The notes beneath the pieces are model-generated. The model worked only from the letters and a program-made list of their open reading frames with translations. It searched no databases and had not been told where the DNA came from. Positions 1 to 64,000 of a DNA stretch of 64,000 nt are shown in pieces; position 1 is the first letter of the stretch, and each line of letters opens with the position of its first letter. This stretch comes from Spirosoma pollinicola. Its GTDB lineage: Bacteria; Bacteroidota; Bacteroidia; Cytophagales; Spirosomataceae. The position numbers and the translations under genes are program-made. The stretch is taken from assembly GCF_002831565.1 (NCBI RefSeq), contig NZ_CP025096.1:3954501-4018500 (forward strand), read 5' to 3'.

Positions 1-1
1 G

Positions 2-2227
2 CTAAGCCCTGCCTATAAAAACATGTTTTTCGTGGCTGAATTCGTCGGAAATCCGGCCAAGTCAGGGATACACGCGTTCAAATTGAAGCCTAAAGGCGCT
101 TCGTTCGAACTGGGCGAAGAGAAGAAAGTGCTGGGTAATGTGCTGGCCACCGGTATCGACTTTGGGCCGGACGGTGCCTTGTACGTAGCCGACTGGATTA
201 ACGGCTGGGATACCAAAGATTACGGCCGTATCTGGAAACTGGACGATAAAGCGGGCGCCGGTTCTGCCGAACGCAAGCTTACCCAAACCCTGCTGGCCGA
301 AAAATTTGCGGGTCGTTCCGAATCGTCTCTGGGTGATTTGCTGAAGAATGCCGACATGCGTGTTCGGCAGAAAGCCCAATTCGAACTGGTGAAACGGGGC
401 GCTAAAGGTGTAGGCATATTGACCGCATCGACCAAACAAACCGACAATCAACTGGCGCGTGTGCATGGGATCTGGGGCATTAGCCAACTGGCCCGTCAGG
501 ATAAACAATATGGTCAGTTATTAATGCCGTTGCTTCAGGATAGCGACCCCGAAATTCGGGCACAGGCCGCTAAATGGCTGGGCGATATTCGCTACAAAGA
601 AGCCGGTGCCTCGCTGATTCCGTTGCTGAGAGATGGTAACAGCCGGGCGCGGTTCTTTGCCGCCGAAGCCCTGGGTCGTATAGCCTACGAGCCTGCCATT
701 CAGCCACTTATTCAACTACTAGAGGCCAACAACGACGAAGACGCCTACATCCGCCATGCGGGCAGTCTGGCCCTGGCACGGATCGGAAAAACGGAGCCTG
801 TTATTGCTTTGGCCACTAATTCATCGCGGGCGGTACGCATTGCCGCCGTGGTGGCCCTTCGGCGTATGAGCAGCCCCGGCATCGCCAATTTCCTGGCCGA
901 TAAAGATGAGTTTATCGTGACCGAAGCCGCTCGCGGCATCAACGATGACCTGTCGATTCCGGAGGCTTTGCCCGCGCTTGGTAAAGTCCTGCAAACGACC
1001 AGTTTCAAAAATGAAGCATTGATCAGACGCGCCATCAACGCCAATCTTCGGGCTGGTACGCCGGAAACCATGCAAACGCTGATGGACTACGCGCAGAAAG
1101 AAGGTGCTCCCGTTGCCATGAGGGCCGAAGCGATGGACGCGCTCAGCACCTGGGCTAAACCTTCAGTGCTGGACCGGGTCGATGGCCGCTATCGGGGGGT
1201 GATCGAGCGTGATGCTGCGGCTATGAAAAGCAAAACAGGCGACGCTTATACCAAACTGCTCACGAGTTCCGAATTGCCCCTGCGGCTCAGCGCCATTAAA
1301 TCCATTGAGCGGATGGGCCTGAAAGAAGCTGGTACGGCACTGTTCAGCCGGTTGACAGAAGATAAGGAACCTGCTGTTCGTATTGCCGCTTTACGAGCAC
1401 TGGCTTCACTGAACGACGCCCAGCAAAGTAAAGCGATTGAGGTGGCAATGGCCGATAAAGAAAAAAGTGTGCGCGTAGCGGGTCTTGACCTATTGAGCAA
1501 AACCACGATGGATAAAGATCGGATGGTAACGCTGCTCTCTGACGTTATCGCAACCCGAACGACCGAAGAAAAACAGGCCGCCCTGCTCACATTGGGGAAA
1601 TTGCCGGTTAAAAATTCGCAGAAAGCGTTCGATCCGTTGCTAACGAAACTACAGGCCGGTGCGCTCCCCGCCGAACTTCAGCTGGAGTTGGGTGAGGCTA
1701 TCGAAAGCAGTAAATCACCCCAGTTGGCCGCCCGCTACAAAGCGATCAACGACAAACTGTCGCCCGATGCGCTGATGGCTTCGTTTAAAGGGAGCTTGCT
1801 GGGTGGCGAGCCGGATTTGGGTCGGCGGATTTTCTTCCGTCACCAGACGGCGCAGTGCATTCGGTGTCATTCTTACGACGACCTGGGCGGCAATGCCGGC
1901 CCGCGTCTGAATGGTGTTGCCAGTCGACTCACCCGCGAGCAGTTGCTTGAGGCCCTCATTAACCCAAGTGCGCGACTGGCACCGGGCTTCGGAACAGTGA
2001 GCCTAAAGCTTAAGAATGGCAAAACCGTGAGCGGTATTTTACAGGGTGAAACCAGCAAGGATGTGTCTGTAAAAGTGGGTGACCAGCCCGATATCGCGGT
2101 GCCGAAAGACCAGATTGCCAAACGGACAAACTCGCCGTCGAGTATGCCCGAAATGAAGTATCTGCTTACCAAGCGGGAAATCCGGGATGTGGTCAGCTTT
2201 CTGTCAACCTTAAAAGAGAAGGAGTAA
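2..2227 (+). CDS. HEAT-repeat protein with C-terminal c-type cytochrome (5' partial)
   Basis: The reading frame is open to the left edge of the window, so the true start lies outside. The visible N-terminal part (about residues 1-75) looks like the end of a glucose/sorbosone-dehydrogenase-like propeller (GIDFGPDGALYVADWING). A long alpha-helical HEAT-repeat stretch follows, with repeated units of the type RAQAAKWLGDIRYKEA and ARFFAAEALGRIAYEPA. The C-terminal 150 residues are a cytochrome c domain: the haem attachment motif CIRCH is encoded at 1856-1870 and a possible Met axial ligand lies in SSMPEM. This order is typical of the large putative membrane-bound dehydrogenase/haem-binding proteins common in Planctomycetes and Cytophagales. 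It is probably a periplasmic oxidoreductase; the substrate is unknown. Confidence is high for the domains, low for function. Confidence 0.85.
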   Translation, partial: LSPAYKNMFFVAEFVGNPAKSGIHAFKLKPKGASFELGEEKKVLGNVLATGIDFGPDGALYVADWINGWDTKDYGRIWKLDDKAGAGSAERKLTQTLLAEKFAGRSESSLGDLLKNADMRVRQKAQFELVKRGAKGVGILTASTKQTDNQLARVHGIWGISQLARQDKQYGQLLMPLLQDSDPEIRAQAAKWLGDIRYKEAGASLIPLLRDGNSRARFFAAEALGRIAYEPAIQPLIQLLEANNDEDAYIRHAGSLALARIGKTEPVIALATNSSRAVRIAAVVALRRMSSPGIANFLADKDEFIVTEAARGINDDLSIPEALPALGKVLQTTSFKNEALIRRAINANLRAGTPETMQTLMDYAQKEGAPVAMRAEAMDALSTWAKPSVLDRVDGRYRGVIERDAAAMKSKTGDAYTKLLTSSELPLRLSAIKSIERMGLKEAGTALFSRLTEDKEPAVRIAALRALASLNDAQQSKAIEVAMADKEKSVRVAGLDLLSKTTMDKDRMVTLLSDVIATRTTEEKQAALLTLGKLPVKNSQKAFDPLLTKLQAGALPAELQLELGEAIESSKSPQLAARYKAINDKLSPDALMASFKGSLLGGEPDLGRRIFFRHQTAQCIRCHSYDDLGGNAGPRLNGVASRLTREQLLEALINPSARLAPGFGTVSLKLKNGKTVSGILQGETSKDVSVKVGDQPDIAVPKDQIAKRTNSPSSMPEMKYLLTKREIRDVVSFLSTLKEKE

Positions 2228-2229
2228 GT

Positions 2230-2285
2230 AATGTGTCTCCTTGTAGTGTCCGTTTTAATAAACGGACACTACAAGGAGACACATT
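2230..2285. repeat. Perfect 26-bp inverted repeat
   Basis: The arms 2230-2255 and 2260-2285 are exact reverse complements with a 4-base loop (taat). It begins 2 bases after the stop codon of the cytochrome gene. It could end transcription, but the arms are much longer than a normal terminator stem and no T-run follows, so it is also a candidate repeat element. No flanking direct repeat is evident. Confidence 0.85.
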
Positions 2286-2382
2286 AGAAGTAGATTAATA
2301 AAGTCTGGTAGGGGTAAACAGTAGCATCAATTACCATATTTTTGATGACTCTCGATATCTTATCTTAAAACCAGATTGATTA

Positions 2383-2955
2383 ATGACCAGTACGTTCACT
2401 CAACATGTTTACGTGGCTTTAGTAGGAGTCACCTTGATTTCTTCCTGTAGCCGTCCTGTTGCTTATTTCCAGCGTGAACCTGCCGCATCCAGGGGGCAGC
2501 AAACCGCGGCACTCGCTTCGCCAGTCCAAAGCGTTACGCCACAGAACCAGACACTGCCACCGGCAACTATGGCAACCGCCAATACCGACGTCTACGCGCT
2601 CGCCGATAACAAACTCGTAACGACCAAAATGTTGCCTGATCGCATGGTACGGGTAAAGAAACTGCTGACCTCAACCACTGGCACGCTAAGCCCGGAAGCC
2701 AATTATACGGCTCACAAGGTTAGCGGTATAGAGCGACTGATGGTAAAGAAAATCAACAAACATATTCGCAAACAACTAGCCCCCAATCAGCCCGAAAAGG
2801 CGATGTTAAGCAAAGGAAAGTTGATTGGTGGGATTGTCTTGCTAATTGCAGGCTTAATAATGCTGATTGCGGGTATGGGTACTGTTGCCTTCATTGGGTT
2901 GATCTTGAGTCTTTTAGGCTTTCTTGGCGTGATCGTTGGCTTGTTCGGAATCTGA
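2383..2955 (+). CDS. Hypothetical lipoprotein with C-terminal hydrophobic hairpin
   Basis: A 190-residue protein that I do not recognise. The N terminus is a lipoprotein signal: a hydrophobic stretch is followed by the lipobox LISSC, with Cys22 as the lipidation site. The middle (about 30-145) is polar and low in structure, with a basic segment (MVKKINKHIRKQLAP). The last 45 residues are Gly/Leu/Ile-rich and could make two closely spaced membrane helices. Similar small proteins with a glycine-rich hydrophobic tail are frequent in Cytophagales. It stands alone, with an inverted repeat upstream and a hairpin about 100 bases downstream. Confidence 0.75.
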   Translation: MTSTFTQHVYVALVGVTLISSCSRPVAYFQREPAASRGQQTAALASPVQSVTPQNQTLPPATMATANTDVYALADNKLVTTKMLPDRMVRVKKLLTSTTGTLSPEANYTAHKVSGIERLMVKKINKHIRKQLAPNQPEKAMLSKGKLIGGIVLLIAGLIMLIAGMGTVAFIGLILSLLGFLGVIVGLFGI

Positions 2956-3307
2956 TCAAATTGGCCATAGTTATAATTAGTATCTTAATACTCCGGTCAG
3001 GAACGCCGAATGGTTGTTTTGACTGTTCTGATAAACTGACATCACACTTTATACCAGACGGGGTGGCTACACGAGTGGCCACCCCGTTTATTTACGGTTA
3101 ATGAGATATTTTGTTTAACAAAAGATCAACAAAAAAGTCTAAGTAATTTTACTTATATATATCTTTAGTGATTAAACGAGAAAGTTGATTCTTTGAAATC
3201 TCAACTTATTGTTTTTCAGTAGCTTGAGGTAAGTCAAGTCTGGTAAAAGATCGTACAATACGAATAATACAAGTTTGTCTCCTGAAACTGGAAACACGTT
3301 CGGGTCT
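2956..3307 (+). other. Intergenic region before the PAS histidine kinase
   Basis: About 350 bases without a gene. It contains a hairpin at 3058-3087 that suits a terminator for the lipoprotein gene, then an AT-rich stretch (3088-3180, with tatatat near 3155) that probably holds the promoter of the kinase. I could not fix a clean -33/-7 pair. Confidence 0.5.
3058..3087 (+). terminator. Probable intrinsic terminator
   Basis: Arms acggggtggc (3058-3067) and gccaccccgt (3078-3087) pair perfectly around a 10-base loop and are followed by ttattta. It lies about 100 bases after the lipoprotein stop codon. Confidence 0.6.
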
Positions 3308-5686
3308 ATGAATTTATCGAATCTACATCCTACCGACCTTCTGCAACGTGTGCTCACTGTTTCCCGGAATAGTGTAGTCGTATTAAAGGCAGTATATGAT
3401 CCTGAGGGACTGCTGACCGATTTGAGGCTAACAATGCTCAACGCCCTGGCCGAACGTGATTTGGGCCGCTCTTTCGCCGATGTGCAGGGCCAGTCGGCCA
3501 GTCAGCTATTCCCGCATCTGGCCGACCCGGCTATCATGAATCGCTACCGGCAGGTAATGGAAACGGGCGACTCTGATCATTTCGAATGGGAGTGTCGGCA
3601 GGTAGGTCAGCCAATGCTAAGTTGGTTTGACGTATCCGTTGCCCGGCTTACTAATTGCCTGCTGCTATCGTACATCGACATCACCCACATTAAAACCTTT
3701 GCTGATGTTTCTAAAGTCAAAAGAACACAACTCGTTACCAGTCAGGCCGAACTCCTAAGTTCTGTACTTGACGGATCGCAAAATTCCATTACGGCATTCG
3801 ACGCTGTCAGGGATGCTGGAGGGAATATAGCTGACTTTCGATACGTGCTTCAGAATGAAGCTAACCGGCAGCGTATTGGTCGTTCCGATGAGCAGGTGAT
3901 TGGGCGAACCATGCTGGAGGTTTTTCCGCTTAAGAAAGAAAAGGGCCTGTTGGACCTGTACGCGAAGGTGGTAAACACCGGTCTTTCACTTCGTACTGAA
4001 ATTGACTTTGATTTTGGCCACGGTACCGGTTGGTATGATTTGTCGGTAGTGAAGCGGGGCGATGGCGTTGTGCTGACTGTTCTGGATAAAACCCTCGAAA
4101 AGCAGGCCGAGCATAACTTTCAAAAGCAGGCCGAACTATTGCAAACCATTAGCGATAACACACCGGTTGGGTTAGTGCTCTGGGATGCCGTGCGCGACAA
4201 TACGCCGGAGCGCACACTGATTGACTTCTGCTACCGGATGAGTAATCCAATGAATACCTATGTAACGGGCTATGCACCCGAAACACTCATTGGTCAGCAA
4301 TTACTAACGTTGTTTCCCCGCTTTCGGGGAACAGAAATGGAATTGGCGCTTCGGGATGTAATCGAAACCGGAGAAAGTAATCGGATGATTTTTACGTACT
4401 ACACCGATTCTAGCGATGCCTGGTTCGACGCGCAGTTCAGCCGGGTGGGAACCGATGCCGTACTGATGACATTTGTGGATATAACCGAACAGCATAAGGT
4501 TCAGCTTGACCAGATAAAGAAGGCTAACCTGATGCAAACGGTTATCAACGCTCAACCATCAGGTATTGTGCTGTTCGACCCGGTGCGGGAGGTGTCAACA
4601 AGTGGTCTGCCGGGTCGTGTAGTCGATTTTACATATGCACTGGTCAATGAAACCCAATTACGCACTACGGGTAAATCAGCCAGGGATGTGATCGGGAATA
4701 CAGTAAGTGGATTATTTCCAAGTTCGGAAGGGCACCAATTGCTTGAATTGATGGTGGAGGTGGCTGAATCCGGAGAGCCCAAAGAATGGCTATTGCCTTT
4801 TTTTAGCGATGGGATAGAGGGATGGTTTCAGGCATCGTTAGTTTGGCACAACGAACAGATACTCTTCACGTTTCTGGATGTGTCGAGGCTCAAAGAACAA
4901 CAACATGCCCTGGAGATGGCTAACCTCGAACTGCGTCGTAGTAACGACAACCTGCAGCAGTTTGCCACTATTGCCAGTCACGATTTACAGGAGCCTCTTC
5001 GGAAAATCCAGTCCTTCGGTAGTATTCTGGCTACAAACGCAGAGCTCGATGAGTCGTCTCAGGACATGATTGCTCGAATGCAGAAGGCAGCCCAGCGGAT
5101 GTCGGAACTGATCCGGGATTTACTCGATTATTCGCGGGTGTCGACCCGTCGGGCACCTTTCGAAGCCGTGCCATTAACCAAACTGATAACCGACATTCGG
5201 GATACACTGTTTGTAGCGATAGAGGAGTCTGGAGGACGAATCGACTACGGCGAATTACCCGTCGTCTATGGCGATAAAACCCAGTTAGAGCAATTGTTTC
5301 AGAATCTGTTGTCCAATGCTATTAAGTTTCGCCGTTCTGGCGTGGTACCTTATGTTCAGATTACCAGTCGGTGCCTGAGTATTACTAATTTGCCGGATCT
5401 GGTGGCTGGGCAAGTACGAGCCGCAACCAGATCCGATAGCAGTACTAGCCGGTTGTTTCATGAAATTAACATTACAGACAACGGTATTGGGTTTGAGGAG
5501 AAATACTTAGACCGTATTTTTCAGGTTTTTCAGCGACTGCATAGCAAAAGCCACTATCCTGGTACAGGCGTAGGGTTGGCGATCTGCCGTAAAGTTATTG
5601 AAAATCATGGGGGCGTTTTAACGGCCTCAAGCCAGCCAGACATCGGCACAACATTCAGCGTATATATCCCGGCAATTGAAGGGTAA
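3308..5686 (+). CDS. Multi-PAS sensor histidine kinase
   Basis: A soluble sensor kinase: no signal peptide or membrane helix is visible, so it acts in the cytoplasm. About 540 residues of four consecutive PAS-like modules (repeats such as VIGRTMLEVFP, LIGQQLLTLFPRF and VIGNTVSGLFP mark equivalent helices) lead by a coiled linker to the HisKA H-box ASHDLQEPLRK, with the phospho-accepting His at about residue 558. An HATPase domain follows with N-box NLLSNAIKFR, G1 DNGIGFEEKY, F-box RIFQVFQRLH and G2 GTGVGLAICRK. No receiver domain is attached. I chose the ATG at 3308; a TTG at 3275 gives 11 more residues. The PYP gene starts 57 bases downstream on the same strand, so this kinase is a candidate partner of the light sensor, but co-transcription is not proven. 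The kinase call itself is secure. Confidence 0.92.
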   Translation: MNLSNLHPTDLLQRVLTVSRNSVVVLKAVYDPEGLLTDLRLTMLNALAERDLGRSFADVQGQSASQLFPHLADPAIMNRYRQVMETGDSDHFEWECRQVGQPMLSWFDVSVARLTNCLLLSYIDITHIKTFADVSKVKRTQLVTSQAELLSSVLDGSQNSITAFDAVRDAGGNIADFRYVLQNEANRQRIGRSDEQVIGRTMLEVFPLKKEKGLLDLYAKVVNTGLSLRTEIDFDFGHGTGWYDLSVVKRGDGVVLTVLDKTLEKQAEHNFQKQAELLQTISDNTPVGLVLWDAVRDNTPERTLIDFCYRMSNPMNTYVTGYAPETLIGQQLLTLFPRFRGTEMELALRDVIETGESNRMIFTYYTDSSDAWFDAQFSRVGTDAVLMTFVDITEQHKVQLDQIKKANLMQTVINAQPSGIVLFDPVREVSTSGLPGRVVDFTYALVNETQLRTTGKSARDVIGNTVSGLFPSSEGHQLLELMVEVAESGEPKEWLLPFFSDGIEGWFQASLVWHNEQILFTFLDVSRLKEQQHALEMANLELRRSNDNLQQFATIASHDLQEPLRKIQSFGSILATNAELDESSQDMIARMQKAAQRMSELIRDLLDYSRVSTRRAPFEAVPLTKLITDIRDTLFVAIEESGGRIDYGELPVVYGDKTQLEQLFQNLLSNAIKFRRSGVVPYVQITSRCLSITNLPDLVAGQVRAATRSDSSTSRLFHEINITDNGIGFEEKYLDRIFQVFQRLHSKSHYPGTGVGLAICRKVIENHGGVLTASSQPDIGTTFSVYIPAIEG

Positions 5687-5743
5687 CTAATTTGAAATCA
5701 TAAATTTACCATTCTTCCTCTTTAACTTGACAACTTAATCTTT

Positions 5744-6121
5744 ATGAATCAAACCGTACTGTTCTCCGACGCTAACCTTCTCGACTGGCTCGAAAAACAA
5801 ACGAACGAACAACTCGACGAGGCACCCTTCGGGGTCGTCCGTATGACGCGCGAAGGCGTCGTTGTTGCTTACTGTAAATCCGAATCGCACATCACCGGAA
5901 TAGATCAAGGCTATGCTCTGGGTAAGTACTACTTCACGCAAATTGCCCCCTGCGCCAACAACATGATGATCGCGGCAAAGTACGCACAGCCAACGCTCGA
6001 CGAAGAACTGAATTACATACTTACCTACGTGTGCGAACCCATTAAAGTGCGGTTACGATTACTCAAATCAGAACAGAGCCGGTATCAGTATTTTCTGGTC
6101 AATCGCAAGCATTATTCTTAA
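5744..6121 (+). CDS. pyp: Photoactive yellow protein (blue-light receptor)
   Basis: A 125-residue single PAS-fold protein, the usual length of PYP (the Halorhodospira protein has 125). PYP binds p-coumaric acid by a thioester to one cysteine and undergoes a photocycle under blue light. Aligned by eye with the Halorhodospira protein, the key residues are present: chromophore cysteine Cys70 in the motif IAPC (Cys69 there), Tyr43 and Glu47 that hydrogen-bond the phenolate (Tyr42, Glu46), Thr51 (Thr50), and Tyr91/Tyr95 (Tyr94, Tyr98). Arg52 is replaced by Ile53, and Met100 by Cys97. The stop codon overlaps the next start by one base (TAATG). The following PAS and ligase genes make an operon that suits chromophore loading. 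I am confident of the family; the lit-state partner is unknown. Confidence 0.93.
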   Translation: MNQTVLFSDANLLDWLEKQTNEQLDEAPFGVVRMTREGVVVAYCKSESHITGIDQGYALGKYYFTQIAPCANNMMIAAKYAQPTLDEELNYILTYVCEPIKVRLRLLKSEQSRYQYFLVNRKHYS

Positions 6122-6531
6122 TGGAAACAGCCTCCCAACAGCACCTGCAAAAGCTGGTAAGGCTTCTGGACCGCGCACCCGTAGCGATGGCCGAGATTAA
6201 TGCAGCGGGAGTGATCCGTCAGGTAAATCCAAAGGCCGTTCAACTGATGATGCCAATGGCCGCCTATCTGGATCTGCCCGGCGATAATCTGCTTCATACG
6301 CTGACCGGATTTTTGCCCTCGCTGGAACAAGACATTGCTAACTTTGATGCGAGCACGGGCCTGATTGTTGACCAGAAGCCATACCGTATTTATTTTGTTA
6401 CGGGCGAGTTTAAGGTAGAGCGATTTTTTAGCCTGACTGTTGAAAAAATATCGGCTGATAGCCTGCTTATTTTCTTTGATGATGTGACAGATTTCCTCAC
6501 TAAAGTCGATGCACTTCGCCAATCTTTATGA
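6121..6531 (+). CDS. Small single-domain PAS protein
   Basis: A 136-residue protein made of one PAS-like domain: an N-terminal amphipathic helix, then RAPVAMAEINAAGVIRQVNP, the usual entry strand pair of a PAS core, and a final strand ending LLIFFDDVTDF that matches the end of a PAS domain. It has no output domain. It starts on the last base of the PYP stop codon and its own stop overlaps the ligase start by four bases (ATGA), so it is translationally coupled to both. It lacks the PYP cysteine motif, so it is not a second PYP. It may relay or modulate the PYP signal; that role is inference from position only. Confidence 0.85.
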   Translation: METASQQHLQKLVRLLDRAPVAMAEINAAGVIRQVNPKAVQLMMPMAAYLDLPGDNLLHTLTGFLPSLEQDIANFDASTGLIVDQKPYRIYFVTGEFKVERFFSLTVEKISADSLLIFFDDVTDFLTKVDALRQSL

Positions 6532-7631
6532 TTTGGACTCCCGATAATGTAAAGCGGATTGTTCTTGATATGGCGGGGCGGATTCGGCAACAGCCCCATG
6601 CCGGATTGCCCTCAACCGTTTCGCCAAGCCTCGATCTATACTACGATTTGGGTATGGACTCCCTGCAACGGATGGAGCTGGCGGCCTGTTTGAACGAATT
6701 TTTTGGTCTTCTTGACGGCTCATCAGAAAACTACTTGCTGGCCGGAACCACCCTGGAGCATTGGGTAAACTGCATTTTGCGGGCACGACAGCAATCCGAC
6801 GACTGGCTAACCTTCCGAACCTCTGGTAGTACCGGTGTCGCCAAGCCCGTTCGGCATTCAATGGTATCGCTGCTGGCGGAGGCCCAATTCCTGAGCCAAC
6901 TACTACCCCGCCCCCGACAGGTCGTTAGTTTAGTGGCGGCCAATCATATATATGGATTCATCTATACGATTCTGTTGCCGGCAATCTGGGCATGCCCGCT
7001 GCGTTTGCTGGCCGATGTTAAACCAAGCGATATCGACTCGGAGACGCTACTTATCGGCACGCCATTTACCTGGGAATTTTTGCATCGGTCCTTGACGGCT
7101 GGCACACGGCTTGGTTGCCGGGGGGTAACCTCAACGGCTCCAATGCCGCCCGGATTGTTTGCCCGGCTTACAGAGTCGGGTGTTGGTTTAACGGAGATTT
7201 ATGGGTCATCAGACACGGGTGGCCTGGCCTGGCGTTGTCAGCCCGATGCGCCGTTTACATTGTTCTCGTTCCTAAATCTGCTTCCCGGCGATCCGCCAAC
7301 CGTGATTCGTACTGATACCGGAGAATCGTTCCTCCTGCCCGACCGGGTTGACCGGGTATCGCTCCGCGAAATTCGGGTACTGGGTCGTCTGGACAACGCC
7401 GTGCAAATAGCCGGTGTTAATGTCTATCCGGCCCATATTCGGCAGGTGATAGAAGGGTGCCCGCTGGTTGCCGAGTGCGATGTATACGCCAAAGCCGATG
7501 CGGGGGTTAGCCAGCTATATGGCGCGATTCGCCTGCGAACGCTTAATGACCCAAACCGGGAGGCCTGTCTGCGCTGGATACGGGAACACCTCACCGCCCC
7601 TGAAACGCCCAAACACCTGTATTTATATTGA
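6528..7631 (+). CDS. pcl: 4-coumarate-CoA ligase, PYP-activation type, with carrier-like N terminus
   Basis: A 367-residue adenylate-forming (ANL) enzyme, much shorter than ordinary acyl-CoA ligases (500 or more). Residues 1-85 resemble an acyl carrier protein, with DLGMDSLQRMEL holding a Ser45 in the DSL position used for phosphopantetheine. The AMP-binding part has the phosphate loop TSGSTGVAKP (98-107), the YGSSDTGG motif (225-232) and the late motif GRLDNAVQIAGVNVYP. Short ligases of this kind beside PYP genes activate p-coumaric acid so that it can be attached to the PYP cysteine. The gene overlaps the PAS gene by four bases. A tyrosine ammonia lyase, which makes the coumaric acid, is not in the window. 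The assignment as Pcl rests on fold plus context. Confidence 0.85.
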   Translation: MIWTPDNVKRIVLDMAGRIRQQPHAGLPSTVSPSLDLYYDLGMDSLQRMELAACLNEFFGLLDGSSENYLLAGTTLEHWVNCILRARQQSDDWLTFRTSGSTGVAKPVRHSMVSLLAEAQFLSQLLPRPRQVVSLVAANHIYGFIYTILLPAIWACPLRLLADVKPSDIDSETLLIGTPFTWEFLHRSLTAGTRLGCRGVTSTAPMPPGLFARLTESGVGLTEIYGSSDTGGLAWRCQPDAPFTLFSFLNLLPGDPPTVIRTDTGESFLLPDRVDRVSLREIRVLGRLDNAVQIAGVNVYPAHIRQVIEGCPLVAECDVYAKADAGVSQLYGAIRLRTLNDPNREACLRWIREHLTAPETPKHLYLY

Positions 7632-7755
7632 GGTGAATGTGTTTCGACCTTACATGGGCAGGCTGTTATTACGCCAAAGAAATCTTTTTTTTGCGTGATT
7701 TTGGTCTTAGCTTGGCGGCCATTATATGCGTTCAGTACAGGCACACGATCAGGCT

Positions 7756-10497
7756 ATGAAAAGTAACGTTGCGTCAATCGGCTATGGGTTGTTTACCCTG
7801 TTCGGTTTGTTTTTGTTGAGTGGATGCCACCAGTACGGCCCCATCGGTGGTAAGTCGGGCAAGATATCGTCGCACTACAGAACCGCCACCGACAACGGTC
7901 CGCTGGGTGATACGTCCCCCTTTTTGATGCCCTACAACCGGATTATTGACGGTGCAGGGCAAGCCGTTAGTTTTGGCGACGCCAGTGTTGAAAATCATAG
8001 TCTGGATGCCGTCTTGCTGCCCGACAAAAAAACGCTCGTTGTCGAAGATCGCTTTGGTATTGCTTTTTTCGACGTGAACAAACGTAAGCTCATCTCGCGA
8101 TGGGAGTATAACAAAGACGCAAAGCTGAGAGGGAGCATGAGTTCCTTCTCGGGCATAAAAGCCATCGTTCACCACGATTCGACCTATATTTTCTGGGGAG
8201 CCGGTGGAGGTCGGGAAAAACCCAACTCACGGGTAATGCAGGTTGTTTGGGACGGCACGCGCGCCCGACTCATCCGGGCTATTCCGTTCGCGGCCATTGC
8301 GCCCGCCACCATCGCCCTGCCAAATGAAGTGGTGGTGAAAGAGGAATCGGGTGAACTGATACTCTACACTGTTCTGAACGGCAATAATCAACTTGTTAAA
8401 GTGCGTGTCAGAGATCAACAAGTTATGTGGACGGTGCCTACCGGCGTAGCTCCTTTTGGCCTGACAATCCTGGGTACTAAAGCCTACGTTACCAATTGGG
8501 CCGGGCCCGTTCCCGATGCCGCCAACGGCTTCGAAACGGCGGGCATACCCTGGGGAAGCGCCTACATCGACCCAAAGACGGGCGCTATGGCGCGTGGAAC
8601 GGTATCCATTATCGACATTGCGCAAGGCAAACCAGAGCGCGAAATATCCGTTGGCCTACACCCGAACGCGATTATCAGCAGCCCCGATCAGCAGTTTTTG
8701 TACGTTGCCAATGGAAACAGCGATTATATATCTGTTATCAATGTTGGGACGCAGCAGGTCACGGATTCCATTTTTGTAGGACTTTTTAATCGCGGAAATG
8801 GCTATATCGGCAGCACACCCAATGCGCTCGCTATCAATCCGCAGGGAACGACACTTTATGTGGCCAATGGGATGGATAACGCGCTCTGCGTTGTTGAGCT
8901 AGGCGAAAAAGCATCGGCGGGCGGGAAGGGCCAGTCGAGCGTCAAAGGCTATATCCCGACTCAGGCATACCCGGCGGGGATTGTGCTGAACGGTACTGAG
9001 TTATACGTAACAAATCTGGAAGCCATTGGTGCCCGCGTTACCGAGCCGGTTGATCAGGGCGGGCAGGGGAGAAGTCTCGCGGGCGGGCTCAAGGCTTATA
9101 ATTCACACAAGCAACTGGCGTCGGTTTCGTTTATTCCGGTTCCGGATCAGCAACGGTTAGATGCCTATACCGAAAAGGTAAAAAAGCTCAGTCTTCAATT
9201 TCGACTGGCGTTGACCGAACAGGTGCCGAGGCCAGATATTACGCCGAAACCTGTACCTGAGCGCATTGGAGAGCCATCGGTGTTCAAACACGTGTTGTAC
9301 ATCATCAAGGAAAACCGTACCTACGACCAGGTGTTGGGCGATATGCCCCAGGGTGATGGCGTTCCCGAGCTTTGCATTTTTGGCGATAGCATTACGCCCA
9401 ACCAGCACCAGATTACCAAAGATTACATGCTGATGGACAACTACTATGTGTCGGGAAAATCATCGGCGGAGGGGCACCACTGGGCAAGTGCAGCCATGGT
9501 TACCGATTATACCGAACGGAGTGTACGGGCCTGGTTTCGGAGTTACCCGCACGTACTGTACGACGCTATGGTATACGATAAAAAAGGGTTGATCTGGAAT
9601 AACGCCCTCGATCACGGAAAAACAGTACGAATTTACGGAGAAGCCTGCTCCTGTACCTACAACAAAAAACAGTATAACTGGAGCAGTCTGTTTCAGCTAC
9701 GTCAGGAAAATAAACCCTTTTCGTTCACCAACGCCACCACCATTTCGCGGGTGAGGCCCATTCTGGCCATGAATTTTCCGGGCTGCGATGACGAAACCAT
9801 CAGCGACCAGATGCGCGCCGATGCCTTCATAAACGAACTGAACGAAACAGCCGCCAATCCCAGCGCCGACTTACCTAACCTGATGGTTATGTCGTTACCC
9901 AACGATCATACATCAGGCATGAGTCCGGGCTTTCCCGTTCCCCGCGCTATGGTGGCCGATAATGACCTGGCCGTAGGGCGTATTGTCGATGCGGTTACGC
10001 ATAGCCGGTTTGCGGCATCGACGGTTATTTTTATTACAGAAGATGACTCGCAGGCAGGATGGGATCATGTATCGGCTTATCGAACAACGGGTTATGTCAT
10101 TAGCCCGTACTCGCGTTTACAGAAAACCGTTCACACCAATTATAACCAGACATCGGTGGTGCGAACAATGGAACAGATTCTGGGCCTGCCGCCCATGAAC
10201 GTTATTGATGCTACGGCGCTGCCCATGTTCGACTGTTTTTCCGACAAACCGGATTTCTCGTTTGCCTACAACGCAATTCCCAACCGGGTTTCATTGACAG
10301 AAATGAATGCATCCCCAACAGGGCTGAAAGGGGCCTCACTGCGGTTTACGAACCAGTCGATACGCTACGGATTTCATCAGATTGACCGTGGGCACGACGA
10401 CCTCCTCAATCGAATTTTATGGTTTACGGCCAAAGGCAAACAGCGATATCCGGCTCACCTGGCTGGTTCTGCCGACGACGATGATGACGATGATTAG
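7756..10497 (+). CDS. Lipoprotein with YncE-like propeller and phosphoesterase domain
   Basis: About 913 residues. I start at the ATG at 7756, where a lipoprotein signal begins and reaches the lipobox LLSGC (Cys24); the ATG at 7726 would add ten polar residues ahead of it. Residues 80-470 form a seven-bladed-type propeller with YVTN/YncE-like repeats (FLYVANGNSDYISVINV, TLYVANGMDNALCVVEL). The C-terminal half is a phosphoesterase domain of the alkaline phosphatase superfamily, with ENRTYDQVLGDMPQGDG, SSAEGHHWASAA, LPNDHTSGMSPG and DDSQAGWDHV as probable metal-binding segments. It probably hydrolyses a phosphoester in the periplasm or on the cell surface; the substrate is unknown. The protein ends in seven consecutive Asp residues. 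Its stop overlaps the convergent sigma-factor stop by four bases. Confidence 0.88.
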   Translation: MKSNVASIGYGLFTLFGLFLLSGCHQYGPIGGKSGKISSHYRTATDNGPLGDTSPFLMPYNRIIDGAGQAVSFGDASVENHSLDAVLLPDKKTLVVEDRFGIAFFDVNKRKLISRWEYNKDAKLRGSMSSFSGIKAIVHHDSTYIFWGAGGGREKPNSRVMQVVWDGTRARLIRAIPFAAIAPATIALPNEVVVKEESGELILYTVLNGNNQLVKVRVRDQQVMWTVPTGVAPFGLTILGTKAYVTNWAGPVPDAANGFETAGIPWGSAYIDPKTGAMARGTVSIIDIAQGKPEREISVGLHPNAIISSPDQQFLYVANGNSDYISVINVGTQQVTDSIFVGLFNRGNGYIGSTPNALAINPQGTTLYVANGMDNALCVVELGEKASAGGKGQSSVKGYIPTQAYPAGIVLNGTELYVTNLEAIGARVTEPVDQGGQGRSLAGGLKAYNSHKQLASVSFIPVPDQQRLDAYTEKVKKLSLQFRLALTEQVPRPDITPKPVPERIGEPSVFKHVLYIIKENRTYDQVLGDMPQGDGVPELCIFGDSITPNQHQITKDYMLMDNYYVSGKSSAEGHHWASAAMVTDYTERSVRAWFRSYPHVLYDAMVYDKKGLIWNNALDHGKTVRIYGEACSCTYNKKQYNWSSLFQLRQENKPFSFTNATTISRVRPILAMNFPGCDDETISDQMRADAFINELNETAANPSADLPNLMVMSLPNDHTSGMSPGFPVPRAMVADNDLAVGRIVDAVTHSRFAASTVIFITEDDSQAGWDHVSAYRTTGYVISPYSRLQKTVHTNYNQTSVVRTMEQILGLPPMNVIDATALPMFDCFSDKPDFSFAYNAIPNRVSLTEMNASPTGLKGASLRFTNQSIRYGFHQIDRGHDDLLNRILWFTAKGKQRYPAHLAGSADDDDDDD

Positions 10498-11045
10498 TTA
10501 AACATAGAGGCACCACACAATTGGCGCACTTTATTCCGAGAGCGTTTCAGCCGCATTTTTACCGCACTCTCTTTCAGGTTTAGCTGTAGGCCAATCTGGC
10601 TCACCGGCATGTCATCCTGATACTTCATTTTTAACACCGTGGCTTCCTGCGGAGAAATTTTGTTCATAACGAGCGAAAGGCGCTGTAATTCATAGTCGAC
10701 CTTTTCATTATCATCAGCACTTGTGCTGGAGTAGTCGATATCGTCTGTTAGCTGAGTCGTTGTCAGGCGTTTCGCCCGTTTGATCTGGTCGAGGCAATAG
10801 TTGTAGGAAACGCTGTATAACCAGGTTGAAAACGTTGAACGTCCCTGAAAGCTATCTAAGCGGGCAAAGATTCTAATGAAAATATCATGTGTAAAATCCT
10901 GCGCCTGTTCTGAATCCTTAGTAATTGAAAAGCATTGTTTATAGACTTTACCCACATACCTGTTGTACAGGCTCTCGAAACAGACTGAAGAATTCGAGTT
11001 GAGGTATTGACTGATCATCTCTTCGTCACTCACTTTAAGATTCAT
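10494..11045 (-). CDS. ECF-type RNA polymerase sigma factor
   Basis: A 183-residue sigma-70 family factor of the extracytoplasmic-function group: only regions 2 and 4 are present. Region 2 shows TKDSEQAQDFTHDIFIRIF and the -10 binding helix with STFSTWLYSVSYNYCLD. Region 4 shows a helix-turn-helix, MPVSQIGLQLNLKESAVKMR. The promoters it serves cannot be told from the sequence, and no anti-sigma gene is adjacent. It is transcribed away from the H-NOX gene, with a 242-base AT-rich divergent region between them, so shared regulation is possible. The gene ends inside the last codons of the convergent phosphoesterase gene. Confidence 0.93.
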   Translation of the reverse strand: MNLKVSDEEMISQYLNSNSSVCFESLYNRYVGKVYKQCFSITKDSEQAQDFTHDIFIRIFARLDSFQGRSTFSTWLYSVSYNYCLDQIKRAKRLTTTQLTDDIDYSSTSADDNEKVDYELQRLSLVMNKISPQEATVLKMKYQDDMPVSQIGLQLNLKESAVKMRLKRSRNKVRQLCGASMFN

Positions 11046-11287
11046 TGTTAGTTGTAGTTATGGGTTTGTAAACTCTTAGTTTATGTGTTTGGCAGTACAA
11101 ACTTGGTTTTAAATGACAATTTGTATCACTAGTTTTCGATGAACTGTATGTTTTACACGTTTTTTGGTGTAAAAATATATTGTATAGCTAATTTTAGTTA
11201 AAATTTAAGATAATTTCATAAGTAATTGTTACTATATTGCGTAATAAATTAATTATCATATAAGATAAAATAGGGTTATCTATATCA

Positions 11288-11827
11288 ATGAAGGGTATCG
11301 TTTTTACTGAGTTCTTGGAAATGATCGAAGATAAATTCGGTTATGAGTTGGTAGATCAGTTACTTGAAGAGAGCGACTTGCCCTCCGGGGGGATTTATAC
11401 CGCTATTGGTACATACGACCATGCCGAAATGGTTACGCTGGTCTCTGGCCTGAGTAAACGAATGGATATACCGGTTCCTGATTTGCTTCGGTCGTATGGA
11501 CAGTATATGTTCACGTCATTTACCAGAAGTTATCGGCCCTTCGTTGAACGGGCCGATTCGGCCTTTGCCCTGCTCAGTTCTGTTCAGCACTACATTCATG
11601 TGGAGGTGCGAAAATTATATCCAGACGCAGAATTACCCCACTTTACGATCGAGCAGCCCGCAGAAAATCACCTTCGGATGCACTATATATCAGAGCGGAA
11701 ACTGGCTGATTTTGCCCATGGGCTCATTGAAGGATGTCTGGCAACATTTGGTGAAACGGCCACCATCACCAAAACAAATCTTACCGACGACGGGAGTCAG
11801 GTCTTATTTGATATACGGAAAGAATAA
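11288..11827 (+). CDS. H-NOX haem nitric oxide sensor
   Basis: A 179-residue haem-NO/oxygen-binding (HNOB) protein of typical length. It begins with the family signature MKGIVFTEFLEMIE. The proximal haem ligand is His104 in YIHVEVRKLYP, and the haem-propionate clamp YxSxR is present as Tyr133-Ser135-Arg137. In oxygen-binding H-NOX proteins a distal Tyr sits five residues after that Arg; here it is Phe142, which favours NO over oxygen by the known rule. H-NOX proteins usually control a histidine kinase or cyclase encoded beside them, and a hybrid kinase starts only three bases after the stop codon. The protein therefore most likely senses NO and switches that kinase. Confidence 0.95.
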   Translation: MKGIVFTEFLEMIEDKFGYELVDQLLEESDLPSGGIYTAIGTYDHAEMVTLVSGLSKRMDIPVPDLLRSYGQYMFTSFTRSYRPFVERADSAFALLSSVQHYIHVEVRKLYPDAELPHFTIEQPAENHLRMHYISERKLADFAHGLIEGCLATFGETATITKTNLTDDGSQVLFDIRKE

Positions 11828-11830
11828 GAC

Positions 11831-14689
11831 ATGGAGGAGGATATAGATTTGCTGAAAAGGAGGCTCGTTCGTGAAAAGACAGCTCGGTTGCAGGCCGAAG
11901 CTATTCTCGAAAAGAAAGCGTTGGCGCTGTACAACGCGAACGAACAACTCCTGCACTTGAATGAAAATCTTGAACAGCAGATTCGCGATAAACTCGCCGA
12001 ACTTCAGGAAAGTGAACAACGCTATCGACAACTTATCGAGTCCGTTCAGGATATTATCTACAAGATTTCTCCCAATGGATTTTTTACGTTTGTCAGCCCC
12101 GTTGTCGAAAAAATATTAGGGTACACACAATCCGAATTTCTGGGTAAACACTTCACCGAATTCATTCAGGCTGGTTACCGCATCTCGCTTATTGACTTCT
12201 ATCAGTCTATGATGAAGCAGCGGCAGGATAGTACCTACAATGAGTTTCCGGTGGTTGCCAAGGATGGTAGTATCGTCTGGATCGGGCAAACCGTTAGGCT
12301 GATTGTGGTTGATGGGCATATTGAGGAACTGGTGGCGGTAGCGCGGGATGTGTCAGATCGGAAATTGGCCGAAACAGAGCTGGAAACAACCCAAACCCGG
12401 CTCGCAACGCTTATCACCAACTTACAATCGGGGGTGATGGTCGAAGACGAAAACGGACGGGTCATTTTAGCGAACCAGCTTTTCTGCGATATTTTTCAGA
12501 TTCCCCTCACCGCCGATGAACTGATAGGCTACAATTGTTACGAAGCACGGCAGCAGGTAAAATCCCTGTTTGTACAGCCCGAAGCCTTTGTGGATCGGAT
12601 GAATGAGCTGCTGGCCAATCGCAAGGCCTGTGTTGGCGAGGAAATCACTATGGTGAACGGTCGCACGATGGAGCTTGATTATATCCCTATTTTTCTGGAC
12701 GATCATCAATACATGGGCCATTTGTGGAAATACACAGATGTGACCGAAAAGTACCTGGCACGCGAGCTTATCCGCCGAAGTGAAGAAAAGTACCGGGGCA
12801 TCATGAATAACATGGAACTGGGGCTCTTTGAAGTTGACAATAACCAGATCATTGTTCGATCCTACGAGCGCTGCTGTAAAATGCTGGGCTACGCAGAGGA
12901 GGAGATGGTGGGTAAAAACGCATCCGAACTGTTGGTACCCGCCGAATTTCGGAATGTGGTAGAGCGGCAGCAAACAGAACGTCAAAAGGGCCTGGCTGGC
13001 TCCTATGAGCTGCAGTTGATCAAGAAAGATGGTAGCCGTATCTGGGTACTGGTTAGTGGTGTACCCATTCTCGATGAAAATGGCGTGATCGTTGGCTCTA
13101 TGGGCATTCATTATGATATGAACGAGCGCAAACAGCTTGAGCAGGAACTGGCCAAGGCCAAACACTTTGCCGAAGAAGCGCAAGAGGCCGAAAAACAGTT
13201 TTTTGCGAATATGAGTCACGAAATCAGAACGCCACTCAATGCCATTATTGGTATGTCGCATCTGCTTTTCGACACGCAGCCATCCACGCAGCAACGCGAA
13301 TACATTGATATCCTGAAAACATCGGCCGACTTCCTGCATAGCCTTATTTCCGATTTGCTGGACATGACAAAAATTGAAGCCGGACGCATTGAAGTTCACG
13401 CCCGGCCATTCGATCTGGCCGGATTGCTTCGCAGTACGCAGAAAGTATTTGAAATGAAACTTCATGATCGCCCAATATCAGTCAATGTGATGCTGGATTC
13501 CCGGATCAACGACGACTTTATCGGTGACGATGTCATGCTGAACCAAATTCTCATGAATCTGGTCGGGAATGCCGAAAAGTTTACCGAAGAAGGCCAGATT
13601 CAAATTATAGCCAAAGTCAAAAAAGAAGAAGCAGGTCGGCATTGGATCGAATTCACTGTTTCGGATACGGGTGTTGGTATACCCGATGAAAAACTGGACA
13701 TGGTATTCCAGAAGTTTAAGCAGGTAAACCCCCAGGGATTCAAGCACAAAGGCACAGGCCTTGGCCTTGCTATTACAAAAGAACTGGTTGAGATTCAGGG
13801 CGGGACTATTTCTGTGTGGAGTCAGATCGGCTACGGCAGCACCTTCACCTTTGTTCTGCCTTATGGTAAGGCGTTGCCATCTGCCGAACCGAGTAAAACA
13901 ACCGACAAACAGTTGCGCATTGTAGATGAACTAAAGACGTGCAACGTATTAATCGTTGAAGACAACCTTATGAATCAGACGTATATCGGAAGTTTGCTCA
14001 ACAAATGGAATGTTCCCTATACCATGGCGTCGGATGGGAAGCAGGCGGTTGAGAAAGCGAAAAACAAGCAATTCGACATCATTCTGATGGACATCCAGAT
14101 GCCCATCATGAATGGGTATGAGGCCACTGTGGCTATAAGGAGCACGCATAACCCCAATCAGAATACCCCCATTATCGCCCTTACGGCCTCGGCCATGCTC
14201 GATAACAAGAGCGTAGCGATGGAGGCAGGGATGAACGATTTTCTGACCAAGCCATTTGAGCCAGCCCAACTTTTAACGTTGCTACAGCAGTTTGCGCCTA
14301 CCACGCAAATAGAAAGCGAGGGTTGTATTTTATTCGACAAGGCATTGGATCGACAGCGTTTATCGGAATTGTATGGAACCGATACGGGCTATGCCGCCGA
14401 AATGTTCGCTATGTTTCTGGTCGATATTGTTCCTGATATTCGTACCCTGCCAGACTTATGTCAGGAACAGAAATGGCCGGAACTGGCTAGTGCTGCCCAC
14501 AGACTTAAGCCGACATTAGGGATGGTAGGGTTGTCGTTGCTGGAAGAAAAGATGAGACAATTAGAATACCATTCCCGTCAGGACATTAATCAGCAATGGC
14601 TTGAGGGGCATTGCCATGATCTTATGGAGGAGATTGATAAAGTACTACCCATTTTGGAAACAGAGCTGCAAAAGCTTTCTCTCGTATGA
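11831..14689 (+). CDS. H-NOX-associated hybrid histidine kinase (PAS, HisKA, receiver, HPt)
   Basis: A 952-residue cytoplasmic hybrid kinase without membrane segments. An N-terminal coiled coil (1-65) precedes three PAS domains (about 66-185, 190-310, 320-440). The HisKA H-box FFANMSHEIRTPL carries the phospho-accepting His463. The HATPase has NQILMNLVGNAEKF, DTGVGIPDEKL and GTGLGLAITKEL. A receiver domain follows with Asp754 in ILMDIQMP, then a C-terminal HPt domain with His890 in AAHRLKPTLG. Three bases separate it from the H-NOX gene and four overlapping bases (ATGA) join it to the LytTR regulator gene, so the three are one operon. The layout suggests a phosphorelay His463-Asp754-His890-Asp55 of the regulator. 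A soluble kinase next to H-NOX fits the known control of kinases by NO-bound H-NOX. Confidence 0.95.
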   Translation: MEEDIDLLKRRLVREKTARLQAEAILEKKALALYNANEQLLHLNENLEQQIRDKLAELQESEQRYRQLIESVQDIIYKISPNGFFTFVSPVVEKILGYTQSEFLGKHFTEFIQAGYRISLIDFYQSMMKQRQDSTYNEFPVVAKDGSIVWIGQTVRLIVVDGHIEELVAVARDVSDRKLAETELETTQTRLATLITNLQSGVMVEDENGRVILANQLFCDIFQIPLTADELIGYNCYEARQQVKSLFVQPEAFVDRMNELLANRKACVGEEITMVNGRTMELDYIPIFLDDHQYMGHLWKYTDVTEKYLARELIRRSEEKYRGIMNNMELGLFEVDNNQIIVRSYERCCKMLGYAEEEMVGKNASELLVPAEFRNVVERQQTERQKGLAGSYELQLIKKDGSRIWVLVSGVPILDENGVIVGSMGIHYDMNERKQLEQELAKAKHFAEEAQEAEKQFFANMSHEIRTPLNAIIGMSHLLFDTQPSTQQREYIDILKTSADFLHSLISDLLDMTKIEAGRIEVHARPFDLAGLLRSTQKVFEMKLHDRPISVNVMLDSRINDDFIGDDVMLNQILMNLVGNAEKFTEEGQIQIIAKVKKEEAGRHWIEFTVSDTGVGIPDEKLDMVFQKFKQVNPQGFKHKGTGLGLAITKELVEIQGGTISVWSQIGYGSTFTFVLPYGKALPSAEPSKTTDKQLRIVDELKTCNVLIVEDNLMNQTYIGSLLNKWNVPYTMASDGKQAVEKAKNKQFDIILMDIQMPIMNGYEATVAIRSTHNPNQNTPIIALTASAMLDNKSVAMEAGMNDFLTKPFEPAQLLTLLQQFAPTTQIESEGCILFDKALDRQRLSELYGTDTGYAAEMFAMFLVDIVPDIRTLPDLCQEQKWPELASAAHRLKPTLGMVGLSLLEEKMRQLEYHSRQDINQQWLEGHCHDLMEEIDKVLPILETELQKLSLV

Positions 14690-15378
14690 ATCTGACTTGT
14701 ATTATCGTTGAAGATGAACCTATGTCCCGCAGATCGCTGCAACGGCTTTGCGAGCAACATAGCTCATTAGAGGTACTGGGCGTATTTGATAATGCGATCC
14801 CGGCACTTGATTACCTGGCTGAGCATGAAGTAGATTTGATATGGCTCGATGTCGAAATGCCTGGGTTGTCGGGATTTGATTTGCTGGAGCAACTGCCCGC
14901 TATTCCGTATGTTATCTTAACCACCAGTAAGATAGAATATGCGTTTGAGGCCTTTCAGTACAACGTGACTGATTACCTCAAGAAGCCAATAACCCTGCCC
15001 CGATTCAACATAGCTGTCGAAAAGGTACTTGAGTTACACGCACGTCCCAAATCAACCTCGTCTGACGAGCGAAAGGAAATATACATTAAAACAGATGGTC
15101 GCTATATTCGACTGCCTTTTGACAGTATTTCCTACGTTGAAAACACCGGCGATTACGTCAAGATCTTTACCAACAGCCAAACGCATGTGGTGTATACAAC
15201 CATGAAGTACCTCGAAGAAAAATTAGGGCTTCAGTTTCTGCGGGTGCACCGTTCTTATATCGTACACCTCGATAAGATTATTGATATAGAAGATAATACG
15301 TTGGTTATTAATAATAAAGTAATTCCTATCAGTCGGGCTAATAAGCCGGAGTTAATGAATCGACTTAATTTATTATAA
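14686..15378 (+). CDS. LytTR-family response regulator
   Basis: A 230-residue regulator. The N-terminal receiver has the acidic pocket VEDEP and the phospho-accepting Asp55 in LIWLDVEMPG. The C-terminal half is a LytTR DNA-binding domain (about 128-228) with IYIKTDGRYIRLPFDSISYV and FLRVHRSYIVHLDKI. Its start codon overlaps the stop of the hybrid kinase, so it is the expected output of the H-NOX pathway. The nitric oxide synthase gene begins 192 bases downstream on the same strand and is an obvious candidate target; that is inference. Confidence 0.95.
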   Translation: MNLTCIIVEDEPMSRRSLQRLCEQHSSLEVLGVFDNAIPALDYLAEHEVDLIWLDVEMPGLSGFDLLEQLPAIPYVILTTSKIEYAFEAFQYNVTDYLKKPITLPRFNIAVEKVLELHARPKSTSSDERKEIYIKTDGRYIRLPFDSISYVENTGDYVKIFTNSQTHVVYTTMKYLEEKLGLQFLRVHRSYIVHLDKIIDIEDNTLVINNKVIPISRANKPELMNRLNLL

Positions 15379-15570
15379 GCTAATTCGTTTATTTAAAAGT
15401 TTATTATTGAATCTATTGGATTATTTGTCATAGTCAAAAAAATATATTGGTAATATTATAGTTTACGAACGTACTAATTATTAAAGTAGTTAATATAGGG
15501 GAAAATTTGTGCCGACTATCCCGCGCCCTTACCTCTTTTCCTATTGTCTACTTAACCTCACAACCTTGCT

Positions 15571-18500
15571 GTGTCGCTCTCAACGAATGTTTCTGATAAA
15601 GCTCTCCAGGCAGATCTGTTACGTACAATTCGTATCACGGAGGTAATAGTCCTTGACTATCCCACGAATGGGTACGAATTTCGTGGTCTGATTCGGGCGC
15701 ACGATGATGCGGGCGTTATTGTACGGGAGCAACTTCTTCAGGCAAGACGCAAACCGGAGTGGCTGGTGAATGGGCGGTATCAGGGGCCGGGAGAGCTGTA
15801 TATTATCGTGCAGTTTCGACCTGAGGGTAGCGAGCGATGGCACGGGATCGACCAGTTAACGGTACCACTCCGGAACCTGACCGATGGGCAGAGCAGTACA
15901 GATATTTTTTTACCATTACGGGGTTGGGATGAGGCTCCTCATATGCAGATTCGTATTCGGATCACCAACGAGCAGCATGAACACCGCATCGAGACGCCGT
16001 TAATACAATCACTCAACGACATCGCAGACTTAACTATAACAGGCTGTCCCTTTTTTGCGCCTAAAACTGCACCCGAACCATCGGTCAGAAAAACGCCTGT
16101 ACCCGATATTCCGGATACCGTAATTGACCTGCCGCACTTAACAGCTCCTGAGCAGGTATTGGTTAAAGATGGCTGGAACAAGTTTCTGGCCTATCAGGAT
16201 ATGCTTATCGAGTTGTTTTTTGAGCGATTGCTCCATGAAGAACCCGAGTTGATTGACCTGTTCGGCGATGCTATTGATCTGGTGCCAGGTTACTTTTCCG
16301 CTCTTTTTGATGTAAGCGTTCGGCGACTGATGCCGCATAGCGAACGAATACTGCGCGAAAGCTACCGGGGCATCTACCCTGAACCAGCCGAAGGATTTAA
16401 AACAGTCAATGACTATGTTGGGCTACTAGCCGATCTGGGTATGCAGCCCACGCATTGGCTGAAGGCTCGCCAAGCCTGGGTCTGGGTGTTACAGCAGATT
16501 CCACACCTCGAAGAATATGATCGGGAAAACCTTGCCAAAGGTGAAGGCTCAGCCCTGTACCGGTTTTTTACGATAGCCATTCTGGGGCCGGCGCTGGAAG
16601 CATCCCGGCATTACGCCGAGGCTCTAACGCCCGAGATGATTCGCCTGATGCGACAGGCCGGCGACCGGCTGGCGGCCGATGCCCGCGTTATTGGTACAGA
16701 TTTTTACCAAATCCTGTTCCAGACGCACCCCGACATTATACCCTATTTTAGTCGTACGGATATTGACGGCCTGACCGAACATTTGATGCAGGCTGTTGCG
16801 TTTCTGGTTCGGTCGCTGGACAACGGCATCAACATCGTTCAGGAACTGCGCGACCTGAGCCAGATACACACTAACTTTTCGGTGCCGCCGGAGGCCTACC
16901 CGAAACTGGTTGGGCCAATGATGAGCGTACTGAAAAAGTACATTCCTGAGTTTACTGTCGAACAGGAACATGCCTGGGAAATTCTGCTGACTCGCGTAAC
17001 CAACGTACTGCGCCAGCCCATGATCAACCAGCAGCGTATACTGGCGCAGGCGAAAGACTATATCGATCAAATTAGCCAGGAACTAGCCTGGGATGCCGCT
17101 GATTGCGACCGTCGCTGGAGTGAAATCAAGCTCGAGATTCAGGCCACCGGCAGCTATACCCATACCTACGAAGAACTGGCCTATGGTGCCCAGTTAGCCT
17201 GGCGTAACTCGTCAAAGTGTATCGGGCGGATTTCCTGGCGTAATATGATCGTCAGGGATTTGCGCCACGTTACAGACCCCGATGAGATGTTTCGCGAATG
17301 CGCCGAACACCTGCGTATGGCCACCAACGGGGGGAATGTGCAGATTGTCATGAACGTGTTTCGTCCCAAAAAGCCGCTGGAACGGTGGGGACCGCGTATC
17401 TGGAACGCGCAGTATATTCGTTTTGCGGCCTATGAGCGGGAAGATGGTTCGGTGCTGGGCGACAGGGCCAATCTGGCACTAACGAAAACCCTCATCCGAC
17501 AGGGATGGACACCCCCAACGCAAAAAACGGCTTATGATACGCTGCCTCTCGTGATCGACGTGCCCGGTCAGGCACCAAAGATGTACCAGTTCGGCGACGA
17601 CGATGTGCTGAAGGTGCCCATCGAGCATCCGGCTTATCCGGCTGTTGCTGCCCTTGACATGAAGTGGTGTGCGGTACCGGCTATTTCTAATTTCAAGATG
17701 GAAATAGGGGGAATCCAGTATGGCTGTATCCCATTCAATGGCTGGTTCATGGAAACCGAAATTGCCCGGAATCTTTGGGAAGATGGCCGTTACGAGAAAG
17801 CCAGTGACATTGCCAGGGCCATTGGCCTGGATACGTCAAGCGAACAAACGCTCTGGCGCGACCGTGCGTTTCTGGAGTTGAACGCGGCTGTGCTGCACTC
17901 GTTTTCCAAAGCGAGGGTAACACTGGTCGATCACCAGACGGCGGCCCGCCAGTTTTTGACGCATGACCTGCGCGAAAAGCGGGCCGGTCGCGAGTGCCCG
18001 GCCCAATGGTCGTGGGTGGTGCCTTCGGCGGGGGGGAGTGTAACGCCCGTCTGGCACCACGAAATGCGCGATTTCTTCCTCAGTCCCAGTTACCATTATG
18101 CCGCCGACAGATGGGTGGTGATTTACGATGAATTGATGGCCAGCGATGACGTGGCTGGCAGCGATCTGGCAGGTACCCAAGTGCATGTTCAGGCTCACCG
18201 TCCCGATCGTACGACTGCCCCGGAGCATCGTCCCCGGCGCGTGCTCATTCTCTATGGTTCAGAAACAGGCACCGCCGAAAGCTACGCCCGAAAAACAGCG
18301 CGACGGCTAAGCCGGTATCAGCCCCGTGTGATGGCCCTCGACGAATATGATGTATCCTGTCTGGGTCAGGAAGATTTGCTGCTTGTGGTTACGTCGACAT
18401 TCCGGGATGGCGATTTGCCGGGTAATGCCCAGAAATTTCAGGCCCGGATTCTGGCACAGCCGCCGGGAAAATTCCGGGAATTGAATTTTTCGGTGATGGC

Positions 18501-20136
18501 GCTGGGAAGCACTATTTATCCGCATTTCTGTGCGGGCGGGGCAACGCTGGATCGTGAGCTGGCGCGTGTAGGCGGTAACCGTGTCATCACCATGCATAAA
18601 GGCGATGAGATTAGAGGTCAGGCCGATACATTTCGACAATGGCTCGACCTTGTTGCCCGCCTATTGGGCGAAGATCCAACCAGTGCCGACTTATCGACTA
18701 CCGCCAGCAGCCAACTGGCCGTCTCGTTTTTAGCATCTCATCAGGTGCCAGCAACAGACAGTAAAATACGCCAGCAACTGTTGCCCGGCGTTGTTGTTCC
18801 AATTGTCGAAAATAGAGAGTTGCTGAAGGAGGTTATTATTGGAAGTCGCTCAACGCGCTTTATTTCGCTGAACATTAGCGGGACTGATCAGACCTACGAA
18901 ACCGGCGACCATGTGGCGATCTATCCGCATAACCCACCCGATTTGGTACAACGTATGGCCAGTCGCCTGAGAATTAATCCGGATGCCTGGTTCACAACGT
19001 CATTAGTCAATAGCTCCGGACACGCGATTGATGGAGAACATGCGTATCCCGAGCCTGTCAGGGTAGGGCAGGTGTTGACCGAAGATCTGGACCTGACCAT
19101 TCGCGAACCCTACGACGAATTGTTAAATGCGCTCCTGAAATCTGTCGAATCGCCAATCGAAAAAGAACGGCTGGAAGTCTGGCTGGACATACTAAATGGC
19201 CAAAACAATCTTGACGCCTGCGTCGCTCTGAAAAAGCATCTTGCCGATACCTTTCCTACCATAGTCGATTTGCTGGATGTTTTTCCGTCGGCACACCTGT
19301 CGTTTGCGCAGCTTATTGAGTTATTGCCTAAACAGAAGCCGCGTTTTTATTCCATATCATCCTGCTCGCTGGTGCACCCGGAACAGATTCACCTCACAGT
19401 GGGCGTGGTCCAGATAACGACCGATGCGGGCAAAGTTATTTCGGGTTTATGTTCTAACTATCTGGCCGGGCTGGAGCCGGGGGCTACTGTTCGAATAGGC
19501 GTTCGTTCGTCTACATTTCGTCCTCCCGTCGACCCGCACGCCCCTATGCTGATGGTTGGGGCGGGTACGGGCCTGTCGCCATTGCTTGGTTTTCTGCACC
19601 ATCGCGAGGTTCAGCTTCAGGCCATACACAGAGCCAACCCTTATTCTCTAAATGACTATGAGACAATAACACCAATGCCGGCGCATATCGGTCATGCCCG
19701 CTTGTTTTTTGGCTGTCGAAATCTGAACGACTACTTATATCAGCACGAGTTGGAAACCTGGCACGAAGCCGGTGTACTGACGCATCTGGATGTGGCTTTC
19801 TCTCGACTCGATGAAGAGAAAATATACGTTCAGGACCTGATAGGCCAGCAAAGTAATGGCCTTTGGGAAGTGCTCTCTCAGCCCGATTGTCATTATTACG
19901 TTTGTGGTGATGCCCAGATGGCCGATGAAGTTTTCGACGTACTGATGACCATTGCCAAAACAAAAGGTGGCCTGTCGCATGCCGAAGCTATCAATTTCTT
20001 CCGGCAAATGCAGTCCGAAAATCGCTTTGTGATGGATGTGTGGGGCGTGTTAATCAACGCTAAGAAATCACTCATCGACTTACAGGAAACGAAATACGCG
20101 CAGGGCGAACGCTGGCTGGAACGAGTGTCGGTGTAA
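15571..20136 (+). CDS. nos: Nitric oxide synthase with N-terminal globin modules and fused reductase
   Basis: A 1521-residue self-sufficient NO synthase. Residues 1-150 form an unrecognised beta-rich domain. Two globin-like modules follow (about 191-340 and 350-490): the second has a proximal His433 in SQIHTNF, while the first appears to lack it. The oxygenase domain (about 495-870) has the haem thiolate Cys550 in NSSKCIGRISW, the arginine-binding Glu730 in WFMETEIA, and the pterin/dimer segment WSWVVPSAGGSVTP. The reductase has an FMN flavodoxin (LYGSETGTAESYA, near 895), an FAD module (RFYSISS at 1258) and an NADPH loop (GAGTGLSP, near 1330). No clear calmodulin-binding linker is visible between them. 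The start is the GTG at 15571, because an in-frame stop lies at 15553-15555 and no ATG occurs before about 15940. Most bacterial NO synthases lack the reductase; globin-NOS-reductase fusions are known from a few cyanobacteria. It makes NO from arginine, and the globin part may oxidise NO to nitrate. Confidence 0.95.
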   Translation: MSLSTNVSDKALQADLLRTIRITEVIVLDYPTNGYEFRGLIRAHDDAGVIVREQLLQARRKPEWLVNGRYQGPGELYIIVQFRPEGSERWHGIDQLTVPLRNLTDGQSSTDIFLPLRGWDEAPHMQIRIRITNEQHEHRIETPLIQSLNDIADLTITGCPFFAPKTAPEPSVRKTPVPDIPDTVIDLPHLTAPEQVLVKDGWNKFLAYQDMLIELFFERLLHEEPELIDLFGDAIDLVPGYFSALFDVSVRRLMPHSERILRESYRGIYPEPAEGFKTVNDYVGLLADLGMQPTHWLKARQAWVWVLQQIPHLEEYDRENLAKGEGSALYRFFTIAILGPALEASRHYAEALTPEMIRLMRQAGDRLAADARVIGTDFYQILFQTHPDIIPYFSRTDIDGLTEHLMQAVAFLVRSLDNGINIVQELRDLSQIHTNFSVPPEAYPKLVGPMMSVLKKYIPEFTVEQEHAWEILLTRVTNVLRQPMINQQRILAQAKDYIDQISQELAWDAADCDRRWSEIKLEIQATGSYTHTYEELAYGAQLAWRNSSKCIGRISWRNMIVRDLRHVTDPDEMFRECAEHLRMATNGGNVQIVMNVFRPKKPLERWGPRIWNAQYIRFAAYEREDGSVLGDRANLALTKTLIRQGWTPPTQKTAYDTLPLVIDVPGQAPKMYQFGDDDVLKVPIEHPAYPAVAALDMKWCAVPAISNFKMEIGGIQYGCIPFNGWFMETEIARNLWEDGRYEKASDIARAIGLDTSSEQTLWRDRAFLELNAAVLHSFSKARVTLVDHQTAARQFLTHDLREKRAGRECPAQWSWVVPSAGGSVTPVWHHEMRDFFLSPSYHYAADRWVVIYDELMASDDVAGSDLAGTQVHVQAHRPDRTTAPEHRPRRVLILYGSETGTAESYARKTARRLSRYQPRVMALDEYDVSCLGQEDLLLVVTSTFRDGDLPGNAQKFQARILAQPPGKFRELNFSVMALGSTIYPHFCAGGATLDRELARVGGNRVITMHKGDEIRGQADTFRQWLDLVARLLGEDPTSADLSTTASSQLAVSFLASHQVPATDSKIRQQLLPGVVVPIVENRELLKEVIIGSRSTRFISLNISGTDQTYETGDHVAIYPHNPPDLVQRMASRLRINPDAWFTTSLVNSSGHAIDGEHAYPEPVRVGQVLTEDLDLTIREPYDELLNALLKSVESPIEKERLEVWLDILNGQNNLDACVALKKHLADTFPTIVDLLDVFPSAHLSFAQLIELLPKQKPRFYSISSCSLVHPEQIHLTVGVVQITTDAGKVISGLCSNYLAGLEPGATVRIGVRSSTFRPPVDPHAPMLMVGAGTGLSPLLGFLHHREVQLQAIHRANPYSLNDYETITPMPAHIGHARLFFGCRNLNDYLYQHELETWHEAGVLTHLDVAFSRLDEEKIYVQDLIGQQSNGLWEVLSQPDCHYYVCGDAQMADEVFDVLMTIAKTKGGLSHAEAINFFRQMQSENRFVMDVWGVLINAKKSLIDLQETKYAQGERWLERVSV

Positions 20137-20168
20137 AGGGGCTAGTTTGATTAAATAATGTGTAATCA

Positions 20169-20283
20169 AAAAAAAGAGGTTTAACCACAGAGGCACAGAG
20201 AGCACAGAGGTTTAAACGGGCTAATTTCTTCCCCATTTAAACCTCTGTGCTCTCTGTGCCTCTGTGGTTAAACCTCTTTTTTT
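20169..20283. repeat. Perfect 48-bp inverted repeat of the ACCACAGAGGCACAGAG family
   Basis: The arms 20169-20216 and 20236-20283 are exact reverse complements around a 19-base loop, and the outer ends are A7/T7 runs. The core contains ttaaccacagaggcacagag. A shorter relative lies at 39524-39606, so this is an interspersed family. It sits just after the NO synthase gene and could also act as a terminator on both strands. Confidence 0.9.
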
Positions 20284-20295
20284 ACACGATAGAAA

Positions 20296-20703
20296 TTAGT
20301 CCACCTCCGGCGAATAGCCGTATTTATCCTTACGAATCTGTAACCAGTCTTTTACGGTTCCGCCTTTCGTAAAATGGTCGTCTTCATCCTGAATTTCCTG
20401 GTCCCACTCATAATCGACCGCAAAGCGGCCCTGCGCCGAAACGGTCATTTGAATGCTATTGGCCGGAGGATTTCCTTCACTTGCCCGATTGGTAAATAAC
20501 TCCGGGAGAACGTCAATCACTTCGTCCGGGAATTCAGTCGATAATACCTGTACGTCTCCCGATGCATCGAGGTAGGTGCCGTCGCATTCGGCATCGTTGG
20601 TCGACGCCAGATACCGGATGTTAAGTTCGGCTATCGTCCAGGGCTCGGTAATTACCTCGTTGACCGCCGTTGTCAATAAGTCAAAAATCGTTTCGGTTTT
20701 CAT
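20296..20703 (-). CDS. Hypothetical acidic protein, possibly YezG/DUF600-like
   Basis: A 135-residue protein starting at the ATG MKTETIFDLL; the frame stays open for 33 more codons upstream but that part is Cys/Tyr-rich and includes repeat sequence, so I leave it out. The body has an acidic C-terminal half (YEWDQEIQDEDDHF) ending WLQIRKDKYGYSPEVD. The pattern of a helical N terminus, a central strand set and the terminal KYGY segment loosely resembles the YezG/DUF600 immunity-protein family. No toxin gene is next to it. Treat the family suggestion as tentative. Confidence 0.6.
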   Translation of the reverse strand: MKTETIFDLLTTAVNEVITEPWTIAELNIRYLASTNDAECDGTYLDASGDVQVLSTEFPDEVIDVLPELFTNRASEGNPPANSIQMTVSAQGRFAVDYEWDQEIQDEDDHFTKGGTVKDWLQIRKDKYGYSPEVD

Positions 20704-20772
20704 TGATTGTATGGGTACGGCTGCCAGAAAAGCAACGTTTACGTAGTAACAACGTTTTGGGCAAAAGTATTT

Positions 20773-20839
20773 GTACCCATGGGCTTCAGCCCGTGTTATC
20801 ATGAAGAAAAAAAAAACACGGGCTGAAGCCCGTGGGTAC
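20773..20839. repeat. REP/BIME-like inverted repeat
   Basis: The arms 20773-20797 and 20815-20839 are reverse complements over 25 bases with one mismatch. Each arm contains its own short palindrome (cacgggctgaagcccgtg type), the layout of paired REP elements. The spacer is A-rich. Confidence 0.8.
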
Positions 20840-20841
20840 GA

Positions 20842-21672
20842 TCAGTTCGGTTTTGCTTTATCGAAATACTGCCGCATAAACAGCATCTGGTAGGTTACCG
20901 CATTGGTCCAGTAATTCCAGTTGTGGCCACCGGGGCGGGTGATGTAGTCATGGGCAATGTTACGTTCCAGGAGTTTGTCGTGTAGGTTGTTATTGACCCG
21001 AAAGAAAAAGTCTTCGCTGCCGCAGTCAATAATCAACGCCAGGGCACCCGGCGTGAGTAGATGGAGTAAATTTATGACCGTATTTTGCTCCCATCGCTCC
21101 GGAAACTGCGCATACGTACCCAGCCGTTTTGCCATGTCCCAATTGCTGGGAAACGGCCGGATGTCGACCCCGCCACTCATGCTGCCCGCCACGCCAAAAA
21201 CAGACTGATGTCTGAATGCCAGATAAAGTGCTCCATGCCCGCCCATACTCAGGCCCGTAATGGCGCGTCCTGCTCGATTTTTGATGGTTTTATAATGGCT
21301 ATCAACCCAGTTAACCAGTTCATCGGCTACATAGGTTTCGTATTTAAAAGAGGGGTCGGCGGGGCTATCGAAATACCAACTGCCAACATTGCCATCGGGA
21401 CAAACGATAATCACGTTGTGCAGATCGGCGGCATTTGTGATCGTGGGTACTTTTTTGATCCAGTCGCTGTAGTTGCCGCCGTAGCCATGAAGCAAGTATA
21501 CAACTGGTAGCTCCTGCCCGGCAGTGTACGAATCGGGCGTGACAATAACCGCTTTGATCATTTTCTTCATAGACGAGCTATACGTAGCGACCGTGTCGAC
21601 GGTAGCCGCCCCAATGGAGAAATGGAAAAAGGCAAACAGGCCGAAAAGAAGTAAGGTACGTAGCAAATTCAT
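20842..21672 (-). CDS. Secreted alpha/beta-hydrolase esterase
   Basis: A 276-residue esterase of the esterase-D/feruloyl-esterase-like family. The chosen start (21672) opens directly on a signal peptide, MNLLRTLLLFGLFAFFHFSIG; an ATG seven codons upstream is an alternative. The nucleophile elbow is GLSMGGHG (Ser about 142), the oxyanion-hole region is YLLHGYGGNYSDW, a catalytic Asp is likely in IIDCGSEDFFF, and the His is in RPGGHNWNYW. It is probably periplasmic or secreted and hydrolyses a carbohydrate ester or similar substrate; the exact substrate cannot be read from the sequence. Confidence 0.88.
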   Translation of the reverse strand: MNLLRTLLLFGLFAFFHFSIGAATVDTVATYSSSMKKMIKAVIVTPDSYTAGQELPVVYLLHGYGGNYSDWIKKVPTITNAADLHNVIIVCPDGNVGSWYFDSPADPSFKYETYVADELVNWVDSHYKTIKNRAGRAITGLSMGGHGALYLAFRHQSVFGVAGSMSGGVDIRPFPSNWDMAKRLGTYAQFPERWEQNTVINLLHLLTPGALALIIDCGSEDFFFRVNNNLHDKLLERNIAHDYITRPGGHNWNYWTNAVTYQMLFMRQYFDKAKPN

Positions 21673-21811
21673 GGGAGTAAGATTACGAAACACCCCGAAA
21701 TAAGGCTACTTGATAGTATCGCTACCCATTTGAGGTGAATATTTCCGGGGAAAGGTGAGAGTGGGACTGTACTGTGGTTGATGAAGCGGTTCGTAACAGG
21801 TTTGTAAATAA

Positions 21812-21844
21812 AGAAAGCCCTTACAACAAGCATAAGGGCTTTCT
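21812..21844 (-). terminator. Intrinsic terminator after the tRNA gene
   Basis: On the minus strand agaaagccctta pairs with taagggctttct (12 bp, loop of 9) and is followed by ttatttac. It lies just beyond the 3' end of the tRNA. Confidence 0.75.
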
Positions 21845-21852
21845 CTGTGAAG

Positions 21853-21927
21853 TGGTAGTCTCGACGGGAATCGAACCCGTATCAAGCGTTTAGGAAACGC
21901 TTATTCTATCCGTTGAACTACGAGACC
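21853..21927 (-). tRNA. tRNA-Arg (anticodon CCT)
   Basis: Read on the minus strand, the acceptor stem GGTCTCG pairs with CGAGACT (one G-T pair). The T arm is ACGGG-TTCGATT-CCCGT, the anticodon arm is AGCGT-TTCCTAA-ACGCT with anticodon CCT, and the 3' CCA is encoded (21853-21855). It would read AGG codons. The hflX gene lies 58 bases upstream on the same strand. Confidence 0.95.
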
Positions 21928-21985
21928 AAAAAAGGAGCGGTCAACGTGACCGCTCGCTTTGCATTGCAAAATTGCTGAAAATCCA

Positions 21986-23266
21986 TCAACCAGCCAAACC
22001 GTCGCCAAACTCCTCTGCCGATTCGGAGAGGGGAATGCTGATCCAGTTGGGGTAAATGAAGTAATGTTTCTCTTTGACAAGATCATAAAGTAACTCACGC
22101 AGTTCGCCCACGTTCTCACCGGTTTCAGCAGAGATAAACGCCACGTAATCTGCTTTTTGGGCCAAATACGTTTTCTTGAGGTATTCCAGCGCGGTTTTCC
22201 GTTGTACCGCTATCGGAATCATCACCTCTTCTCCGCCGTTGAATACTTCGTCTTCCTCCGGTAATTCGGCTTTTTCTGTCCAGGATGCTTTTGGTGAAAA
22301 TCGGTCCATTTTGTTGAAGACCAGTACCATTGGCTTATCGGCGGCTTTGATGTCGGCCAGCGTTGCGTTGACGACTTCAATCTGCTCCTCAAAATTAGGG
22401 TGCGATACGTCGACAACGTGAACTAGGATATCGGCTTCGCGAACCTCATCGAGCGTCGACTTGAACGACTCGATCAGCATTGTAGGCAGTTTACGGATAA
22501 ACCCAACAGTGTCGGTCAGCAGGAACGGGATGTTGCCCAGCGTCACTTTTCGCACCGTCGAATCGACCGTAGCGAATAGTTTGTTCTCGGCAAACACCTC
22601 GGCTTTTGCCAGCGTACGCATTAGCGTCGACTTGCCTACGTTGGTGTACCCAACCAGAGCCACGCGCACTAAGCGGTCCCGTTCCTTTCGGCGGGTAACG
22701 CTTTGCTTGTCGATCTTGGCGAGCTTTTCCTTCAAAAACGAAATACGGTCTTTCACAAGCCGACGGTCGGTTTCAAGTTCTTTCTCCCCTGGTCCACGCA
22801 TCCCCACGCCCCCTTTCTGGCTGGTTAAGTGGCTCCACATCCGGGTCAGGCGAGGGTACATATACTGGTATTGCGCCAGCTCGACCTGTACCCGCGACTG
22901 GGCCGTTTGCGCCCGCATCGAGAAAATATTCAGGATGAGCAGACTCCGGTCAAGTACTTTTATATCCTTGAAACTATCTTCCAGGTTTCGTACCTGCGAT
23001 GGCGTTAAATCATCGTCGAAAATAACACAGTCAACCGGATTGTCGAGAATGTATGTCTGGATTTCTTCCAGTTTACCTTTACCAACAAACGTCCGGTTAT
23101 CGGGATGTTCGAGTTTTTGGGTAAACGATTTGACTGTTGTAACACCCGACGTTTCGGCCAGGAAAGCCAGCTCGTCGAGGTAATCTTTTGTTTGGTCGGC
23201 CGTTTGCTTTTGCGTAATCAGCGCGACCAACACAGCGGTTTCGGGTGGTTTATGTGTATCGACCAT
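21986..23266 (-). CDS. hflX: Ribosome-associated GTPase HflX
   Basis: A 426-residue GTPase of normal HflX length. The N-terminal HflX domain has the family signature GGVGMRGPGEKELETDRR. The G domain shows G1 GYTNVGKST, G3 DTVGF and G4 NKMD. HflX binds the 50S subunit and splits stalled or stressed ribosomes. The last part is a C-terminal extension rich in acidic residues (ELPEEDEVFNGGEEV) and ends near the tRNA gene, which is on the same strand. A perfect hairpin at 23391-23433 lies between it and the MATE gene upstream. Confidence 0.96.
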   Translation of the reverse strand: MVDTHKPPETAVLVALITQKQTADQTKDYLDELAFLAETSGVTTVKSFTQKLEHPDNRTFVGKGKLEEIQTYILDNPVDCVIFDDDLTPSQVRNLEDSFKDIKVLDRSLLILNIFSMRAQTAQSRVQVELAQYQYMYPRLTRMWSHLTSQKGGVGMRGPGEKELETDRRLVKDRISFLKEKLAKIDKQSVTRRKERDRLVRVALVGYTNVGKSTLMRTLAKAEVFAENKLFATVDSTVRKVTLGNIPFLLTDTVGFIRKLPTMLIESFKSTLDEVREADILVHVVDVSHPNFEEQIEVVNATLADIKAADKPMVLVFNKMDRFSPKASWTEKAELPEEDEVFNGGEEVMIPIAVQRKTALEYLKKTYLAQKADYVAFISAETGENVGELRELLYDLVKEKHYFIYPNWISIPLSESAEEFGDGLAG

Positions 23267-23390
23267 GTAAGTTCATTAGGTTGATTAGGTATTTATCGCG
23301 GGTGAACAACGAACTGAATCGTGTCCAGAAAAGCGATAAGCCTGTAAATTATAACGGGTCATATTCTGTAAAAGTTTCGGCTGATTTTCG

Positions 23391-23433
23391 GTGGGATAAA
23401 CGCCATATCTTGAAGATATGGCGTTTATCCCAC
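23391..23433. terminator. 20-bp perfect hairpin, probable terminator of the MATE gene
   Basis: The arms 23391-23410 and 23414-23433 pair perfectly around a 3-base loop. The hairpin sits 10 bases beyond the stop codon of the minus-strand MATE gene. The stem is longer than usual and no clear T-run follows, so it could also be a repeat. Confidence 0.6.
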
Positions 23434-23443
23434 TAACCAAAAA

Positions 23444-24829
23444 CTAAACCTGAATCGTTTTCCATCGTCCCCGGCGGAAAACCAGGACGGCAATTCCCGC
23501 CAGTAACGTCTCACTGATGGCCACCGACCAGAATACACCCGGAGGGCCCCAGTTCAGCACATGGGCCAGCGTATAGGCCAACGGGATTTCAACGACCCAA
23601 AAGCACACAATGTTAATGAGCGTGGGGGTACGGGTATCGCCAGCGCCGTTGAGCGACTGACTCAGTACCATACCATACGCCATAAACAGGTAGCCGAGAC
23701 AGAACACCCGCAGGCATTCGACAGCAATAGCTACCACACGGACGTTGTTGTCGAACAGGCCGACAATAGGCGTGGCTCCAAGAAAAAAACCAATGCCAAC
23801 GGCCGCTAAAAAGAGCATGTTGCAGAAAGCCGCCCGCCAGGCGGAGGTTTCGGCACGTTCGGGCTGACCAGCCCCTAAATTCTGCCCAACCAGCGTGGCG
23901 GCTGCATTGGCAAGGCCCCACGAAGGCAAAATGGTAAACACAATAATGCGGATGGCGATGGTATAGCCTGCCACCACATCGCTGCCGAAGGTCGACAAAA
24001 TCCGCGTCAGGAATATCCAGCTTGCCGAACCTACCAGAAACTGGCTGGTTCCGCCAATGGCTAGGGTAAGCAGATTCCGGATGAGGCCCGTATCGGGAGC
24101 CACATCGGAGCGAAGCACCTGTATGGCACCTTTTACCCGCGTCAGGGCATTAAGCTGGTACAAAACGCCTACCGTTCGACCAATAGTCGTTGCCACCGCC
24201 GACCCCATAACGCCAAGTTCCGGGAAGGGCCCCAGTCCAAAAATAAACACCGGGCACAGCACGATGTTAAATCCATTGGCCAGCCAAAGTGACCGCATCG
24301 CTACAGAAGCATCGCCCGAGCCGCGCAGGCAGCCGCTCAGGGTATAAAGCAGCATGATGGCGGGGGAACTGGCAAAAATCATCCGGGTAAATCCGGCGCC
24401 GTTGCGAATCAGCTTCTCGTCGCTGCCCATGAGCCGCAGGATGTCCTCGGCAAATACAAAGCCGACTACGCCCATTAGTAGCCCCATAGCAACGGACACG
24501 AGAATGACCTGCCCAACCACTGTGGCGGCCCCCCGGTGATTAACTTCGCCAATCCGGCGGGATACCAGGGCCGTGGCAGCTGTGCTGAGGCCAATGGCAA
24601 TCGAATACACGATGGTCAGGACAGATTCTGTCAGGCCCACGGTGGCGATGGCTTCTGTGCCAATTTTAGCGACAAAGAAAACGTCCACAACCGCAAACAG
24701 CGACTCCATCACCATCTCCAGTATCATCGGGACCGACAACAGAAAGATAGCCCGGTTGATGCTGCCAGTTGTAAAATTGGTTTCCGAGCCACGCAAGGCG
24801 ACCAGGAATAACCGAAAGAATTTGGTCAT
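23444..24829 (-). CDS. MATE-family multidrug/Na+ efflux transporter
   Basis: About 461 residues with twelve predicted membrane helices in two homologous halves, the standard MATE layout. Typical segments are LSVPMILEMVMESLFAVVDVFF in helix 1 and its half-repeat later (GLANAAATLVGQNLGAGQPE). MATE proteins export cationic drugs or metabolites in exchange for Na+ or H+. I start at MTKFFRLFL (24829); an upstream ATG at 24853 adds eight residues. The substrate is not predictable. Confidence 0.93.
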   Translation of the reverse strand: MTKFFRLFLVALRGSETNFTTGSINRAIFLLSVPMILEMVMESLFAVVDVFFVAKIGTEAIATVGLTESVLTIVYSIAIGLSTAATALVSRRIGEVNHRGAATVVGQVILVSVAMGLLMGVVGFVFAEDILRLMGSDEKLIRNGAGFTRMIFASSPAIMLLYTLSGCLRGSGDASVAMRSLWLANGFNIVLCPVFIFGLGPFPELGVMGSAVATTIGRTVGVLYQLNALTRVKGAIQVLRSDVAPDTGLIRNLLTLAIGGTSQFLVGSASWIFLTRILSTFGSDVVAGYTIAIRIIVFTILPSWGLANAAATLVGQNLGAGQPERAETSAWRAAFCNMLFLAAVGIGFFLGATPIVGLFDNNVRVVAIAVECLRVFCLGYLFMAYGMVLSQSLNGAGDTRTPTLINIVCFWVVEIPLAYTLAHVLNWGPPGVFWSVAISETLLAGIAVLVFRRGRWKTIQV

Positions 24830-25355
24830 TGACACAAGAAAATAAACAACCAATGGTTGTCGGGATCGAACGAATGATGTGAAAACGGGAGCCGCTGTCT
24901 GATTTATCAGAAAGGGCGCAGTCCGACAGATTTGCCGTCGGCAGAAATCAGAGAAGAAAGGAAAACCGACGTGGCGGTTTTTAAGCGAGGAAAATCATGG
25001 GCTTTGACGAACCGCCAGCGCGGCCACAGTTAAGACTGCAAAACTACGGGTTTCTTTCCGAAGAAACCAAATACAGTTGAGTTAACGGTCATTAGACCAC
25101 CCCCAACCGAAGCGTCGGACCGTCCCCTCCTAAAACAGGAGGGGGCTTTGTAACGGGGTACCCTTGTTCTGGCCCCCTCCTGTTTTAGGAGGGGACGGTC
25201 CGACGCTTCGGTTGGGGGTGGTCCCTTCGGTTGGGCCGGGCGGCCGGTGCCGGTGGTAAAAATAAGTCGGGTGATGAACTCGTTGATTGAGGTGTTACCG
25301 TTTAAAATGATCTTTCGCATGTAAAACCAAACTGGAAGTATATCGTTTTATAACA
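24830..25355. other. Intergenic region with a long inverted repeat
   Basis: About 525 bases between the MATE gene (minus) and the NIF3-like gene (plus), so it must hold two divergent promoters. Its main content is the 52-bp inverted repeat at 25095-25223. Nothing else, no small gene or RNA, is convincing. Confidence 0.6.
25095..25223. repeat. Perfect 52-bp inverted repeat
   Basis: The arms 25095-25146 and 25172-25223 are exact reverse complements around a 25-base loop. The arms are GC-rich and include cgaagcgtcggaccg. The word cttcggttggg is repeated once more just outside the right arm. It is the longest perfect palindrome in the window, and no transposase is linked to it. Confidence 0.92.
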
Positions 25356-26135
25356 ATGGATTCCTACCCGCTTACTATCAATGATATAGCCAAATTTCTG
25401 GACGATGAGTTGGCTGTTCACCGCTATTCTCCCGACGAAAAGGGAGGTGTTTATCGGCCATCCGATCAACCGGTCAGCCGGATAGGCCTGGCGCTGGAGC
25501 CCTTTGCCGACATAGCAACCTGGGTAACCGACATGGATTTAGATGCTCTTTGGCTACACCGTCACTGGCAACTGGACATGGCGCATTTGCCGACTGATGT
25601 TGGTGTTCTTGCGCATCATTTACCGTTCGATGAAGCGCTTACAATGGGCTACAATACCCGTTTAGGCAGTCAGTTAGATGCCCTGGGTACGCCAGAGCCG
25701 TTGGGCTACAAGCAGGATGCGACGGGGGAAAAAGAAGTACTCCCTCAACGGCCTATCGGGATGCTGATCGATGTGCCTGAACAGGAGTTCGATTATTGGC
25801 TAAATCGGGTAAAAAACCTGTTCGGAGGCTATGACCGGGCCGAAGCTGGTCATGGTTCTTCTGGTTGGCTGTCTACCAATTCCCGCATTGCTGTAGTTGG
25901 CGCTATGACTGATGCACTCATTCGGGAGGCCGCCGATCGTGGGGCACACCTGTACCTGACGGGTGCGTATCGAAAACCCGGTCAGCAGGCCGTTGATGAA
26001 ACGGGCATCGCTGTTATTGCGGTAGGGCACCGCCGGTGCGAAGAGTGGGGTCTACAGGCGCTGGCCGACTTGCTGAACGAACGTTTACCCGTCGAGTGCG
26101 TGGTTCATCACCAGCCGCAAGTGGTCAGAGGTTAA
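25356..26135 (+). CDS. NIF3-like dinuclear-metal protein
   Basis: A 259-residue protein of the NIF3/YbgI (GTP cyclohydrolase I type 2-like) family. The metal-binding segments are visible as VLAHHLPFDEALTMG near the middle and VGHRRCEEWGLQALADLL near the C terminus, which correspond to the family's THH and GH..E motifs. Members form hexamers with a two-metal centre; their cellular role is not settled. The gene ends two bases before the stop of the convergent aldo/keto reductase. Confidence 0.8.
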   Translation: MDSYPLTINDIAKFLDDELAVHRYSPDEKGGVYRPSDQPVSRIGLALEPFADIATWVTDMDLDALWLHRHWQLDMAHLPTDVGVLAHHLPFDEALTMGYNTRLGSQLDALGTPEPLGYKQDATGEKEVLPQRPIGMLIDVPEQEFDYWLNRVKNLFGGYDRAEAGHGSSGWLSTNSRIAVVGAMTDALIREAADRGAHLYLTGAYRKPGQQAVDETGIAVIAVGHRRCEEWGLQALADLLNERLPVECVVHHQPQVVRG

Positions 26136-26137
26136 GC

Positions 26138-26956
26138 TCAGGCAATATCGCGGGGATCATCGGCAATGCGGGTATTATCATAAAACGTATCCATCAGGGC
26201 CATGTCTTCGTCGGAGATCGTGAAATCAAAGACGTTGAAATTTTCCTGAATGCGTTCGCGCTTCACTGATTTCGGAATTGTAACGACGCCATGCTGTAAC
26301 GACCACCGTATCAAGAGCTGGTACGTCGATTTTTCATATTTTTCGGCCAACTCTACAAGTTTAGGATCGTTTTGTTTTTCACCCCGCACCAGAGGGGCAT
26401 AGCCTTCGGTCTGAATATTCTTCTGGTGATGGTAATCAAGCACTTCGGGCAGGTAAGAGTAAGGACTTAGCTCAATCTGATTGATGGCCGGTGTAATTTG
26501 GGCCTGTGTCAGCAACTCATCCAGGTGAGACGGGTAGTGATTGGAAACACCAATGGCCCGGGCGCGGCCGTCGGAGTAAATTTTTTCGAGAGCCCTCCAG
26601 GTCTCGTGCCGATGTTCTTTTATTGGCCAATGGATCAGGTATAAATCCACCACGTCGATACTCAATCGTTCCAGGCTTCGGTTAAAGGCGCGTATCGTTT
26701 TGTTATACCCCTGGTCTTCATTCCAGACCTTGGTCGTAATAAATATATCGCTTCTAGGGATACCGCTTGATCGTATGGCATCGGCAACTTCGCGTTCGTT
26801 GCCATACGCAGCGGCTGTATCAATTAATCGACAACCCGCTTCGAGTGCCCATTCAATGGCCGATTGTACCTCATCATTCTGTTTTGGGGCATAAACGCCA
26901 AGACCCAGTAGCGGCATTTCGACACCGTTATTCAGTGTTGTAGATGGTATAATCAT
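26138..26956 (-). CDS. Aldo/keto reductase
   Basis: A 272-residue TIM-barrel NADPH-dependent carbonyl reductase, normal length for the 2,5-diketo-gluconate-reductase-like group. The catalytic tetrad is in place: Asp and Tyr in LIDTAAAYGNE, Lys in ITTKVWN, His in LYLIHWP. The cofactor-binding end shows IPKSVKRERIQENF. The substrate is uncertain, as in most of the family. It is convergent with the NIF3-like gene with a two-base gap. Confidence 0.93.
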   Translation of the reverse strand: MIIPSTTLNNGVEMPLLGLGVYAPKQNDEVQSAIEWALEAGCRLIDTAAAYGNEREVADAIRSSGIPRSDIFITTKVWNEDQGYNKTIRAFNRSLERLSIDVVDLYLIHWPIKEHRHETWRALEKIYSDGRARAIGVSNHYPSHLDELLTQAQITPAINQIELSPYSYLPEVLDYHHQKNIQTEGYAPLVRGEKQNDPKLVELAEKYEKSTYQLLIRWSLQHGVVTIPKSVKRERIQENFNVFDFTISDEDMALMDTFYDNTRIADDPRDIA

Positions 26957-27096
26957 GCTCTAGAATTGTTTCATATATAATAATGTAAATTTCGGACAAG
27001 ATGTTTTAAGAAACTCACAATTTGGTAAGCGAAGCTAACTAATAAGTGTTCTGTATGTTTACTTAGGAAGTCAATATTTCACCAGCTTAGTAGCGT

Positions 27097-28596
27097 ATGC
27101 AAATACTGTACCTGATTTTAAGCCTCTTTTTTGCGGGTGTTTCGACGGTCTGGGCACAACCAATTTCGTCGGCGGGTGCGATGCGGTATTCCGTTGAAAT
27201 CGGCGGCTTAGGTACATCAAGCCCGCAAAATCCATTTTGGCTTCGGGCCAATCAATACAATACGACGCCACTAAAAGGATCGTTCGGGACGGCTCGAATT
27301 GGCGTTATTCGTGACTATGCACTCCGGCCCGATTCTACAGGAAAAAGAAAAAACCGCTTCGATTGGGGTTTTGGGCTGTATGCGGTTGCCAATGCCGGTC
27401 CAACGCCCACCTCCGATAATCCTGCCTTTTTACTGCCTGATGCGTATGCAAAAGTCCGATTCAGGTATCTGGAACTCTACGCAGGTAACCGGCGCGAAGT
27501 AGCCGGGCTTGGCGATACATTGCTGACATCGGGTTTTGTGGCCTGGTCAGGCAACGCCATGCCTTTTCCAAAAATACAACTACACACACCCGATTTTGTG
27601 CCTATTGGTTTTACCAAAAAACTGATCGCCATACGGGCGGGCTATGCACATGGCTGGCTTGTCAATTCGTATATTCAGGGGAGTTATCTTCATCAGAAAT
27701 ATTTGTATGGGCGCATAGGCAAGCCCAACTGGCGCGTTCGAATCTACGGCGGGTTGAATCACCAGGTGCAGTGGGGTGGTCATGCCGATTATCTGATTGG
27801 TACACCGCTGGCCGTGAACGGGAGTTTGTCGACCTCGTTTCAGGACTATTTATCGCTCGTGACCGGGCGATACCCCGATGCCCTGCAAAACGACCGATTT
27901 ACGGGTTTTGACGGGACCAATCGACTGGGTAATCACGTAGGCAGTTACGATCTGGCGCTGGAATGGAAAGGCGATAAGGCCAACTGGTTGCTGTATCATC
28001 AGCATATGTATGACGACGCGTCGGGGCTGGCCCTGCAAAATGTGCCAGATGGATTAACAGGTTTGCGTTTCCTCAATCGGCAGAAAACAAGACCCTTATT
28101 TCGCTTTCAACGGCTGACGCTCGAATGGCTAACGACTACCAATCAAAGCGGCCCCACGTTCGACCCGTCGGCCCGGTATCAGGGCGCAGATAATTACTTT
28201 AACCACAGCCAGTATATTCAGGGTTGGTCGTATAAAGGGCGCACGCTTGGCACGCCTTTTATCATGCCTCGTACCGATTTAACCCCGGCCATAGCGAATG
28301 GGTACGGCGGTAATGGCTACTACCCGAACAACCGGGTTGTGGCCTGGTATGTAGGCGGGATAGGCGCATTTCGCAGTGGGCCAACGCTCACGATGCGCGC
28401 ATCTTACAGTCGTAATTTTGGCTCCTATAAGCAACCTTATCCGCAGGTATTCCATCAGTTATCTACTTACCTGTCTGCTCAATGGCCAATTGTCAAATGG
28501 CCGGGTATTTCGCTCATAACCTCCCTCGCTCTTGACCGGGGTGAGTTGATGCCTGATAGCTTTGGCGGTTTTGTGAGCTTGAGGAAGTCTTGGTAA
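27097..28596 (+). CDS. Wzi-type capsule assembly outer-membrane protein
   Basis: A 499-residue protein with a signal peptide (cleavage near VWAQ) and the length and sequence style of Wzi barrels: aromatic-rich alternating strands, the N-terminal SVEIGGLGTSSPQNPFWLRANQ and a terminal strand ending LRKSW. Wzi proteins help anchor capsular polysaccharide at the outer membrane. No other capsule genes are nearby, so this is a stand-alone copy. A terminator lies just downstream. Confidence 0.85.
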   Translation: MQILYLILSLFFAGVSTVWAQPISSAGAMRYSVEIGGLGTSSPQNPFWLRANQYNTTPLKGSFGTARIGVIRDYALRPDSTGKRKNRFDWGFGLYAVANAGPTPTSDNPAFLLPDAYAKVRFRYLELYAGNRREVAGLGDTLLTSGFVAWSGNAMPFPKIQLHTPDFVPIGFTKKLIAIRAGYAHGWLVNSYIQGSYLHQKYLYGRIGKPNWRVRIYGGLNHQVQWGGHADYLIGTPLAVNGSLSTSFQDYLSLVTGRYPDALQNDRFTGFDGTNRLGNHVGSYDLALEWKGDKANWLLYHQHMYDDASGLALQNVPDGLTGLRFLNRQKTRPLFRFQRLTLEWLTTTNQSGPTFDPSARYQGADNYFNHSQYIQGWSYKGRTLGTPFIMPRTDLTPAIANGYGGNGYYPNNRVVAWYVGGIGAFRSGPTLTMRASYSRNFGSYKQPYPQVFHQLSTYLSAQWPIVKWPGISLITSLALDRGELMPDSFGGFVSLRKSW

Positions 28597-28620
28597 ATCC
28601 TTCATTATCAGTAATTAACT

Positions 28621-28660
28621 AAAGGGATTAAGATTAATTTTAATCCCTTTTTAATTTTTT
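28621..28660 (+). terminator. Intrinsic terminator after the Wzi gene
   Basis: Arms aaagggatta (28621-28630) and taatcccttt (28641-28650) are followed by ttaatttttt, a clear rho-independent terminator 25 bases after the stop codon. Confidence 0.85.
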
Positions 28661-28741
28661 AAATCCAGATACAGCCCGTAATCGTATAGTCAGTGGCAGT
28701 TTTTACTTAACGTCTCTGCCAATTTTTCAACGCGAGAAACT

Positions 28742-30286
28742 ATGACTATGCTTTACAAAAAACGCCTTCGACTTGTTGCTGGTCTATTGGCGATTAGCGC
28801 TTTACTCACGCTTGATGCCTGCCAGGACCACCGCCTGTCGCCCGACCCGGCTACCCTGCCGGATGCCACAGTTTATGCTCTCAACGATGCCAACCAACTG
28901 CTGCGGCTGAGCATTCGAAATTCTGGTACGCCCCAGGCTACGATGGGTATTATGGGTGCGGGCCTGATGAGTGGCGAACGGATGCTATCGATTGATTTTC
29001 GACCTGCTACCGGGCAACTTTACGGGGTGAGTAACATGAGCCGCCTGTTTGTTATCAACACAGCAACGGGAGAAGCGCGACCCTTAACCACGACACCGTT
29101 TACGCCCGCTATTGCCGGGAGTGTGGTTGGTCTGGATTTTAACCCAACAGTTGATCGTATCCGGCTTGTGACCAACACAGGTCAGGATTTGCGGTTGAAT
29201 CCCGAAACGGGAACGGTTGCGGCTGTCGATGGGTCGATCAATGGTATATCGGGAGCTATGATTGCCGAGGTGGCCTATACAAACAACCGGGCAGGAGCAA
29301 CGACGACAACGCTTTATGACATAGATCCTGCTACGGATCGGCTTTATATCCAGAACCCACCAAACAATGGTACCCTAACGGATGTCGGCTCGCTGGGACT
29401 GGATATTACCGGCTCGGCTGGATTTGATATTGCGCCCGGCGATAATACGCAGGGTCTGGTGGCTGTAACCTTCAATGGTAGTTCAGAGCTGCAACAGATT
29501 AACCTGTCGACGGGCCGTTTGCAGAAGTTGGGTAACTTGCCCGGCACTATTATTGGTCTGGCCATCCCAACCGAACCGGTTGCCTACGCTGTTGATGGAT
29601 CGGGTAATCTGCTCATTTTTAACCCACTCAATCCGTCACCCATCGCCAAACCACTCACCGGATTGCAAGCGGGTGAAACGCTTCTTGGCATTGATTTTCG
29701 ACCAGTTAATGGCCAGTTGTATGCCATTGGTAGCACAAGCCGACTTTACACCCTCAATACGTCCAATGGCGCAGCAGCCTTGGTGGGAACTGGTCCGTTG
29801 AGTACGTTGCTAAACGGGAATGACGTTGGCTTTGATTTCAACCCTACTGTCGACCGTATTCGGGTTATTACCAATGCCGGACAAAACTTACGGCTGAATC
29901 CGAACGATGGTGCTGTTGCTGCTGTGGATGGCGCGCTGAATCCGGGTACGCCAACGGTAACGGCAGCTGCGTACACGAACAACGTTGCGGGAGCAACGAC
30001 AACAACCTTGTATAACCTGGATACGCAGGGGGCCACGGTGATGTTGTTTCAGCAGAATCCGCCCAATAATGGGACACTTGTGTCGGTAGGCTCGCTGGGA
30101 TTCCCGGCCGAAGGGGCTAGCGGATTCGATATTGGCGGAACGTCGGGTACAGCCTACGCCTTACTTCGGTCGAATGGATCGACTCGTATTTATACGGTTA
30201 ACCTGACAAACGGGTCATCGGTGTCAGGGGCTCTATTGCCCGGTAATCCGGTAATTCGCGGATTTGCCCTCGGTTTAGGTTTCTAG
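28742..30286 (+). CDS. DUF4394 lipoprotein with two tandem domains
   Basis: A 514-residue lipoprotein with the lipobox TLDAC (Cys27). Two copies of a roughly 230-residue DUF4394 domain lie in tandem, marked by the duplicated segments LDFNPTVDRIRLVTN and FDFNPTVDRIRVITN, and LRLNPETGTVAAVDG and LRLNPNDGAVAAVDG. The domain looks like a beta-propeller. It is probably on the outer membrane or exported; the function is unknown. It is closed by a bidirectional terminator shared with carB. Confidence 0.87.
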   Translation: MTMLYKKRLRLVAGLLAISALLTLDACQDHRLSPDPATLPDATVYALNDANQLLRLSIRNSGTPQATMGIMGAGLMSGERMLSIDFRPATGQLYGVSNMSRLFVINTATGEARPLTTTPFTPAIAGSVVGLDFNPTVDRIRLVTNTGQDLRLNPETGTVAAVDGSINGISGAMIAEVAYTNNRAGATTTTLYDIDPATDRLYIQNPPNNGTLTDVGSLGLDITGSAGFDIAPGDNTQGLVAVTFNGSSELQQINLSTGRLQKLGNLPGTIIGLAIPTEPVAYAVDGSGNLLIFNPLNPSPIAKPLTGLQAGETLLGIDFRPVNGQLYAIGSTSRLYTLNTSNGAAALVGTGPLSTLLNGNDVGFDFNPTVDRIRVITNAGQNLRLNPNDGAVAAVDGALNPGTPTVTAAAYTNNVAGATTTTLYNLDTQGATVMLFQQNPPNNGTLVSVGSLGFPAEGASGFDIGGTSGTAYALLRSNGSTRIYTVNLTNGSSVSGALLPGNPVIRGFALGLGF

Positions 30287-30303
30287 CAGACCATCATAGA
30301 ATA

Positions 30304-30342
30304 ACAGCGGCCCGATTCGTCATTGACGAATCGGGCCGCTGT
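30304..30342. terminator. Bidirectional terminator between convergent genes
   Basis: A 19-bp perfect stem (30304-30322 with 30324-30342), GC-rich in the middle, followed by gtcgtttta on the plus strand. It lies between the DUF4394 and carB stop codons. Confidence 0.8.
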
Positions 30343-30356
30343 CGTTTTACACGGTT

Positions 30357-33233
30357 TTACCGGCTCATATACATATTCCGTTCTGAGTACACCTTCTGAA
30401 AATAATCGTCGGTGAGGTCGTCGATGAAGTAGATACCCTCGCCGGTCGATTTCATTTCGGGGCCCAGCTCCTTGTTCACATTCGGGAACTTGCTGAACGA
30501 GAACACCGGAATCTTGATGGCATAGCCTTTCTTAACGGGATTGAAATCAAAATCCTTCACCTTCTTGTCGCCCAGCATCACTTTGGTGGCGTAGTTCACA
30601 TAAGGCTCCTGGTAGGCCTTACAAATGAATGGTACCGTGCGGCTGGCGCGGGGGTTGGCTTCGATAATGTACACCACTTCGTTCTTGATCGCGAACTGAA
30701 TGTTGATCAACCCAACCGTTTTGAGCGCAATCGCAATTTTGCGGGTATGTTCTTCGATTTGCCGAATCACATTATCGCTCAAATCGAAGGTAGGCAGCAC
30801 GGCATATGAGTCGCCGGAGTGAATACCTGCTGGCTCGATGTGCTCCATGATACCGATGATATACACATCTTCTCCGTCGCAGATGGCGTCGGCTTCGGCT
30901 TCGATGGCGTTTTCGAGGAAGTGGTCAAGCAGGATGTTATTATCAGGAATATCCTGCAAAATCTTCATCACGTGTTGCTCCAGCTCGTTCTCGTTGATCA
31001 CGATTTTCATGTTCTGGCCACCCAGCACATAACTTGGGCGAACCAGCAATGGGAACCCTAACTCACGCGAAAGCTCCAGCGCACCTTCCGACTCCCGTAC
31101 AGTTCCGAATTTCGGGTACGGAATGTCGAGTTCGCGCAGGAGGTTCGAAAACTGGCCCCGGTCTTCGGCCAGATCGAGCGCTTCCCAACTGGTACCGATG
31201 ATTTTGATCCCGTAGCGTGTTAGTTTCTCCGCCATTTTCAGGGCCGTCTGCCCACCCAGCTGCACAATAACGCCTACCGGCTGCTCGTGCATGATGATGG
31301 CGTGAACGTGCTCCCAGAAAACCGGTTCAAAGTACAGCTTGTCGGCAATGTCGGGGTCAGTCGAAACGGTTTCAGGATTACAGTTAATCATGATGGTTTC
31401 GTAACCGGCTTCTTTGGCGGCCAGTACACCATGCACACAGGAGTAGTCGAACTCGATACCCTGCCCAATGCGGTTTGGTCCCGAACCCAGAATGACGATT
31501 TTGGGACGGTTGCTCCGGATCGACTCGTTGCCGGGCAGATCAGAAACCGGTTCGGCATGATCGGTCGTGATAGGCACCTGGTTGTTAAACGTCGAGTAAT
31601 AATAAGGCGTTTTGGCCTCAAACTCGGCGGCACAGGTGTCTACACATTTAAAGACCCGGCGAATGTTGTGCGCCTGGCGGTAGTCATAAATTTTACTTTC
31701 CTTCACCTGCAGCAGGTGAGCCAGCTGACGGTCGGCGTAGCCTTTTTGCTTCGCGATGCGTAACAGTTCGGGCGGGATATCATCCAGGTCGTATTGTTGA
31801 ATTTCGCGTTCCAGCTCAATCAACTCTTCGATCTGGTGCAGGAACCAGGGGTCGATTTTGGTTAGTTGCTGAATTGTCCGGAACGACATCCCCGCTTTAA
31901 ACGCATCATAGATATGGAAAAGGCGGTTCCAGCTTGGATGTTGCAGGCTTTCGGTCAGGGCTGCGCGATCGGTTAGTTCACGACCGTCGGCGCCAAGACC
32001 GTTGCGTCGAATTTCGAGCGACTGACAGGCTTTCTGCAGAGCTTCCTGAAAATTACGGCCAATGCCCATCGTTTCGCCTACCGACTTCATTTGCAGACCC
32101 AGCGAGCGGTCGGCACCCGGAAACTTGTCGAAGTTCCAGCGGGGTACTTTCACAATCACATAGTCGATAGCTGGTTCGAAGAAGGCTGAGGTGGTGCCCG
32201 TAATGGGGTTGATTAATTCGTCGAGGTTATAGCCGACGGCCATTTTCGCGGCAATCTTCGCAATGGGGTATCCCGTTGCTTTCGACGCCAGCGCCGATGA
32301 CCGGCTTACCCGTGGGTTAACTTCAATAACGATGATATCGTCGGTTTGCGGATTAACCGAGAACTGAATGTTACATCCTCCGGCAAACTGCCCGATGCCG
32401 GCCATTACCCGGATAGCCAGATCGCGCATTTTCTGATACAGCGTATCGGGCAGGGTCATGGCCGGTGCAACCGTAATACTGTCGCCGGTATGAATACCCA
32501 TTGGGTCAAAATTCTCGATAGAGCAGATAATGACGAAGTTGCCGTTGTTATCGCGCAGCAATTCCAGTTCATACTCTTTCCAGCCCATCACACTTTTTTC
32601 GACCAGCACTTCATGAACGGGCGACGCGTGCAAACCAGCTGTAAGGGCTTTATCGAAATCTTCGGGATGGTTTACAAAGCCACCCCCCGTGCCGCCAAGC
32701 GTATACGATGGCCGGATAACGAGCGGGAATCCAATTTCCTGCGCAATTTCTTTGCCTTCCAGAAACGAGCGGGCCGTACGCCCTTCGCAAACGCCTGCAT
32801 CAAGTTGCAGCATCAACAGCCGGAACTTCTCCCGATCTTCTGTCGTCTCGATGGCTTTTATATCGACGCCAATAATCTCGACACCATATTTTTTCCAGAC
32901 GCCCGCTTTATCGCAGTCGATAGCCAGGTTCAGCGCCGTTTGGCCACCCATCGTCGGTAGAACCGCGTCGATAGGTTTGCCCATCTCCTGATGTTTCTTC
33001 AGGATTTCGACGATGGATTTTTTCTCCAGCGGCAGCAGATACACGTAGTCGGCATTGATCGGGTCTGTCATGATCGTAGCCGGGTTGGAGTTGATCAGCG
33101 ACACTTCGATTCCTTCTTCACGAATGGAGCGGGCGGCCTGAGAGCCAGCATAATCGAATTCACATGCCTGGCCAATAACGATGGGGCCTGAGCCGATAAT
33201 AAGAACGGAGCGAATGTTGGTATTTTTAGGCAT
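30357..33233 (-). CDS. carB: Carbamoyl-phosphate synthase large subunit, lacking the allosteric domain
   Basis: A 958-residue synthetase subunit that makes carbamoyl phosphate from glutamine-derived ammonia, bicarbonate and two ATP for arginine and pyrimidine synthesis. Two ATP-grasp halves are clear: the start VLIIGSGPIVIGQACEFDYA, the matching second half ILGSGPNRIGQGIEFDYS, ATP-binding loops RPSYTLGGTGGG and RPSYVLGGQNM, and metal sites EVNPRVSRSSAL and EANPRASRTVPF. It ends soon after GPEMKSTGEG, so the C-terminal MGS-like regulatory domain of the E. coli enzyme (about 135 residues, site for UMP and ornithine) is missing. A short form is, as far as I know, usual in this lineage. carA is not in the window. 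Confidence 0.97.
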   Translation of the reverse strand: MPKNTNIRSVLIIGSGPIVIGQACEFDYAGSQAARSIREEGIEVSLINSNPATIMTDPINADYVYLLPLEKKSIVEILKKHQEMGKPIDAVLPTMGGQTALNLAIDCDKAGVWKKYGVEIIGVDIKAIETTEDREKFRLLMLQLDAGVCEGRTARSFLEGKEIAQEIGFPLVIRPSYTLGGTGGGFVNHPEDFDKALTAGLHASPVHEVLVEKSVMGWKEYELELLRDNNGNFVIICSIENFDPMGIHTGDSITVAPAMTLPDTLYQKMRDLAIRVMAGIGQFAGGCNIQFSVNPQTDDIIVIEVNPRVSRSSALASKATGYPIAKIAAKMAVGYNLDELINPITGTTSAFFEPAIDYVIVKVPRWNFDKFPGADRSLGLQMKSVGETMGIGRNFQEALQKACQSLEIRRNGLGADGRELTDRAALTESLQHPSWNRLFHIYDAFKAGMSFRTIQQLTKIDPWFLHQIEELIELEREIQQYDLDDIPPELLRIAKQKGYADRQLAHLLQVKESKIYDYRQAHNIRRVFKCVDTCAAEFEAKTPYYYSTFNNQVPITTDHAEPVSDLPGNESIRSNRPKIVILGSGPNRIGQGIEFDYSCVHGVLAAKEAGYETIMINCNPETVSTDPDIADKLYFEPVFWEHVHAIIMHEQPVGVIVQLGGQTALKMAEKLTRYGIKIIGTSWEALDLAEDRGQFSNLLRELDIPYPKFGTVRESEGALELSRELGFPLLVRPSYVLGGQNMKIVINENELEQHVMKILQDIPDNNILLDHFLENAIEAEADAICDGEDVYIIGIMEHIEPAGIHSGDSYAVLPTFDLSDNVIRQIEEHTRKIAIALKTVGLINIQFAIKNEVVYIIEANPRASRTVPFICKAYQEPYVNYATKVMLGDKKVKDFDFNPVKKGYAIKIPVFSFSKFPNVNKELGPEMKSTGEGIYFIDDLTDDYFQKVYSERNMYMSR

Positions 33234-33539
33234 TTTTCAGTGGGAAAATGAACCGTTCCGGGGTTCCGGAAATAGGAACATGGGTGACCCCGATTGAATA
33301 AAAGCTATAGACTAGTAAATGAACAGAACGAAGACTGACTGATAGGCCCTACCGGATACCCAAAAATCTTGCAAAAGTAGCGTATACTAGGGAAAGGAAC
33401 AGAGTATTAGTCAAAAATTTACGGTTTCTCCATAAATCACCTATAAACACCCCCGCCTGATCTCCATTTGATAACCATTCTTGCAAAAAGCGTTTCAGTG
33501 ATCTATTTTTGACTACAAGCGTTTTCCTTACTCTGTGTT
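33234..33539. other. Divergent intergenic region
   Basis: 306 bases between carB (minus) and a lipoprotein gene (plus). It must contain the carB promoter; a promoter for the plus-strand gene is visible at its right end. No repeat or RNA gene is seen. Confidence 0.5.
33481..33511 (+). promoter_or_regulatory. Bacteroidota-type promoter
   Basis: A -7 box tattttTG-type (33504-33511) matches the TAnnTTTG consensus exactly. A partial -33 box (ttg, 33481-33483) lies 20 bases upstream. The predicted start is about 20 bases before the ATG at 33540. Confidence 0.5.
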
Positions 33540-34967
33540 ATGACCCGTCCTTATTCGCTTTTTATATTCGTAGTCGTTAGTTGCCTGGCCGTTACCTGTG
33601 CGCGTGATTATCCGTCCACCACTCCGCATGCGCCCGCTGTGGTTAATCCACCGGCTGGCGGATTGCCGGGCCAGCAACAACCCGCTGCCCAGCGCCGGTT
33701 ATTTCTCGGAAACGATAAACTTCGGGTTGGTATCGACCTCAACATGGGCGGGGCCATTACGTATCTGGCCGAAGCAGGGAGCAGTGAAAATATGGTGAAT
33801 AATCCGGATCTGGGCCGCCAGATTCAGACATCCATTTATGCTGGTCCGATAAATTATGAGCAGAATAATAAAAAACCACCAGCCCAGTGGCCATACCTGG
33901 GCTGGAATCCGGTTCAGGCGGGTGATTACTACCTGTATCCTGCCCAAATCGTTAGCTATCAGCAAACAGACAATCTGATCTATGTAAAGACCATACCCCA
34001 TATCTGGCCGCTGTTAAACGAACCTGCCGAATGCACATTTGAACACTGGATTACCATCAAGGATAATACCGTGCATGTCCGTTGCCGTGTGGCGGTGAGT
34101 CGTGCGGATACTACGCAGTATGACGCCCGTACGCAGGAAACCCCCTGCGTTTACCTGAATGGCCCTTACGATCGTATGATCACCTACACAGGCCTGAAGC
34201 CCTTTACCAATGATGCCATATCGGAGTTTACCGAACGGCAGGTAACCAATCGGTACGCTTCCGAAAACTGGGCTGCCCTGCTGAATGCGAAGGGACGTGG
34301 TGTGGGCCTGTATAAGCCGGGACAAGTGCGTTTTCGAACGGGCGCATTCGGCATACCGCATGTGGGCAGTGAATTCGACGTGTCAGCAGGCTATATTAAC
34401 AGTGAAGAGTTTTTGCTGGTCGACCACAACGGAGAGTATGAATTTGAATACACACTCATCGTAGGGTCACTGCCCGATATTCGGCAGTATGTGTATAACC
34501 AGCCGCGACCGCCATTGTCGCCAAACTATACGTTTTCGAATGATCGGCTGGGCTGGTTCTATATCAACACAACCGACCGGGGCTGGCCTATTCAGAACGA
34601 ACTGAATGTGCAATGGGCCCGAAATAATAAGAAAGACGTGAGTTTCCGAATCGCCAGTCCATTGCATTTCTGGTATGCATCGAATGTGCCAAAAATTCAG
34701 GTAGAAGCGGCCTTTCAGACGAAGGGGACGGTTGCCCGACTTTCCTGGCGAAAGCCGGATGAAGTCGATTTTATGGAAACGGAAGGGCGTTACGTTGATT
34801 TTCCTATTACTGGCGATGGACAGTTTCGAACCTATGAGATCAACACAAGTCAATTGTCGGGATGGGATGGTGTTATCTCGCAAATCTCGTTGACCAGTCC
34901 ACCCAGTCAGTATAGTTATGAGAATGGGTCGCGGGTGCGGGTGCGGAGTGTAACCACAAAGAATTGA
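33540..34967 (+). CDS. Secreted lipoprotein of unknown function
   Basis: A 475-residue protein with a lipoprotein signal ending at LAVTC (Cys20) and a proline-rich linker (about 25-55). The rest is beta-rich, with many aromatic and Asn/Gly residues (LGNDKLRVGIDLNMGGAITYL, AGPINYEQNNKKPP), which suggests a carbohydrate-binding or mutarotase-like sandwich fold. I do not recognise a catalytic motif. It is preceded by a recognisable promoter and appears to be a single-gene unit. Confidence 0.75.
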   Translation: MTRPYSLFIFVVVSCLAVTCARDYPSTTPHAPAVVNPPAGGLPGQQQPAAQRRLFLGNDKLRVGIDLNMGGAITYLAEAGSSENMVNNPDLGRQIQTSIYAGPINYEQNNKKPPAQWPYLGWNPVQAGDYYLYPAQIVSYQQTDNLIYVKTIPHIWPLLNEPAECTFEHWITIKDNTVHVRCRVAVSRADTTQYDARTQETPCVYLNGPYDRMITYTGLKPFTNDAISEFTERQVTNRYASENWAALLNAKGRGVGLYKPGQVRFRTGAFGIPHVGSEFDVSAGYINSEEFLLVDHNGEYEFEYTLIVGSLPDIRQYVYNQPRPPLSPNYTFSNDRLGWFYINTTDRGWPIQNELNVQWARNNKKDVSFRIASPLHFWYASNVPKIQVEAAFQTKGTVARLSWRKPDEVDFMETEGRYVDFPITGDGQFRTYEINTSQLSGWDGVISQISLTSPPSQYSYENGSRVRVRSVTTKN

Positions 34968-35094
34968 CAACGCAATTGCCCAATCAGCTGTGGAGCAGAA
35001 GCCATCCGTCAGTAAAACTCTGCTTTTTTAGAAAACAAACCGTCTCGCACCTAGTTGTAGTGATAAGTTCACAAACTATAGAAACGAGACTGTT

Positions 35095-35550
35095 ATGATT
35101 ACGAATAAAGAAATTGTCGACGATCTAAATGATCTGGTCAAAATAAACAATGACCGCATTCAGGGGTACGAAAAAGCCATTGACGACACCGAAGACCCTG
35201 CATTAGATGACCTGTTCCGGCATTATGTTATACAGAGCCAGAACTTCCGTAGCCAGTTAGCTGAGCACATTGTGCGCATTGATGGACTAGCCGTATCAGA
35301 TGCTACGTCTACGGATGTAACGAGCAAAATTCACCGCGCTTGGATCGACATCAAGTCGGCCCTGACGGGAAAAGATAAAGAAACGGTATTGAGCTCGGTT
35401 GAGTTTGGCGAGAATGCCGCCGTTGAAGCGTATCAGGACGCCATTGCTAAAGATCACATTCCTGCTTACATGAAAGAAGATCTGCAAAAGCAGCTTACCG
35501 AATTGCAGGCCGCTCTGGATAAAGTAAAAGGGCTGCAAAAAGTTGCTTAG
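35095..35550 (+). CDS. PA2169/DUF2383-type four-helix bundle protein
   Basis: A 151-residue ferritin-like protein of the DUF2383/PA2169 family. The pattern of four long amphipathic helices with conserved acidic and His residues (VKINNDRIQGYEKAIDDTED, SVEFGENAAVEAYQDAI) fits well. Members are often stress-induced; metal binding is possible but unproven. The gene stands alone and is followed by an AT-rich inverted repeat. Confidence 0.85.
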   Translation: MITNKEIVDDLNDLVKINNDRIQGYEKAIDDTEDPALDDLFRHYVIQSQNFRSQLAEHIVRIDGLAVSDATSTDVTSKIHRAWIDIKSALTGKDKETVLSSVEFGENAAVEAYQDAIAKDHIPAYMKEDLQKQLTELQAALDKVKGLQKVA

Positions 35551-35562
35551 GGTTTAGTTATT

Positions 35563-35638
35563 GGTTATTAAGTTAATGGGTTATTAGTTAGTTGCTGACT
35601 ATCAGTGTACTAACTAATAACCCATTCGCTTAATAACC
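35563..35638. repeat. AT-rich 30-bp inverted repeat
   Basis: The arms 35563-35592 and 35609-35638 are reverse complements over 30 bases with two mismatches. The right arm covers the last codons and stop of the M23 peptidase gene, so the element has shaped the 3' end of that gene. Confidence 0.75.
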
Positions 35639-36973
35639 GGTAGCCATTATCCAGCCAGTTTCGCCATCGGCATTACGCACCAGTTGAAACGAGTTGTTCG
35701 TCGCCAGCACATCGACTGTTGTTCCTGTCGGCAGCGTTTTTATAGAAGCCGCCCGGCTATCGGCAGCGTCTAATAGCGGCCGGGGCGCGGGAAGGGTCAA
35801 CCGACGAAGCGGGCGATTTTCTACTTCGGTGGTGTTGCTCGCTATGTAGCCAATAAGACCGTCGGGGAGTTCGACGCGAAGCCAGGCTTCGGTGCCGCCA
35901 ATTATTGTTACCGCCGATGCCTTTGGCAACTGGCGAACAACACCGCCATCACTTCCCGGCGATACCCGCACCGCCGAGCGAGCCGTAGCGACCCGAACCG
36001 AATCGCCCAGTCGTGAAGCCGACAGCAGCGATTGCCTTGCCGGGCCGCGCCCGAGACGAATAAAGGGGAGGGGGTCTGTTGCGCCATCCGAGAAGCCATA
36101 AATACCGAAATGCAGGTGCGGCCCCGTGGTGCGGGCGTTTCCGGTATTACCCACAAAACCAATGGTATCGCCAATAGAAACCCGCTGCCCGTTGCTGACA
36201 TTCCAGCGATCTAGGTGGGCATAATAAAGCCGGACATTTCGGTCGTTATCGGTCAGAAAAGCAACATTGCCGCCCAACTTGCTCACACCAACCCCCGAAA
36301 TTACCCCATCGACCGAGGCTACAGCCGGTGTACCTCTAGGCGCGAAAATATCGACGCCTTCGTGCCGCCGTCGCCCACCATCGCGAGCCACCCCAAAAAA
36401 ACTGCTTATCTGGCGACTGTCACGGCCTTTTACCGGAAAGCTCAAAGCTGGTTCACGGGTAATCGAGATTGTGTAGCTACCTGTCCGCAGGAGTTCGGGC
36501 TGAACCCGAATCAGGTAGGTTTGCGTTTTTCGAGGTTCCCAGGCCAGCACATTGGTATCGGCTTTGGAGGCCGCAATCAGGCTGGTTCGGTTCCGGGACT
36601 CCAGCGCAAACACATCAATAAACACCTGCGTATCTTTTTGCCCCTGCGTTTCAACACGTACCAGAAATCGGTCGCCCCGTTGCGCATCGAGCCGATAACC
36701 TACAGCAAAAGCTTTAGAGGCCGAAAAATAGCCACTTTCGCGGTATGGAATCGTGATTTTGAGCGAGTCGCGAAGGGCCCGTTCGCCCATCGAAAGCCAA
36801 TCTACACCGAGGGCTGTCCGGTCGAGTTTCGCTTCTTTGAGTGATTGCCCATACTGCTCGTGGGGCGATGATGAGCGGAACAGATTAGCCGTTGGTCCCA
36901 CACCCGTGCAAGCAATAACTCCGCCTGCCAGCAAGCCGGCCCAAAGTGAATGAATTAAGTTCTTAACTACCAT
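35630..36973 (-). CDS. M23 metallopeptidase lipoprotein with C-terminal SH3 domains
   Basis: A 447-residue cell-wall endopeptidase-like protein. It has a lipoprotein signal (lipobox GVIAC, Cys22). The LytM/M23 domain (about 188-300) has HEGVD (His204, Asp208) and the HxH segment GPHLHFG, together with YYAHLDR, so the zinc site is complete. The C-terminal 150 residues hold two bacterial SH3-like repeats (SVRVATARSAVRVSPGSDG and the later DAADSRAASIKTLPTGTTV). It probably cuts peptidoglycan peptide bridges in the periplasm. A TMEM175-type gene lies 15 bases upstream on the same strand, likely co-transcribed. Confidence 0.92.
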   Translation of the reverse strand: MVVKNLIHSLWAGLLAGGVIACTGVGPTANLFRSSSPHEQYGQSLKEAKLDRTALGVDWLSMGERALRDSLKITIPYRESGYFSASKAFAVGYRLDAQRGDRFLVRVETQGQKDTQVFIDVFALESRNRTSLIAASKADTNVLAWEPRKTQTYLIRVQPELLRTGSYTISITREPALSFPVKGRDSRQISSFFGVARDGGRRRHEGVDIFAPRGTPAVASVDGVISGVGVSKLGGNVAFLTDNDRNVRLYYAHLDRWNVSNGQRVSIGDTIGFVGNTGNARTTGPHLHFGIYGFSDGATDPLPFIRLGRGPARQSLLSASRLGDSVRVATARSAVRVSPGSDGGVVRQLPKASAVTIIGGTEAWLRVELPDGLIGYIASNTTEVENRPLRRLTLPAPRPLLDAADSRAASIKTLPTGTTVDVLATNNSFQLVRNADGETGWIMATGY

Positions 36974-36988
36974 AGTTAGTCTGGTGTG

Positions 36989-37615
36989 TTAAACGACCTT
37001 TTCGCGGTGATATTTCAGTCGTGACAAGTAAACCACCATCATCAGACTGACCAGAATGCTCAAAAGAGGCACTAAAAAAGACAACCCGGCCACAACGGTG
37101 TAGATAACTGTACTAATGATTAAACTGGTGCGCACGGTCTGGCTACGTACATTAGCCGCCGGGCGTTTCAGGAGCCTGAAGTTATCGGTGGCGTGGTTCC
37201 ACATGAGCAGTAGCGTACCCGATATACCTGCAAAAAGCAGCATATATAGTGCAGCCGACAGCTGGTGGGCGGGGGTGTTAATGTAATCAGCCAGTAGAGA
37301 GGTGGTAAACGGAACAATGGTGACCAGCATTAACAGCAGACCGTTGTAGAACATGAAACGGCTATCGCTGCGCAGAATGACGTTATACATCCGGTGATGA
37401 TTCAGCCAGATGATAAAAATGGTCGTGAAACTGATTAAGTAGGCCACGTAATTGGGCCATTGCTGGAGCAAAGCCAGTGCCAGATTGTGGCTTGAGGTAG
37501 CGGCTTTCAGGCTGGGTGCTTTGAGCTGGAAAGTGAGTAGCGTAATATCAATCGCGAAAACGCCGTCGCTGAATGTTTCCATACGAAGCGTTTCGTTTTC
37601 CTGAAAAGCGGCCAT
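36989..37615 (-). CDS. TMEM175/DUF1211-family potassium channel-like protein
   Basis: A 208-residue membrane protein with six predicted helices. The family signature RMETFSDGVFAIDITLL, the pore-lining motif of TMEM175-like K+ channels, is at the N terminus (about 11-27). Bacterial members are tetrameric channels permeable to K+. The gene is 15 bases upstream of the M23 peptidase gene in the same direction. Confidence 0.88.
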   Translation of the reverse strand: MAAFQENETLRMETFSDGVFAIDITLLTFQLKAPSLKAATSSHNLALALLQQWPNYVAYLISFTTIFIIWLNHHRMYNVILRSDSRFMFYNGLLLMLVTIVPFTTSLLADYINTPAHQLSAALYMLLFAGISGTLLLMWNHATDNFRLLKRPAANVRSQTVRTSLIISTVIYTVVAGLSFLVPLLSILVSLMMVVYLSRLKYHREKVV

Positions 37616-37736
37616 TCTTTAGTTTGTTGAGTATCTGTTTGACAAACGGTTCGTGCGCCGAATAGTTGTAAACAGCTGCCAATTACAAAAGCTCAGATTC
37701 TCCCAAGGAAGCACTTTAGGATTATGTTTTTAACAG

Positions 37737-37772
37737 GATGTACGGGCCAAGCCAGAGCTTGGCCCGTACATC
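37737..37772. terminator. 16-bp hairpin downstream of the permease gene
   Basis: The arms 37737-37752 and 37757-37772 (gatgtacgggccaagc type) pair perfectly with a 4-base loop. It lies 17 bases beyond the stop of the minus-strand permease gene; followed on that strand by a T-rich stretch it may terminate transcription, or it may be a single REP unit. Confidence 0.6.
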
Positions 37773-37788
37773 ATTTACTAACGTCTAT

Positions 37789-39285
37789 TCAGGCTTCGGT
37801 ACTGCGCTGTCTGCGTTTGGTTATGAAATAGACCGGAATACCCAAACCGGCTATAAGCAGGCCCATGCCGGTATTGAAGGTTTTGGTATATAGTAAAATC
37901 ACACAGATTGTGGTGCCTGCAATGATGTAGAGCGCCGGAATAACAGGATAACCGAATGCCCGATACGGACGCTCGGCGTTGGGTTCGGTGCGCCGAAGCC
38001 GGAACAAACCAGCAATAGTGACGATGTAAAACAGCAGGGAGGCAAATGTACAGTAGTCGAGCAGGTCGCCATATTTGCCCGACAGGCAAAGCAACGACGC
38101 CCATATACACTGTAGCCACAACGCCCGGCCCGGCACCGCGTTTTTGTTCAGGTGCGATGCCTGCTCAATGAAGAGGCCATCTTTAGCCATAGCATAATAC
38201 AAACGGGCACCAGCCAGAATCAGACCGTTGTTACAGCCAAAGGTCGAAATCATAATGAGAACGGCCATGATGGCAACGGCTACATTCCCGAATACGGTTT
38301 CAACGGCCGCCGTAGCCACCCGGTCGGCTTCGGCAAATTGAATGCCCCGACCCACAATATCGGTAGCGGTCGGCAATCCTTTCAGCGGCAGCAACGACAG
38401 GTACGAAACGTTTGCCAGAAAGTAGATCGTTGTCACAATCAGGGTTCCAAAGAACAAGGCCAGTGGTATATTTCGGCGTGGATTCTTGATTTCGCCCGCA
38501 ATGAAGGTAACGTTATTCCAGGCATCGGCCGAGAACAGTGAGCCAATCATGGAGGTACCGAAAGCCAGAATCAGGGCCATACCGGCAAGCGGGAGCACCT
38601 CGCCCGTAGCCGAGGTTGTGCTGGCATCCCAGGCATTGGTAAGGTTAGTCGACAGTAAGCCGGTACTCAACCCAATGGTGATTCCAACAACAATTAGCCC
38701 CAGTAAGGCAATGAGTTTGGCCGATGTAAACACATTCTGAATCATCTTGCCACTCTGCACTCCCCGACTATTGAGCCAGGTGAGCAGCACCAGGCTCGAA
38801 ATAGCGAAAATTGACCCACCCGATATGTCGACAGGCCCGATTGAAAACAGCACATTCGCTGGACTCAGGGAGGGGATAAACACGGCGGAGTACTTGGTAA
38901 ACGCTACCGCGACAGCTGCAATGGTGCCGGTTTGAATAACCAGAAAAACTGTCCAGCCGTAGACAAAGCCTGTTAATGGACCGAAGGCCCGCTGAATGTA
39001 AATGTATTGCCCACCGGCTTTAGGCATCATGCCCGCCAGTTCGCCGTAGCTAAGGGCGGCCGCTACCGTCAATATACCCGTGAGTACCCACAGCATCAGC
39101 AACCAGCCCGACGAACCCAGGTTGCGGGCCATATCGGCCGTAACGATGAAAACGCCGGAGCCGATCATCGAACCGGAAACGATGAGCGTGGAGTCGAGTA
39201 GACTTAGAGACCGTTTGAATTCTGTCGGTTCCGTTGTGGCGTCGGCCGAGGAAAGAGAGTTCGGGGTGTTTGCTGACATGAACAT
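37789..39285 (-). CDS. APC-family amino acid permease
   Basis: A 498-residue transporter with twelve predicted helices. Helix 1 has the substrate-binding GSGVF loop in GSMIGSGVFIVTADMA, and helix 2 onward follows APC form (SYGELAGMMPKAGGQYIYI). It imports or exchanges an amino acid; which one is not readable. Two Met codons lie at the start (39285 and 39279). It is a single-gene unit flanked by repeats on both sides. Confidence 0.93.
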   Translation of the reverse strand: MFMSANTPNSLSSADATTEPTEFKRSLSLLDSTLIVSGSMIGSGVFIVTADMARNLGSSGWLLMLWVLTGILTVAAALSYGELAGMMPKAGGQYIYIQRAFGPLTGFVYGWTVFLVIQTGTIAAVAVAFTKYSAVFIPSLSPANVLFSIGPVDISGGSIFAISSLVLLTWLNSRGVQSGKMIQNVFTSAKLIALLGLIVVGITIGLSTGLLSTNLTNAWDASTTSATGEVLPLAGMALILAFGTSMIGSLFSADAWNNVTFIAGEIKNPRRNIPLALFFGTLIVTTIYFLANVSYLSLLPLKGLPTATDIVGRGIQFAEADRVATAAVETVFGNVAVAIMAVLIMISTFGCNNGLILAGARLYYAMAKDGLFIEQASHLNKNAVPGRALWLQCIWASLLCLSGKYGDLLDYCTFASLLFYIVTIAGLFRLRRTEPNAERPYRAFGYPVIPALYIIAGTTICVILLYTKTFNTGMGLLIAGLGIPVYFITKRRQRSTEA

Positions 39286-39627
39286 GAAGATATACCCACA
39301 AGAAGCAAGCGTTTTGCCGAAAAAGCAACCCTTTCGCCTACGAACAGACGTTTAAGCATCATTTTATGCCTGAATCTGTAATTCTATTTGCAATAATCCC
39401 TGAAAAACAGAATCGCTAAGCGATGTTAAGAATAGATCAAAAAAGGATTAACCACAGAGACTTTCCGCTGCTGCGGTATACAGGCCACAGCAGATTGAGT
39501 TCTCTAAAGATGAGCTTAACAAAAAAAGGGATTAACCCCAGAAGCACAGAGGTCACAGAGAACTCAATCCTCTGTGACCTCTGTGCTTCTGGGGTTAATC
39601 CCTTTTCTTGTTGATAATGACCCCAAC
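39286..39627. other. Intergenic region with repeat family copies
   Basis: About 340 bases between thrB and the permease gene, both on the minus strand. It holds the complete inverted repeat at 39524-39606 and a broken half-unit near 39449-39465 (attaaccacagag). The permease promoter must lie near 39290-39400. Confidence 0.55.
39524..39606. repeat. 37-bp inverted repeat, second copy of the ACAGAGG family
   Basis: The arms 39524-39560 and 39570-39606 pair perfectly around a 9-base loop. The core aaccccagaagcacagagg resembles aaccacagaggcacagag of the element at 20169-20283. It sits 21 bases after the thrB stop. Confidence 0.88.
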
Positions 39628-40590
39628 TTAATTGGGCATCACTTTCGGGCCCTGCCGATTGATTTCGGAAACGTAGGCTTCGCTTGTAATGCCAACCGCC
39701 AGGAACGCCTGTTGCATGGCGGCTCCCACTTTCTCGGCTGTTTGGGCATCGCGGCTTAGCGCAAACATGGATGGCCCCGATCCGGAAATACTGCATCCTA
39801 ACGCGCCGTTGTCCAGTGCTGCCTGTTTGGCCTCGTTGAATTCGGGAATCAGGATAGCGCGTACCGGCTCGATAATGACATCGACCAGCGAGCGGCTGAT
39901 AAGATCGTAATCGGGAGTCATCAGACCCGCAATCAGCCCGGCTACATTACCCATCTGAATGATGGTGTTTTTTAGCGAGACTTCATTTTTCAGAATGAAG
40001 CGGGCATCTTTCGTATTAACCTCAATATCAGGGTGAACCAGCGTGCAGAATAACGTAGCTGGCGTTTCAATCTTTATTACGTCCAGCGGATTGTAGCTTC
40101 GAACAACAACGAATCCACCCAGCAGCGAAGGCCCAACATTATCGGCGTGGGCCGATCCGCAGGCAATGCGTTCGCCTTCCATAGCAAAAGGCAGCAATTT
40201 TAGAATGGGTAAGGGCCGCCCCAGTAACTCATTAACGGCAAAAACACCGGCAACGGCACTGGCTGCGCTGGAACCTAAACCACTGCCGAGAGGCATCTGC
40301 TTATGCAGCACAATATCAAGGCCAAGGTCTGCCCGGTCAATATGCTTCAAATACGTTTGAATGGCGATACCGGCCGTATTCCGGGCAGCTTCGCGGGGTA
40401 AACGACCGTCGTCGCCGATGATGTCAGTAATACGAACGCCCGGCTCATCGCTGGTTGTCAGAACAATCTGGTCGCCGGGGTTATCAACAGCAAACCCAAA
40501 AATGTCAAATCCGCAGGCTACATTAGCTACGGTGGCGGGTGCAAATACTCGAATAGAATTCACGATAGAAGGAGAGGCAACGATGCGCAA
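39628..40590 (-). CDS. thrB: Homoserine kinase
   Basis: A 320-residue GHMP-family kinase that phosphorylates homoserine in threonine synthesis. The N-terminal strand RVFAPATVANVACGFDIFGFA and the ATP loop PLGSGLGSSAASAVAG are diagnostic, and the C-terminal GCSISGSGPSMFAL is the third GHMP motif. A GTG nine codons in (40563) would start at VNSIRVFAPA and fits the usual length better; both starts are possible. The other threonine genes are not adjacent. Confidence 0.94.
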   Translation of the reverse strand: MRIVASPSIVNSIRVFAPATVANVACGFDIFGFAVDNPGDQIVLTTSDEPGVRITDIIGDDGRLPREAARNTAGIAIQTYLKHIDRADLGLDIVLHKQMPLGSGLGSSAASAVAGVFAVNELLGRPLPILKLLPFAMEGERIACGSAHADNVGPSLLGGFVVVRSYNPLDVIKIETPATLFCTLVHPDIEVNTKDARFILKNEVSLKNTIIQMGNVAGLIAGLMTPDYDLISRSLVDVIIEPVRAILIPEFNEAKQAALDNGALGCSISGSGPSMFALSRDAQTAEKVGAAMQQAFLAVGITSEAYVSEINRQGPKVMPN

Positions 40591-40683
40591 AGGTAATGAT
40601 TTGGGTTGGAAATCAATTTTGCCGAACGCACAGGACCAGCCTTCATTCTCATGGTTTTACGTCCGGTTAATAGCTGGGTCATA

Positions 40684-40717
40684 AAAAAACTGCCCGTTTA
40701 CAAACGGGCAGTTTTTT
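40684..40717 (-). terminator. Intrinsic terminator
   Basis: A 16-bp stem (40684-40699 with 40702-40717, actgcccgttt core) ends in an A/T6 run on both sides. It lies 17 bases beyond the stop of the coiled-coil gene and ends transcription on the minus strand. Confidence 0.85.
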
Positions 40718-40733
40718 CAGGCGCTGGTGAGTA

Positions 40734-41213
40734 TTATTCACCAAATAAACTATGCCATATACCTTTCGCCTTTTCTTTGGCAAGTTCGATCTGGAGAGCG
40801 GCTTCGGCCTTCAGTTCGTCTAGCTTAACCTGCGCAGCTTCCAGTTGAACAGCGGCTTCGGCTTTCATTTCATCAAACTTGTCTTCGGCCACATCCGACA
40901 GTTCATCGGCTTTGGCTGACGCTGAGGCAAAAGCTGTTTCGGCCTGGGCTTGCAGGTTGGCAATGTTCTCGGCCGTAGAGACTTTAGCGGCTTCAAAATG
41001 CTCCGTCGCTTTCGCCTTTAAGCCTTCGATATCAATATCTTTTCCCAACTCCTGCGCCTGTGCAACCAATTTATCCTTCAACTCATCGAGTTGAACGGCA
41101 GCGGCATCCAGGTGTTGACCCGCTTCTGTTTTGAAGGCTTCCAGTTTGTCGGCAGTTGTGGCCTTCGTAGCCTGAACGGCTTCGGTAGCTTTAAGTTTTT
41201 CGTTGTTTTCCAT
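40734..41213 (-). CDS. Alanine-rich coiled-coil, LEA/apolipoprotein-like protein
   Basis: A 159-residue protein almost wholly of Ala, Glu, Lys, Leu and Asp in 11-residue-like amphipathic repeats (KLDELKAEAALQIELAKEKAK, QLDELKDKLVAQAQELGKD). There is no signal peptide. Such sequences form long amphipathic helices like those of LEA or apolipoprotein-like stress proteins. Function is not known. The gene has its own terminator and stands next to a purine-rich repeat region. Confidence 0.8.
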   Translation of the reverse strand: MENNEKLKATEAVQATKATTADKLEAFKTEAGQHLDAAAVQLDELKDKLVAQAQELGKDIDIEGLKAKATEHFEAAKVSTAENIANLQAQAETAFASASAKADELSDVAEDKFDEMKAEAAVQLEAAQVKLDELKAEAALQIELAKEKAKGIWHSLFGE

Positions 41214-41272
41214 GTTATTACTCGTGGGATTTTACTAACGGGCGAAAATTGAACAGAAACCGGGGGAAAAGC

Positions 41273-41450
41273 AAAAAGAAAGGGATAAAAGGGGAGTAAA
41301 GGGACGAAGGGGAGTAAAGGGACGAAGGGGAGAAGGTGGACGAGAGGGGATAAAGGGACAGGAGGGAAAAATAAGAGTAAATGACTAGTTATACCTTTTT
41401 TTCCCTCTCGTCCCTTTATTCCCCTTTCGTCCCCCTCCTCCCTTTTATCC
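41273..41450. repeat. Purine/pyrimidine-rich imperfect inverted repeat with an 18-bp tandem unit
   Basis: The left part (41273-41375) is almost pure A/G and contains the unit ggggagtaaagggacgaa twice in tandem (41291-41308, 41309-41326). The right part (41395-41450) is almost pure C/T and is an imperfect reverse complement of the left. It runs into the stop codon and last codons of the next gene. A related element is inside the FAD oxidoreductase gene at 61944-62035. Confidence 0.8.
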
Positions 41451-42011
41451 AAGCCTTCTAATAATCAATCCATTTACCAGTTCGAATAAACTGGCGGGTT
41501 TGAGGGTTCGCCAGTTGGCAATGTCGAGCGTGCCGCCGAAGTTGATGTAATAGTCGAGGTGGTATTTTTTCCATTCCCGCTCAATGAATTCCGGCGAGTG
41601 AATAGCCGCAATCCAGCCGTCTTCTACGTCCTCAAACCATTCCTCATAATAGCTATCGTCGGAGCCATGAAAATTGAGGACATTCTCGCTGATGAGAATA
41701 AAGTACTTGATATCCTCGTGTACCAGTGGGTCAATGACCTGCCGCTTCAGATACATGATGTCGTTGTGCAGTGTGTCGTTCCACTCACCGAAGAGTTCGA
41801 TCACTACGAATTGTTTGTCATAATTGGCAAACAAAATCTTGCAATAGAGTGTCTCGGAGCCAATTTCGTCCCACAAGGGATGAATGTAATAGCCGTAAAT
41901 ATTATTTTCATACTGCTGCATGTTGTACTCCCGCTCATAAAACGGCGACCGCTCGTCTTCTGACGCGGTGTAGTACTTTTCCCAGCCGTAAAAAGGTTCG
42001 ATATCCTGCAT
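41445..42011 (-). CDS. Conserved hypothetical acidic protein
   Basis: A 188-residue protein, started here at the ATG giving MQDIEPFYGWEKYY; the frame is open 19 codons further up, but that part looks non-coding. It is rich in aromatic and acidic residues (GSDDSYYEEWFEDVEDGW) and has no signal peptide, membrane helix or motif I recognise. The last codons run into the C/T-rich arm of the repeat downstream. Confidence 0.75.
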   Translation of the reverse strand: MQDIEPFYGWEKYYTASEDERSPFYEREYNMQQYENNIYGYYIHPLWDEIGSETLYCKILFANYDKQFVVIELFGEWNDTLHNDIMYLKRQVIDPLVHEDIKYFILISENVLNFHGSDDSYYEEWFEDVEDGWIAAIHSPEFIEREWKKYHLDYYINFGGTLDIANWRTLKPASLFELVNGLIIRRLG

Positions 42012-42163
42012 AACCAATTCGTGAATGTGTGAATGAGTGACTGGTAGAATAGATAAGGCGAAAATCATTCGCTCATTTATTCATTGAGGCATTCGCTCAT
42101 TTTTACTTGCATAACGACAATTTTCCCGCGTTTGTTGAATCGTATTATGGGTAAGTTTACAAC

Positions 42164-43003
42164 ATGAAACCCATTAGTAAAAACATTCTCATAACCGGTG
42201 TTTCGACGGGCATCGGCTACGGTGCTGCGAAGCATTTTATTCAGCGTGGATACACCGTTTTTGGGAGTGTTCGAACGCAAACCGATGCTGATCGCTTACA
42301 GGCCGAATTTGGCGATTCGTTCGTACCGCTTCTATTCGATGTCACGGATGCCGACGCCGTGACCGAGGCCGCCCGTTCCCTTACCGAGCGACTGGCAGGC
42401 AGTGGACTGGGCGGACTTATTAATAATGCGGGAATTGCCATTGGCGGACCCTTGCAAAATCAGCCAATGGCACTTATTCGGCAGCATTTCGACGTAAACG
42501 TATTGGGGTTGATTCAGGTTACGCAGGCGTTTTTGCCGTTGCTTGGCGCACGGGAAAATCACCCGGTTCAGCCGGGGCGCATTCAGAATATCAGCTCAGC
42601 CAATGGACAGATCGCCATTCCGTTTATGGGTGCTTATGTGGGCACCAAACACGCGGTAGAAGGTCTGTCGCACAGCCTTCGGCGGGAGTTGAGTTTATTT
42701 GGTATCACCGTAATCATTGTGGGGCCGGGAGCGGTTAAAACACCCATCTGGGGAAAAGGAACGGACATGAGCCCCTACGCAGACACACCCTATTATCCAG
42801 CCATGAAACGGTTTCTAAAACAGGTGAAAGTCGCTGAAAATCGCGGCTTTACGGTTGATTATCTTGGTGAACGTATTGCCGATATTCATGAAACGGCTCG
42901 TCCAAAAATCCGATATGCCCTGGTACCCGGCAAACTGATGGGCTGGATTCTGCCCCGTTTATTGCCGGCCCGAACGCTGGACTTGATTCTGGCGCGAATT
43001 TAA
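42164..43003 (+). CDS. Short-chain dehydrogenase/reductase
   Basis: A 279-residue classical SDR. The Rossmann loop TGVSTGIG, the NNAG motif and the catalytic Ser...Tyr-x-x-x-Lys (ISSANGQ, then YVGTK) are all present. It oxidises or reduces an alcohol or carbonyl with NAD(P); the substrate is unknown. It heads a run of three plus-strand genes spaced by about 45 bases, probably an operon. Confidence 0.93.
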   Translation: MKPISKNILITGVSTGIGYGAAKHFIQRGYTVFGSVRTQTDADRLQAEFGDSFVPLLFDVTDADAVTEAARSLTERLAGSGLGGLINNAGIAIGGPLQNQPMALIRQHFDVNVLGLIQVTQAFLPLLGARENHPVQPGRIQNISSANGQIAIPFMGAYVGTKHAVEGLSHSLRRELSLFGITVIIVGPGAVKTPIWGKGTDMSPYADTPYYPAMKRFLKQVKVAENRGFTVDYLGERIADIHETARPKIRYALVPGKLMGWILPRLLPARTLDLILARI

Positions 43004-43051
43004 CGGATTAAAAATCAGCTTCCCTGCCGACCGGGACGGTTGGCATTACCT

Positions 43052-43897
43052 ATGCTCAAACCAGCTTTTCAAAAAGACGAAGTCTTACTTGCCGATATCG
43101 AAACAGCTCGACAAGAACCGAATAAACTGCACATCTGGTGGCTTGGCCAAAGTGGATTTTTGGTTCACTACAACGATACCTGTGTACTGTTCGATCCGTA
43201 TCTGTCCGATTCCCTGTCGCGCAAATATGCCGATACCGATAAGCCGCACGTTCGTATGTCAGAACGCGTTATTGACCCGGCCCGCTTGAACAGAATCGAC
43301 GTTGTAACATCCAGCCATAACCACACCGATCACCTTGATGCCGAAACCTTACAGCCGCTCATTGCTGCGAATCCGGCGCTGCAATTTATTATTCCCGAAG
43401 CCAACCGTGCGTTTATTGCTGATCGCCTTAAAACCCACCCTGACTGGCCAATAGGCTTGACCGATGGGCAAACAACTACGGTTGGTGAGTTGGTAATTCA
43501 TGGCGTTCCGGCGGCACATAACGAAATCGAACGCGATGCCGAAGGACGCTGTAAATTCATGGGCTTTGTGGTGGAAATTGCCGGGTATCGGGTGTATCAT
43601 TCCGGCGATACGCTCTGGTATGATGGTATGGTGGACATGTTGCGCCCGTTCGACGTGGATGTGGCGTTTTTGCCTATCAACGGGAATAAACCCGAGCGAC
43701 GCGTAGCGGGCAATCTGAACCCCGACGAAGCTGCCCTGCTTGGCCGCGACATTGGTGCAAAACTGGTGATCCCGCATCACTACGATCTGTTTGAGTTCAA
43801 TACCGCCAACCCCGCCGACTTTGTACACGCCTGCGAAACCTACGGAACGCCTTACCGGGTGATGCAACTGGGGGAGCGCGTATCCTTGAGCCGGTAG
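43052..43897 (+). CDS. Metallo-beta-lactamase-fold hydrolase, UlaG-like
   Basis: About 281 residues. I choose the ATG at 43052; a TTG at 43040 gives four more residues. The metal motif is SSHNHTDHLD (HxHxDH), with further ligands in GVPAAHNE, YHSGDT and VIPHHYD. The N-terminal WWLGQSGFLVHYNDTCVLFDPYLSD is typical of UlaG-like/L-ascorbate-6-phosphate lactonase relatives. The substrate is uncertain. It follows the SDR gene by 48 bases. Confidence 0.9.
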   Translation: MLKPAFQKDEVLLADIETARQEPNKLHIWWLGQSGFLVHYNDTCVLFDPYLSDSLSRKYADTDKPHVRMSERVIDPARLNRIDVVTSSHNHTDHLDAETLQPLIAANPALQFIIPEANRAFIADRLKTHPDWPIGLTDGQTTTVGELVIHGVPAAHNEIERDAEGRCKFMGFVVEIAGYRVYHSGDTLWYDGMVDMLRPFDVDVAFLPINGNKPERRVAGNLNPDEAALLGRDIGAKLVIPHHYDLFEFNTANPADFVHACETYGTPYRVMQLGERVSLSR

Positions 43898-43939
43898 AAG
43901 CTGTACGCGTGTAGCTTTGTCAGGCATAAACTAACCGCC

Positions 43940-45178
43940 ATGAAAAACGTCCTTATTTTCTGCTTATTCCTGACCTCACCACTACTGGCGCAAACCGATA
44001 CAACCCGGCAACGTGCGCTAAATTTTACCATTCAGGTGGTTGATAATCAGATTAGTATTGGGTATGGATTAGCTATTGGTGATGTTGATGGCGACAAGAA
44101 ATTAGATATTTTACTGGCTGATCAGAAAGAAATTGTCTGGTACCAAAACCCCGGGAACAAAACCAGTCCGTGGAAACGCCACGTCATGGCGGCTAACCTA
44201 ACCCAGCAGGATAATGTGTGCATTGCCGCCCGCGATCTGGACGGCGATGGGCGCGTGGAGGTGGCCGTTGGGGCAGGCTGGAACCCGGCAGAGACCAATG
44301 ACAGTACCAAGTCTGGCGCTGTTTTTTATCTCCTGCGTCCACAGGACCCAACCCAGCGTTGGGAGCCCGTTCGACTGCCGCACGAAGTGACCACCCACCG
44401 GATGCGCTGGGCGCAGGTTGGTAAAGGCTCCTATCAGTTAATCGTTGTCCCGCTACACGGTTTGGGTAATAAAAATGGCGAAGGACGGGGCGTCAGGATT
44501 TGGGGTTATGAGTTTCCGAAAGACCCGCGTGGTGTCTGGAAACGGCATCTGGTTGATTCGACCATGCACCTCACGCACAACGTCGAGATTTGGGAAGACG
44601 GCGACAATGGTTCGGCCACGGGCCTGATTGTTGCCAGCAAGGAAGGGGGCAATATTTTTCAGTGGCTGAAAAAGAAGTGGCAACCCGTCGACAGTGAATC
44701 GGCCAATAATGCGCTGCCTCTGTTAACCAAAGATGTTGCCGGAATTGGCGAAATCAGACGCCTGAATAAGGGGAGAGGCATTGCAACAATACAGCCCATG
44801 CACGGCAATCTGCTTCAGGTAGAAAGCGGAAACTATACCCTCAGGAAGGCTGCCAATAAAGACGCCGATAAAGAAATTACTATCCTTTCCGACATTCTCA
44901 ATCAGGGGCACGCCCTTGTTTGTGGCGATTTTCTGGGAACCGGAAGCGATCAGGTGGTGGCGGGCTGGCGAAATCCTAACGCAGATAAGAACGTTGGTAT
45001 TCGCCTGTTCAAACCTGATGAACGGGGAACGGTGGCGGGATATACATTGGACGATAGCGTTCGGATGGCATGCGAGGATTTACAAGCCGCCGATTTGGAT
45101 GGCGATGGCGATTTAGACCTGATCGCGTCGGGTCGGGCCACGTTGAACGTGCTTATTTATTGGAACGGGTTGAAATAG
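43940..45178 (+). CDS. Secreted FG-GAP/VCBS repeat protein
   Basis: A 412-residue protein with a signal peptide (MKNVLIFCLFLTSPLLAQ). It has calcium-binding repeat motifs of the FG-GAP type: IGDVDGDKKLDILLAD, ARDLDGDGRVEVAVG and AADLDGDGDLDLIAS. This gives a propeller fold, and such proteins are surface or periplasmic with unknown ligands. It is the last gene of the SDR-MBL run. Confidence 0.85.
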   Translation: MKNVLIFCLFLTSPLLAQTDTTRQRALNFTIQVVDNQISIGYGLAIGDVDGDKKLDILLADQKEIVWYQNPGNKTSPWKRHVMAANLTQQDNVCIAARDLDGDGRVEVAVGAGWNPAETNDSTKSGAVFYLLRPQDPTQRWEPVRLPHEVTTHRMRWAQVGKGSYQLIVVPLHGLGNKNGEGRGVRIWGYEFPKDPRGVWKRHLVDSTMHLTHNVEIWEDGDNGSATGLIVASKEGGNIFQWLKKKWQPVDSESANNALPLLTKDVAGIGEIRRLNKGRGIATIQPMHGNLLQVESGNYTLRKAANKDADKEITILSDILNQGHALVCGDFLGTGSDQVVAGWRNPNADKNVGIRLFKPDERGTVAGYTLDDSVRMACEDLQAADLDGDGDLDLIASGRATLNVLIYWNGLK

Positions 45179-45191
45179 GCCGCCGATTTTC

Positions 45192-45533
45192 TCATCCCTG
45201 ATATCGGATCAACAGAACGATCGAGGCCAGACCAAGCACAATACCGACTATCTCCCTAGGGGTGATCTTTTCCTCAAAAAACAACTGACTCAGCAATACA
45301 CTCAGCGCAATGGCCAATAGCGAGTGAATAAGCCCAATGGTGAAGAGTTTAAACGTCCGCATCACGTAGAACCAGCCCATAGCCGTAGCTCCATAAATCA
45401 GCCCTCCAATTACTAGTTGCCGCCAGCCAACCCAACCCGTTTGCAGCGATGCCTTTTTAATGAAATAGTCGCCCAATACAGAGATCAATTCAAGGCCCAC
45501 TATGATAAGGAGCCCCTTGATTCGTTCGTTCAT
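45192..45533 (-). CDS. Small four-helix membrane protein, SMR/EamA-like
   Basis: A 113-residue protein with four predicted membrane helices. The final SVLLSQLFFEEKITPREIVGIVLGLASIVLL is the typical end of an SMR/EamA drug-metabolite transporter half. Its start overlaps the stop of the SET-domain gene by four bases (ATGA), so the two are translationally coupled. Substrate unknown. Confidence 0.8.
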   Translation of the reverse strand: MNERIKGLLIIVGLELISVLGDYFIKKASLQTGWVGWRQLVIGGLIYGATAMGWFYVMRTFKLFTIGLIHSLLAIALSVLLSQLFFEEKITPREIVGIVLGLASIVLLIRYQG

Positions 45534-46090
45534 GATTTTGCCAGAAAAGTGACGTTTTGCAGGGTAGACAGGAATAGGTCATTTTCTGACGATTGTATGG
45601 TCAGCAAGGTTTGTGGCATACTAAGCAAAGCTGGGGCAATCTCGGCTAATGTCAGCCGTAGTTCCGCCTGAAATGGACGATTTTGTGTTACAAATCCCCG
45701 ACAGGAGGAAGCACCGCAGTAACAGATAAAGCTTTCGAAATGACCGTAGTAGCTACTATAATCTTCTACTATTTCCTCGTCCGGCTCAATGGTGCGCAGA
45801 GCCACACTGATGTTGTCGAATTCCAGTAAGCCTGTTGAGTTTGGCGCGCAGGAATGGTTCACGTACTTGCCTTCGTCCCAGGGAATAATGACCCGGTTTT
45901 GGTTGTCGAGGTAGCTATAGATATTTAGTTTTTTCTGCTGTAATGCGTCGAGAGCGAAGTAGTGAGGCAACGCTAGTTTCGCGTCGATATCATCAATAAT
46001 CCAAATGATCTCACCCCGTTCAAAACGTCGTTTCGCAAAAAGCCCCAGGCCTTTTGTTGTGTTATGCACGTAAGTGTCCGGATGAATCAT
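45530..46090 (-). CDS. SET-domain protein (putative lysine methyltransferase)
   Basis: A 186-residue single SET domain. The SAM-binding and catalytic segments are present: GLGLFAKRRFERGE, YVNHSCAPNS (NHSC motif), and VALRTIEPDEEIVEDYSSYY. A post-SET-like zinc segment CYCGASSCRG follows. Bacterial SET proteins methylate lysines of their own proteins or of host histones. It is coupled to the SMR-like gene; the target is unknown. Confidence 0.9.
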   Translation of the reverse strand: MIHPDTYVHNTTKGLGLFAKRRFERGEIIWIIDDIDAKLALPHYFALDALQQKKLNIYSYLDNQNRVIIPWDEGKYVNHSCAPNSTGLLEFDNISVALRTIEPDEEIVEDYSSYYGHFESFICYCGASSCRGFVTQNRPFQAELRLTLAEIAPALLSMPQTLLTIQSSENDLFLSTLQNVTFLAKS

Positions 46091-46191
46091 AAGGAAAGCG
46101 AGAACACAGGTTTGGCTTCGTATACTAGCTTGGGTATACGATGGTACTGAAGGGAAAATGCCTGATAATAAGTAAGTTAAAGGTGATGTGT

Positions 46192-46280
46192 TTTTGTCAT
46201 CCCGACGATAGGAGGGATCTTCGGTAGAAAAGAAACTCTCCAGTTTACCGAAGATCCCTCCTATCGTCGGGATGACAAAA
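46192..46280. repeat. Perfect 35-bp inverted repeat
   Basis: The arms 46192-46226 and 46246-46280 are exact reverse complements around a 19-base loop, with core gtcatcccgacgatagg. It stands between the SET gene and the STAND ATPase gene. Confidence 0.9.
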
Positions 46281-46341
46281 GCGCGTTTTTTTTACTTTCA
46301 TAATAGTCCATTATTCACGCTATACTAGCTAAAACAGTACG

Positions 46342-49300
46342 TCAATCTGGCAGACCGGCCGCATCACGGTCACTTTTAGTTAGTTTCGGATAGATGCGGT
46401 TGACAACATAATTGAGTTGGTTTTTTTTATTGTCAACGAAAAAATACAGCACAACATCATGCTGATTTTTCACTTTTATAAGCGGGCCTGCCATCCTTAG
46501 AGAAGCAGGCTGAAACAGGGTGCTATCGCCAGCATTCAACACGTCAGGCTTGTTGGTCAGGCCGCGTTCCAGTTGGCTTATTTCAAAAAAGGCCAGTTGC
46601 TTGGGCGTTACCCTAATCAGTTTGCTATCGATTCCGTTTGGTGGTGCATAAAATACGTAGCGTTCGGAGGAGCCGGTCGATAAGCGCGAGATGTCGGTTT
46701 GTCGGCCAGTAACGACATTATACAAATACGAATTTTTAGCGGCCGAATGTATTTGGGTATACATCAGGTAAGCTGCGCCCGTTTTAGCAACAGCATTCAG
46801 GGGGAATGAAAAAAGCTGGCTATTGCCCGTATTTATGTTGTAATTGTATGATAACGAATGGCTTGTGTATAAAACATGTCCTGCTAATCCAAACGACAGG
46901 TGTGTGTTCACCGCCTGAGCAATGGTGTTTAAGGCGGTCTTGGTTTGCGTTAAGTCGACACGAAACATACTGTATACGCCCGGTGCTGATGCTTTTCCTG
47001 TTACTTCAGGTCTGGTCACGATCACCAGAGCCGACTCGTTTCGGTTAAAGATAAGGTCGTTTATGCGCATCGTTGGGTTAGGAAGTCTGACCGTAGTTTG
47101 CCGTTTTTGGGTTACAACATCGACGATAGTCAGCTGGCCACTGCTGTTGAGTGTAATCAGGTATTTCCCGGTTGGGGAGAAACGAGCATAAACCGTGTTG
47201 GGGTAAGATGCCAGCAATTGATCTTTACGCAAATTCAACAGGTCATACTGGTTTTTACCCGGATGGTTGACCAGCATAAAATCCTCCGACGAAGCGAACG
47301 TCAGATTGTCCAGTGTAAAGTCAGGAATTTGGTTGGTATAGCGCTCGAAGAATTTATTAGGGCTAAATTTTTCGTTGAGGTTATAAAGATGCGCCTGCCC
47401 CTGGCAGTCGATTGCTGCCAGCCAGTTTCCTTTGGGGGGTAGTACGACTGTTTGGGCAGCATACAGGACGGAGTTTTCTGTGTGTGTTCGTGTACCTCTG
47501 CTGGCCAGCGCAGCACTCGTAAGCAACGGGTAATACCCTTTGCCCAGCGGGAATACTTTCTTCTTTTCCTGAAGATCAAGTACCTGCAACAAACTGTCGT
47601 GTTGAAAAACGATCAGGTAGTTGTTTCGCAGTTGTAATCGTGTGGCGGATGTTACGTTTAGTGAATCATAGAGCCAGTCTATTTTCTCATACAGGCTCGA
47701 ATCTGTGTTGCTGGGGTTGTGCGCTGGTTGCCATACTTCGAGCGAGTTGTTCTGAAATAGACTGGCAACGTAATGTATGGTTGTATCCTGAACCGTAAAC
47801 TGTGTTGTGGCACCAGAAAAAGGAACCATCATATAAGTTCTGGTTCTCGCGTCCAAATCGTCTTTCGTGCATGGTATCAGACTCTTGCTGCATGGTATCC
47901 ATTTCAGTAGATTCTCGCTGCTCTCCCAAAGCCGGTATGCCATCCGCTGATTCCCGGCGGTGTACTCATCGGAGCCCCAATCGTTATTGGCGTTTGCCAG
48001 GTTGATGCGCCCATTAACCAGAAAATGGATGGCCGCAAAGGAAGCTCCGAAAGCAATAAAGGCAAGAATAAATAGCCAGAGGGTAAGGCGTTGAAAGCGT
48101 TTTCGCTGTTGTTTTTCCCGGTTAAATTTAGCCTCCTGTTCGCGCAGTTTCAATAACTGTTCGGCTGCTTCCCGGCGTCCGGCAATTCGATTTTGTAGAG
48201 CAGTACGTAACTGTTTAACTTTTTCAACAGGTTCAATTAAGGTGTCATGGCTTAGTTCGTAAGTCCGGCCGAGGTGTGTATCGTCGGCCCGGATGAGCCG
48301 CACTTCAATCAGTTTATCAATCAGTTGATCGGCTGTTTTATCATCACCCAATGATTTTCGCATTTTCGCAGCCGCCAGCCCTACCCGATGACCATCAACA
48401 ATCAGGTCATTTTCGAGCACCGTCCGAACCTTGTCAATTTCCTGCGGGCTGCCAATTTTGGTTAACTGCGTGCGATAAAATTTATCCAGAATTCGATTGA
48501 TACTCTGGTCATTATGAATAATGTCCCTGTCTACAACGGGCTCCTGCCCCTGAGCCACTTTTTCTTTTATCTTCGTTTCTATGTAGTTGCAAACGATCTG
48601 AAGTTGTGAGCTTTCAATTTCACAAAGTTCAGGTCTGTCTGTATGCTCGTTGGGTAATTCGTCAGGCTTCGTGTTTTTGTTGCCGCTCAATACCCTGATG
48701 ATCGACTCACGAACGTAATCTTTAAACGTAAACTTCGGTGAATTGAACTGCCCGTCGGCCTGAGCGGGTTTGTCAATGGCTTCACGAGCGCGGTCATCTA
48801 TAAGCGGAAGAAGCTCATACCGATTTCGCAAAATCATGGGCATCTTTCCCCGCAGCTTATGCATCTCAAAAAGCCGGTCGGCCCGAATGGCAAACAAACA
48901 TTTTACGAGTGGCTGTTTGCTCCAGGCCATCATCTCGGGCGTTCGATCGTCGAAGTCGGTTTTCAGCAGCCATTGCATGATACGAAATGGCGACTGGTCG
49001 TTCATCAACTCGGCCAGTTGATCTATGAAGTCATTCTGTTGCTGCTGATCATACAGGAATAATTCTTCGAACTGGTCGAACATGAACACAGGAATAGCGC
49101 CATTCGGAAAGGGATGCGTTTTCACTTCCTCCCATAGTTGAGGGATTGGCGCCGTATTGAAATCGTTGTGGCAGTCGGGTTCCGTTTGGCCCTGCCAGGC
49201 GGTTTTGAACTCGCCATGTAGCTGAGTTAACACAATGTTGAGCAACACATTGTCTGACAGGGTTGCTTGCTGATCTACGGCGCTGTCATCGTCGGTTCGA

Positions 49301-49557
49301 TTTTTTTGTTTTTGAAGGCGAACCGGAATTATTTGGTAATGTAATGGCCTGAGTTTAGGAGCAAGTCCGGCATTGAGTAATGAGCTTTTGCCCAACCCCG
49401 ATTTGGCGAACAATACGGTAATCTGTTCGGCTCTTACCAGGTCTAATAAGTCGTCAATTTCTTTTTTTCGCCCAAAAAATAGATTTTGCTCATTACCCGT
49501 GAATGAGCGAAGTCCTGGATATCGATCTTGTAATACATCTACTTTGGACGTGTCCAT
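46342..49557 (-). CDS. STAND-type P-loop ATPase with TM segment and propeller-like C terminus
   Basis: A 1071-residue protein. The N-terminal nSTAND-type NTPase starts with YPGLRSFTGNEQNLFFGR, has a Walker A loop AKSGLGKSSLL (51-61) and a Walker B-like GAIPVFMFDQFEELFLYD. Helical winged-helix-like segments follow. A single membrane helix (about 495-520) leads to a C-terminal half of beta repeats like a WD40/propeller sensor (VVDVVTQKRQTTVRLPNP, RTHTENSVLYAAQT). Such ATPases act as switches that sense an invader and release an effector. It is the last gene of an operon with two EAD-fused effector-like genes upstream (26-base gap). Confidence is high for the domains, moderate for the defence role. 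Confidence 0.88.
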   Translation of the reverse strand: MDTSKVDVLQDRYPGLRSFTGNEQNLFFGRKKEIDDLLDLVRAEQITVLFAKSGLGKSSLLNAGLAPKLRPLHYQIIPVRLQKQKNRTDDDSAVDQQATLSDNVLLNIVLTQLHGEFKTAWQGQTEPDCHNDFNTAPIPQLWEEVKTHPFPNGAIPVFMFDQFEELFLYDQQQQNDFIDQLAELMNDQSPFRIMQWLLKTDFDDRTPEMMAWSKQPLVKCLFAIRADRLFEMHKLRGKMPMILRNRYELLPLIDDRAREAIDKPAQADGQFNSPKFTFKDYVRESIIRVLSGNKNTKPDELPNEHTDRPELCEIESSQLQIVCNYIETKIKEKVAQGQEPVVDRDIIHNDQSINRILDKFYRTQLTKIGSPQEIDKVRTVLENDLIVDGHRVGLAAAKMRKSLGDDKTADQLIDKLIEVRLIRADDTHLGRTYELSHDTLIEPVEKVKQLRTALQNRIAGRREAAEQLLKLREQEAKFNREKQQRKRFQRLTLWLFILAFIAFGASFAAIHFLVNGRINLANANNDWGSDEYTAGNQRMAYRLWESSENLLKWIPCSKSLIPCTKDDLDARTRTYMMVPFSGATTQFTVQDTTIHYVASLFQNNSLEVWQPAHNPSNTDSSLYEKIDWLYDSLNVTSATRLQLRNNYLIVFQHDSLLQVLDLQEKKKVFPLGKGYYPLLTSAALASRGTRTHTENSVLYAAQTVVLPPKGNWLAAIDCQGQAHLYNLNEKFSPNKFFERYTNQIPDFTLDNLTFASSEDFMLVNHPGKNQYDLLNLRKDQLLASYPNTVYARFSPTGKYLITLNSSGQLTIVDVVTQKRQTTVRLPNPTMRINDLIFNRNESALVIVTRPEVTGKASAPGVYSMFRVDLTQTKTALNTIAQAVNTHLSFGLAGHVLYTSHSLSYNYNINTGNSQLFSFPLNAVAKTGAAYLMYTQIHSAAKNSYLYNVVTGRQTDISRLSTGSSERYVFYAPPNGIDSKLIRVTPKQLAFFEISQLERGLTNKPDVLNAGDSTLFQPASLRMAGPLIKVKNQHDVVLYFFVDNKKNQLNYVVNRIYPKLTKSDRDAAGLPD

Positions 49558-49583
49558 GCAGGTGGTTTTTTATACGTAGTAAT

Positions 49584-50756
49584 TCACTTTCCGCCCAACT
49601 CTCGATACTTTTCCAATACCTGCCCGATAAATTTTGCCAGATCATTCGTAATGAAATAGAATTTAAATTCTTCTTCAAAAAAATCCTGATTTGCCGGTAT
49701 AACAATCATGTTTTCGGGAAAAATTGAAAACCCGCGTCCTTCCTGTCGGCTAAGGCCAAAAACCGTGCTGAATAAAATTTTTACATACCACTGCTCAATA
49801 TCAAAGCCAAGAAATAAATAGTATTTCTGGTCATCGAATTCCGCCTTTATTTTTTTGTCGATGGCTGGACGTTCCCGAAGTACTTTGTCCATAAATTTAA
49901 GCAACCGACTTTCAGACAGCATCAAAGAGCCTGGGGCATCAAATGAGCCTAATAGGTTATAAAACAATGTTTTAGGCTGATCTTCGGCCAGGTCAGACTG
50001 CTCATTGTAATTCATAATGGGCTGGGCCTCACTGGAAAGATTTTGATTGTTTTCAAACGAATAATATCGATAAATACACGTATTTGGTTTTCTTTCTTCG
50101 ATAGTTCGATATAGTTTTTTATCGGGATTCGTATTGATGATAATAGGGAAATATAATTTAGCCAGGCGTTCGAACAACAGGCTGCTTTCATCCTGATTTT
50201 CTTCGTAGAATTTACTGGCTCTCTGCCCTAAATCCTCGGGAGTGAATGTCGGAATTTCGTTATACCGCTGAGCAATGTAGCTCAACTGATCTTTTTTAGT
50301 TTCCTCAAAAAATATAGGCTCCGACCGCTGTTTTAATTTCGCTGCCAACTCTGTCGAAAATGCCTTATCGAAAGGCACCGGCAAACCATCCTGATTGCAC
50401 ATTAACAAACTTGGTCCCAGAAACAGGATGCATTGTTTTTTGATAATTGCCTCCGCTATAGCCGTTACCTGTCGTTTATGCGCATCCTTTAAACTGTCCA
50501 ATAAATTAAGCAGGAACACATTATTTCCGCCCACTTCTTCCCGCGATGTAACGCAGCTCAGCAAGTCAATGGACTGTTCTTTATAGGGTACAATGCGCCG
50601 AAGGATAATATCCCAAACTTCATAGGCTGTTCCGATCATGGGAATATCCCCTACGGGCATATCAAGCGCTTTTACCAGTATCGCTTTCCAATCATTTGGT
50701 GTAGGATACAGGTTGCCCAAAGTCCTTGTTAGCTTGAATAAAAATCTGGGTGTCAC
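49584..50756 (-). CDS. EAD-SIR2-like protein
   Basis: A 390-residue protein. Residues 1-95 resemble an effector-associated domain (EAD), a death-like helical adaptor, ending in LLSCVTSREEVGGNNVFLLNLL; the same kind of segment starts the protease encoded upstream. The rest looks like a SIR2-type NAD-binding domain: CILFLGPSLLMC for the Rossmann loop, IIINTNPDKKLY, FYNLLGSFDAPGSLML, and YYLFLGFDIEQWYVK. In catalytic SIR2 domains a His sits in the lHGs motif; here it is Leu (NLLGS), so NADase activity is doubtful. The start is a GTG at 50756, four bases after the protease stop. Confidence 0.82.
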   Translation of the reverse strand: MTPRFLFKLTRTLGNLYPTPNDWKAILVKALDMPVGDIPMIGTAYEVWDIILRRIVPYKEQSIDLLSCVTSREEVGGNNVFLLNLLDSLKDAHKRQVTAIAEAIIKKQCILFLGPSLLMCNQDGLPVPFDKAFSTELAAKLKQRSEPIFFEETKKDQLSYIAQRYNEIPTFTPEDLGQRASKFYEENQDESSLLFERLAKLYFPIIINTNPDKKLYRTIEERKPNTCIYRYYSFENNQNLSSEAQPIMNYNEQSDLAEDQPKTLFYNLLGSFDAPGSLMLSESRLLKFMDKVLRERPAIDKKIKAEFDDQKYYLFLGFDIEQWYVKILFSTVFGLSRQEGRGFSIFPENMIVIPANQDFFEEEFKFYFITNDLAKFIGQVLEKYRELGGK

Positions 50757-50760
50757 AGCT

Positions 50761-51783
50761 TTAGTTTGATAACGTAATCAGTGCTTCGTTGATTCTGCGT
50801 GCGTCGATACCTTCGTTCCGGTAAACGGCCTGGCTTACGCCCGGCTCCTTAATCCAGCCACCGCTGTGATGAAGTGCCACAATTTGCCAGCTTGAATTGA
50901 AAACGGGTGAGCCCGACGAACCCGGAAGGGTGTCGGTTAAATATTGTACACGGGTATCATCGGCATACGTAACTATATTATGGTAGAGGGCAATTTGCTT
51001 GGGGCCCCCTGCCGGATGCTGGATAATATTAACAAAGTCGTCCTTTTGTGGGGGCGTGTTGCTAAAGGTCAACTGCCCATATTTAAGGTTCATATCGTCG
51101 GCTAACTTCACCAGTGTGTAGTCGAGCGAAACATCGGTTTTAAAATTCTTCGGACTGGCGTCCGGGCTGCATAGAACTTCCTCTGAAACAAGGTCCAGAC
51201 CTGCCCAGTTTTTCTGAAAATTGAACTGAACTTTTGCGTTCCGCGCGGTCGCCATATCCGGAATGACATGATTGTTTGTAACGATGTAGTTATCCTGCAC
51301 CAGAAAACCCGTACCCGCACCTTTGCCAATGTCAATTCGCACAACGGCCTGCGCACATTGCAGTCCCTTGTCCAGAAAGCTTATGGGTAAGAGCGTGTTG
51401 ACGCTGGTCATCAGTTTCTCCAGATGGTCGGGGCTTTCCTGCTCCTGCCAATTGGCATCAGCCGTTACGGGCGATTCAATAATGGTCTTCCCGTCAATCA
51501 GATTGCTTAAAATGGTTTTCAGGAAATCATCTTTCTTCCCCCGCTCTTCAGACGAGGTTACCGTCTGAAGCAACGAAATCAACAACTCATGGTTATGAGC
51601 CCCTCTGTCGATAGTGTTGGCGTAGTTCAGAATATTGAACCAGACGGTTTTCATAACGCCCGAAAAATCAATGTCGCCGGTGCTTAGATCGGCTGTTTTT
51701 GCAATCCGGTACGCATCTTCTTTGGTGTAGTATAGATCGGCAAGGCGGTAGTTCAGTGCCGTCAGGGATTCGTTCCAGGGCAT
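50761..51783 (-). CDS. EAD-trypsin-like serine protease
   Basis: A 340-residue protein. Residues 1-95 are an EAD-like helical domain (LADLYYTKEDAYRIA, LLQTVTSSEERGKKDDFLKTIL). From about 135 on it is a trypsin-fold protease with His172 in VTNNHVIP, Asp221 in SLDYTLVKL and the nucleophile Ser290 in LPGSSGSPVF. There is no signal peptide, so it acts in the cytoplasm, which fits an effector that the ATPase releases. It is the first gene of the three-gene operon. Confidence 0.85.
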   Translation of the reverse strand: MPWNESLTALNYRLADLYYTKEDAYRIAKTADLSTGDIDFSGVMKTVWFNILNYANTIDRGAHNHELLISLLQTVTSSEERGKKDDFLKTILSNLIDGKTIIESPVTADANWQEQESPDHLEKLMTSVNTLLPISFLDKGLQCAQAVVRIDIGKGAGTGFLVQDNYIVTNNHVIPDMATARNAKVQFNFQKNWAGLDLVSEEVLCSPDASPKNFKTDVSLDYTLVKLADDMNLKYGQLTFSNTPPQKDDFVNIIQHPAGGPKQIALYHNIVTYADDTRVQYLTDTLPGSSGSPVFNSSWQIVALHHSGGWIKEPGVSQAVYRNEGIDARRINEALITLSN

Positions 51784-52107
51784 GTTGCTGTGATCGGGTT
51801 AGTGTAAAAGACCATATACGATGGGCTGAGCTTGTCTTTACTACTACTAAGTCGTACTAAGAGTCTTCTTAGGAAACTTATAACTAATTTAGTTGTAGCC
51901 AGATAAATTATTAGTGATCGGTATGCTTATTTATTTAACCAAATAAACTGCCTGTGAACCTGTTATGCCGTATCGGTAGCTTGTTGGGTGTGTAGATGAA
52001 TTGGCGGTACGTATAAAATAAAACGGTTCTGTCCGTCCGGGTGGCGTCGGGTTTGAGAACCCGATACCACCCGGACGGACAGAACCGTTGAGTAACTTAC
52101 TTACTAC
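51784..52107. other. Intergenic region before the conflict operon
   Basis: 324 bases that must hold the promoter of the EAD-protease operon (minus strand). The left part has an AT-rich stretch (51860-51960); the inverted repeat at 52022-52089 occupies the right part. No RNA gene is evident. Confidence 0.5.
52022..52089. repeat. 23-bp inverted repeat with inner pairing
   Basis: The arms 52022-52044 and 52067-52089 are exact reverse complements, and after a 2-base mismatch the inner part (tcgggtt/aacccga) also pairs. It lies 18 bases after the stop of the last small paralogue and may end that transcript. Confidence 0.85.
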
Positions 52108-52458
52108 TTACTGATTCCCTACCTGACCGGCCAGCGAGCGCAGAGTTGCCGCCAATCCCTCAAGTCGGGGGGCGATGTCGCCCTCTGAACCCATCATCGT
52201 GCTGAATTCGGCAGTTTGTGTAGCCAGCGTTTCGAGCACTTGAACCAGCTCGTCGGTATTGATCTGGTCGCTTTTTAGTTGCGTTTTCAATTGTTCGAGT
52301 GTGCTGGAAATATCCTTCGCGTTCTCGGCTTTATTGAGTTCTGCCAGCCATTGATCAAGAATGCCCGTACCGCTTTGGGGCGTTTTGCTAGCCAGATCGC
52401 CCTCCAGAACATCCATTGTAGAGTCGAGCAGTGTTGTTGATTCTTCGTGTGTGAACAT
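52108..52458 (-). CDS. Small paralogous helical protein A (unknown function)
   Basis: A 116-residue acidic, all-helical protein that I do not recognise. It shares the pattern ILDQWLAELNKAEN, LEQLKTQLKS, LVQVLETLAT and the ending LRSLA with three neighbours, so the four are paralogues. No signal peptide or membrane helix. It is separated from paralogue B by one base and lies upstream of the EAD/STAND operon on the same strand. Confidence 0.78.
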   Translation of the reverse strand: MFTHEESTTLLDSTMDVLEGDLASKTPQSGTGILDQWLAELNKAENAKDISSTLEQLKTQLKSDQINTDELVQVLETLATQTAEFSTMMGSEGDIAPRLEGLAATLRSLAGQVGNQ

Positions 52459-52459
52459 A

Positions 52460-52810
52460 TCAAAAATGATTGCTGAAACTGCGCAGTGACTGGGCTAACT
52501 GCGTAAGTTGATGGGCCGTTGCACTATCAACAACCGGCTCGTGCGAGAGGGTCGATGTATGACTGGCCATACTGAGCAATAAATGCCGGATTTTCTCAAG
52601 ATCGTACTCGCCTGTTTTCAGGTGATCACGGAGGATGGTTAGTTCAGCCATAATCCGTTCGGCACCCACATCGCCCGGCAGGGCATTGAGCCAGCCTTCG
52701 AGTAATAAAATACCTTGTTCGGGGGTGAGTGTGGCCTGCTGTCCTTCGCCAAATGCACCGAGCGTATCGGTCAGCATCCGGTGTTCAAGTGTAGTTTCTG
52801 TTCCTTCCAT
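52460..52810 (-). CDS. Small paralogous helical protein B (unknown function)
   Basis: A 116-residue protein of the same family as its neighbours: TLTPEQGILLLEGWLNAL, ILRDHLKTGE, IRHLLLSMASH and the ending LAQSLRSFSNHF. It is most like paralogue C (shared MLTDTL, LLDGWL/LLEGWL and LRSFS). A cytoplasmic all-helical protein; the function is unknown. Confidence 0.78.
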   Translation of the reverse strand: MEGTETTLEHRMLTDTLGAFGEGQQATLTPEQGILLLEGWLNALPGDVGAERIMAELTILRDHLKTGEYDLEKIRHLLLSMASHTSTLSHEPVVDSATAHQLTQLAQSLRSFSNHF

Positions 52811-52876
52811 AGCGTATGTAATGAATTATGCTGTTGACGCTGTTAATTAGTTCTATTTTGTAAGATTGTTTCCTGA

Positions 52877-53230
52877 TTATGAGTTAGTTGAAAAGCTTCT
52901 CAAAATCTTTGACAGGCTAACCAGTCCGCCTGTCCAGGTGCCTTCGGAGTTGGAATCTTCGGCTACATCCTGAGCCTTGTCGGCTAAGCTTCCTAGTAAA
53001 TCCCGGATATAAGGCTCGTCGGGCTGGGTCGCCTGCAAAGCCGTTCGAAGCTCATTAAGTTGACCCTGAATCTGCTCCATATTTGAATCCCCCGCCAGGG
53101 CCTGTAGCCAGCCATCGAGAAGTATGACGCCTTGAGTAGCCAAAATAGGGGTCAGGTTGTTGTCCCGAAACGCCTTGAGGGTATCAGTAAGCATACTCTC
53201 TTCCAAAATATTTGATCCCAGCATGTTCAT
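52877..53230 (-). CDS. Small paralogous helical protein C (unknown function)
   Basis: A 117-residue protein with the family pattern: MLTDTLKAFRDN, GVILLDGWLQALAG, LNELRTALQA, IRDLLGSLADKAQ, and the ending LRSFSTNS. It lies 66 bases from B and 195 from D in the same direction. Nothing points to a known fold. Confidence 0.78.
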   Translation of the reverse strand: MNMLGSNILEESMLTDTLKAFRDNNLTPILATQGVILLDGWLQALAGDSNMEQIQGQLNELRTALQATQPDEPYIRDLLGSLADKAQDVAEDSNSEGTWTGGLVSLSKILRSFSTNS

Positions 53231-53425
53231 GATTGGTTAGTAGTTGTTGGGTTACTGGTTACTGAGTCACGAATCAATAACTCACAAACATGTCCTAGCA
53301 AGCGTTTTTATTGCTGTTAGTGACTTGTTGTACTCCAAATAACCCGTCAAAGACCGGTTTGTTTAGCCAGTCCGAAGACACATACCGGCAAGATGAACGG
53401 CAACCTGTGCAAGTGAGTTTATTAG

Positions 53426-53806
53426 TTAGTCCTGATCAATACGACTTGTAGCCTGCCGGTGCAAATTTTCAAGCACCGCAATCAATTGCGACAGTTCAGT
53501 CTGTTCAGTAATGGCTTCGGGTGTTGCCGCCACGTTTCGGGTTTGCTCAATCAGGTCCTGTAATAATGACGCGATTTCCTGATTGTCGGGCCGGTTGTAA
53601 TGTTGGGCTGTGTCGATTTCAGCCCGGAGCCGTTCGAGTGTTTCGGCAATGTCGTCCGTAGCCTCGTCGCTGGCTTCATCGAGCCGATTCAGCCATTTAT
53701 CAATGAACGACAGTCCGTCCGTCGTTGTCGTTTCAGTAACGGCTCCATCGAAGGTATTCACCGTCTGGCCGACGAGTGAAATCTGATTTTGATCCTTTGC
53801 AATCAT
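53426..53806 (-). CDS. Small paralogous helical protein D (unknown function)
   Basis: A 126-residue protein, the most divergent of the four: LSFIDKWLNRLDEASDEATD, LERLRAEIDTA, IASLLQDLIEQTR, LIAVLENLHRQ. It keeps the (F/L)(I/L)D-x-W-L-x-x-L core of the family. It is the first of the four in transcription order. Function unknown. Confidence 0.75.
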   Translation of the reverse strand: MIAKDQNQISLVGQTVNTFDGAVTETTTTDGLSFIDKWLNRLDEASDEATDDIAETLERLRAEIDTAQHYNRPDNQEIASLLQDLIEQTRNVAATPEAITEQTELSQLIAVLENLHRQATSRIDQD

Positions 53807-53978
53807 GATTTAGTTTGTTGTTTTTTTGTCAAAAGCTTATCCGGTGTAATGGCTATTTTTTGATCATGATAAGCTATACCGTTGAATCCATTAGTTTTGG
53901 AACTAACCGACTCCTCCATTGATTGTTCGTCGGATACCAATATTTTAACAGCCAATTAACAGGTTAATTTAAGCAGCT

Positions 53979-54380
53979 ATGGATGCCACCCGATTACAGC
54001 CCGAGTTACAGTATCAGTTTGCCCGAAGTGGGGGAGCGGGCGGGCAAAACGTGAATAAAGTAGCGACCAAAGCTGAATTGCGTTTTGATGTGCGAAACTC
54101 GCAACTACTGTCCGACGACGAGCGGGTTATTCTGGAAGAAAAACTAGCCAATAAACTCACGACCGAAGGCGAGCTGGTATTGACCCACCAGACCGAACGA
54201 ACGCAACTGGCAAATAAGGAAAAGGTAACAAAGAAGTTTTACCGGCTTATTGAAAAGGCGTTTGAGAAGCCCAAACCCCGCAAAGCGACAAAGCCATCCC
54301 GATCCGCTGTAGAAGAACGCATTTCGCAGAAAAAGCAGAAGGGTGATGTGAAGGAAAAGCGCCGAAAAGTGGATTACTAA
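53979..54380 (+). CDS. arfB: Ribosome-rescue peptidyl-tRNA hydrolase ArfB
   Basis: A 133-residue release-factor-like protein. The GGQ motif is in ARSGGAGGQNVNKVATKAEL, and the basic C-terminal tail (KPKPRKATKPSRS...KQKGDVKEKRRKVDY) that enters the empty mRNA channel is present. It frees peptides from ribosomes stalled without a stop codon. The length is normal. It is followed by the sulfatase gene on the same strand. Confidence 0.96.
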   Translation: MDATRLQPELQYQFARSGGAGGQNVNKVATKAELRFDVRNSQLLSDDERVILEEKLANKLTTEGELVLTHQTERTQLANKEKVTKKFYRLIEKAFEKPKPRKATKPSRSAVEERISQKKQKGDVKEKRRKVDY

Positions 54381-54399
54381 TTCCCGTTTTACATCTTTT

Positions 54400-55860
54400 A
54401 TGAAATTGATGCCTACCCGCTTATCGCGCCTTGTGTTGAGCGTCTTCACACTGGCTGGCCTTGGTTTATCTAGTAGCGACTGGGTCGAAAAACCGGCTCC
54501 GGTAACCCCGCCCAACGTCGTTCTGTTTTTTATGGACGACATGGGCTACGGCGATCTCTCCGTGACGGGTGCGCTGGACTACACCACTCCGAATCTGGAT
54601 AAAATGGCGGCAGAAGGCACCCGGTTTACTAATTTTCTGGCGGCTCAGGCCGTTTGCAGTGCCTCGCGGGCGGCTTTGCTTACGGGCTGCTACCCCAACC
54701 GACTCGGCATCTCGGGCGCGTTAGGGCCGAACTCGCCCATCGGTCTGAACCCGAACGAAGAAACCCTTGCCGAGTTGCTGAAAGAGCGCGGATACGCGAC
54801 CGGCATGTTCGGGAAGTGGCACTTGGGTGATAATAAGCAGTTCTTGCCCCTACAGCAGGGATTCGACGAGTATTATGGTGTCCCGTATTCGCACGATATG
54901 TGGCCGTTGCACCCCGCCCAGGCTCAGGCAAAATACCCACCGCTGCGGTGGATCGAGGGTAACGAGCAGAAGGAGGAAATCAAGGATTTAGATGACGCAG
55001 CTGAAATTACCGGTACCATTACCGAGCGAGCCGTTTCCTTTATCCGGAATCATAAAAAGAAGCCCTTCTTCCTGTACATTCCTCACCCATTGCCTCACGT
55101 GCCGCTGGCGGCTTCGGCTACGTTTAAAGGCAAAACGGCACGGGGTATTTTCGGTGATGTACTAACGGAACTGGACTGGTCGGTCGGGCAGATTCTGGGC
55201 GAGTTGAAACAACAGGGATTAGATAAGAATACGCTTGTGCTGTTCATCAGCGACAATGGCCCCTGGCTCAACTACGGCGATCATGCCGGTTCGTCGGGTG
55301 GTTTTCGCGAGGGGAAAGGAACGTCGTTTGAAGGGGGCCACCGGGTGCCGTTTCTGGTTCGCTGGCCGGGCGTGGTGCCCGCCGGTAGGGTAAGTAACAA
55401 GCTGCTGACCGCGCTGGATATTTTGCCAACGGTGGCAAATGTGTGCGGTGCCCGGTTGCCTAAACAGCGAATAGACGGTGTTGACTGGGTGGCGTTGCTG
55501 AAGGGCGATAACACCGTGACGCCCCGCGATAAATTTTACTACTATTATCGAAAAAATAGCCTGGAAGCGGTTCGGCAGGGCGAATGGAAACTCGTGTTCG
55601 CCCACCCCGGACGAACCTATGAAGGATTCCTGCCGGGACAGAATGGCAAGCCCGGACCAAGCACCGAGACGCATGAGTTTCCAGCGGCTCTTTATGACCT
55701 CCGGCGCGATTCCGGTGAGCGTTATGACGTCCGGGAGCAGCACCCGGAGGTAGTGGCCCAACTGGAAAAAATTGCCGAAGAGGCCCGCGCTGATCTGGGT
55801 GATGATATTCAGAAGCGCACCGGTGCCAATGTGCGTGAACCGGGGCGAATTAGTCAGTGA
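54400..55860 (+). CDS. Sulfatase (arylsulfatase family)
   Basis: A 486-residue sulfatase with an N-terminal signal-like segment. The metal-binding FFMDDMGYGDLS and the formylglycine site AVCSASRAALLTG are present: Cys86 lies in C-S-A-S-R, the less common alanine form of the C-x-P-x-R consensus. Further family segments are GMFGKWHLGD and FISDNGPWL. It hydrolyses sulfate esters, probably outside the cytoplasm. The SulP transporter gene follows convergently, but no maturase gene for the Cys is in the window. Confidence 0.93.
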   Translation: MKLMPTRLSRLVLSVFTLAGLGLSSSDWVEKPAPVTPPNVVLFFMDDMGYGDLSVTGALDYTTPNLDKMAAEGTRFTNFLAAQAVCSASRAALLTGCYPNRLGISGALGPNSPIGLNPNEETLAELLKERGYATGMFGKWHLGDNKQFLPLQQGFDEYYGVPYSHDMWPLHPAQAQAKYPPLRWIEGNEQKEEIKDLDDAAEITGTITERAVSFIRNHKKKPFFLYIPHPLPHVPLAASATFKGKTARGIFGDVLTELDWSVGQILGELKQQGLDKNTLVLFISDNGPWLNYGDHAGSSGGFREGKGTSFEGGHRVPFLVRWPGVVPAGRVSNKLLTALDILPTVANVCGARLPKQRIDGVDWVALLKGDNTVTPRDKFYYYYRKNSLEAVRQGEWKLVFAHPGRTYEGFLPGQNGKPGPSTETHEFPAALYDLRRDSGERYDVREQHPEVVAQLEKIAEEARADLGDDIQKRTGANVREPGRISQ

Positions 55861-55886
55861 TATATAATCAAAGGTGGGTTGGTAAG

Positions 55887-55920
55887 TTAGGATGGGTGGT
55901 AACGTTAGCACCCATCCTAA
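55887..55920. terminator. Hairpin between convergent genes
   Basis: Arms ttaggatgggtg (55887-55898) and cacccatcctaa (55909-55920) pair perfectly with a 10-base loop. It lies between the sulfatase and SulP stop codons and may serve both. Confidence 0.6.
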
Positions 55921-55925
55921 CAAGT

Positions 55926-57464
55926 CTAATCATCTGCCAGCACTTTATAGTCTGGGTCTTCCAGGATGTTTACGTCGATAAGGCTTCCGGCGTTTGTCAA
56001 CAGGCGTCGGCAGTCGGCACTCAGGTGTTTGAGATGAATCGTTTTGCCTATCTGCTGATAGCTGCTGGTCAGCTTGCTGAGGGCTTCGATCCCCGACATA
56101 TCGGCCACCCGGCTATCCCTGAAGTCGATAATTACTTCTTTCGGATCACCCGCCACGTCAAACTTTTCCCGGAATGCCATAACGGAGCCGAAGAACAGCG
56201 GGCCGTATAGCTCGTAATGTTTCACTCCCGTTTCATCGACGTGTTTTCGGGCTCTAATCCGCCGGGCATTTTCCCAAGCAAACACCAGTGCCGAAATAAT
56301 GACGCCAATAAGTACCGCTAGTGCTAGGTTGTGGAAAAGGACCGTAATGCCCGCCACCAGTACCATAACCAATACATCGTGCCAAGGCATTTTCCCAAAC
56401 GTCTTTAGACTGGCCCACTCAAAGGTGCCAATTGCCACCATGATCATTACCCCCGTGAGGGCGGCCATAGGCAGCTTTTCAATGATTGGCGCACCAACGA
56501 TAATAAAAAACAGCAGCATAACCGAGGCTACGATGCCCGACAGCCGCGCCCGTGCGCCGGACGAAATGTTGATCAGACTCTGCCCAATCATGGCGCAGCC
56601 ACCCATACCCGATAGAAAACCGCTGGTTACGTTGGCAAGGCCCTGCGCTACACACTCTTTATTTCCCCGGCCGCGCGTCTGGGTGATTTCATCAATCAAA
56701 TTCAGGGTCAATAAGCTTTCGATCAGGCCCACACCCGCCACAATGAGCGCGTAGGGAAAAATGATAGACAGAGTTTCGAGGGTGAAGGGTACGGCCGGGA
56801 TATGAAACGGAGGAAATCCGCCCTGTATAGACGCAATATCGCCAACGGTTCGGGTGTTGATGTTGAGGCCGATGGTCAGTAACGAAACCGTAATAATGGC
56901 GACCAGCGAGGCTGGGACCGCTTTTGTTAACCGGGGCAAACCCCAGATGATGAGCATCGTCAGGGCGACCAATCCCAGCAACACCAGCAGGGACGTTCCC
57001 GTCATCCAGTGAAGCGCACCAGATGCATCGGCAACTTTGAACTGGTCCATCTGCGACAGGAAAATGACAATAGCCAGGCCGTTGACAAAGCCGAACATGA
57101 CTGGGTGGGGCACCAGACGAATGAATTTTCCCAGCCGTAAAACACCTGCCAGTATCTGAATGAGCCCCGCCAGCACCACCGTAGCAAAGATGTATTCGAC
57201 ACCGTAGCTCTTAACGAGCGCGACGATGACAACGGCGACGGCACCCGTTGCTCCGGAAATCATGCCCGGCCGTCCGCCCAGGATAGACGTGACCAGCCCC
57301 ATTGTGAAGGCAGCGTATAAGCCCGTTAAGGGCGAAAGACCGGCAATCAAGGCAAAGGCAACCGCTTCGGGGATGAGGGCGAGGGCTACTGTTAAACCGG
57401 AAAGTACTTCGTTTTTATAATCAACGCGCTGCTTGAAATCGAACAAATTCAAATACTGATTCAT
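55926..57464 (-). CDS. SulP-family anion transporter with STAS domain
   Basis: About 512 residues. I start at the ATG giving MNQYLNLFDFKQRVDY; an ATG eleven codons upstream is an alternative. The SulP fold is clear: ALALIPEAVAFALIAGLSPLTGLYAAF in the first helices, and the C-terminal STAS domain with VIIDFRDSRVADMSGIEALSKL. SulP proteins carry sulfate, bicarbonate or other anions; the gene is next to a sulfatase, but the anion cannot be told. Confidence 0.93.
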   Translation of the reverse strand: MNQYLNLFDFKQRVDYKNEVLSGLTVALALIPEAVAFALIAGLSPLTGLYAAFTMGLVTSILGGRPGMISGATGAVAVVIVALVKSYGVEYIFATVVLAGLIQILAGVLRLGKFIRLVPHPVMFGFVNGLAIVIFLSQMDQFKVADASGALHWMTGTSLLVLLGLVALTMLIIWGLPRLTKAVPASLVAIITVSLLTIGLNINTRTVGDIASIQGGFPPFHIPAVPFTLETLSIIFPYALIVAGVGLIESLLTLNLIDEITQTRGRGNKECVAQGLANVTSGFLSGMGGCAMIGQSLINISSGARARLSGIVASVMLLFFIIVGAPIIEKLPMAALTGVMIMVAIGTFEWASLKTFGKMPWHDVLVMVLVAGITVLFHNLALAVLIGVIISALVFAWENARRIRARKHVDETGVKHYELYGPLFFGSVMAFREKFDVAGDPKEVIIDFRDSRVADMSGIEALSKLTSSYQQIGKTIHLKHLSADCRRLLTNAGSLIDVNILEDPDYKVLADD

Positions 57465-57761
57465 GAGGATATTACCTGATAGACAAAAAAGATCCACTAG
57501 CTGATGAGGACCAGCCAGTATTATAGATGCACTACGAAAAGCAGGAACTTTAAATCAGGGGGAGTAACCGGATAGGGCGACGAAGAGGCTGTCATTGATC
57601 AAAGATAGGTCTTTCCGGCTAAAGGATTTGCCGACATAGACACCTATAAAACACCGCATGAGGACAATCCTTGAATGGATGCTACTTAATAGACTAATAA
57701 TTAAAACAGAAGGCCCTACTCTGATTGACAGAGTAGGGCCTTTCTCATTATGCGTACACGC
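57465..57761. other. Intergenic region between SulP and DUF1080 genes
   Basis: 297 bases: the SulP promoter must lie near 57470-57600, and the terminator of the DUF1080 gene is at 57710-57742. No gene or repeat family is seen in the rest. Confidence 0.5.
57710..57742 (-). terminator. Intrinsic terminator after the DUF1080 gene
   Basis: A 14-bp stem (57710-57723 with 57729-57742, ggccctactctg core) is followed on the minus strand by a T-rich run (gttttaatt). It lies 20 bases beyond the stop codon. Confidence 0.8.
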
Positions 57762-58445
57762 CTATAACTCCCGAATCTTAATGTCTTTGTACCAAACGCG
57801 CTCTTTGGGGCTGTGGTTTTGCAGGGCAATTTTGCCTTTGGCGTGGGGTGTTGCATACGGCCAGCTGGCAAATTTGCTTTTGGTGACCATCGTTTTCCAT
57901 TCGTCGGAACCATACTGATAGTCAACCAGCTTTTTGCCGTTCAGGAAATGCTCCACGTGGTTTTTGTTGACTACAATGCGGCCTTTATTCCACTCGCCGG
58001 GTGCTTTGGCAACGGAGAAATCGGAGGGCGGAATCATGTCGTAATTGGCACCCGTCATCTGGGTGTCTTTCAGCTTGTAGGGCTTACCGTCGCCATCCAG
58101 ATAGCCTTTGTCGTCGATCACCTGATACTCCGGCCCCGACATATATGTTGACTTAATATCGGGGCTGTCGATTATTTTGTAAACAACGCCACTGTTGCTG
58201 CCAGCGGGAATTTTGAATTCGAATTCAAGCTCAAAATTTTCATATTCTTTGTCGGTCACGAGGTCGCCACCGGTGCCGTCGGGCGTGAGGGCCCCGTCTT
58301 CGATAGACCAGCCGACTACGCCGTCTTTGTGGTAGCTGTGCCAGCCTTTTATAGCCTTGCCATCAAAGAGAGATGTCCACTTGGGAGGAGCAGCGGTAAA
58401 CGCAAATGCGCTGAGCAAAAGGCAGGGGAGAAGTAGCTTTTTCAT
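57762..58445 (-). CDS. DUF1080 secreted 3-keto-disaccharide hydrolase-like protein
   Basis: A 227-residue protein with a signal peptide (MKKLLLPCLLLSAFAFTAA) and the DUF1080/concanavalin-like sandwich. Diagnostic segments are WTSLFDGKAIKGWHSY, EYENFELEFEFKI, NSGVVYKI and the end ERVWYKDIKIREL. Family members bind or hydrolyse 3-keto-glycosides in the periplasm. It is a single-gene unit. Confidence 0.92.
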   Translation of the reverse strand: MKKLLLPCLLLSAFAFTAAPPKWTSLFDGKAIKGWHSYHKDGVVGWSIEDGALTPDGTGGDLVTDKEYENFELEFEFKIPAGSNSGVVYKIIDSPDIKSTYMSGPEYQVIDDKGYLDGDGKPYKLKDTQMTGANYDMIPPSDFSVAKAPGEWNKGRIVVNKNHVEHFLNGKKLVDYQYGSDEWKTMVTKSKFASWPYATPHAKGKIALQNHSPKERVWYKDIKIREL

Positions 58446-58480
58446 GTAGTTTGGAATTTTAAGCTAATGTATGAAAAAGA

Positions 58481-58554
58481 GTAACGCGGCTGGAAAGCCG
58501 CGATCTATAGAGGCAACACTCCCCCTATGAATCGCGGCTTTCCAGCCGCGTTAC
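58481..58554. repeat. REP/BIME-like perfect inverted repeat
   Basis: The arms 58481-58504 and 58531-58554 (24 bp) are exact reverse complements. Each arm holds a hairpin of its own (cgcggct-ggaa-agccgcg), so the pair can form a cruciform, as in BIMEs. Confidence 0.88.
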
Positions 58555-58568
58555 GCGATTAAAAACGA

Positions 58569-59576
58569 TCAACTCGCCATGTCGCGGGCTGCCTGTGGAT
58601 CATTGTATTTGCGGTCGAGTCCGTCGGTCGATTTCTGGTCGGAGCGGTCCGGTCCGGAAATCATATCCTGCGCCGTGACGCTGCTTTCATCAGCCAGTTC
58701 GCGCGGAAGACTTTGAGCTTCCTTTGCTTCTTCCGGCCGTTCGCCCGGCTGATTTTCATGCGTATCTTTTGCATTGACATCATATGGGCGTGCCGAGTCA
58801 CCGGTATCGGGTTTATCCTTCATACCCTCTTCATCGGGTCCCGCGGCTTCACCGTGATACGCTGTTCCCGCAACGGGTTCACTCGTTTCGAGATCATCCG
58901 GAGGCATCACACTGGGCAAGCCAGATGTAAACGTACTTAGCGTTCGGGCATTAATTTCATGCGAACGATCTGGCTGTTCCGGTTCCTGAATTTCGGGTGA
59001 GATTGGGTTTGGTGAACCTGGTAAGTCCGGGATTTCGGGGCCGGGTATTGGCGGAGCCGGAGGAGTTTCAGGAATACCCGGCATTGGCTGGGCTGGACCG
59101 GGGGTTCCCGGCGTTGGCGGAATCATATCAGCCATTGGGCTGCCTCCGCCAATAAAATTCCAGCCAGCGAACGAGTTTGTTTTGGTCTCCTTCGTGTCGG
59201 GCTCATCTTCGGATGGCAAGCCGGTATTGACTGCCGAGCCTGCATCCGGGTTGCCGGTAATATCACCAACGGCAATAGGGTCGTTCGGCATGACCGATGG
59301 ATCGAACATGGTGCCCGCCCGAAGTGCCGCGTCCGAATTTTCGTATTTCTTTTTATCGTCACCGGTTAATGCCCGCTCTTCATCGCTACCCAACCGAATA
59401 CGGGGCATATCGTCAGAAACGTCATCTTCGGTGTTGCCCATAGATACTAGTTTACCATCAACCAGCTTTACCATATTCGTTTCGGCCTGATCGGCACTGA
59501 ACATCGTTTCGGCATGTTCGCTGGAGACTATATCGGCCTGTCTGGCTCCATCGGAGAGATTTTCGTTATTTTCCAT
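58569..59576 (-). CDS. Disordered proline-rich acidic protein
   Basis: A 335-residue protein that is mostly low complexity: an acidic N-terminal third, a Pro/Gly-rich middle (TPGTPGPAQPMPGIPETPPAPPIPG-type runs, cited in part) and a polar acidic end. No signal peptide or membrane helix. It begins MENNENLSDG, much like the MENNEK start of the coiled-coil protein at 40734-41213. It is probably intrinsically disordered. I do not recognise a family. Confidence 0.72.
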   Translation of the reverse strand: MENNENLSDGARQADIVSSEHAETMFSADQAETNMVKLVDGKLVSMGNTEDDVSDDMPRIRLGSDEERALTGDDKKKYENSDAALRAGTMFDPSVMPNDPIAVGDITGNPDAGSAVNTGLPSEDEPDTKETKTNSFAGWNFIGGGSPMADMIPPTPGTPGPAQPMPGIPETPPAPPIPGPEIPDLPGSPNPISPEIQEPEQPDRSHEINARTLSTFTSGLPSVMPPDDLETSEPVAGTAYHGEAAGPDEEGMKDKPDTGDSARPYDVNAKDTHENQPGERPEEAKEAQSLPRELADESSVTAQDMISGPDRSDQKSTDGLDRKYNDPQAARDMAS

Positions 59577-59632
59577 GACTTTGTGAATGTTTTAGGTCTA
59601 TGGAGAACCACTGGAAAAGGAAAAGGTTTTTA

Positions 59633-59687
59633 GTAGCGCGGACATCCTGTCCGCTGTTGTTCAATGCGGACAGGATGTCCGCGCTAC
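59633..59687. repeat. REP/BIME-like perfect inverted repeat
   Basis: The arms 59633-59654 and 59666-59687 (22 bp) are exact reverse complements, and each arm is itself palindromic (gcggacatcctgtccgc). It lies 9 bases after the stop of the oxidoreductase gene. Confidence 0.88.
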
Positions 59688-59696
59688 CAAAAAGAG

Positions 59697-62600
59697 TTAC
59701 TTCAGTGCCTCGAACAAAATTTCGGCGGGGTGTTGGGCTTTGCGGCCGGTTCCGTCTTTTATCTGGTGGCGGCAACTGGTGCCTGCGGCTGAGATAATGG
59801 CCGTTTCTGCCTGCCGGACAGCCGGGAACAGGACCAACTCACCAATCTGCATTGATAGGTCATAATGCTCCGTTTCATACCCGAATGAACCCGCCATGCC
59901 GCAGCAACCCGATGGAATTAACTGAGCGGTATAATTGCGGGGTAAGGAAAGTACTTTCTTGACCGGAATCATGGACGAAAGGGCTTTCTGGTGGCAGTGA
60001 CCGTGAATTTTTACCAGTTGAGCATCTGCCGTAAACAGGTCACGGTCTATGCGACCCGCGTCGGATTCCCGGGCGAGCCATTCCTCGAACAGGAAAACGT
60101 TTTTCGCGATGCGTTCGGCGTCAGCTTTTAATTCGTCAGGAACGAGATTCGGGTATTCGTCGCGGAAGGTGAGAATGGCCGATGGTTCGAGTCCAATTAG
60201 CGGCTTCTCGTCGGTGATGAGGTCTTTGAGCAAGGTCACGTTGCGGATGGCAATGGCTTTTGCATCATCCACCAACCCTTTCGACAAATAAGTCCGTCCA
60301 CTTTCAACGTGTTCGGGAACGGTGATGTCGTAGCCTAAATGCTCGATCAGCAGAATCGCTTTTTTGCCAACCTCTACATCATTGTAGTTGGTGAATTCAT
60401 CAATAAAGAGCAGAATGGAGTTAGTGCCCGGTTCTGCTGGTCTGGCATGAAGCGACGGCCAGTAGTTATTCCGATTTTCGCGGCCAATTCGTTCGTTCTC
60501 CTCTTTTTTCTGTTCCCACCACCATTTGCGTAAGGTTGTTTTTGCCAGTTCCGGCATAGTCCGGTCAGGGTGGAAACCAACAGCGCGGTTGGCCAGTTTG
60601 CGCAATGTTGGGTTATTGTAGATTGAATTATAAATCCAGGGAGCCTTGCTGGCCAGCGACATCAGTTTGGTGAAATTGCCAACTAACAAGGTTCGAGTTG
60701 ATGCCCCGTAATCGTTGTTCATCGTATTCATGAACTCGGCCTTCATACGCGTCATGTCCACACTGGATGGGCATTCGGCTTTGCATGCCTTGCACGACAG
60801 GCACAAATCCAGTACATCTTTAACGGCTTCGTAATCGTGGTCTTGTGCTTTCTCTGGCGAGCTGTAAAAGTGCCGCAGGATATTGGCCCGCGCCCGCGTA
60901 GTGTCGTGTTCGCGTCGGGTAGCCATGTAGCTCGGGCACATTGTTCCCCCAGAAATCTCGGTCTTTCGACAGTCGCCGGAGCCGGAACATTTTTCGGCCA
61001 GTTCCAGTAAACCACCGTCTTTCGAGAAATCGAAAACGGTTTTGGGCTGCGGAATCACGACATCGGCTTCCGACCGCAGCGACTCGTTCATGGGTGGTGT
61101 ATTGACGATCTTACCGGGGTTGAAGGTATTTTGCGGGTCCCAGAGGTCTTTGACGTCTTTGCACAACTGGAAATTCTCCGGTCCGAGCATAAACGCAATA
61201 CACTCGCCCCGCAGCCGCCCGTCGCCATGTTCGCCGGAGAGCGAGCCACCGTATTTTTTAACCAGTTGCGCCGTATCCATCAGCAACGCCCGAAACTTGG
61301 CCCGCCCCTCCGACGATTTGAGGTCGATCAGCGGCAGGACGTGAATCTCACCGGCTCCGGCATGGGCCGAATATTCGAGTTTCAGACCGTGCTGCTCCCA
61401 GGCCATGCGGTCCAGTTCGTCGATGTAGTCGGGCAGGTCATGGACATCGACCGCCGTATCTTCAATCACATTCGCCGGTTTTTCTTTACCGGGAATGTTG
61501 TACATGATGCTCAGCCCGGCTTTACGCAGTGCCCAGGGTTTTTGCGTATCGGCATCGAACAAGGTCGGGTAAGCATAGCCCAGATTTTTTTGCTGCAAGG
61601 CGTTTACAAAATCTGTCGCCTTTTTGCCAACGCCCGCCACTGTATCGTCAAAAAACTCGACCATCAGAATGGCTTTCGGATCGCCTTCGACAAAGGTTCG
61701 GTTTTTGGTTTGCTCGATGTTGGTTTTCGTAAGTTGCAGGATGTAATCGTCCACCAGTTCCGACGCTGAGCACCCATGCGCCAGTGCCACCAGATTGGCT
61801 TCCAGCGATTGGCGAATGGTATCAAAATGAGCGCATACCAGAGCCGACTCTTTAGGCGGCAATGGCAATAGATTCAATTTGGCTTCGGTAATGAAGCAAA
61901 GCGTCCCTTCCGAACCCGCAATGAGGTGAGAGAAGTTGAAAGTGGGGGAGGAGAGGGACGAGAGGAGGGAAGGGGACGAGAGGGCTTCCGCTGGCATGCC
62001 CCTTTCCTCCACTCTTCCCTTTCCTCCTTCCTCCCAAAATTTAACCATCGCATCCAGTGCGTAGCCCGTATTTCTTCGGCTGACGGTGGGTTTGGGATAC
62101 CCTTCGCGAATGTGTTTTTGAACGTCGGGTTTGGATAGCCAGTCGCGGAATTGGGTGTACAGTCGCTGTTCGAGCGGACTAGAGACGTTTTCTCCCCTGC
62201 ATTTGGCATCGAACTGTTCCTGGGTGAGTGGGCCAAACGTGACTTCGGCACCGTCGCTCAAAACAGCTTTCACTTCGAGGAGGTGATTGCGAGTGGTGCC
62301 CCAGATGATGGAGTGCAGCCCGCAGGAGTTATTGCCGATCATGCCGCCGATCATGGCCCGGCTGGCCGTACTGGTTTCGGGACCGAAGAGCAAACCGCGT
62401 GGTTTTATGAATGCATTCAGATCATCGCGGATGACGCCCGGCTGCACACGCACCCATTGCTCATCGGCGTTCACGTCCAGAATCTTACCGAAATATTTGG
62501 ATATGTCGACCACTATACCGCTCCCAACGACCTGCCCGGCCAGTGACGTACCGGCCGCTCTGGGAATCAGTCCCAGTTTATGTTGTTGCGCGAACCGGAG

Positions 62601-62786
62601 TAGCGCTTTGATGTCGGCAGTGGATTTCGGCAAGGCTACCGCAATCGGCATTTCCTGATAGACCGAGGCATCGGTTGCATACAGAATCCGTTGGGCGGTG
62701 TGCTCAGATGACTCATCGAAGTAAAGATCCCCTTCGAACGAAGGCAAGAGGGTAGAGAAGGGCGGTTTTGGGGAAATGCGAAACAT
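59697..62786 (-). CDS. FAD-linked oxidase / Fe-S oxidoreductase, lactate or glycolate dehydrogenase-like
   Basis: A 1029-residue protein (start at MFRISPKPPF; the frame is open 45 codons upstream, unlikely coding). The N-terminal half is a PCMH-type FAD domain with GLIPRAAGTSLAGQVVGSG and IGGMIGNNSCGLHSI, and later AHAGAGEIHVLPLID and GEHGDGRLRG. The C-terminal half has iron-sulfur Cys clusters (CSGSGDCRKTEISGG, CLSCKACKAECPSS) and two CCG-type segments (HGHCHQKALS, SGCCGMAGSFGYE). This is the fused form of a D-lactate/glycolate dehydrogenase. About residues 251-282 are an insertion made by a purine/pyrimidine-rich repeat, in frame. Activity cannot be judged from sequence. Confidence 0.93.
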   Translation of the reverse strand: MFRISPKPPFSTLLPSFEGDLYFDESSEHTAQRILYATDASVYQEMPIAVALPKSTADIKALLRFAQQHKLGLIPRAAGTSLAGQVVGSGIVVDISKYFGKILDVNADEQWVRVQPGVIRDDLNAFIKPRGLLFGPETSTASRAMIGGMIGNNSCGLHSIIWGTTRNHLLEVKAVLSDGAEVTFGPLTQEQFDAKCRGENVSSPLEQRLYTQFRDWLSKPDVQKHIREGYPKPTVSRRNTGYALDAMVKFWEEGGKGRVEERGMPAEALSSPSLLSSLSSPTFNFSHLIAGSEGTLCFITEAKLNLLPLPPKESALVCAHFDTIRQSLEANLVALAHGCSASELVDDYILQLTKTNIEQTKNRTFVEGDPKAILMVEFFDDTVAGVGKKATDFVNALQQKNLGYAYPTLFDADTQKPWALRKAGLSIMYNIPGKEKPANVIEDTAVDVHDLPDYIDELDRMAWEQHGLKLEYSAHAGAGEIHVLPLIDLKSSEGRAKFRALLMDTAQLVKKYGGSLSGEHGDGRLRGECIAFMLGPENFQLCKDVKDLWDPQNTFNPGKIVNTPPMNESLRSEADVVIPQPKTVFDFSKDGGLLELAEKCSGSGDCRKTEISGGTMCPSYMATRREHDTTRARANILRHFYSSPEKAQDHDYEAVKDVLDLCLSCKACKAECPSSVDMTRMKAEFMNTMNNDYGASTRTLLVGNFTKLMSLASKAPWIYNSIYNNPTLRKLANRAVGFHPDRTMPELAKTTLRKWWWEQKKEENERIGRENRNNYWPSLHARPAEPGTNSILLFIDEFTNYNDVEVGKKAILLIEHLGYDITVPEHVESGRTYLSKGLVDDAKAIAIRNVTLLKDLITDEKPLIGLEPSAILTFRDEYPNLVPDELKADAERIAKNVFLFEEWLARESDAGRIDRDLFTADAQLVKIHGHCHQKALSSMIPVKKVLSLPRNYTAQLIPSGCCGMAGSFGYETEHYDLSMQIGELVLFPAVRQAETAIISAAGTSCRHQIKDGTGRKAQHPAEILFEALK
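61944..62035 (-). repeat. Purine/pyrimidine-rich inverted repeat inserted in a coding sequence
   Basis: An A/G-rich arm (61944-61984) and a C/T-rich arm (61999-62035) are imperfect reverse complements. The element is translated in frame as a Trp/Glu/Gly- then Ser/Leu-rich stretch between RNTGYALDAMVKF and FSHLIAGSEGTLCF, which are normally closer together in this family. It shares words such as ggacgagagg with the intergenic element at 41273-41450. Confidence 0.8.
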
Positions 62787-62935
62787 AGCAACAGAAGCGT
62801 AAAACGTCCTGTAAAGATACAAAAACCGCCATGTGTTTGTGGAATCTATTGGGTTTGGGCACTGATAAACGTCGATGGCGCAAGGCAGAGCCAACGTGGC
62901 CCGGCCTTGCGCCATCTTCAATAAAAAAAACCTTT

Positions 62936-64000
62936 CTAATTCACCGAAACACTGCCCGAACTAGCCGCAATATCGATGGGGATGCCACCGCCATTGAGTT
63001 TGCCCCGAACCCGGTCTTTTTCAATATCACCGTCAAAGCGGGATAAATTAGACGGCATGTTAACCCGGTTACCACGCAGATTCAGGTCCATTCCTTTGTT
63101 AAGGGGCATCTGTACATGAATGCTTCCCGCGCTTGTATTCAGCCGAACGTAGTCGCCAAGTTTTGTTAAGCTTACATCAACGCTACCGGCGCTCGTACTC
63201 GCATCCAGGCTACCGGCTACATTAGCCAGTCGAACACCGCCCCCCGATGTTCCCGCTTTAATGTCGCCTTCAATGCCATCGCCCTGGATACTGCCACCGC
63301 TGGTGCGGGCATCAATATCGCCTTTCAGGTCATTGAGCCGGATGCTGCCGCCCGAAGTAACCAGACGCATTCTGCCCGTTGATGATCTTGCTTCAATGGA
63401 GCCACCCGACGTCTGGAGATCAATATTGGTTGCCATGCTGCTATTGCGGCAGCGGTCAAAGTGAATAGATCCGCCCGATGTCTGGCCAGCGATGTCGCCT
63501 TGTACGTCGCTTACATTCAGGCTACCCCCGCTGGTACGGAATTTTTGCGTACCGTTTAGCAATGAAAGCTGAATGCTGCCGCCCGAGGTACGCAGGTCGG
63601 TTGTCACGTTGCGGGGCGTGTAGAATTTGAAACTGATGCTGAGTGATTTTTTCCAGTCGTGGTCGTTATTCCGGCGTTTGGCGGTCGCTACGATTGTACT
63701 GCCCTCCTGCGCAATCGTAATGTCGTAATCTCTGAGTCTTTCTTCAATTTCTTCTTTGTCGAGGGAGTTGCGCCCGTTCCAGTTGTTGGCGCGTACATAC
63801 ATCTCAACTTTGGCATTCATATCAGTGCCGCCTTCGATGGTCAGGCTGCCGCCTGAGGTTTCGGCCCGAACGGCGTTTATCCTGCCCGAAAAGGTTTTAG
63901 TTTGATAGGGGGGCTGGTCTTCAGTAGTCAGGCGACCACCGGCCAGAGAGGTTAGCGCAAGTGTGCCAGCGCTTAGGAGGGTCAGTAGAAACTGGTTGCG
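62936..64000 (-). CDS. DUF4097 protein with TSGGS repeats (5' partial)
   Basis: The frame runs from 62936 through the ATG at 63820 to the window edge, so the start codon is outside. The edge part reads as a signal peptide (FLLTLLSAGTLALTSLAGG), so the protein is exported. The body consists of about a dozen repeats with the core TSGGSI (FRTSGGSLNVS, LQTSGGSIEARS, VTSGGSIRLN, RTSGGSIQG), each a short pair of strands, giving a beta-helix-like DUF4097 fold. Function is unknown; surface or periplasmic location is likely. The stop lies 150 bases from the oxidoreductase start. Confidence 0.9.
   Translation of the reverse strand, partial: RNQFLLTLLSAGTLALTSLAGGRLTTEDQPPYQTKTFSGRINAVRAETSGGSLTIEGGTDMNAKVEMYVRANNWNGRNSLDKEEIEERLRDYDITIAQEGSTIVATAKRRNNDHDWKKSLSISFKFYTPRNVTTDLRTSGGSIQLSLLNGTQKFRTSGGSLNVSDVQGDIAGQTSGGSIHFDRCRNSSMATNIDLQTSGGSIEARSSTGRMRLVTSGGSIRLNDLKGDIDARTSGGSIQGDGIEGDIKAGTSGGGVRLANVAGSLDASTSAGSVDVSLTKLGDYVRLNTSAGSIHVQMPLNKGMDLNLRGNRVNMPSNLSRFDGDIEKDRVRGKLNGGGIPIDIAASSGSVSVN

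What the first reader, a model, noticed from the sequence alone, without database searches (positions are those of the whole stretch)
11288..20136. Self-contained NO module: H-NOX sensor, hybrid kinase, LytTR regulator and NO synthase in one locus
H-NOX with its kinase is a known pair, and bacterial NO synthases are known, but the sensor, the full phosphorelay and the enzyme that makes the ligand lie here in line on one strand within 9 kb. The LytTR regulator is 192 bases from nos. This suggests an endogenous NO feedback circuit rather than sensing of outside NO only.
Basis: partly seen in the sequence, partly recalled or inferred. Interest (0 to 1): 0.9.

Follow-up and report, generated by a model that had tools for sequence, protein, structure and literature searches.

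The report
NO receptor and NO synthase operon
In bacteria of the genus Spirosoma, the genes for a nitric oxide receptor, its signalling relay and an unusual enzyme expected both to make and to destroy nitric oxide sit together as one inherited unit, which suggests that the cell watches its own nitric oxide, although no control of the enzyme by the receptor has been shown.

Summary
The synthase is a six-domain enzyme of the Synechococcus syNOS type, whose relative also oxidises NO to nitrate. In 14 of 14 NOS-bearing genomes of the genus (36 genomes) the regulator is directly upstream of nos, in 13 with H-NOX on the same contig; in 6 of 14 the gap is 25-46 nt, so nos is probably co-transcribed. 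Two related Rhodobacteraceae MAGs carry another H-NOX-kinase pair (H-NOX about 25% identical) divergently beside the same NOS type. Cyanobacterial and oxygenase-only NOS genes that I examined are not linked. Against a dedicated loop: six relatives keep the sensor operon without nos; relatedness-aware testing is not significant; no LytTR-like site found in 15379-15570; the conserved site near H-NOX probably serves the divergent sigma gene. A bacterium with both NOS and H-NOX has been described (Silicibacter TrichCH4B; recalled, paper not held). Functional coupling likely; feedback unproven. New variant of known parts.

The parts
11288..11827 (+). H-NOX (HNOB) haem NO sensor, His104 and YxSxR (133-137)
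   Evidence: Pfam PF07700 E 3.8e-42; best solved relatives 6ocv, 6bde, then 2kii/4u99; residues
11831..14689 (+). Hybrid histidine kinase, PAS (3 stretches)-HisKA-HATPase-REC-Hpt (His463, Asp754, His890)
14686..15378 (+). REC-LytTR response regulator (Asp55)
15571..20136 (+). syNOS-type NO synthase, 1521 aa, GTG start
   Evidence: match to PDB 9q05 (syNOS) over residues 6-1517, 1613 bits; a GTG is also the first start codon at that place in most C2-bearing relatives
15571..15990 (+). NOS C2-like N-terminal domain, by alignment to syNOS residues 1-134 (weak identity, no Pfam match)
   Evidence: no blastp match in 4 of 14 genus homologues
16123..16605 (+). NOS pseudoglobin domain, by alignment to syNOS
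16606..17025 (+). NOS globin domain, CD1 Phe393, F8 His433 (NO dioxygenase in syNOS)
   Evidence: Pfam Globin 1.3e-11
17029..18114 (+). NOS oxygenase domain, haem Cys550, Trp725, Glu730; GWFMETE motif
   Evidence: Pfam NO_synthase
18247..19932 (+). NOS reductase: flavodoxin, FAD-binding, NAD-binding
   Evidence: Pfam
10494..11045 (-). Divergent ECF sigma factor, part of the conserved block
   Evidence: Pfam; intact in 12 of 14 NOS genomes, in two pieces in L058, no tblastn match in L048
11135..11167 (+). Conserved element TTCGAYRAACNG-N4-TTT-N6-TTTTTNGG; minus strand reads ACCAAAAAA-N12-ACAGTTCAT, LytTR-like (consensus recalled); probably the sigma gene's control site
15379..15570 (+). Regulator-nos gap; no conserved LytTR-like element, no terminator-like site; one weak sigma-70-like match on + at 15431-15459
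20169..20283 (.). 52-nt inverted repeat after nos; a dispersed palindromic repeat that could also end transcription

Best explanation
The block is an inherited NO sensor-effector module. H-NOX binds NO and sets the activity of the kinase next to it; phosphate passes His463 to Asp754 to Hpt His890 to Asp55 of the LytTR regulator, which acts on DNA. The NO synthase is the last gene of the same unit: probably co-transcribed with the sensor in species with a 25-46 nt gap, and in the window either read through from the regulator or started from its own promoter in the 192-nt gap. The enzyme, by homology with Synechococcus syNOS, makes NO at the oxygenase domain and can burn it to nitrate at the globin domain, with the C2 domain choosing between the two under Ca2+. 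The sensor therefore reports net NO (own output plus outside NO) and adjusts a regulon that includes its own unit. Shown: gene order, domain content, conserved residues, conserved linkage, a second linkage in another phylum. Inferred: NO binding, phosphotransfer, Ca2+/C2 switching in this protein, and any effect of the regulator on nos; the sign of such control is unknown.
For: 14 of 14 NOS-bearing genomes of the genus have the regulator directly upstream of nos, 13 of 14 with H-NOX on the same contig and strand. Gap 25-46 nt in 6 of 14. Flanks turn over while the block stays: the upstream phosphoesterase (7726-10497) was matched in 1 and the downstream esterase (20842-21693) in 4 of the 13 other NOS genomes (2 of the 13, G205 and G207, lie on short contigs where flanks cannot be seen). 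In the genus NOS was never found without H-NOX: 14/0 against 6/16 (Fisher 1.3e-5, relatedness ignored). In Rhodobacteraceae, H-NOX and a HisKA-HATPase-REC kinase lie divergently beside a syNOS-type NOS in L083 and L086, although their H-NOX is about 25% identical to the window's while the oxygenase is 63-68% identical. dN/dS is low in all NOS domains in four pairwise comparisons where it could be computed (0.05-0.19; synonymous sites near or at saturation). syNOS chemistry and C2 switch: PMC12922734 (abstract and sections 4, 10, 14).
Against: Six of 20 H-NOX-bearing genomes of the genus keep the H-NOX-kinase-regulator operon without nos, as does one genome of another genus (L070). On a one-gene (carB) tree the co-occurrence rests on 3 supported independent pairs, sign test p 0.25: within the genus, linkage can be plain inheritance. 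No LytTR-like element in the regulator-nos gap. The Rhodobacteraceae case is two related MAGs, so one event; two further syNOS-type loci there end at contig edges, and a further genome of that family with NOS pieces (G501) has its H-NOX 2 Mb away. Three of 3 cyanobacterial genomes with six-domain-sized NOS, 5 of 5 other cyanobacterial genomes with NOS matches that I checked, and 6 of 6 other Cytophagales show no linkage. No expression data.
Confidence: 0.55

Rival explanations
1. The sensor operon is a general NO or nitrosative-stress system and nos is a hitch-hiker that landed behind it once in the genus and stayed by inheritance; no functional coupling.
For: Sensor operon without nos in 6 of 20 H-NOX genomes of the genus and in one genome of another genus; the nos-less loci form one clade (100/98), so few events are needed; independent-pair test not significant.
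Against: Flanks replaced while the block is intact; short gaps in 6 of 14; separate H-NOX-NOS neighbourhood in Rhodobacteraceae.
Confidence: 0.25
2. The coupling is protective: outside NO sensed by H-NOX induces the block because the globin/FNR half of the synthase removes NO as an NO dioxygenase; arginine-driven NO synthesis is secondary.
For: Globin domain with Phe393 and His433; the syNOS globin has NO dioxygenase activity (PMC12922734); globin present in 13 of 14 homologues.
Against: One homologue (L055, a MAG) has no globin and no reductase but keeps pseudoglobin-oxygenase; the oxygenase has the lowest dN of all domains in four comparisons.
Confidence: 0.2

Closest known systems
Silicibacter (Ruegeria) sp. 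TrichCH4B NOS and H-NOX signalling (Rao, Smith, Marletta 2015 mBio; title seen in reference lists; content recalled; paper not held)
   Same: A bacterium with both NOS and H-NOX, in which the cell's own NO acts through H-NOX, a histidine kinase and response regulators (recalled); [quoted passage not shown]
   Different: Output there is c-di-GMP (recalled); I could not check whether its NOS is of the syNOS type or lies by H-NOX; here the genes form one unit with a LytTR regulator
Synechococcus PCC 7335 syNOS (PDB 9q05/9q06; PMC12922734, PMC6104048)
   Same: Same domain order and homology over residues 6-1517 (1613 bits); 58% identity over globin+oxygenase
   Different: The words H-NOX and operon do not occur in either paper's main text; window enzyme reads GWFMETE for GWYMGTE at the arginine site; C2 not detected in 4 of 14 genus homologues
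Spirosoma linguale globin-NOS (PMC6104048, PMC7400543, PMC4648414)
   Same: Same enzyme class, same genus
   Different: Passages that I saw describe the protein only, not the H-NOX/kinase/LytTR neighbourhood
H-NOX/histidine kinase two-component systems (reviews PMC9500659, PMC6195638; passages)
   Same: H-NOX gene next to a kinase gene
   Different: Partners named there are c-di-GMP enzymes and kinases, with quorum sensing and biofilm outputs; here a LytTR regulator and an NO synthase
Animal NOS and soluble guanylyl cyclase (recalled)
   Same: NO made by a reductase-fused NOS and read by an H-NOX-type receptor
   Different: No cyclase; the relay is a phosphorelay, and the genes are in one unit

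Membership tests
syNOS-type multidomain NOS | Oxygenase with haem Cys and arginine-site Trp/Glu | tested here: met
   Cys550, Trp725, Glu730; Pfam. The Tyr after the Trp is Phe here
syNOS-type multidomain NOS | Fused flavodoxin-FNR reductase | tested here: met
syNOS-type multidomain NOS | Haem globin (CD1 Phe, F8 His) plus pseudoglobin | tested here: met
   Phe393, His433; pseudoglobin by alignment
syNOS-type multidomain NOS | N-terminal C2-like domain | tested here: met
   alignment to syNOS from residue 6; weak identity here and no Pfam match; no structure was predicted
syNOS-type multidomain NOS | Ca2+-switched NO synthase / NO dioxygenase activity | not testable with these tools
   needs purified enzyme
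H-NOX two-component system | H-NOX with proximal His and YxSxR next to a histidine kinase | tested here: met
H-NOX two-component system | NO binding changes kinase activity | not testable with these tools
   needs protein work
NO feedback circuit (regulator controls nos) | Conserved linkage of sensor and nos in relatives | tested here: met
NO feedback circuit (regulator controls nos) | Regulator binding site at the nos promoter | tested here: inconclusive
   none found: 0 of 13 gaps within 6 mismatches of the conserved element; the regulator's true site is unknown, and in short-gap species the promoter would lie elsewhere
NO feedback circuit (regulator controls nos) | nos expression depends on NO or on the regulator | not testable with these tools
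   needs mutants and transcript measurement

The most novel reading that the evidence does not exclude
One transcription unit encodes an NO receptor, its relay and a synthase that can switch between releasing NO and burning it, so that the cell measures and sets its own NO level; this pairing of syNOS-type enzyme and H-NOX arose at least twice (Spirosoma and Rhodobacteraceae) with unlike receptors.
Probability: 0.35. Interest if true: 0.75.

Novelty: new variant of a known kind. Interest (0 to 1): 0.55.

Why it matters
How widely bacteria use their own NO as a signal is open; the one case I can name (Silicibacter TrichCH4B, recalled) has c-di-GMP output. A unit that holds receptor, relay and a make-or-burn synthase, with natural variants that lack nos, lack C2, or lack globin and reductase, makes the question directly testable.

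Tried and rejected
LytTR site at the nos promoter: looked for and not found. Half-site matches to the recalled consensus WMMGTTNRK occur in the gap (15396, 15465), but the window holds 76 against 63.6 expected.

Conserved element 11135-11167 as an H-NOX/nos operator: first taken as support, then demoted. In the whole genome there are 4 exact matches and 2 with 1-2 mismatches, this one included; the same search with the pattern read backwards gave 4 at up to 3 mismatches, so weak matches mean little. Of the 5 others, 4 lie 97-99 nt upstream of ECF sigma paralogues (54-59% identical to 10494-11045) and one (L138) does not. The element is kept where nos is absent. A LytTR-domain protein lies by one of these sigma paralogues (L140).

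Co-occurrence statistics: Fisher p 1.3e-5 is not corrected for relatedness; tree-based pairs are too few to reach significance. That tree used 34 of 36 genus genomes (no usable full carB in G198; G207 had a fragment, fetched and not used; G213's split gene went in as its first piece). The H-NOX/kinase/regulator tree left out G205, the second H-NOX loci L060 and L061, and the other-genus loci L068, L069, L071-L075, which were only scanned by tblastn.

Wider search for H-NOX by NOS: NOS in 14 of 292 cyanobacterial genomes (10 over the cut-off), 3 of 394 of the Rhodobacteraceae family, 13 of 390 of the order (7 in the genus). H-NOX was then sought in 14 of these genomes and the 5; 6 cyanobacterial genomes with short or sub-threshold NOS matches were not followed. 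The named-genome scan used two peptide patterns and missed genus genomes that one search found, so it is not a census. Of 14 plasmid records with NOS, 5 were opened; none had an annotated H-NOX within the 8-9 kb shown.

Papers: searches. None of the listings, abstracts or passages that I saw reports an H-NOX-NOS gene neighbourhood, but I opened only 11 papers in part, and the library lacks most subscription papers. For that reason I lowered interest from 0.62 to 0.55 and interest if true from 0.85 to 0.75, and changed the statement that NOS and H-NOX had been studied apart. I also withdrew an argument that the element decays where the sigma gene is broken (one search does not bear it out).
Full report
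What is there. The four ORFs are at the stated coordinates, in line on the + strand, with gaps of 3, -4 and 192 nt. Pfam gives HNOB; PAS (3 stretches), HisKA, HATPase_c, Response_reg and Hpt; Response_reg and LytTR; and NO_synthase with flavodoxin, FAD-binding, NAD-binding and globin domains. Residues expected for haem binding, phosphorelay and NO synthesis are present. The genome is one contig of 8.79 Mb with one NOS and two H-NOX genes; no homologue of this kinase or regulator was found in the 19.5 kb around the second H-NOX (L060).

The enzyme. It matches the Synechococcus PCC 7335 NOS over residues 6-1517 (PDB 9q05, 1613 bits). In that protein the order is C2, pseudoglobin, globin, oxygenase, flavodoxin, FNR; the globin is an NO dioxygenase, Ca2+ moves the C2 domain from oxygenase to globin, and a C2-less construct has no NOS activity (PMC12922734, abstract and sections 4, 10, 14). 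The globin-NOS of Spirosoma linguale was already known as a protein (PMC6104048 section 5; PMC7400543 and PMC4648414 passages). All 11 Spirosoma sequences in alignment A1 read GWFMETE where syNOS reads GWYMGTE at the arginine site. Of 14 genus homologues, 3 (L047, L049, L054; the first and last are near-identical) lack a detectable C2 domain and one (L055, a MAG) is reduced to pseudoglobin-oxygenase. Since C2 is needed for NOS activity in syNOS, these are natural test cases.

Conservation of the linkage. NOS occurs in 14 of 222 genomes of the family, all 14 in the window's genus, which has 36 genomes. H-NOX occurs in 53 of 222, 20 of them in the genus. In all 14 NOS genomes the LytTR regulator lies directly upstream of nos; in 13, H-NOX and kinase precede it on the same contig and strand; in G205 the sequence breaks inside the kinase. 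The regulator-nos gap is 25-46 nt in 6 of 14 and 154-312 nt in 8 of 14. Four relatives (L046, L048, L051, L058) keep the window's downstream esterase gene; in the four other NOS loci whose downstream ORFs I listed (L049, L050, L053, L054), other genes follow. Counts in the genus: NOS with H-NOX 14, H-NOX alone 6, neither 16, NOS alone 0. Fisher p is 1.3e-5, but on a carB tree of 34 genomes each trait needs 5 changes and only 3 supported independent pairs exist (sign test p 0.25). The six nos-less sensor operons form one clade in the sensor tree (100/98) and in the carB tree (84/97), so one loss, or one line that never gained it, would do.

A second neighbourhood. A pattern-based scan of named genomes returned 13 loci: 8 Spirosoma, 4 Rhodobacteraceae, 1 Nostoc. 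In two Rhodobacteraceae MAGs (L083, L086) H-NOX and a hybrid kinase (HisKA-HATPase-REC by Pfam in L086; by sequence in L083) lie directly beside nos, divergently. Their H-NOX proteins are 62% identical to each other and about 25% identical to the window's, whereas the oxygenase is 63-68% identical, so the sensor was probably not carried over with the enzyme. Two others cannot be judged: L084 is a 3.4 kb contig filled by nos, and in Rhodobaculum claviforme nos begins near one contig end while an H-NOX match begins 107 nt from the start of another contig, which would fit the same arrangement, though that genome has further H-NOX pieces. In G501, a further genome of the family with two oxygenase pieces, H-NOX is 2 Mb away. 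In the oxygenase tree Rhodobacteraceae and Spirosoma are sisters apart from cyanobacteria (94/91, not starred).

Where it is not linked. Of three cyanobacterial genomes with six-domain-sized NOS, G226 and G743 have no H-NOX and G719 has it on another contig; five other cyanobacterial genomes with NOS matches had none (4) or one on another contig (G636). Six Cytophagales genomes outside the genus with oxygenase-sized NOS have no H-NOX (4) or have it on other contigs (2). Five opened plasmid NOS loci show no annotated H-NOX nearby. So, as far as sampled, the linkage belongs to the syNOS type outside cyanobacteria, not to NOS at large.

Control sites. An element TTCGAYRAACNG-N4-TTT-N6-TTTTTNGG lies between the sigma gene and H-NOX; of 20 loci 11 match exactly and 19 within 2 mismatches, against 0.01 expected in the window at up to 3 mismatches. 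On the minus strand it resembles a LytTR tandem site (consensus recalled). Elsewhere in the genome it mostly precedes sigma paralogues (4 of 5), so it most likely belongs to the divergent sigma gene; the backward-pattern control gave 4 loose matches against 6. It remains possible that the LytTR regulator drives that sigma gene and the H-NOX operon together. The regulator-nos gap has no such element in 13 of 13 gaps tested (G205's was not tested), no terminator-like site and no notable fold; one weak sigma-70-like match lies there, in a scan that found 20 against 13 expected. After nos comes a 52-nt inverted repeat, part of a dispersed repeat with 19 half matches in the genome; it may also stop transcription.

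What is known. Reviews place H-NOX next to kinases and c-di-GMP enzymes (passages). I recall, and could not read, that Silicibacter sp. TrichCH4B was described in 2015 as a bacterium with both NOS and H-NOX in which own NO acts on biofilm; a review passage agrees as to NOS and biofilm. So sensing of own NO by H-NOX is not new as an idea; new here are the single unit, the LytTR output and the syNOS-type enzyme.

Verdict. That the sensor relay and the enzyme work together is more likely than not.

Noticed in passing
20169-20283: 52-nt inverted repeat, 98% complementary, folds at about -94 kcal/mol; a dispersed palindromic repeat with 19 half matches in the genome.
   Followed up: partly
L055 (minus strand of the contig): NOS homologue of 566 aa that keeps only pseudoglobin and oxygenase, behind the same regulator.
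   Followed up: partly
L047, L049, L054: NOS homologues with no detectable C2 domain, 1362-1370 aa; two of them (L047, L054) also have a kinase shortened to 709 aa.
   Followed up: partly
L052, 4724-5262: H-NOX split into two overlapping frames in G199; frameshift in the gene or in the assembly.
   Followed up: no
10494-11045 and L137, L139, L140, L141: ECF sigma paralogues (54-59% identical), each with the same LytTR-like element about 90-99 nt upstream; one has a small LytTR-domain protein nearby.
   Followed up: partly
L060, 9498-10046: Second H-NOX of the genome, with no homologue of this kinase or regulator in the 19.5 kb around it.
   Followed up: no
17740-17760: GWFMETE at the arginine site, shared by all 11 Spirosoma sequences aligned, against GWYMGTE in syNOS.
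   Followed up: no
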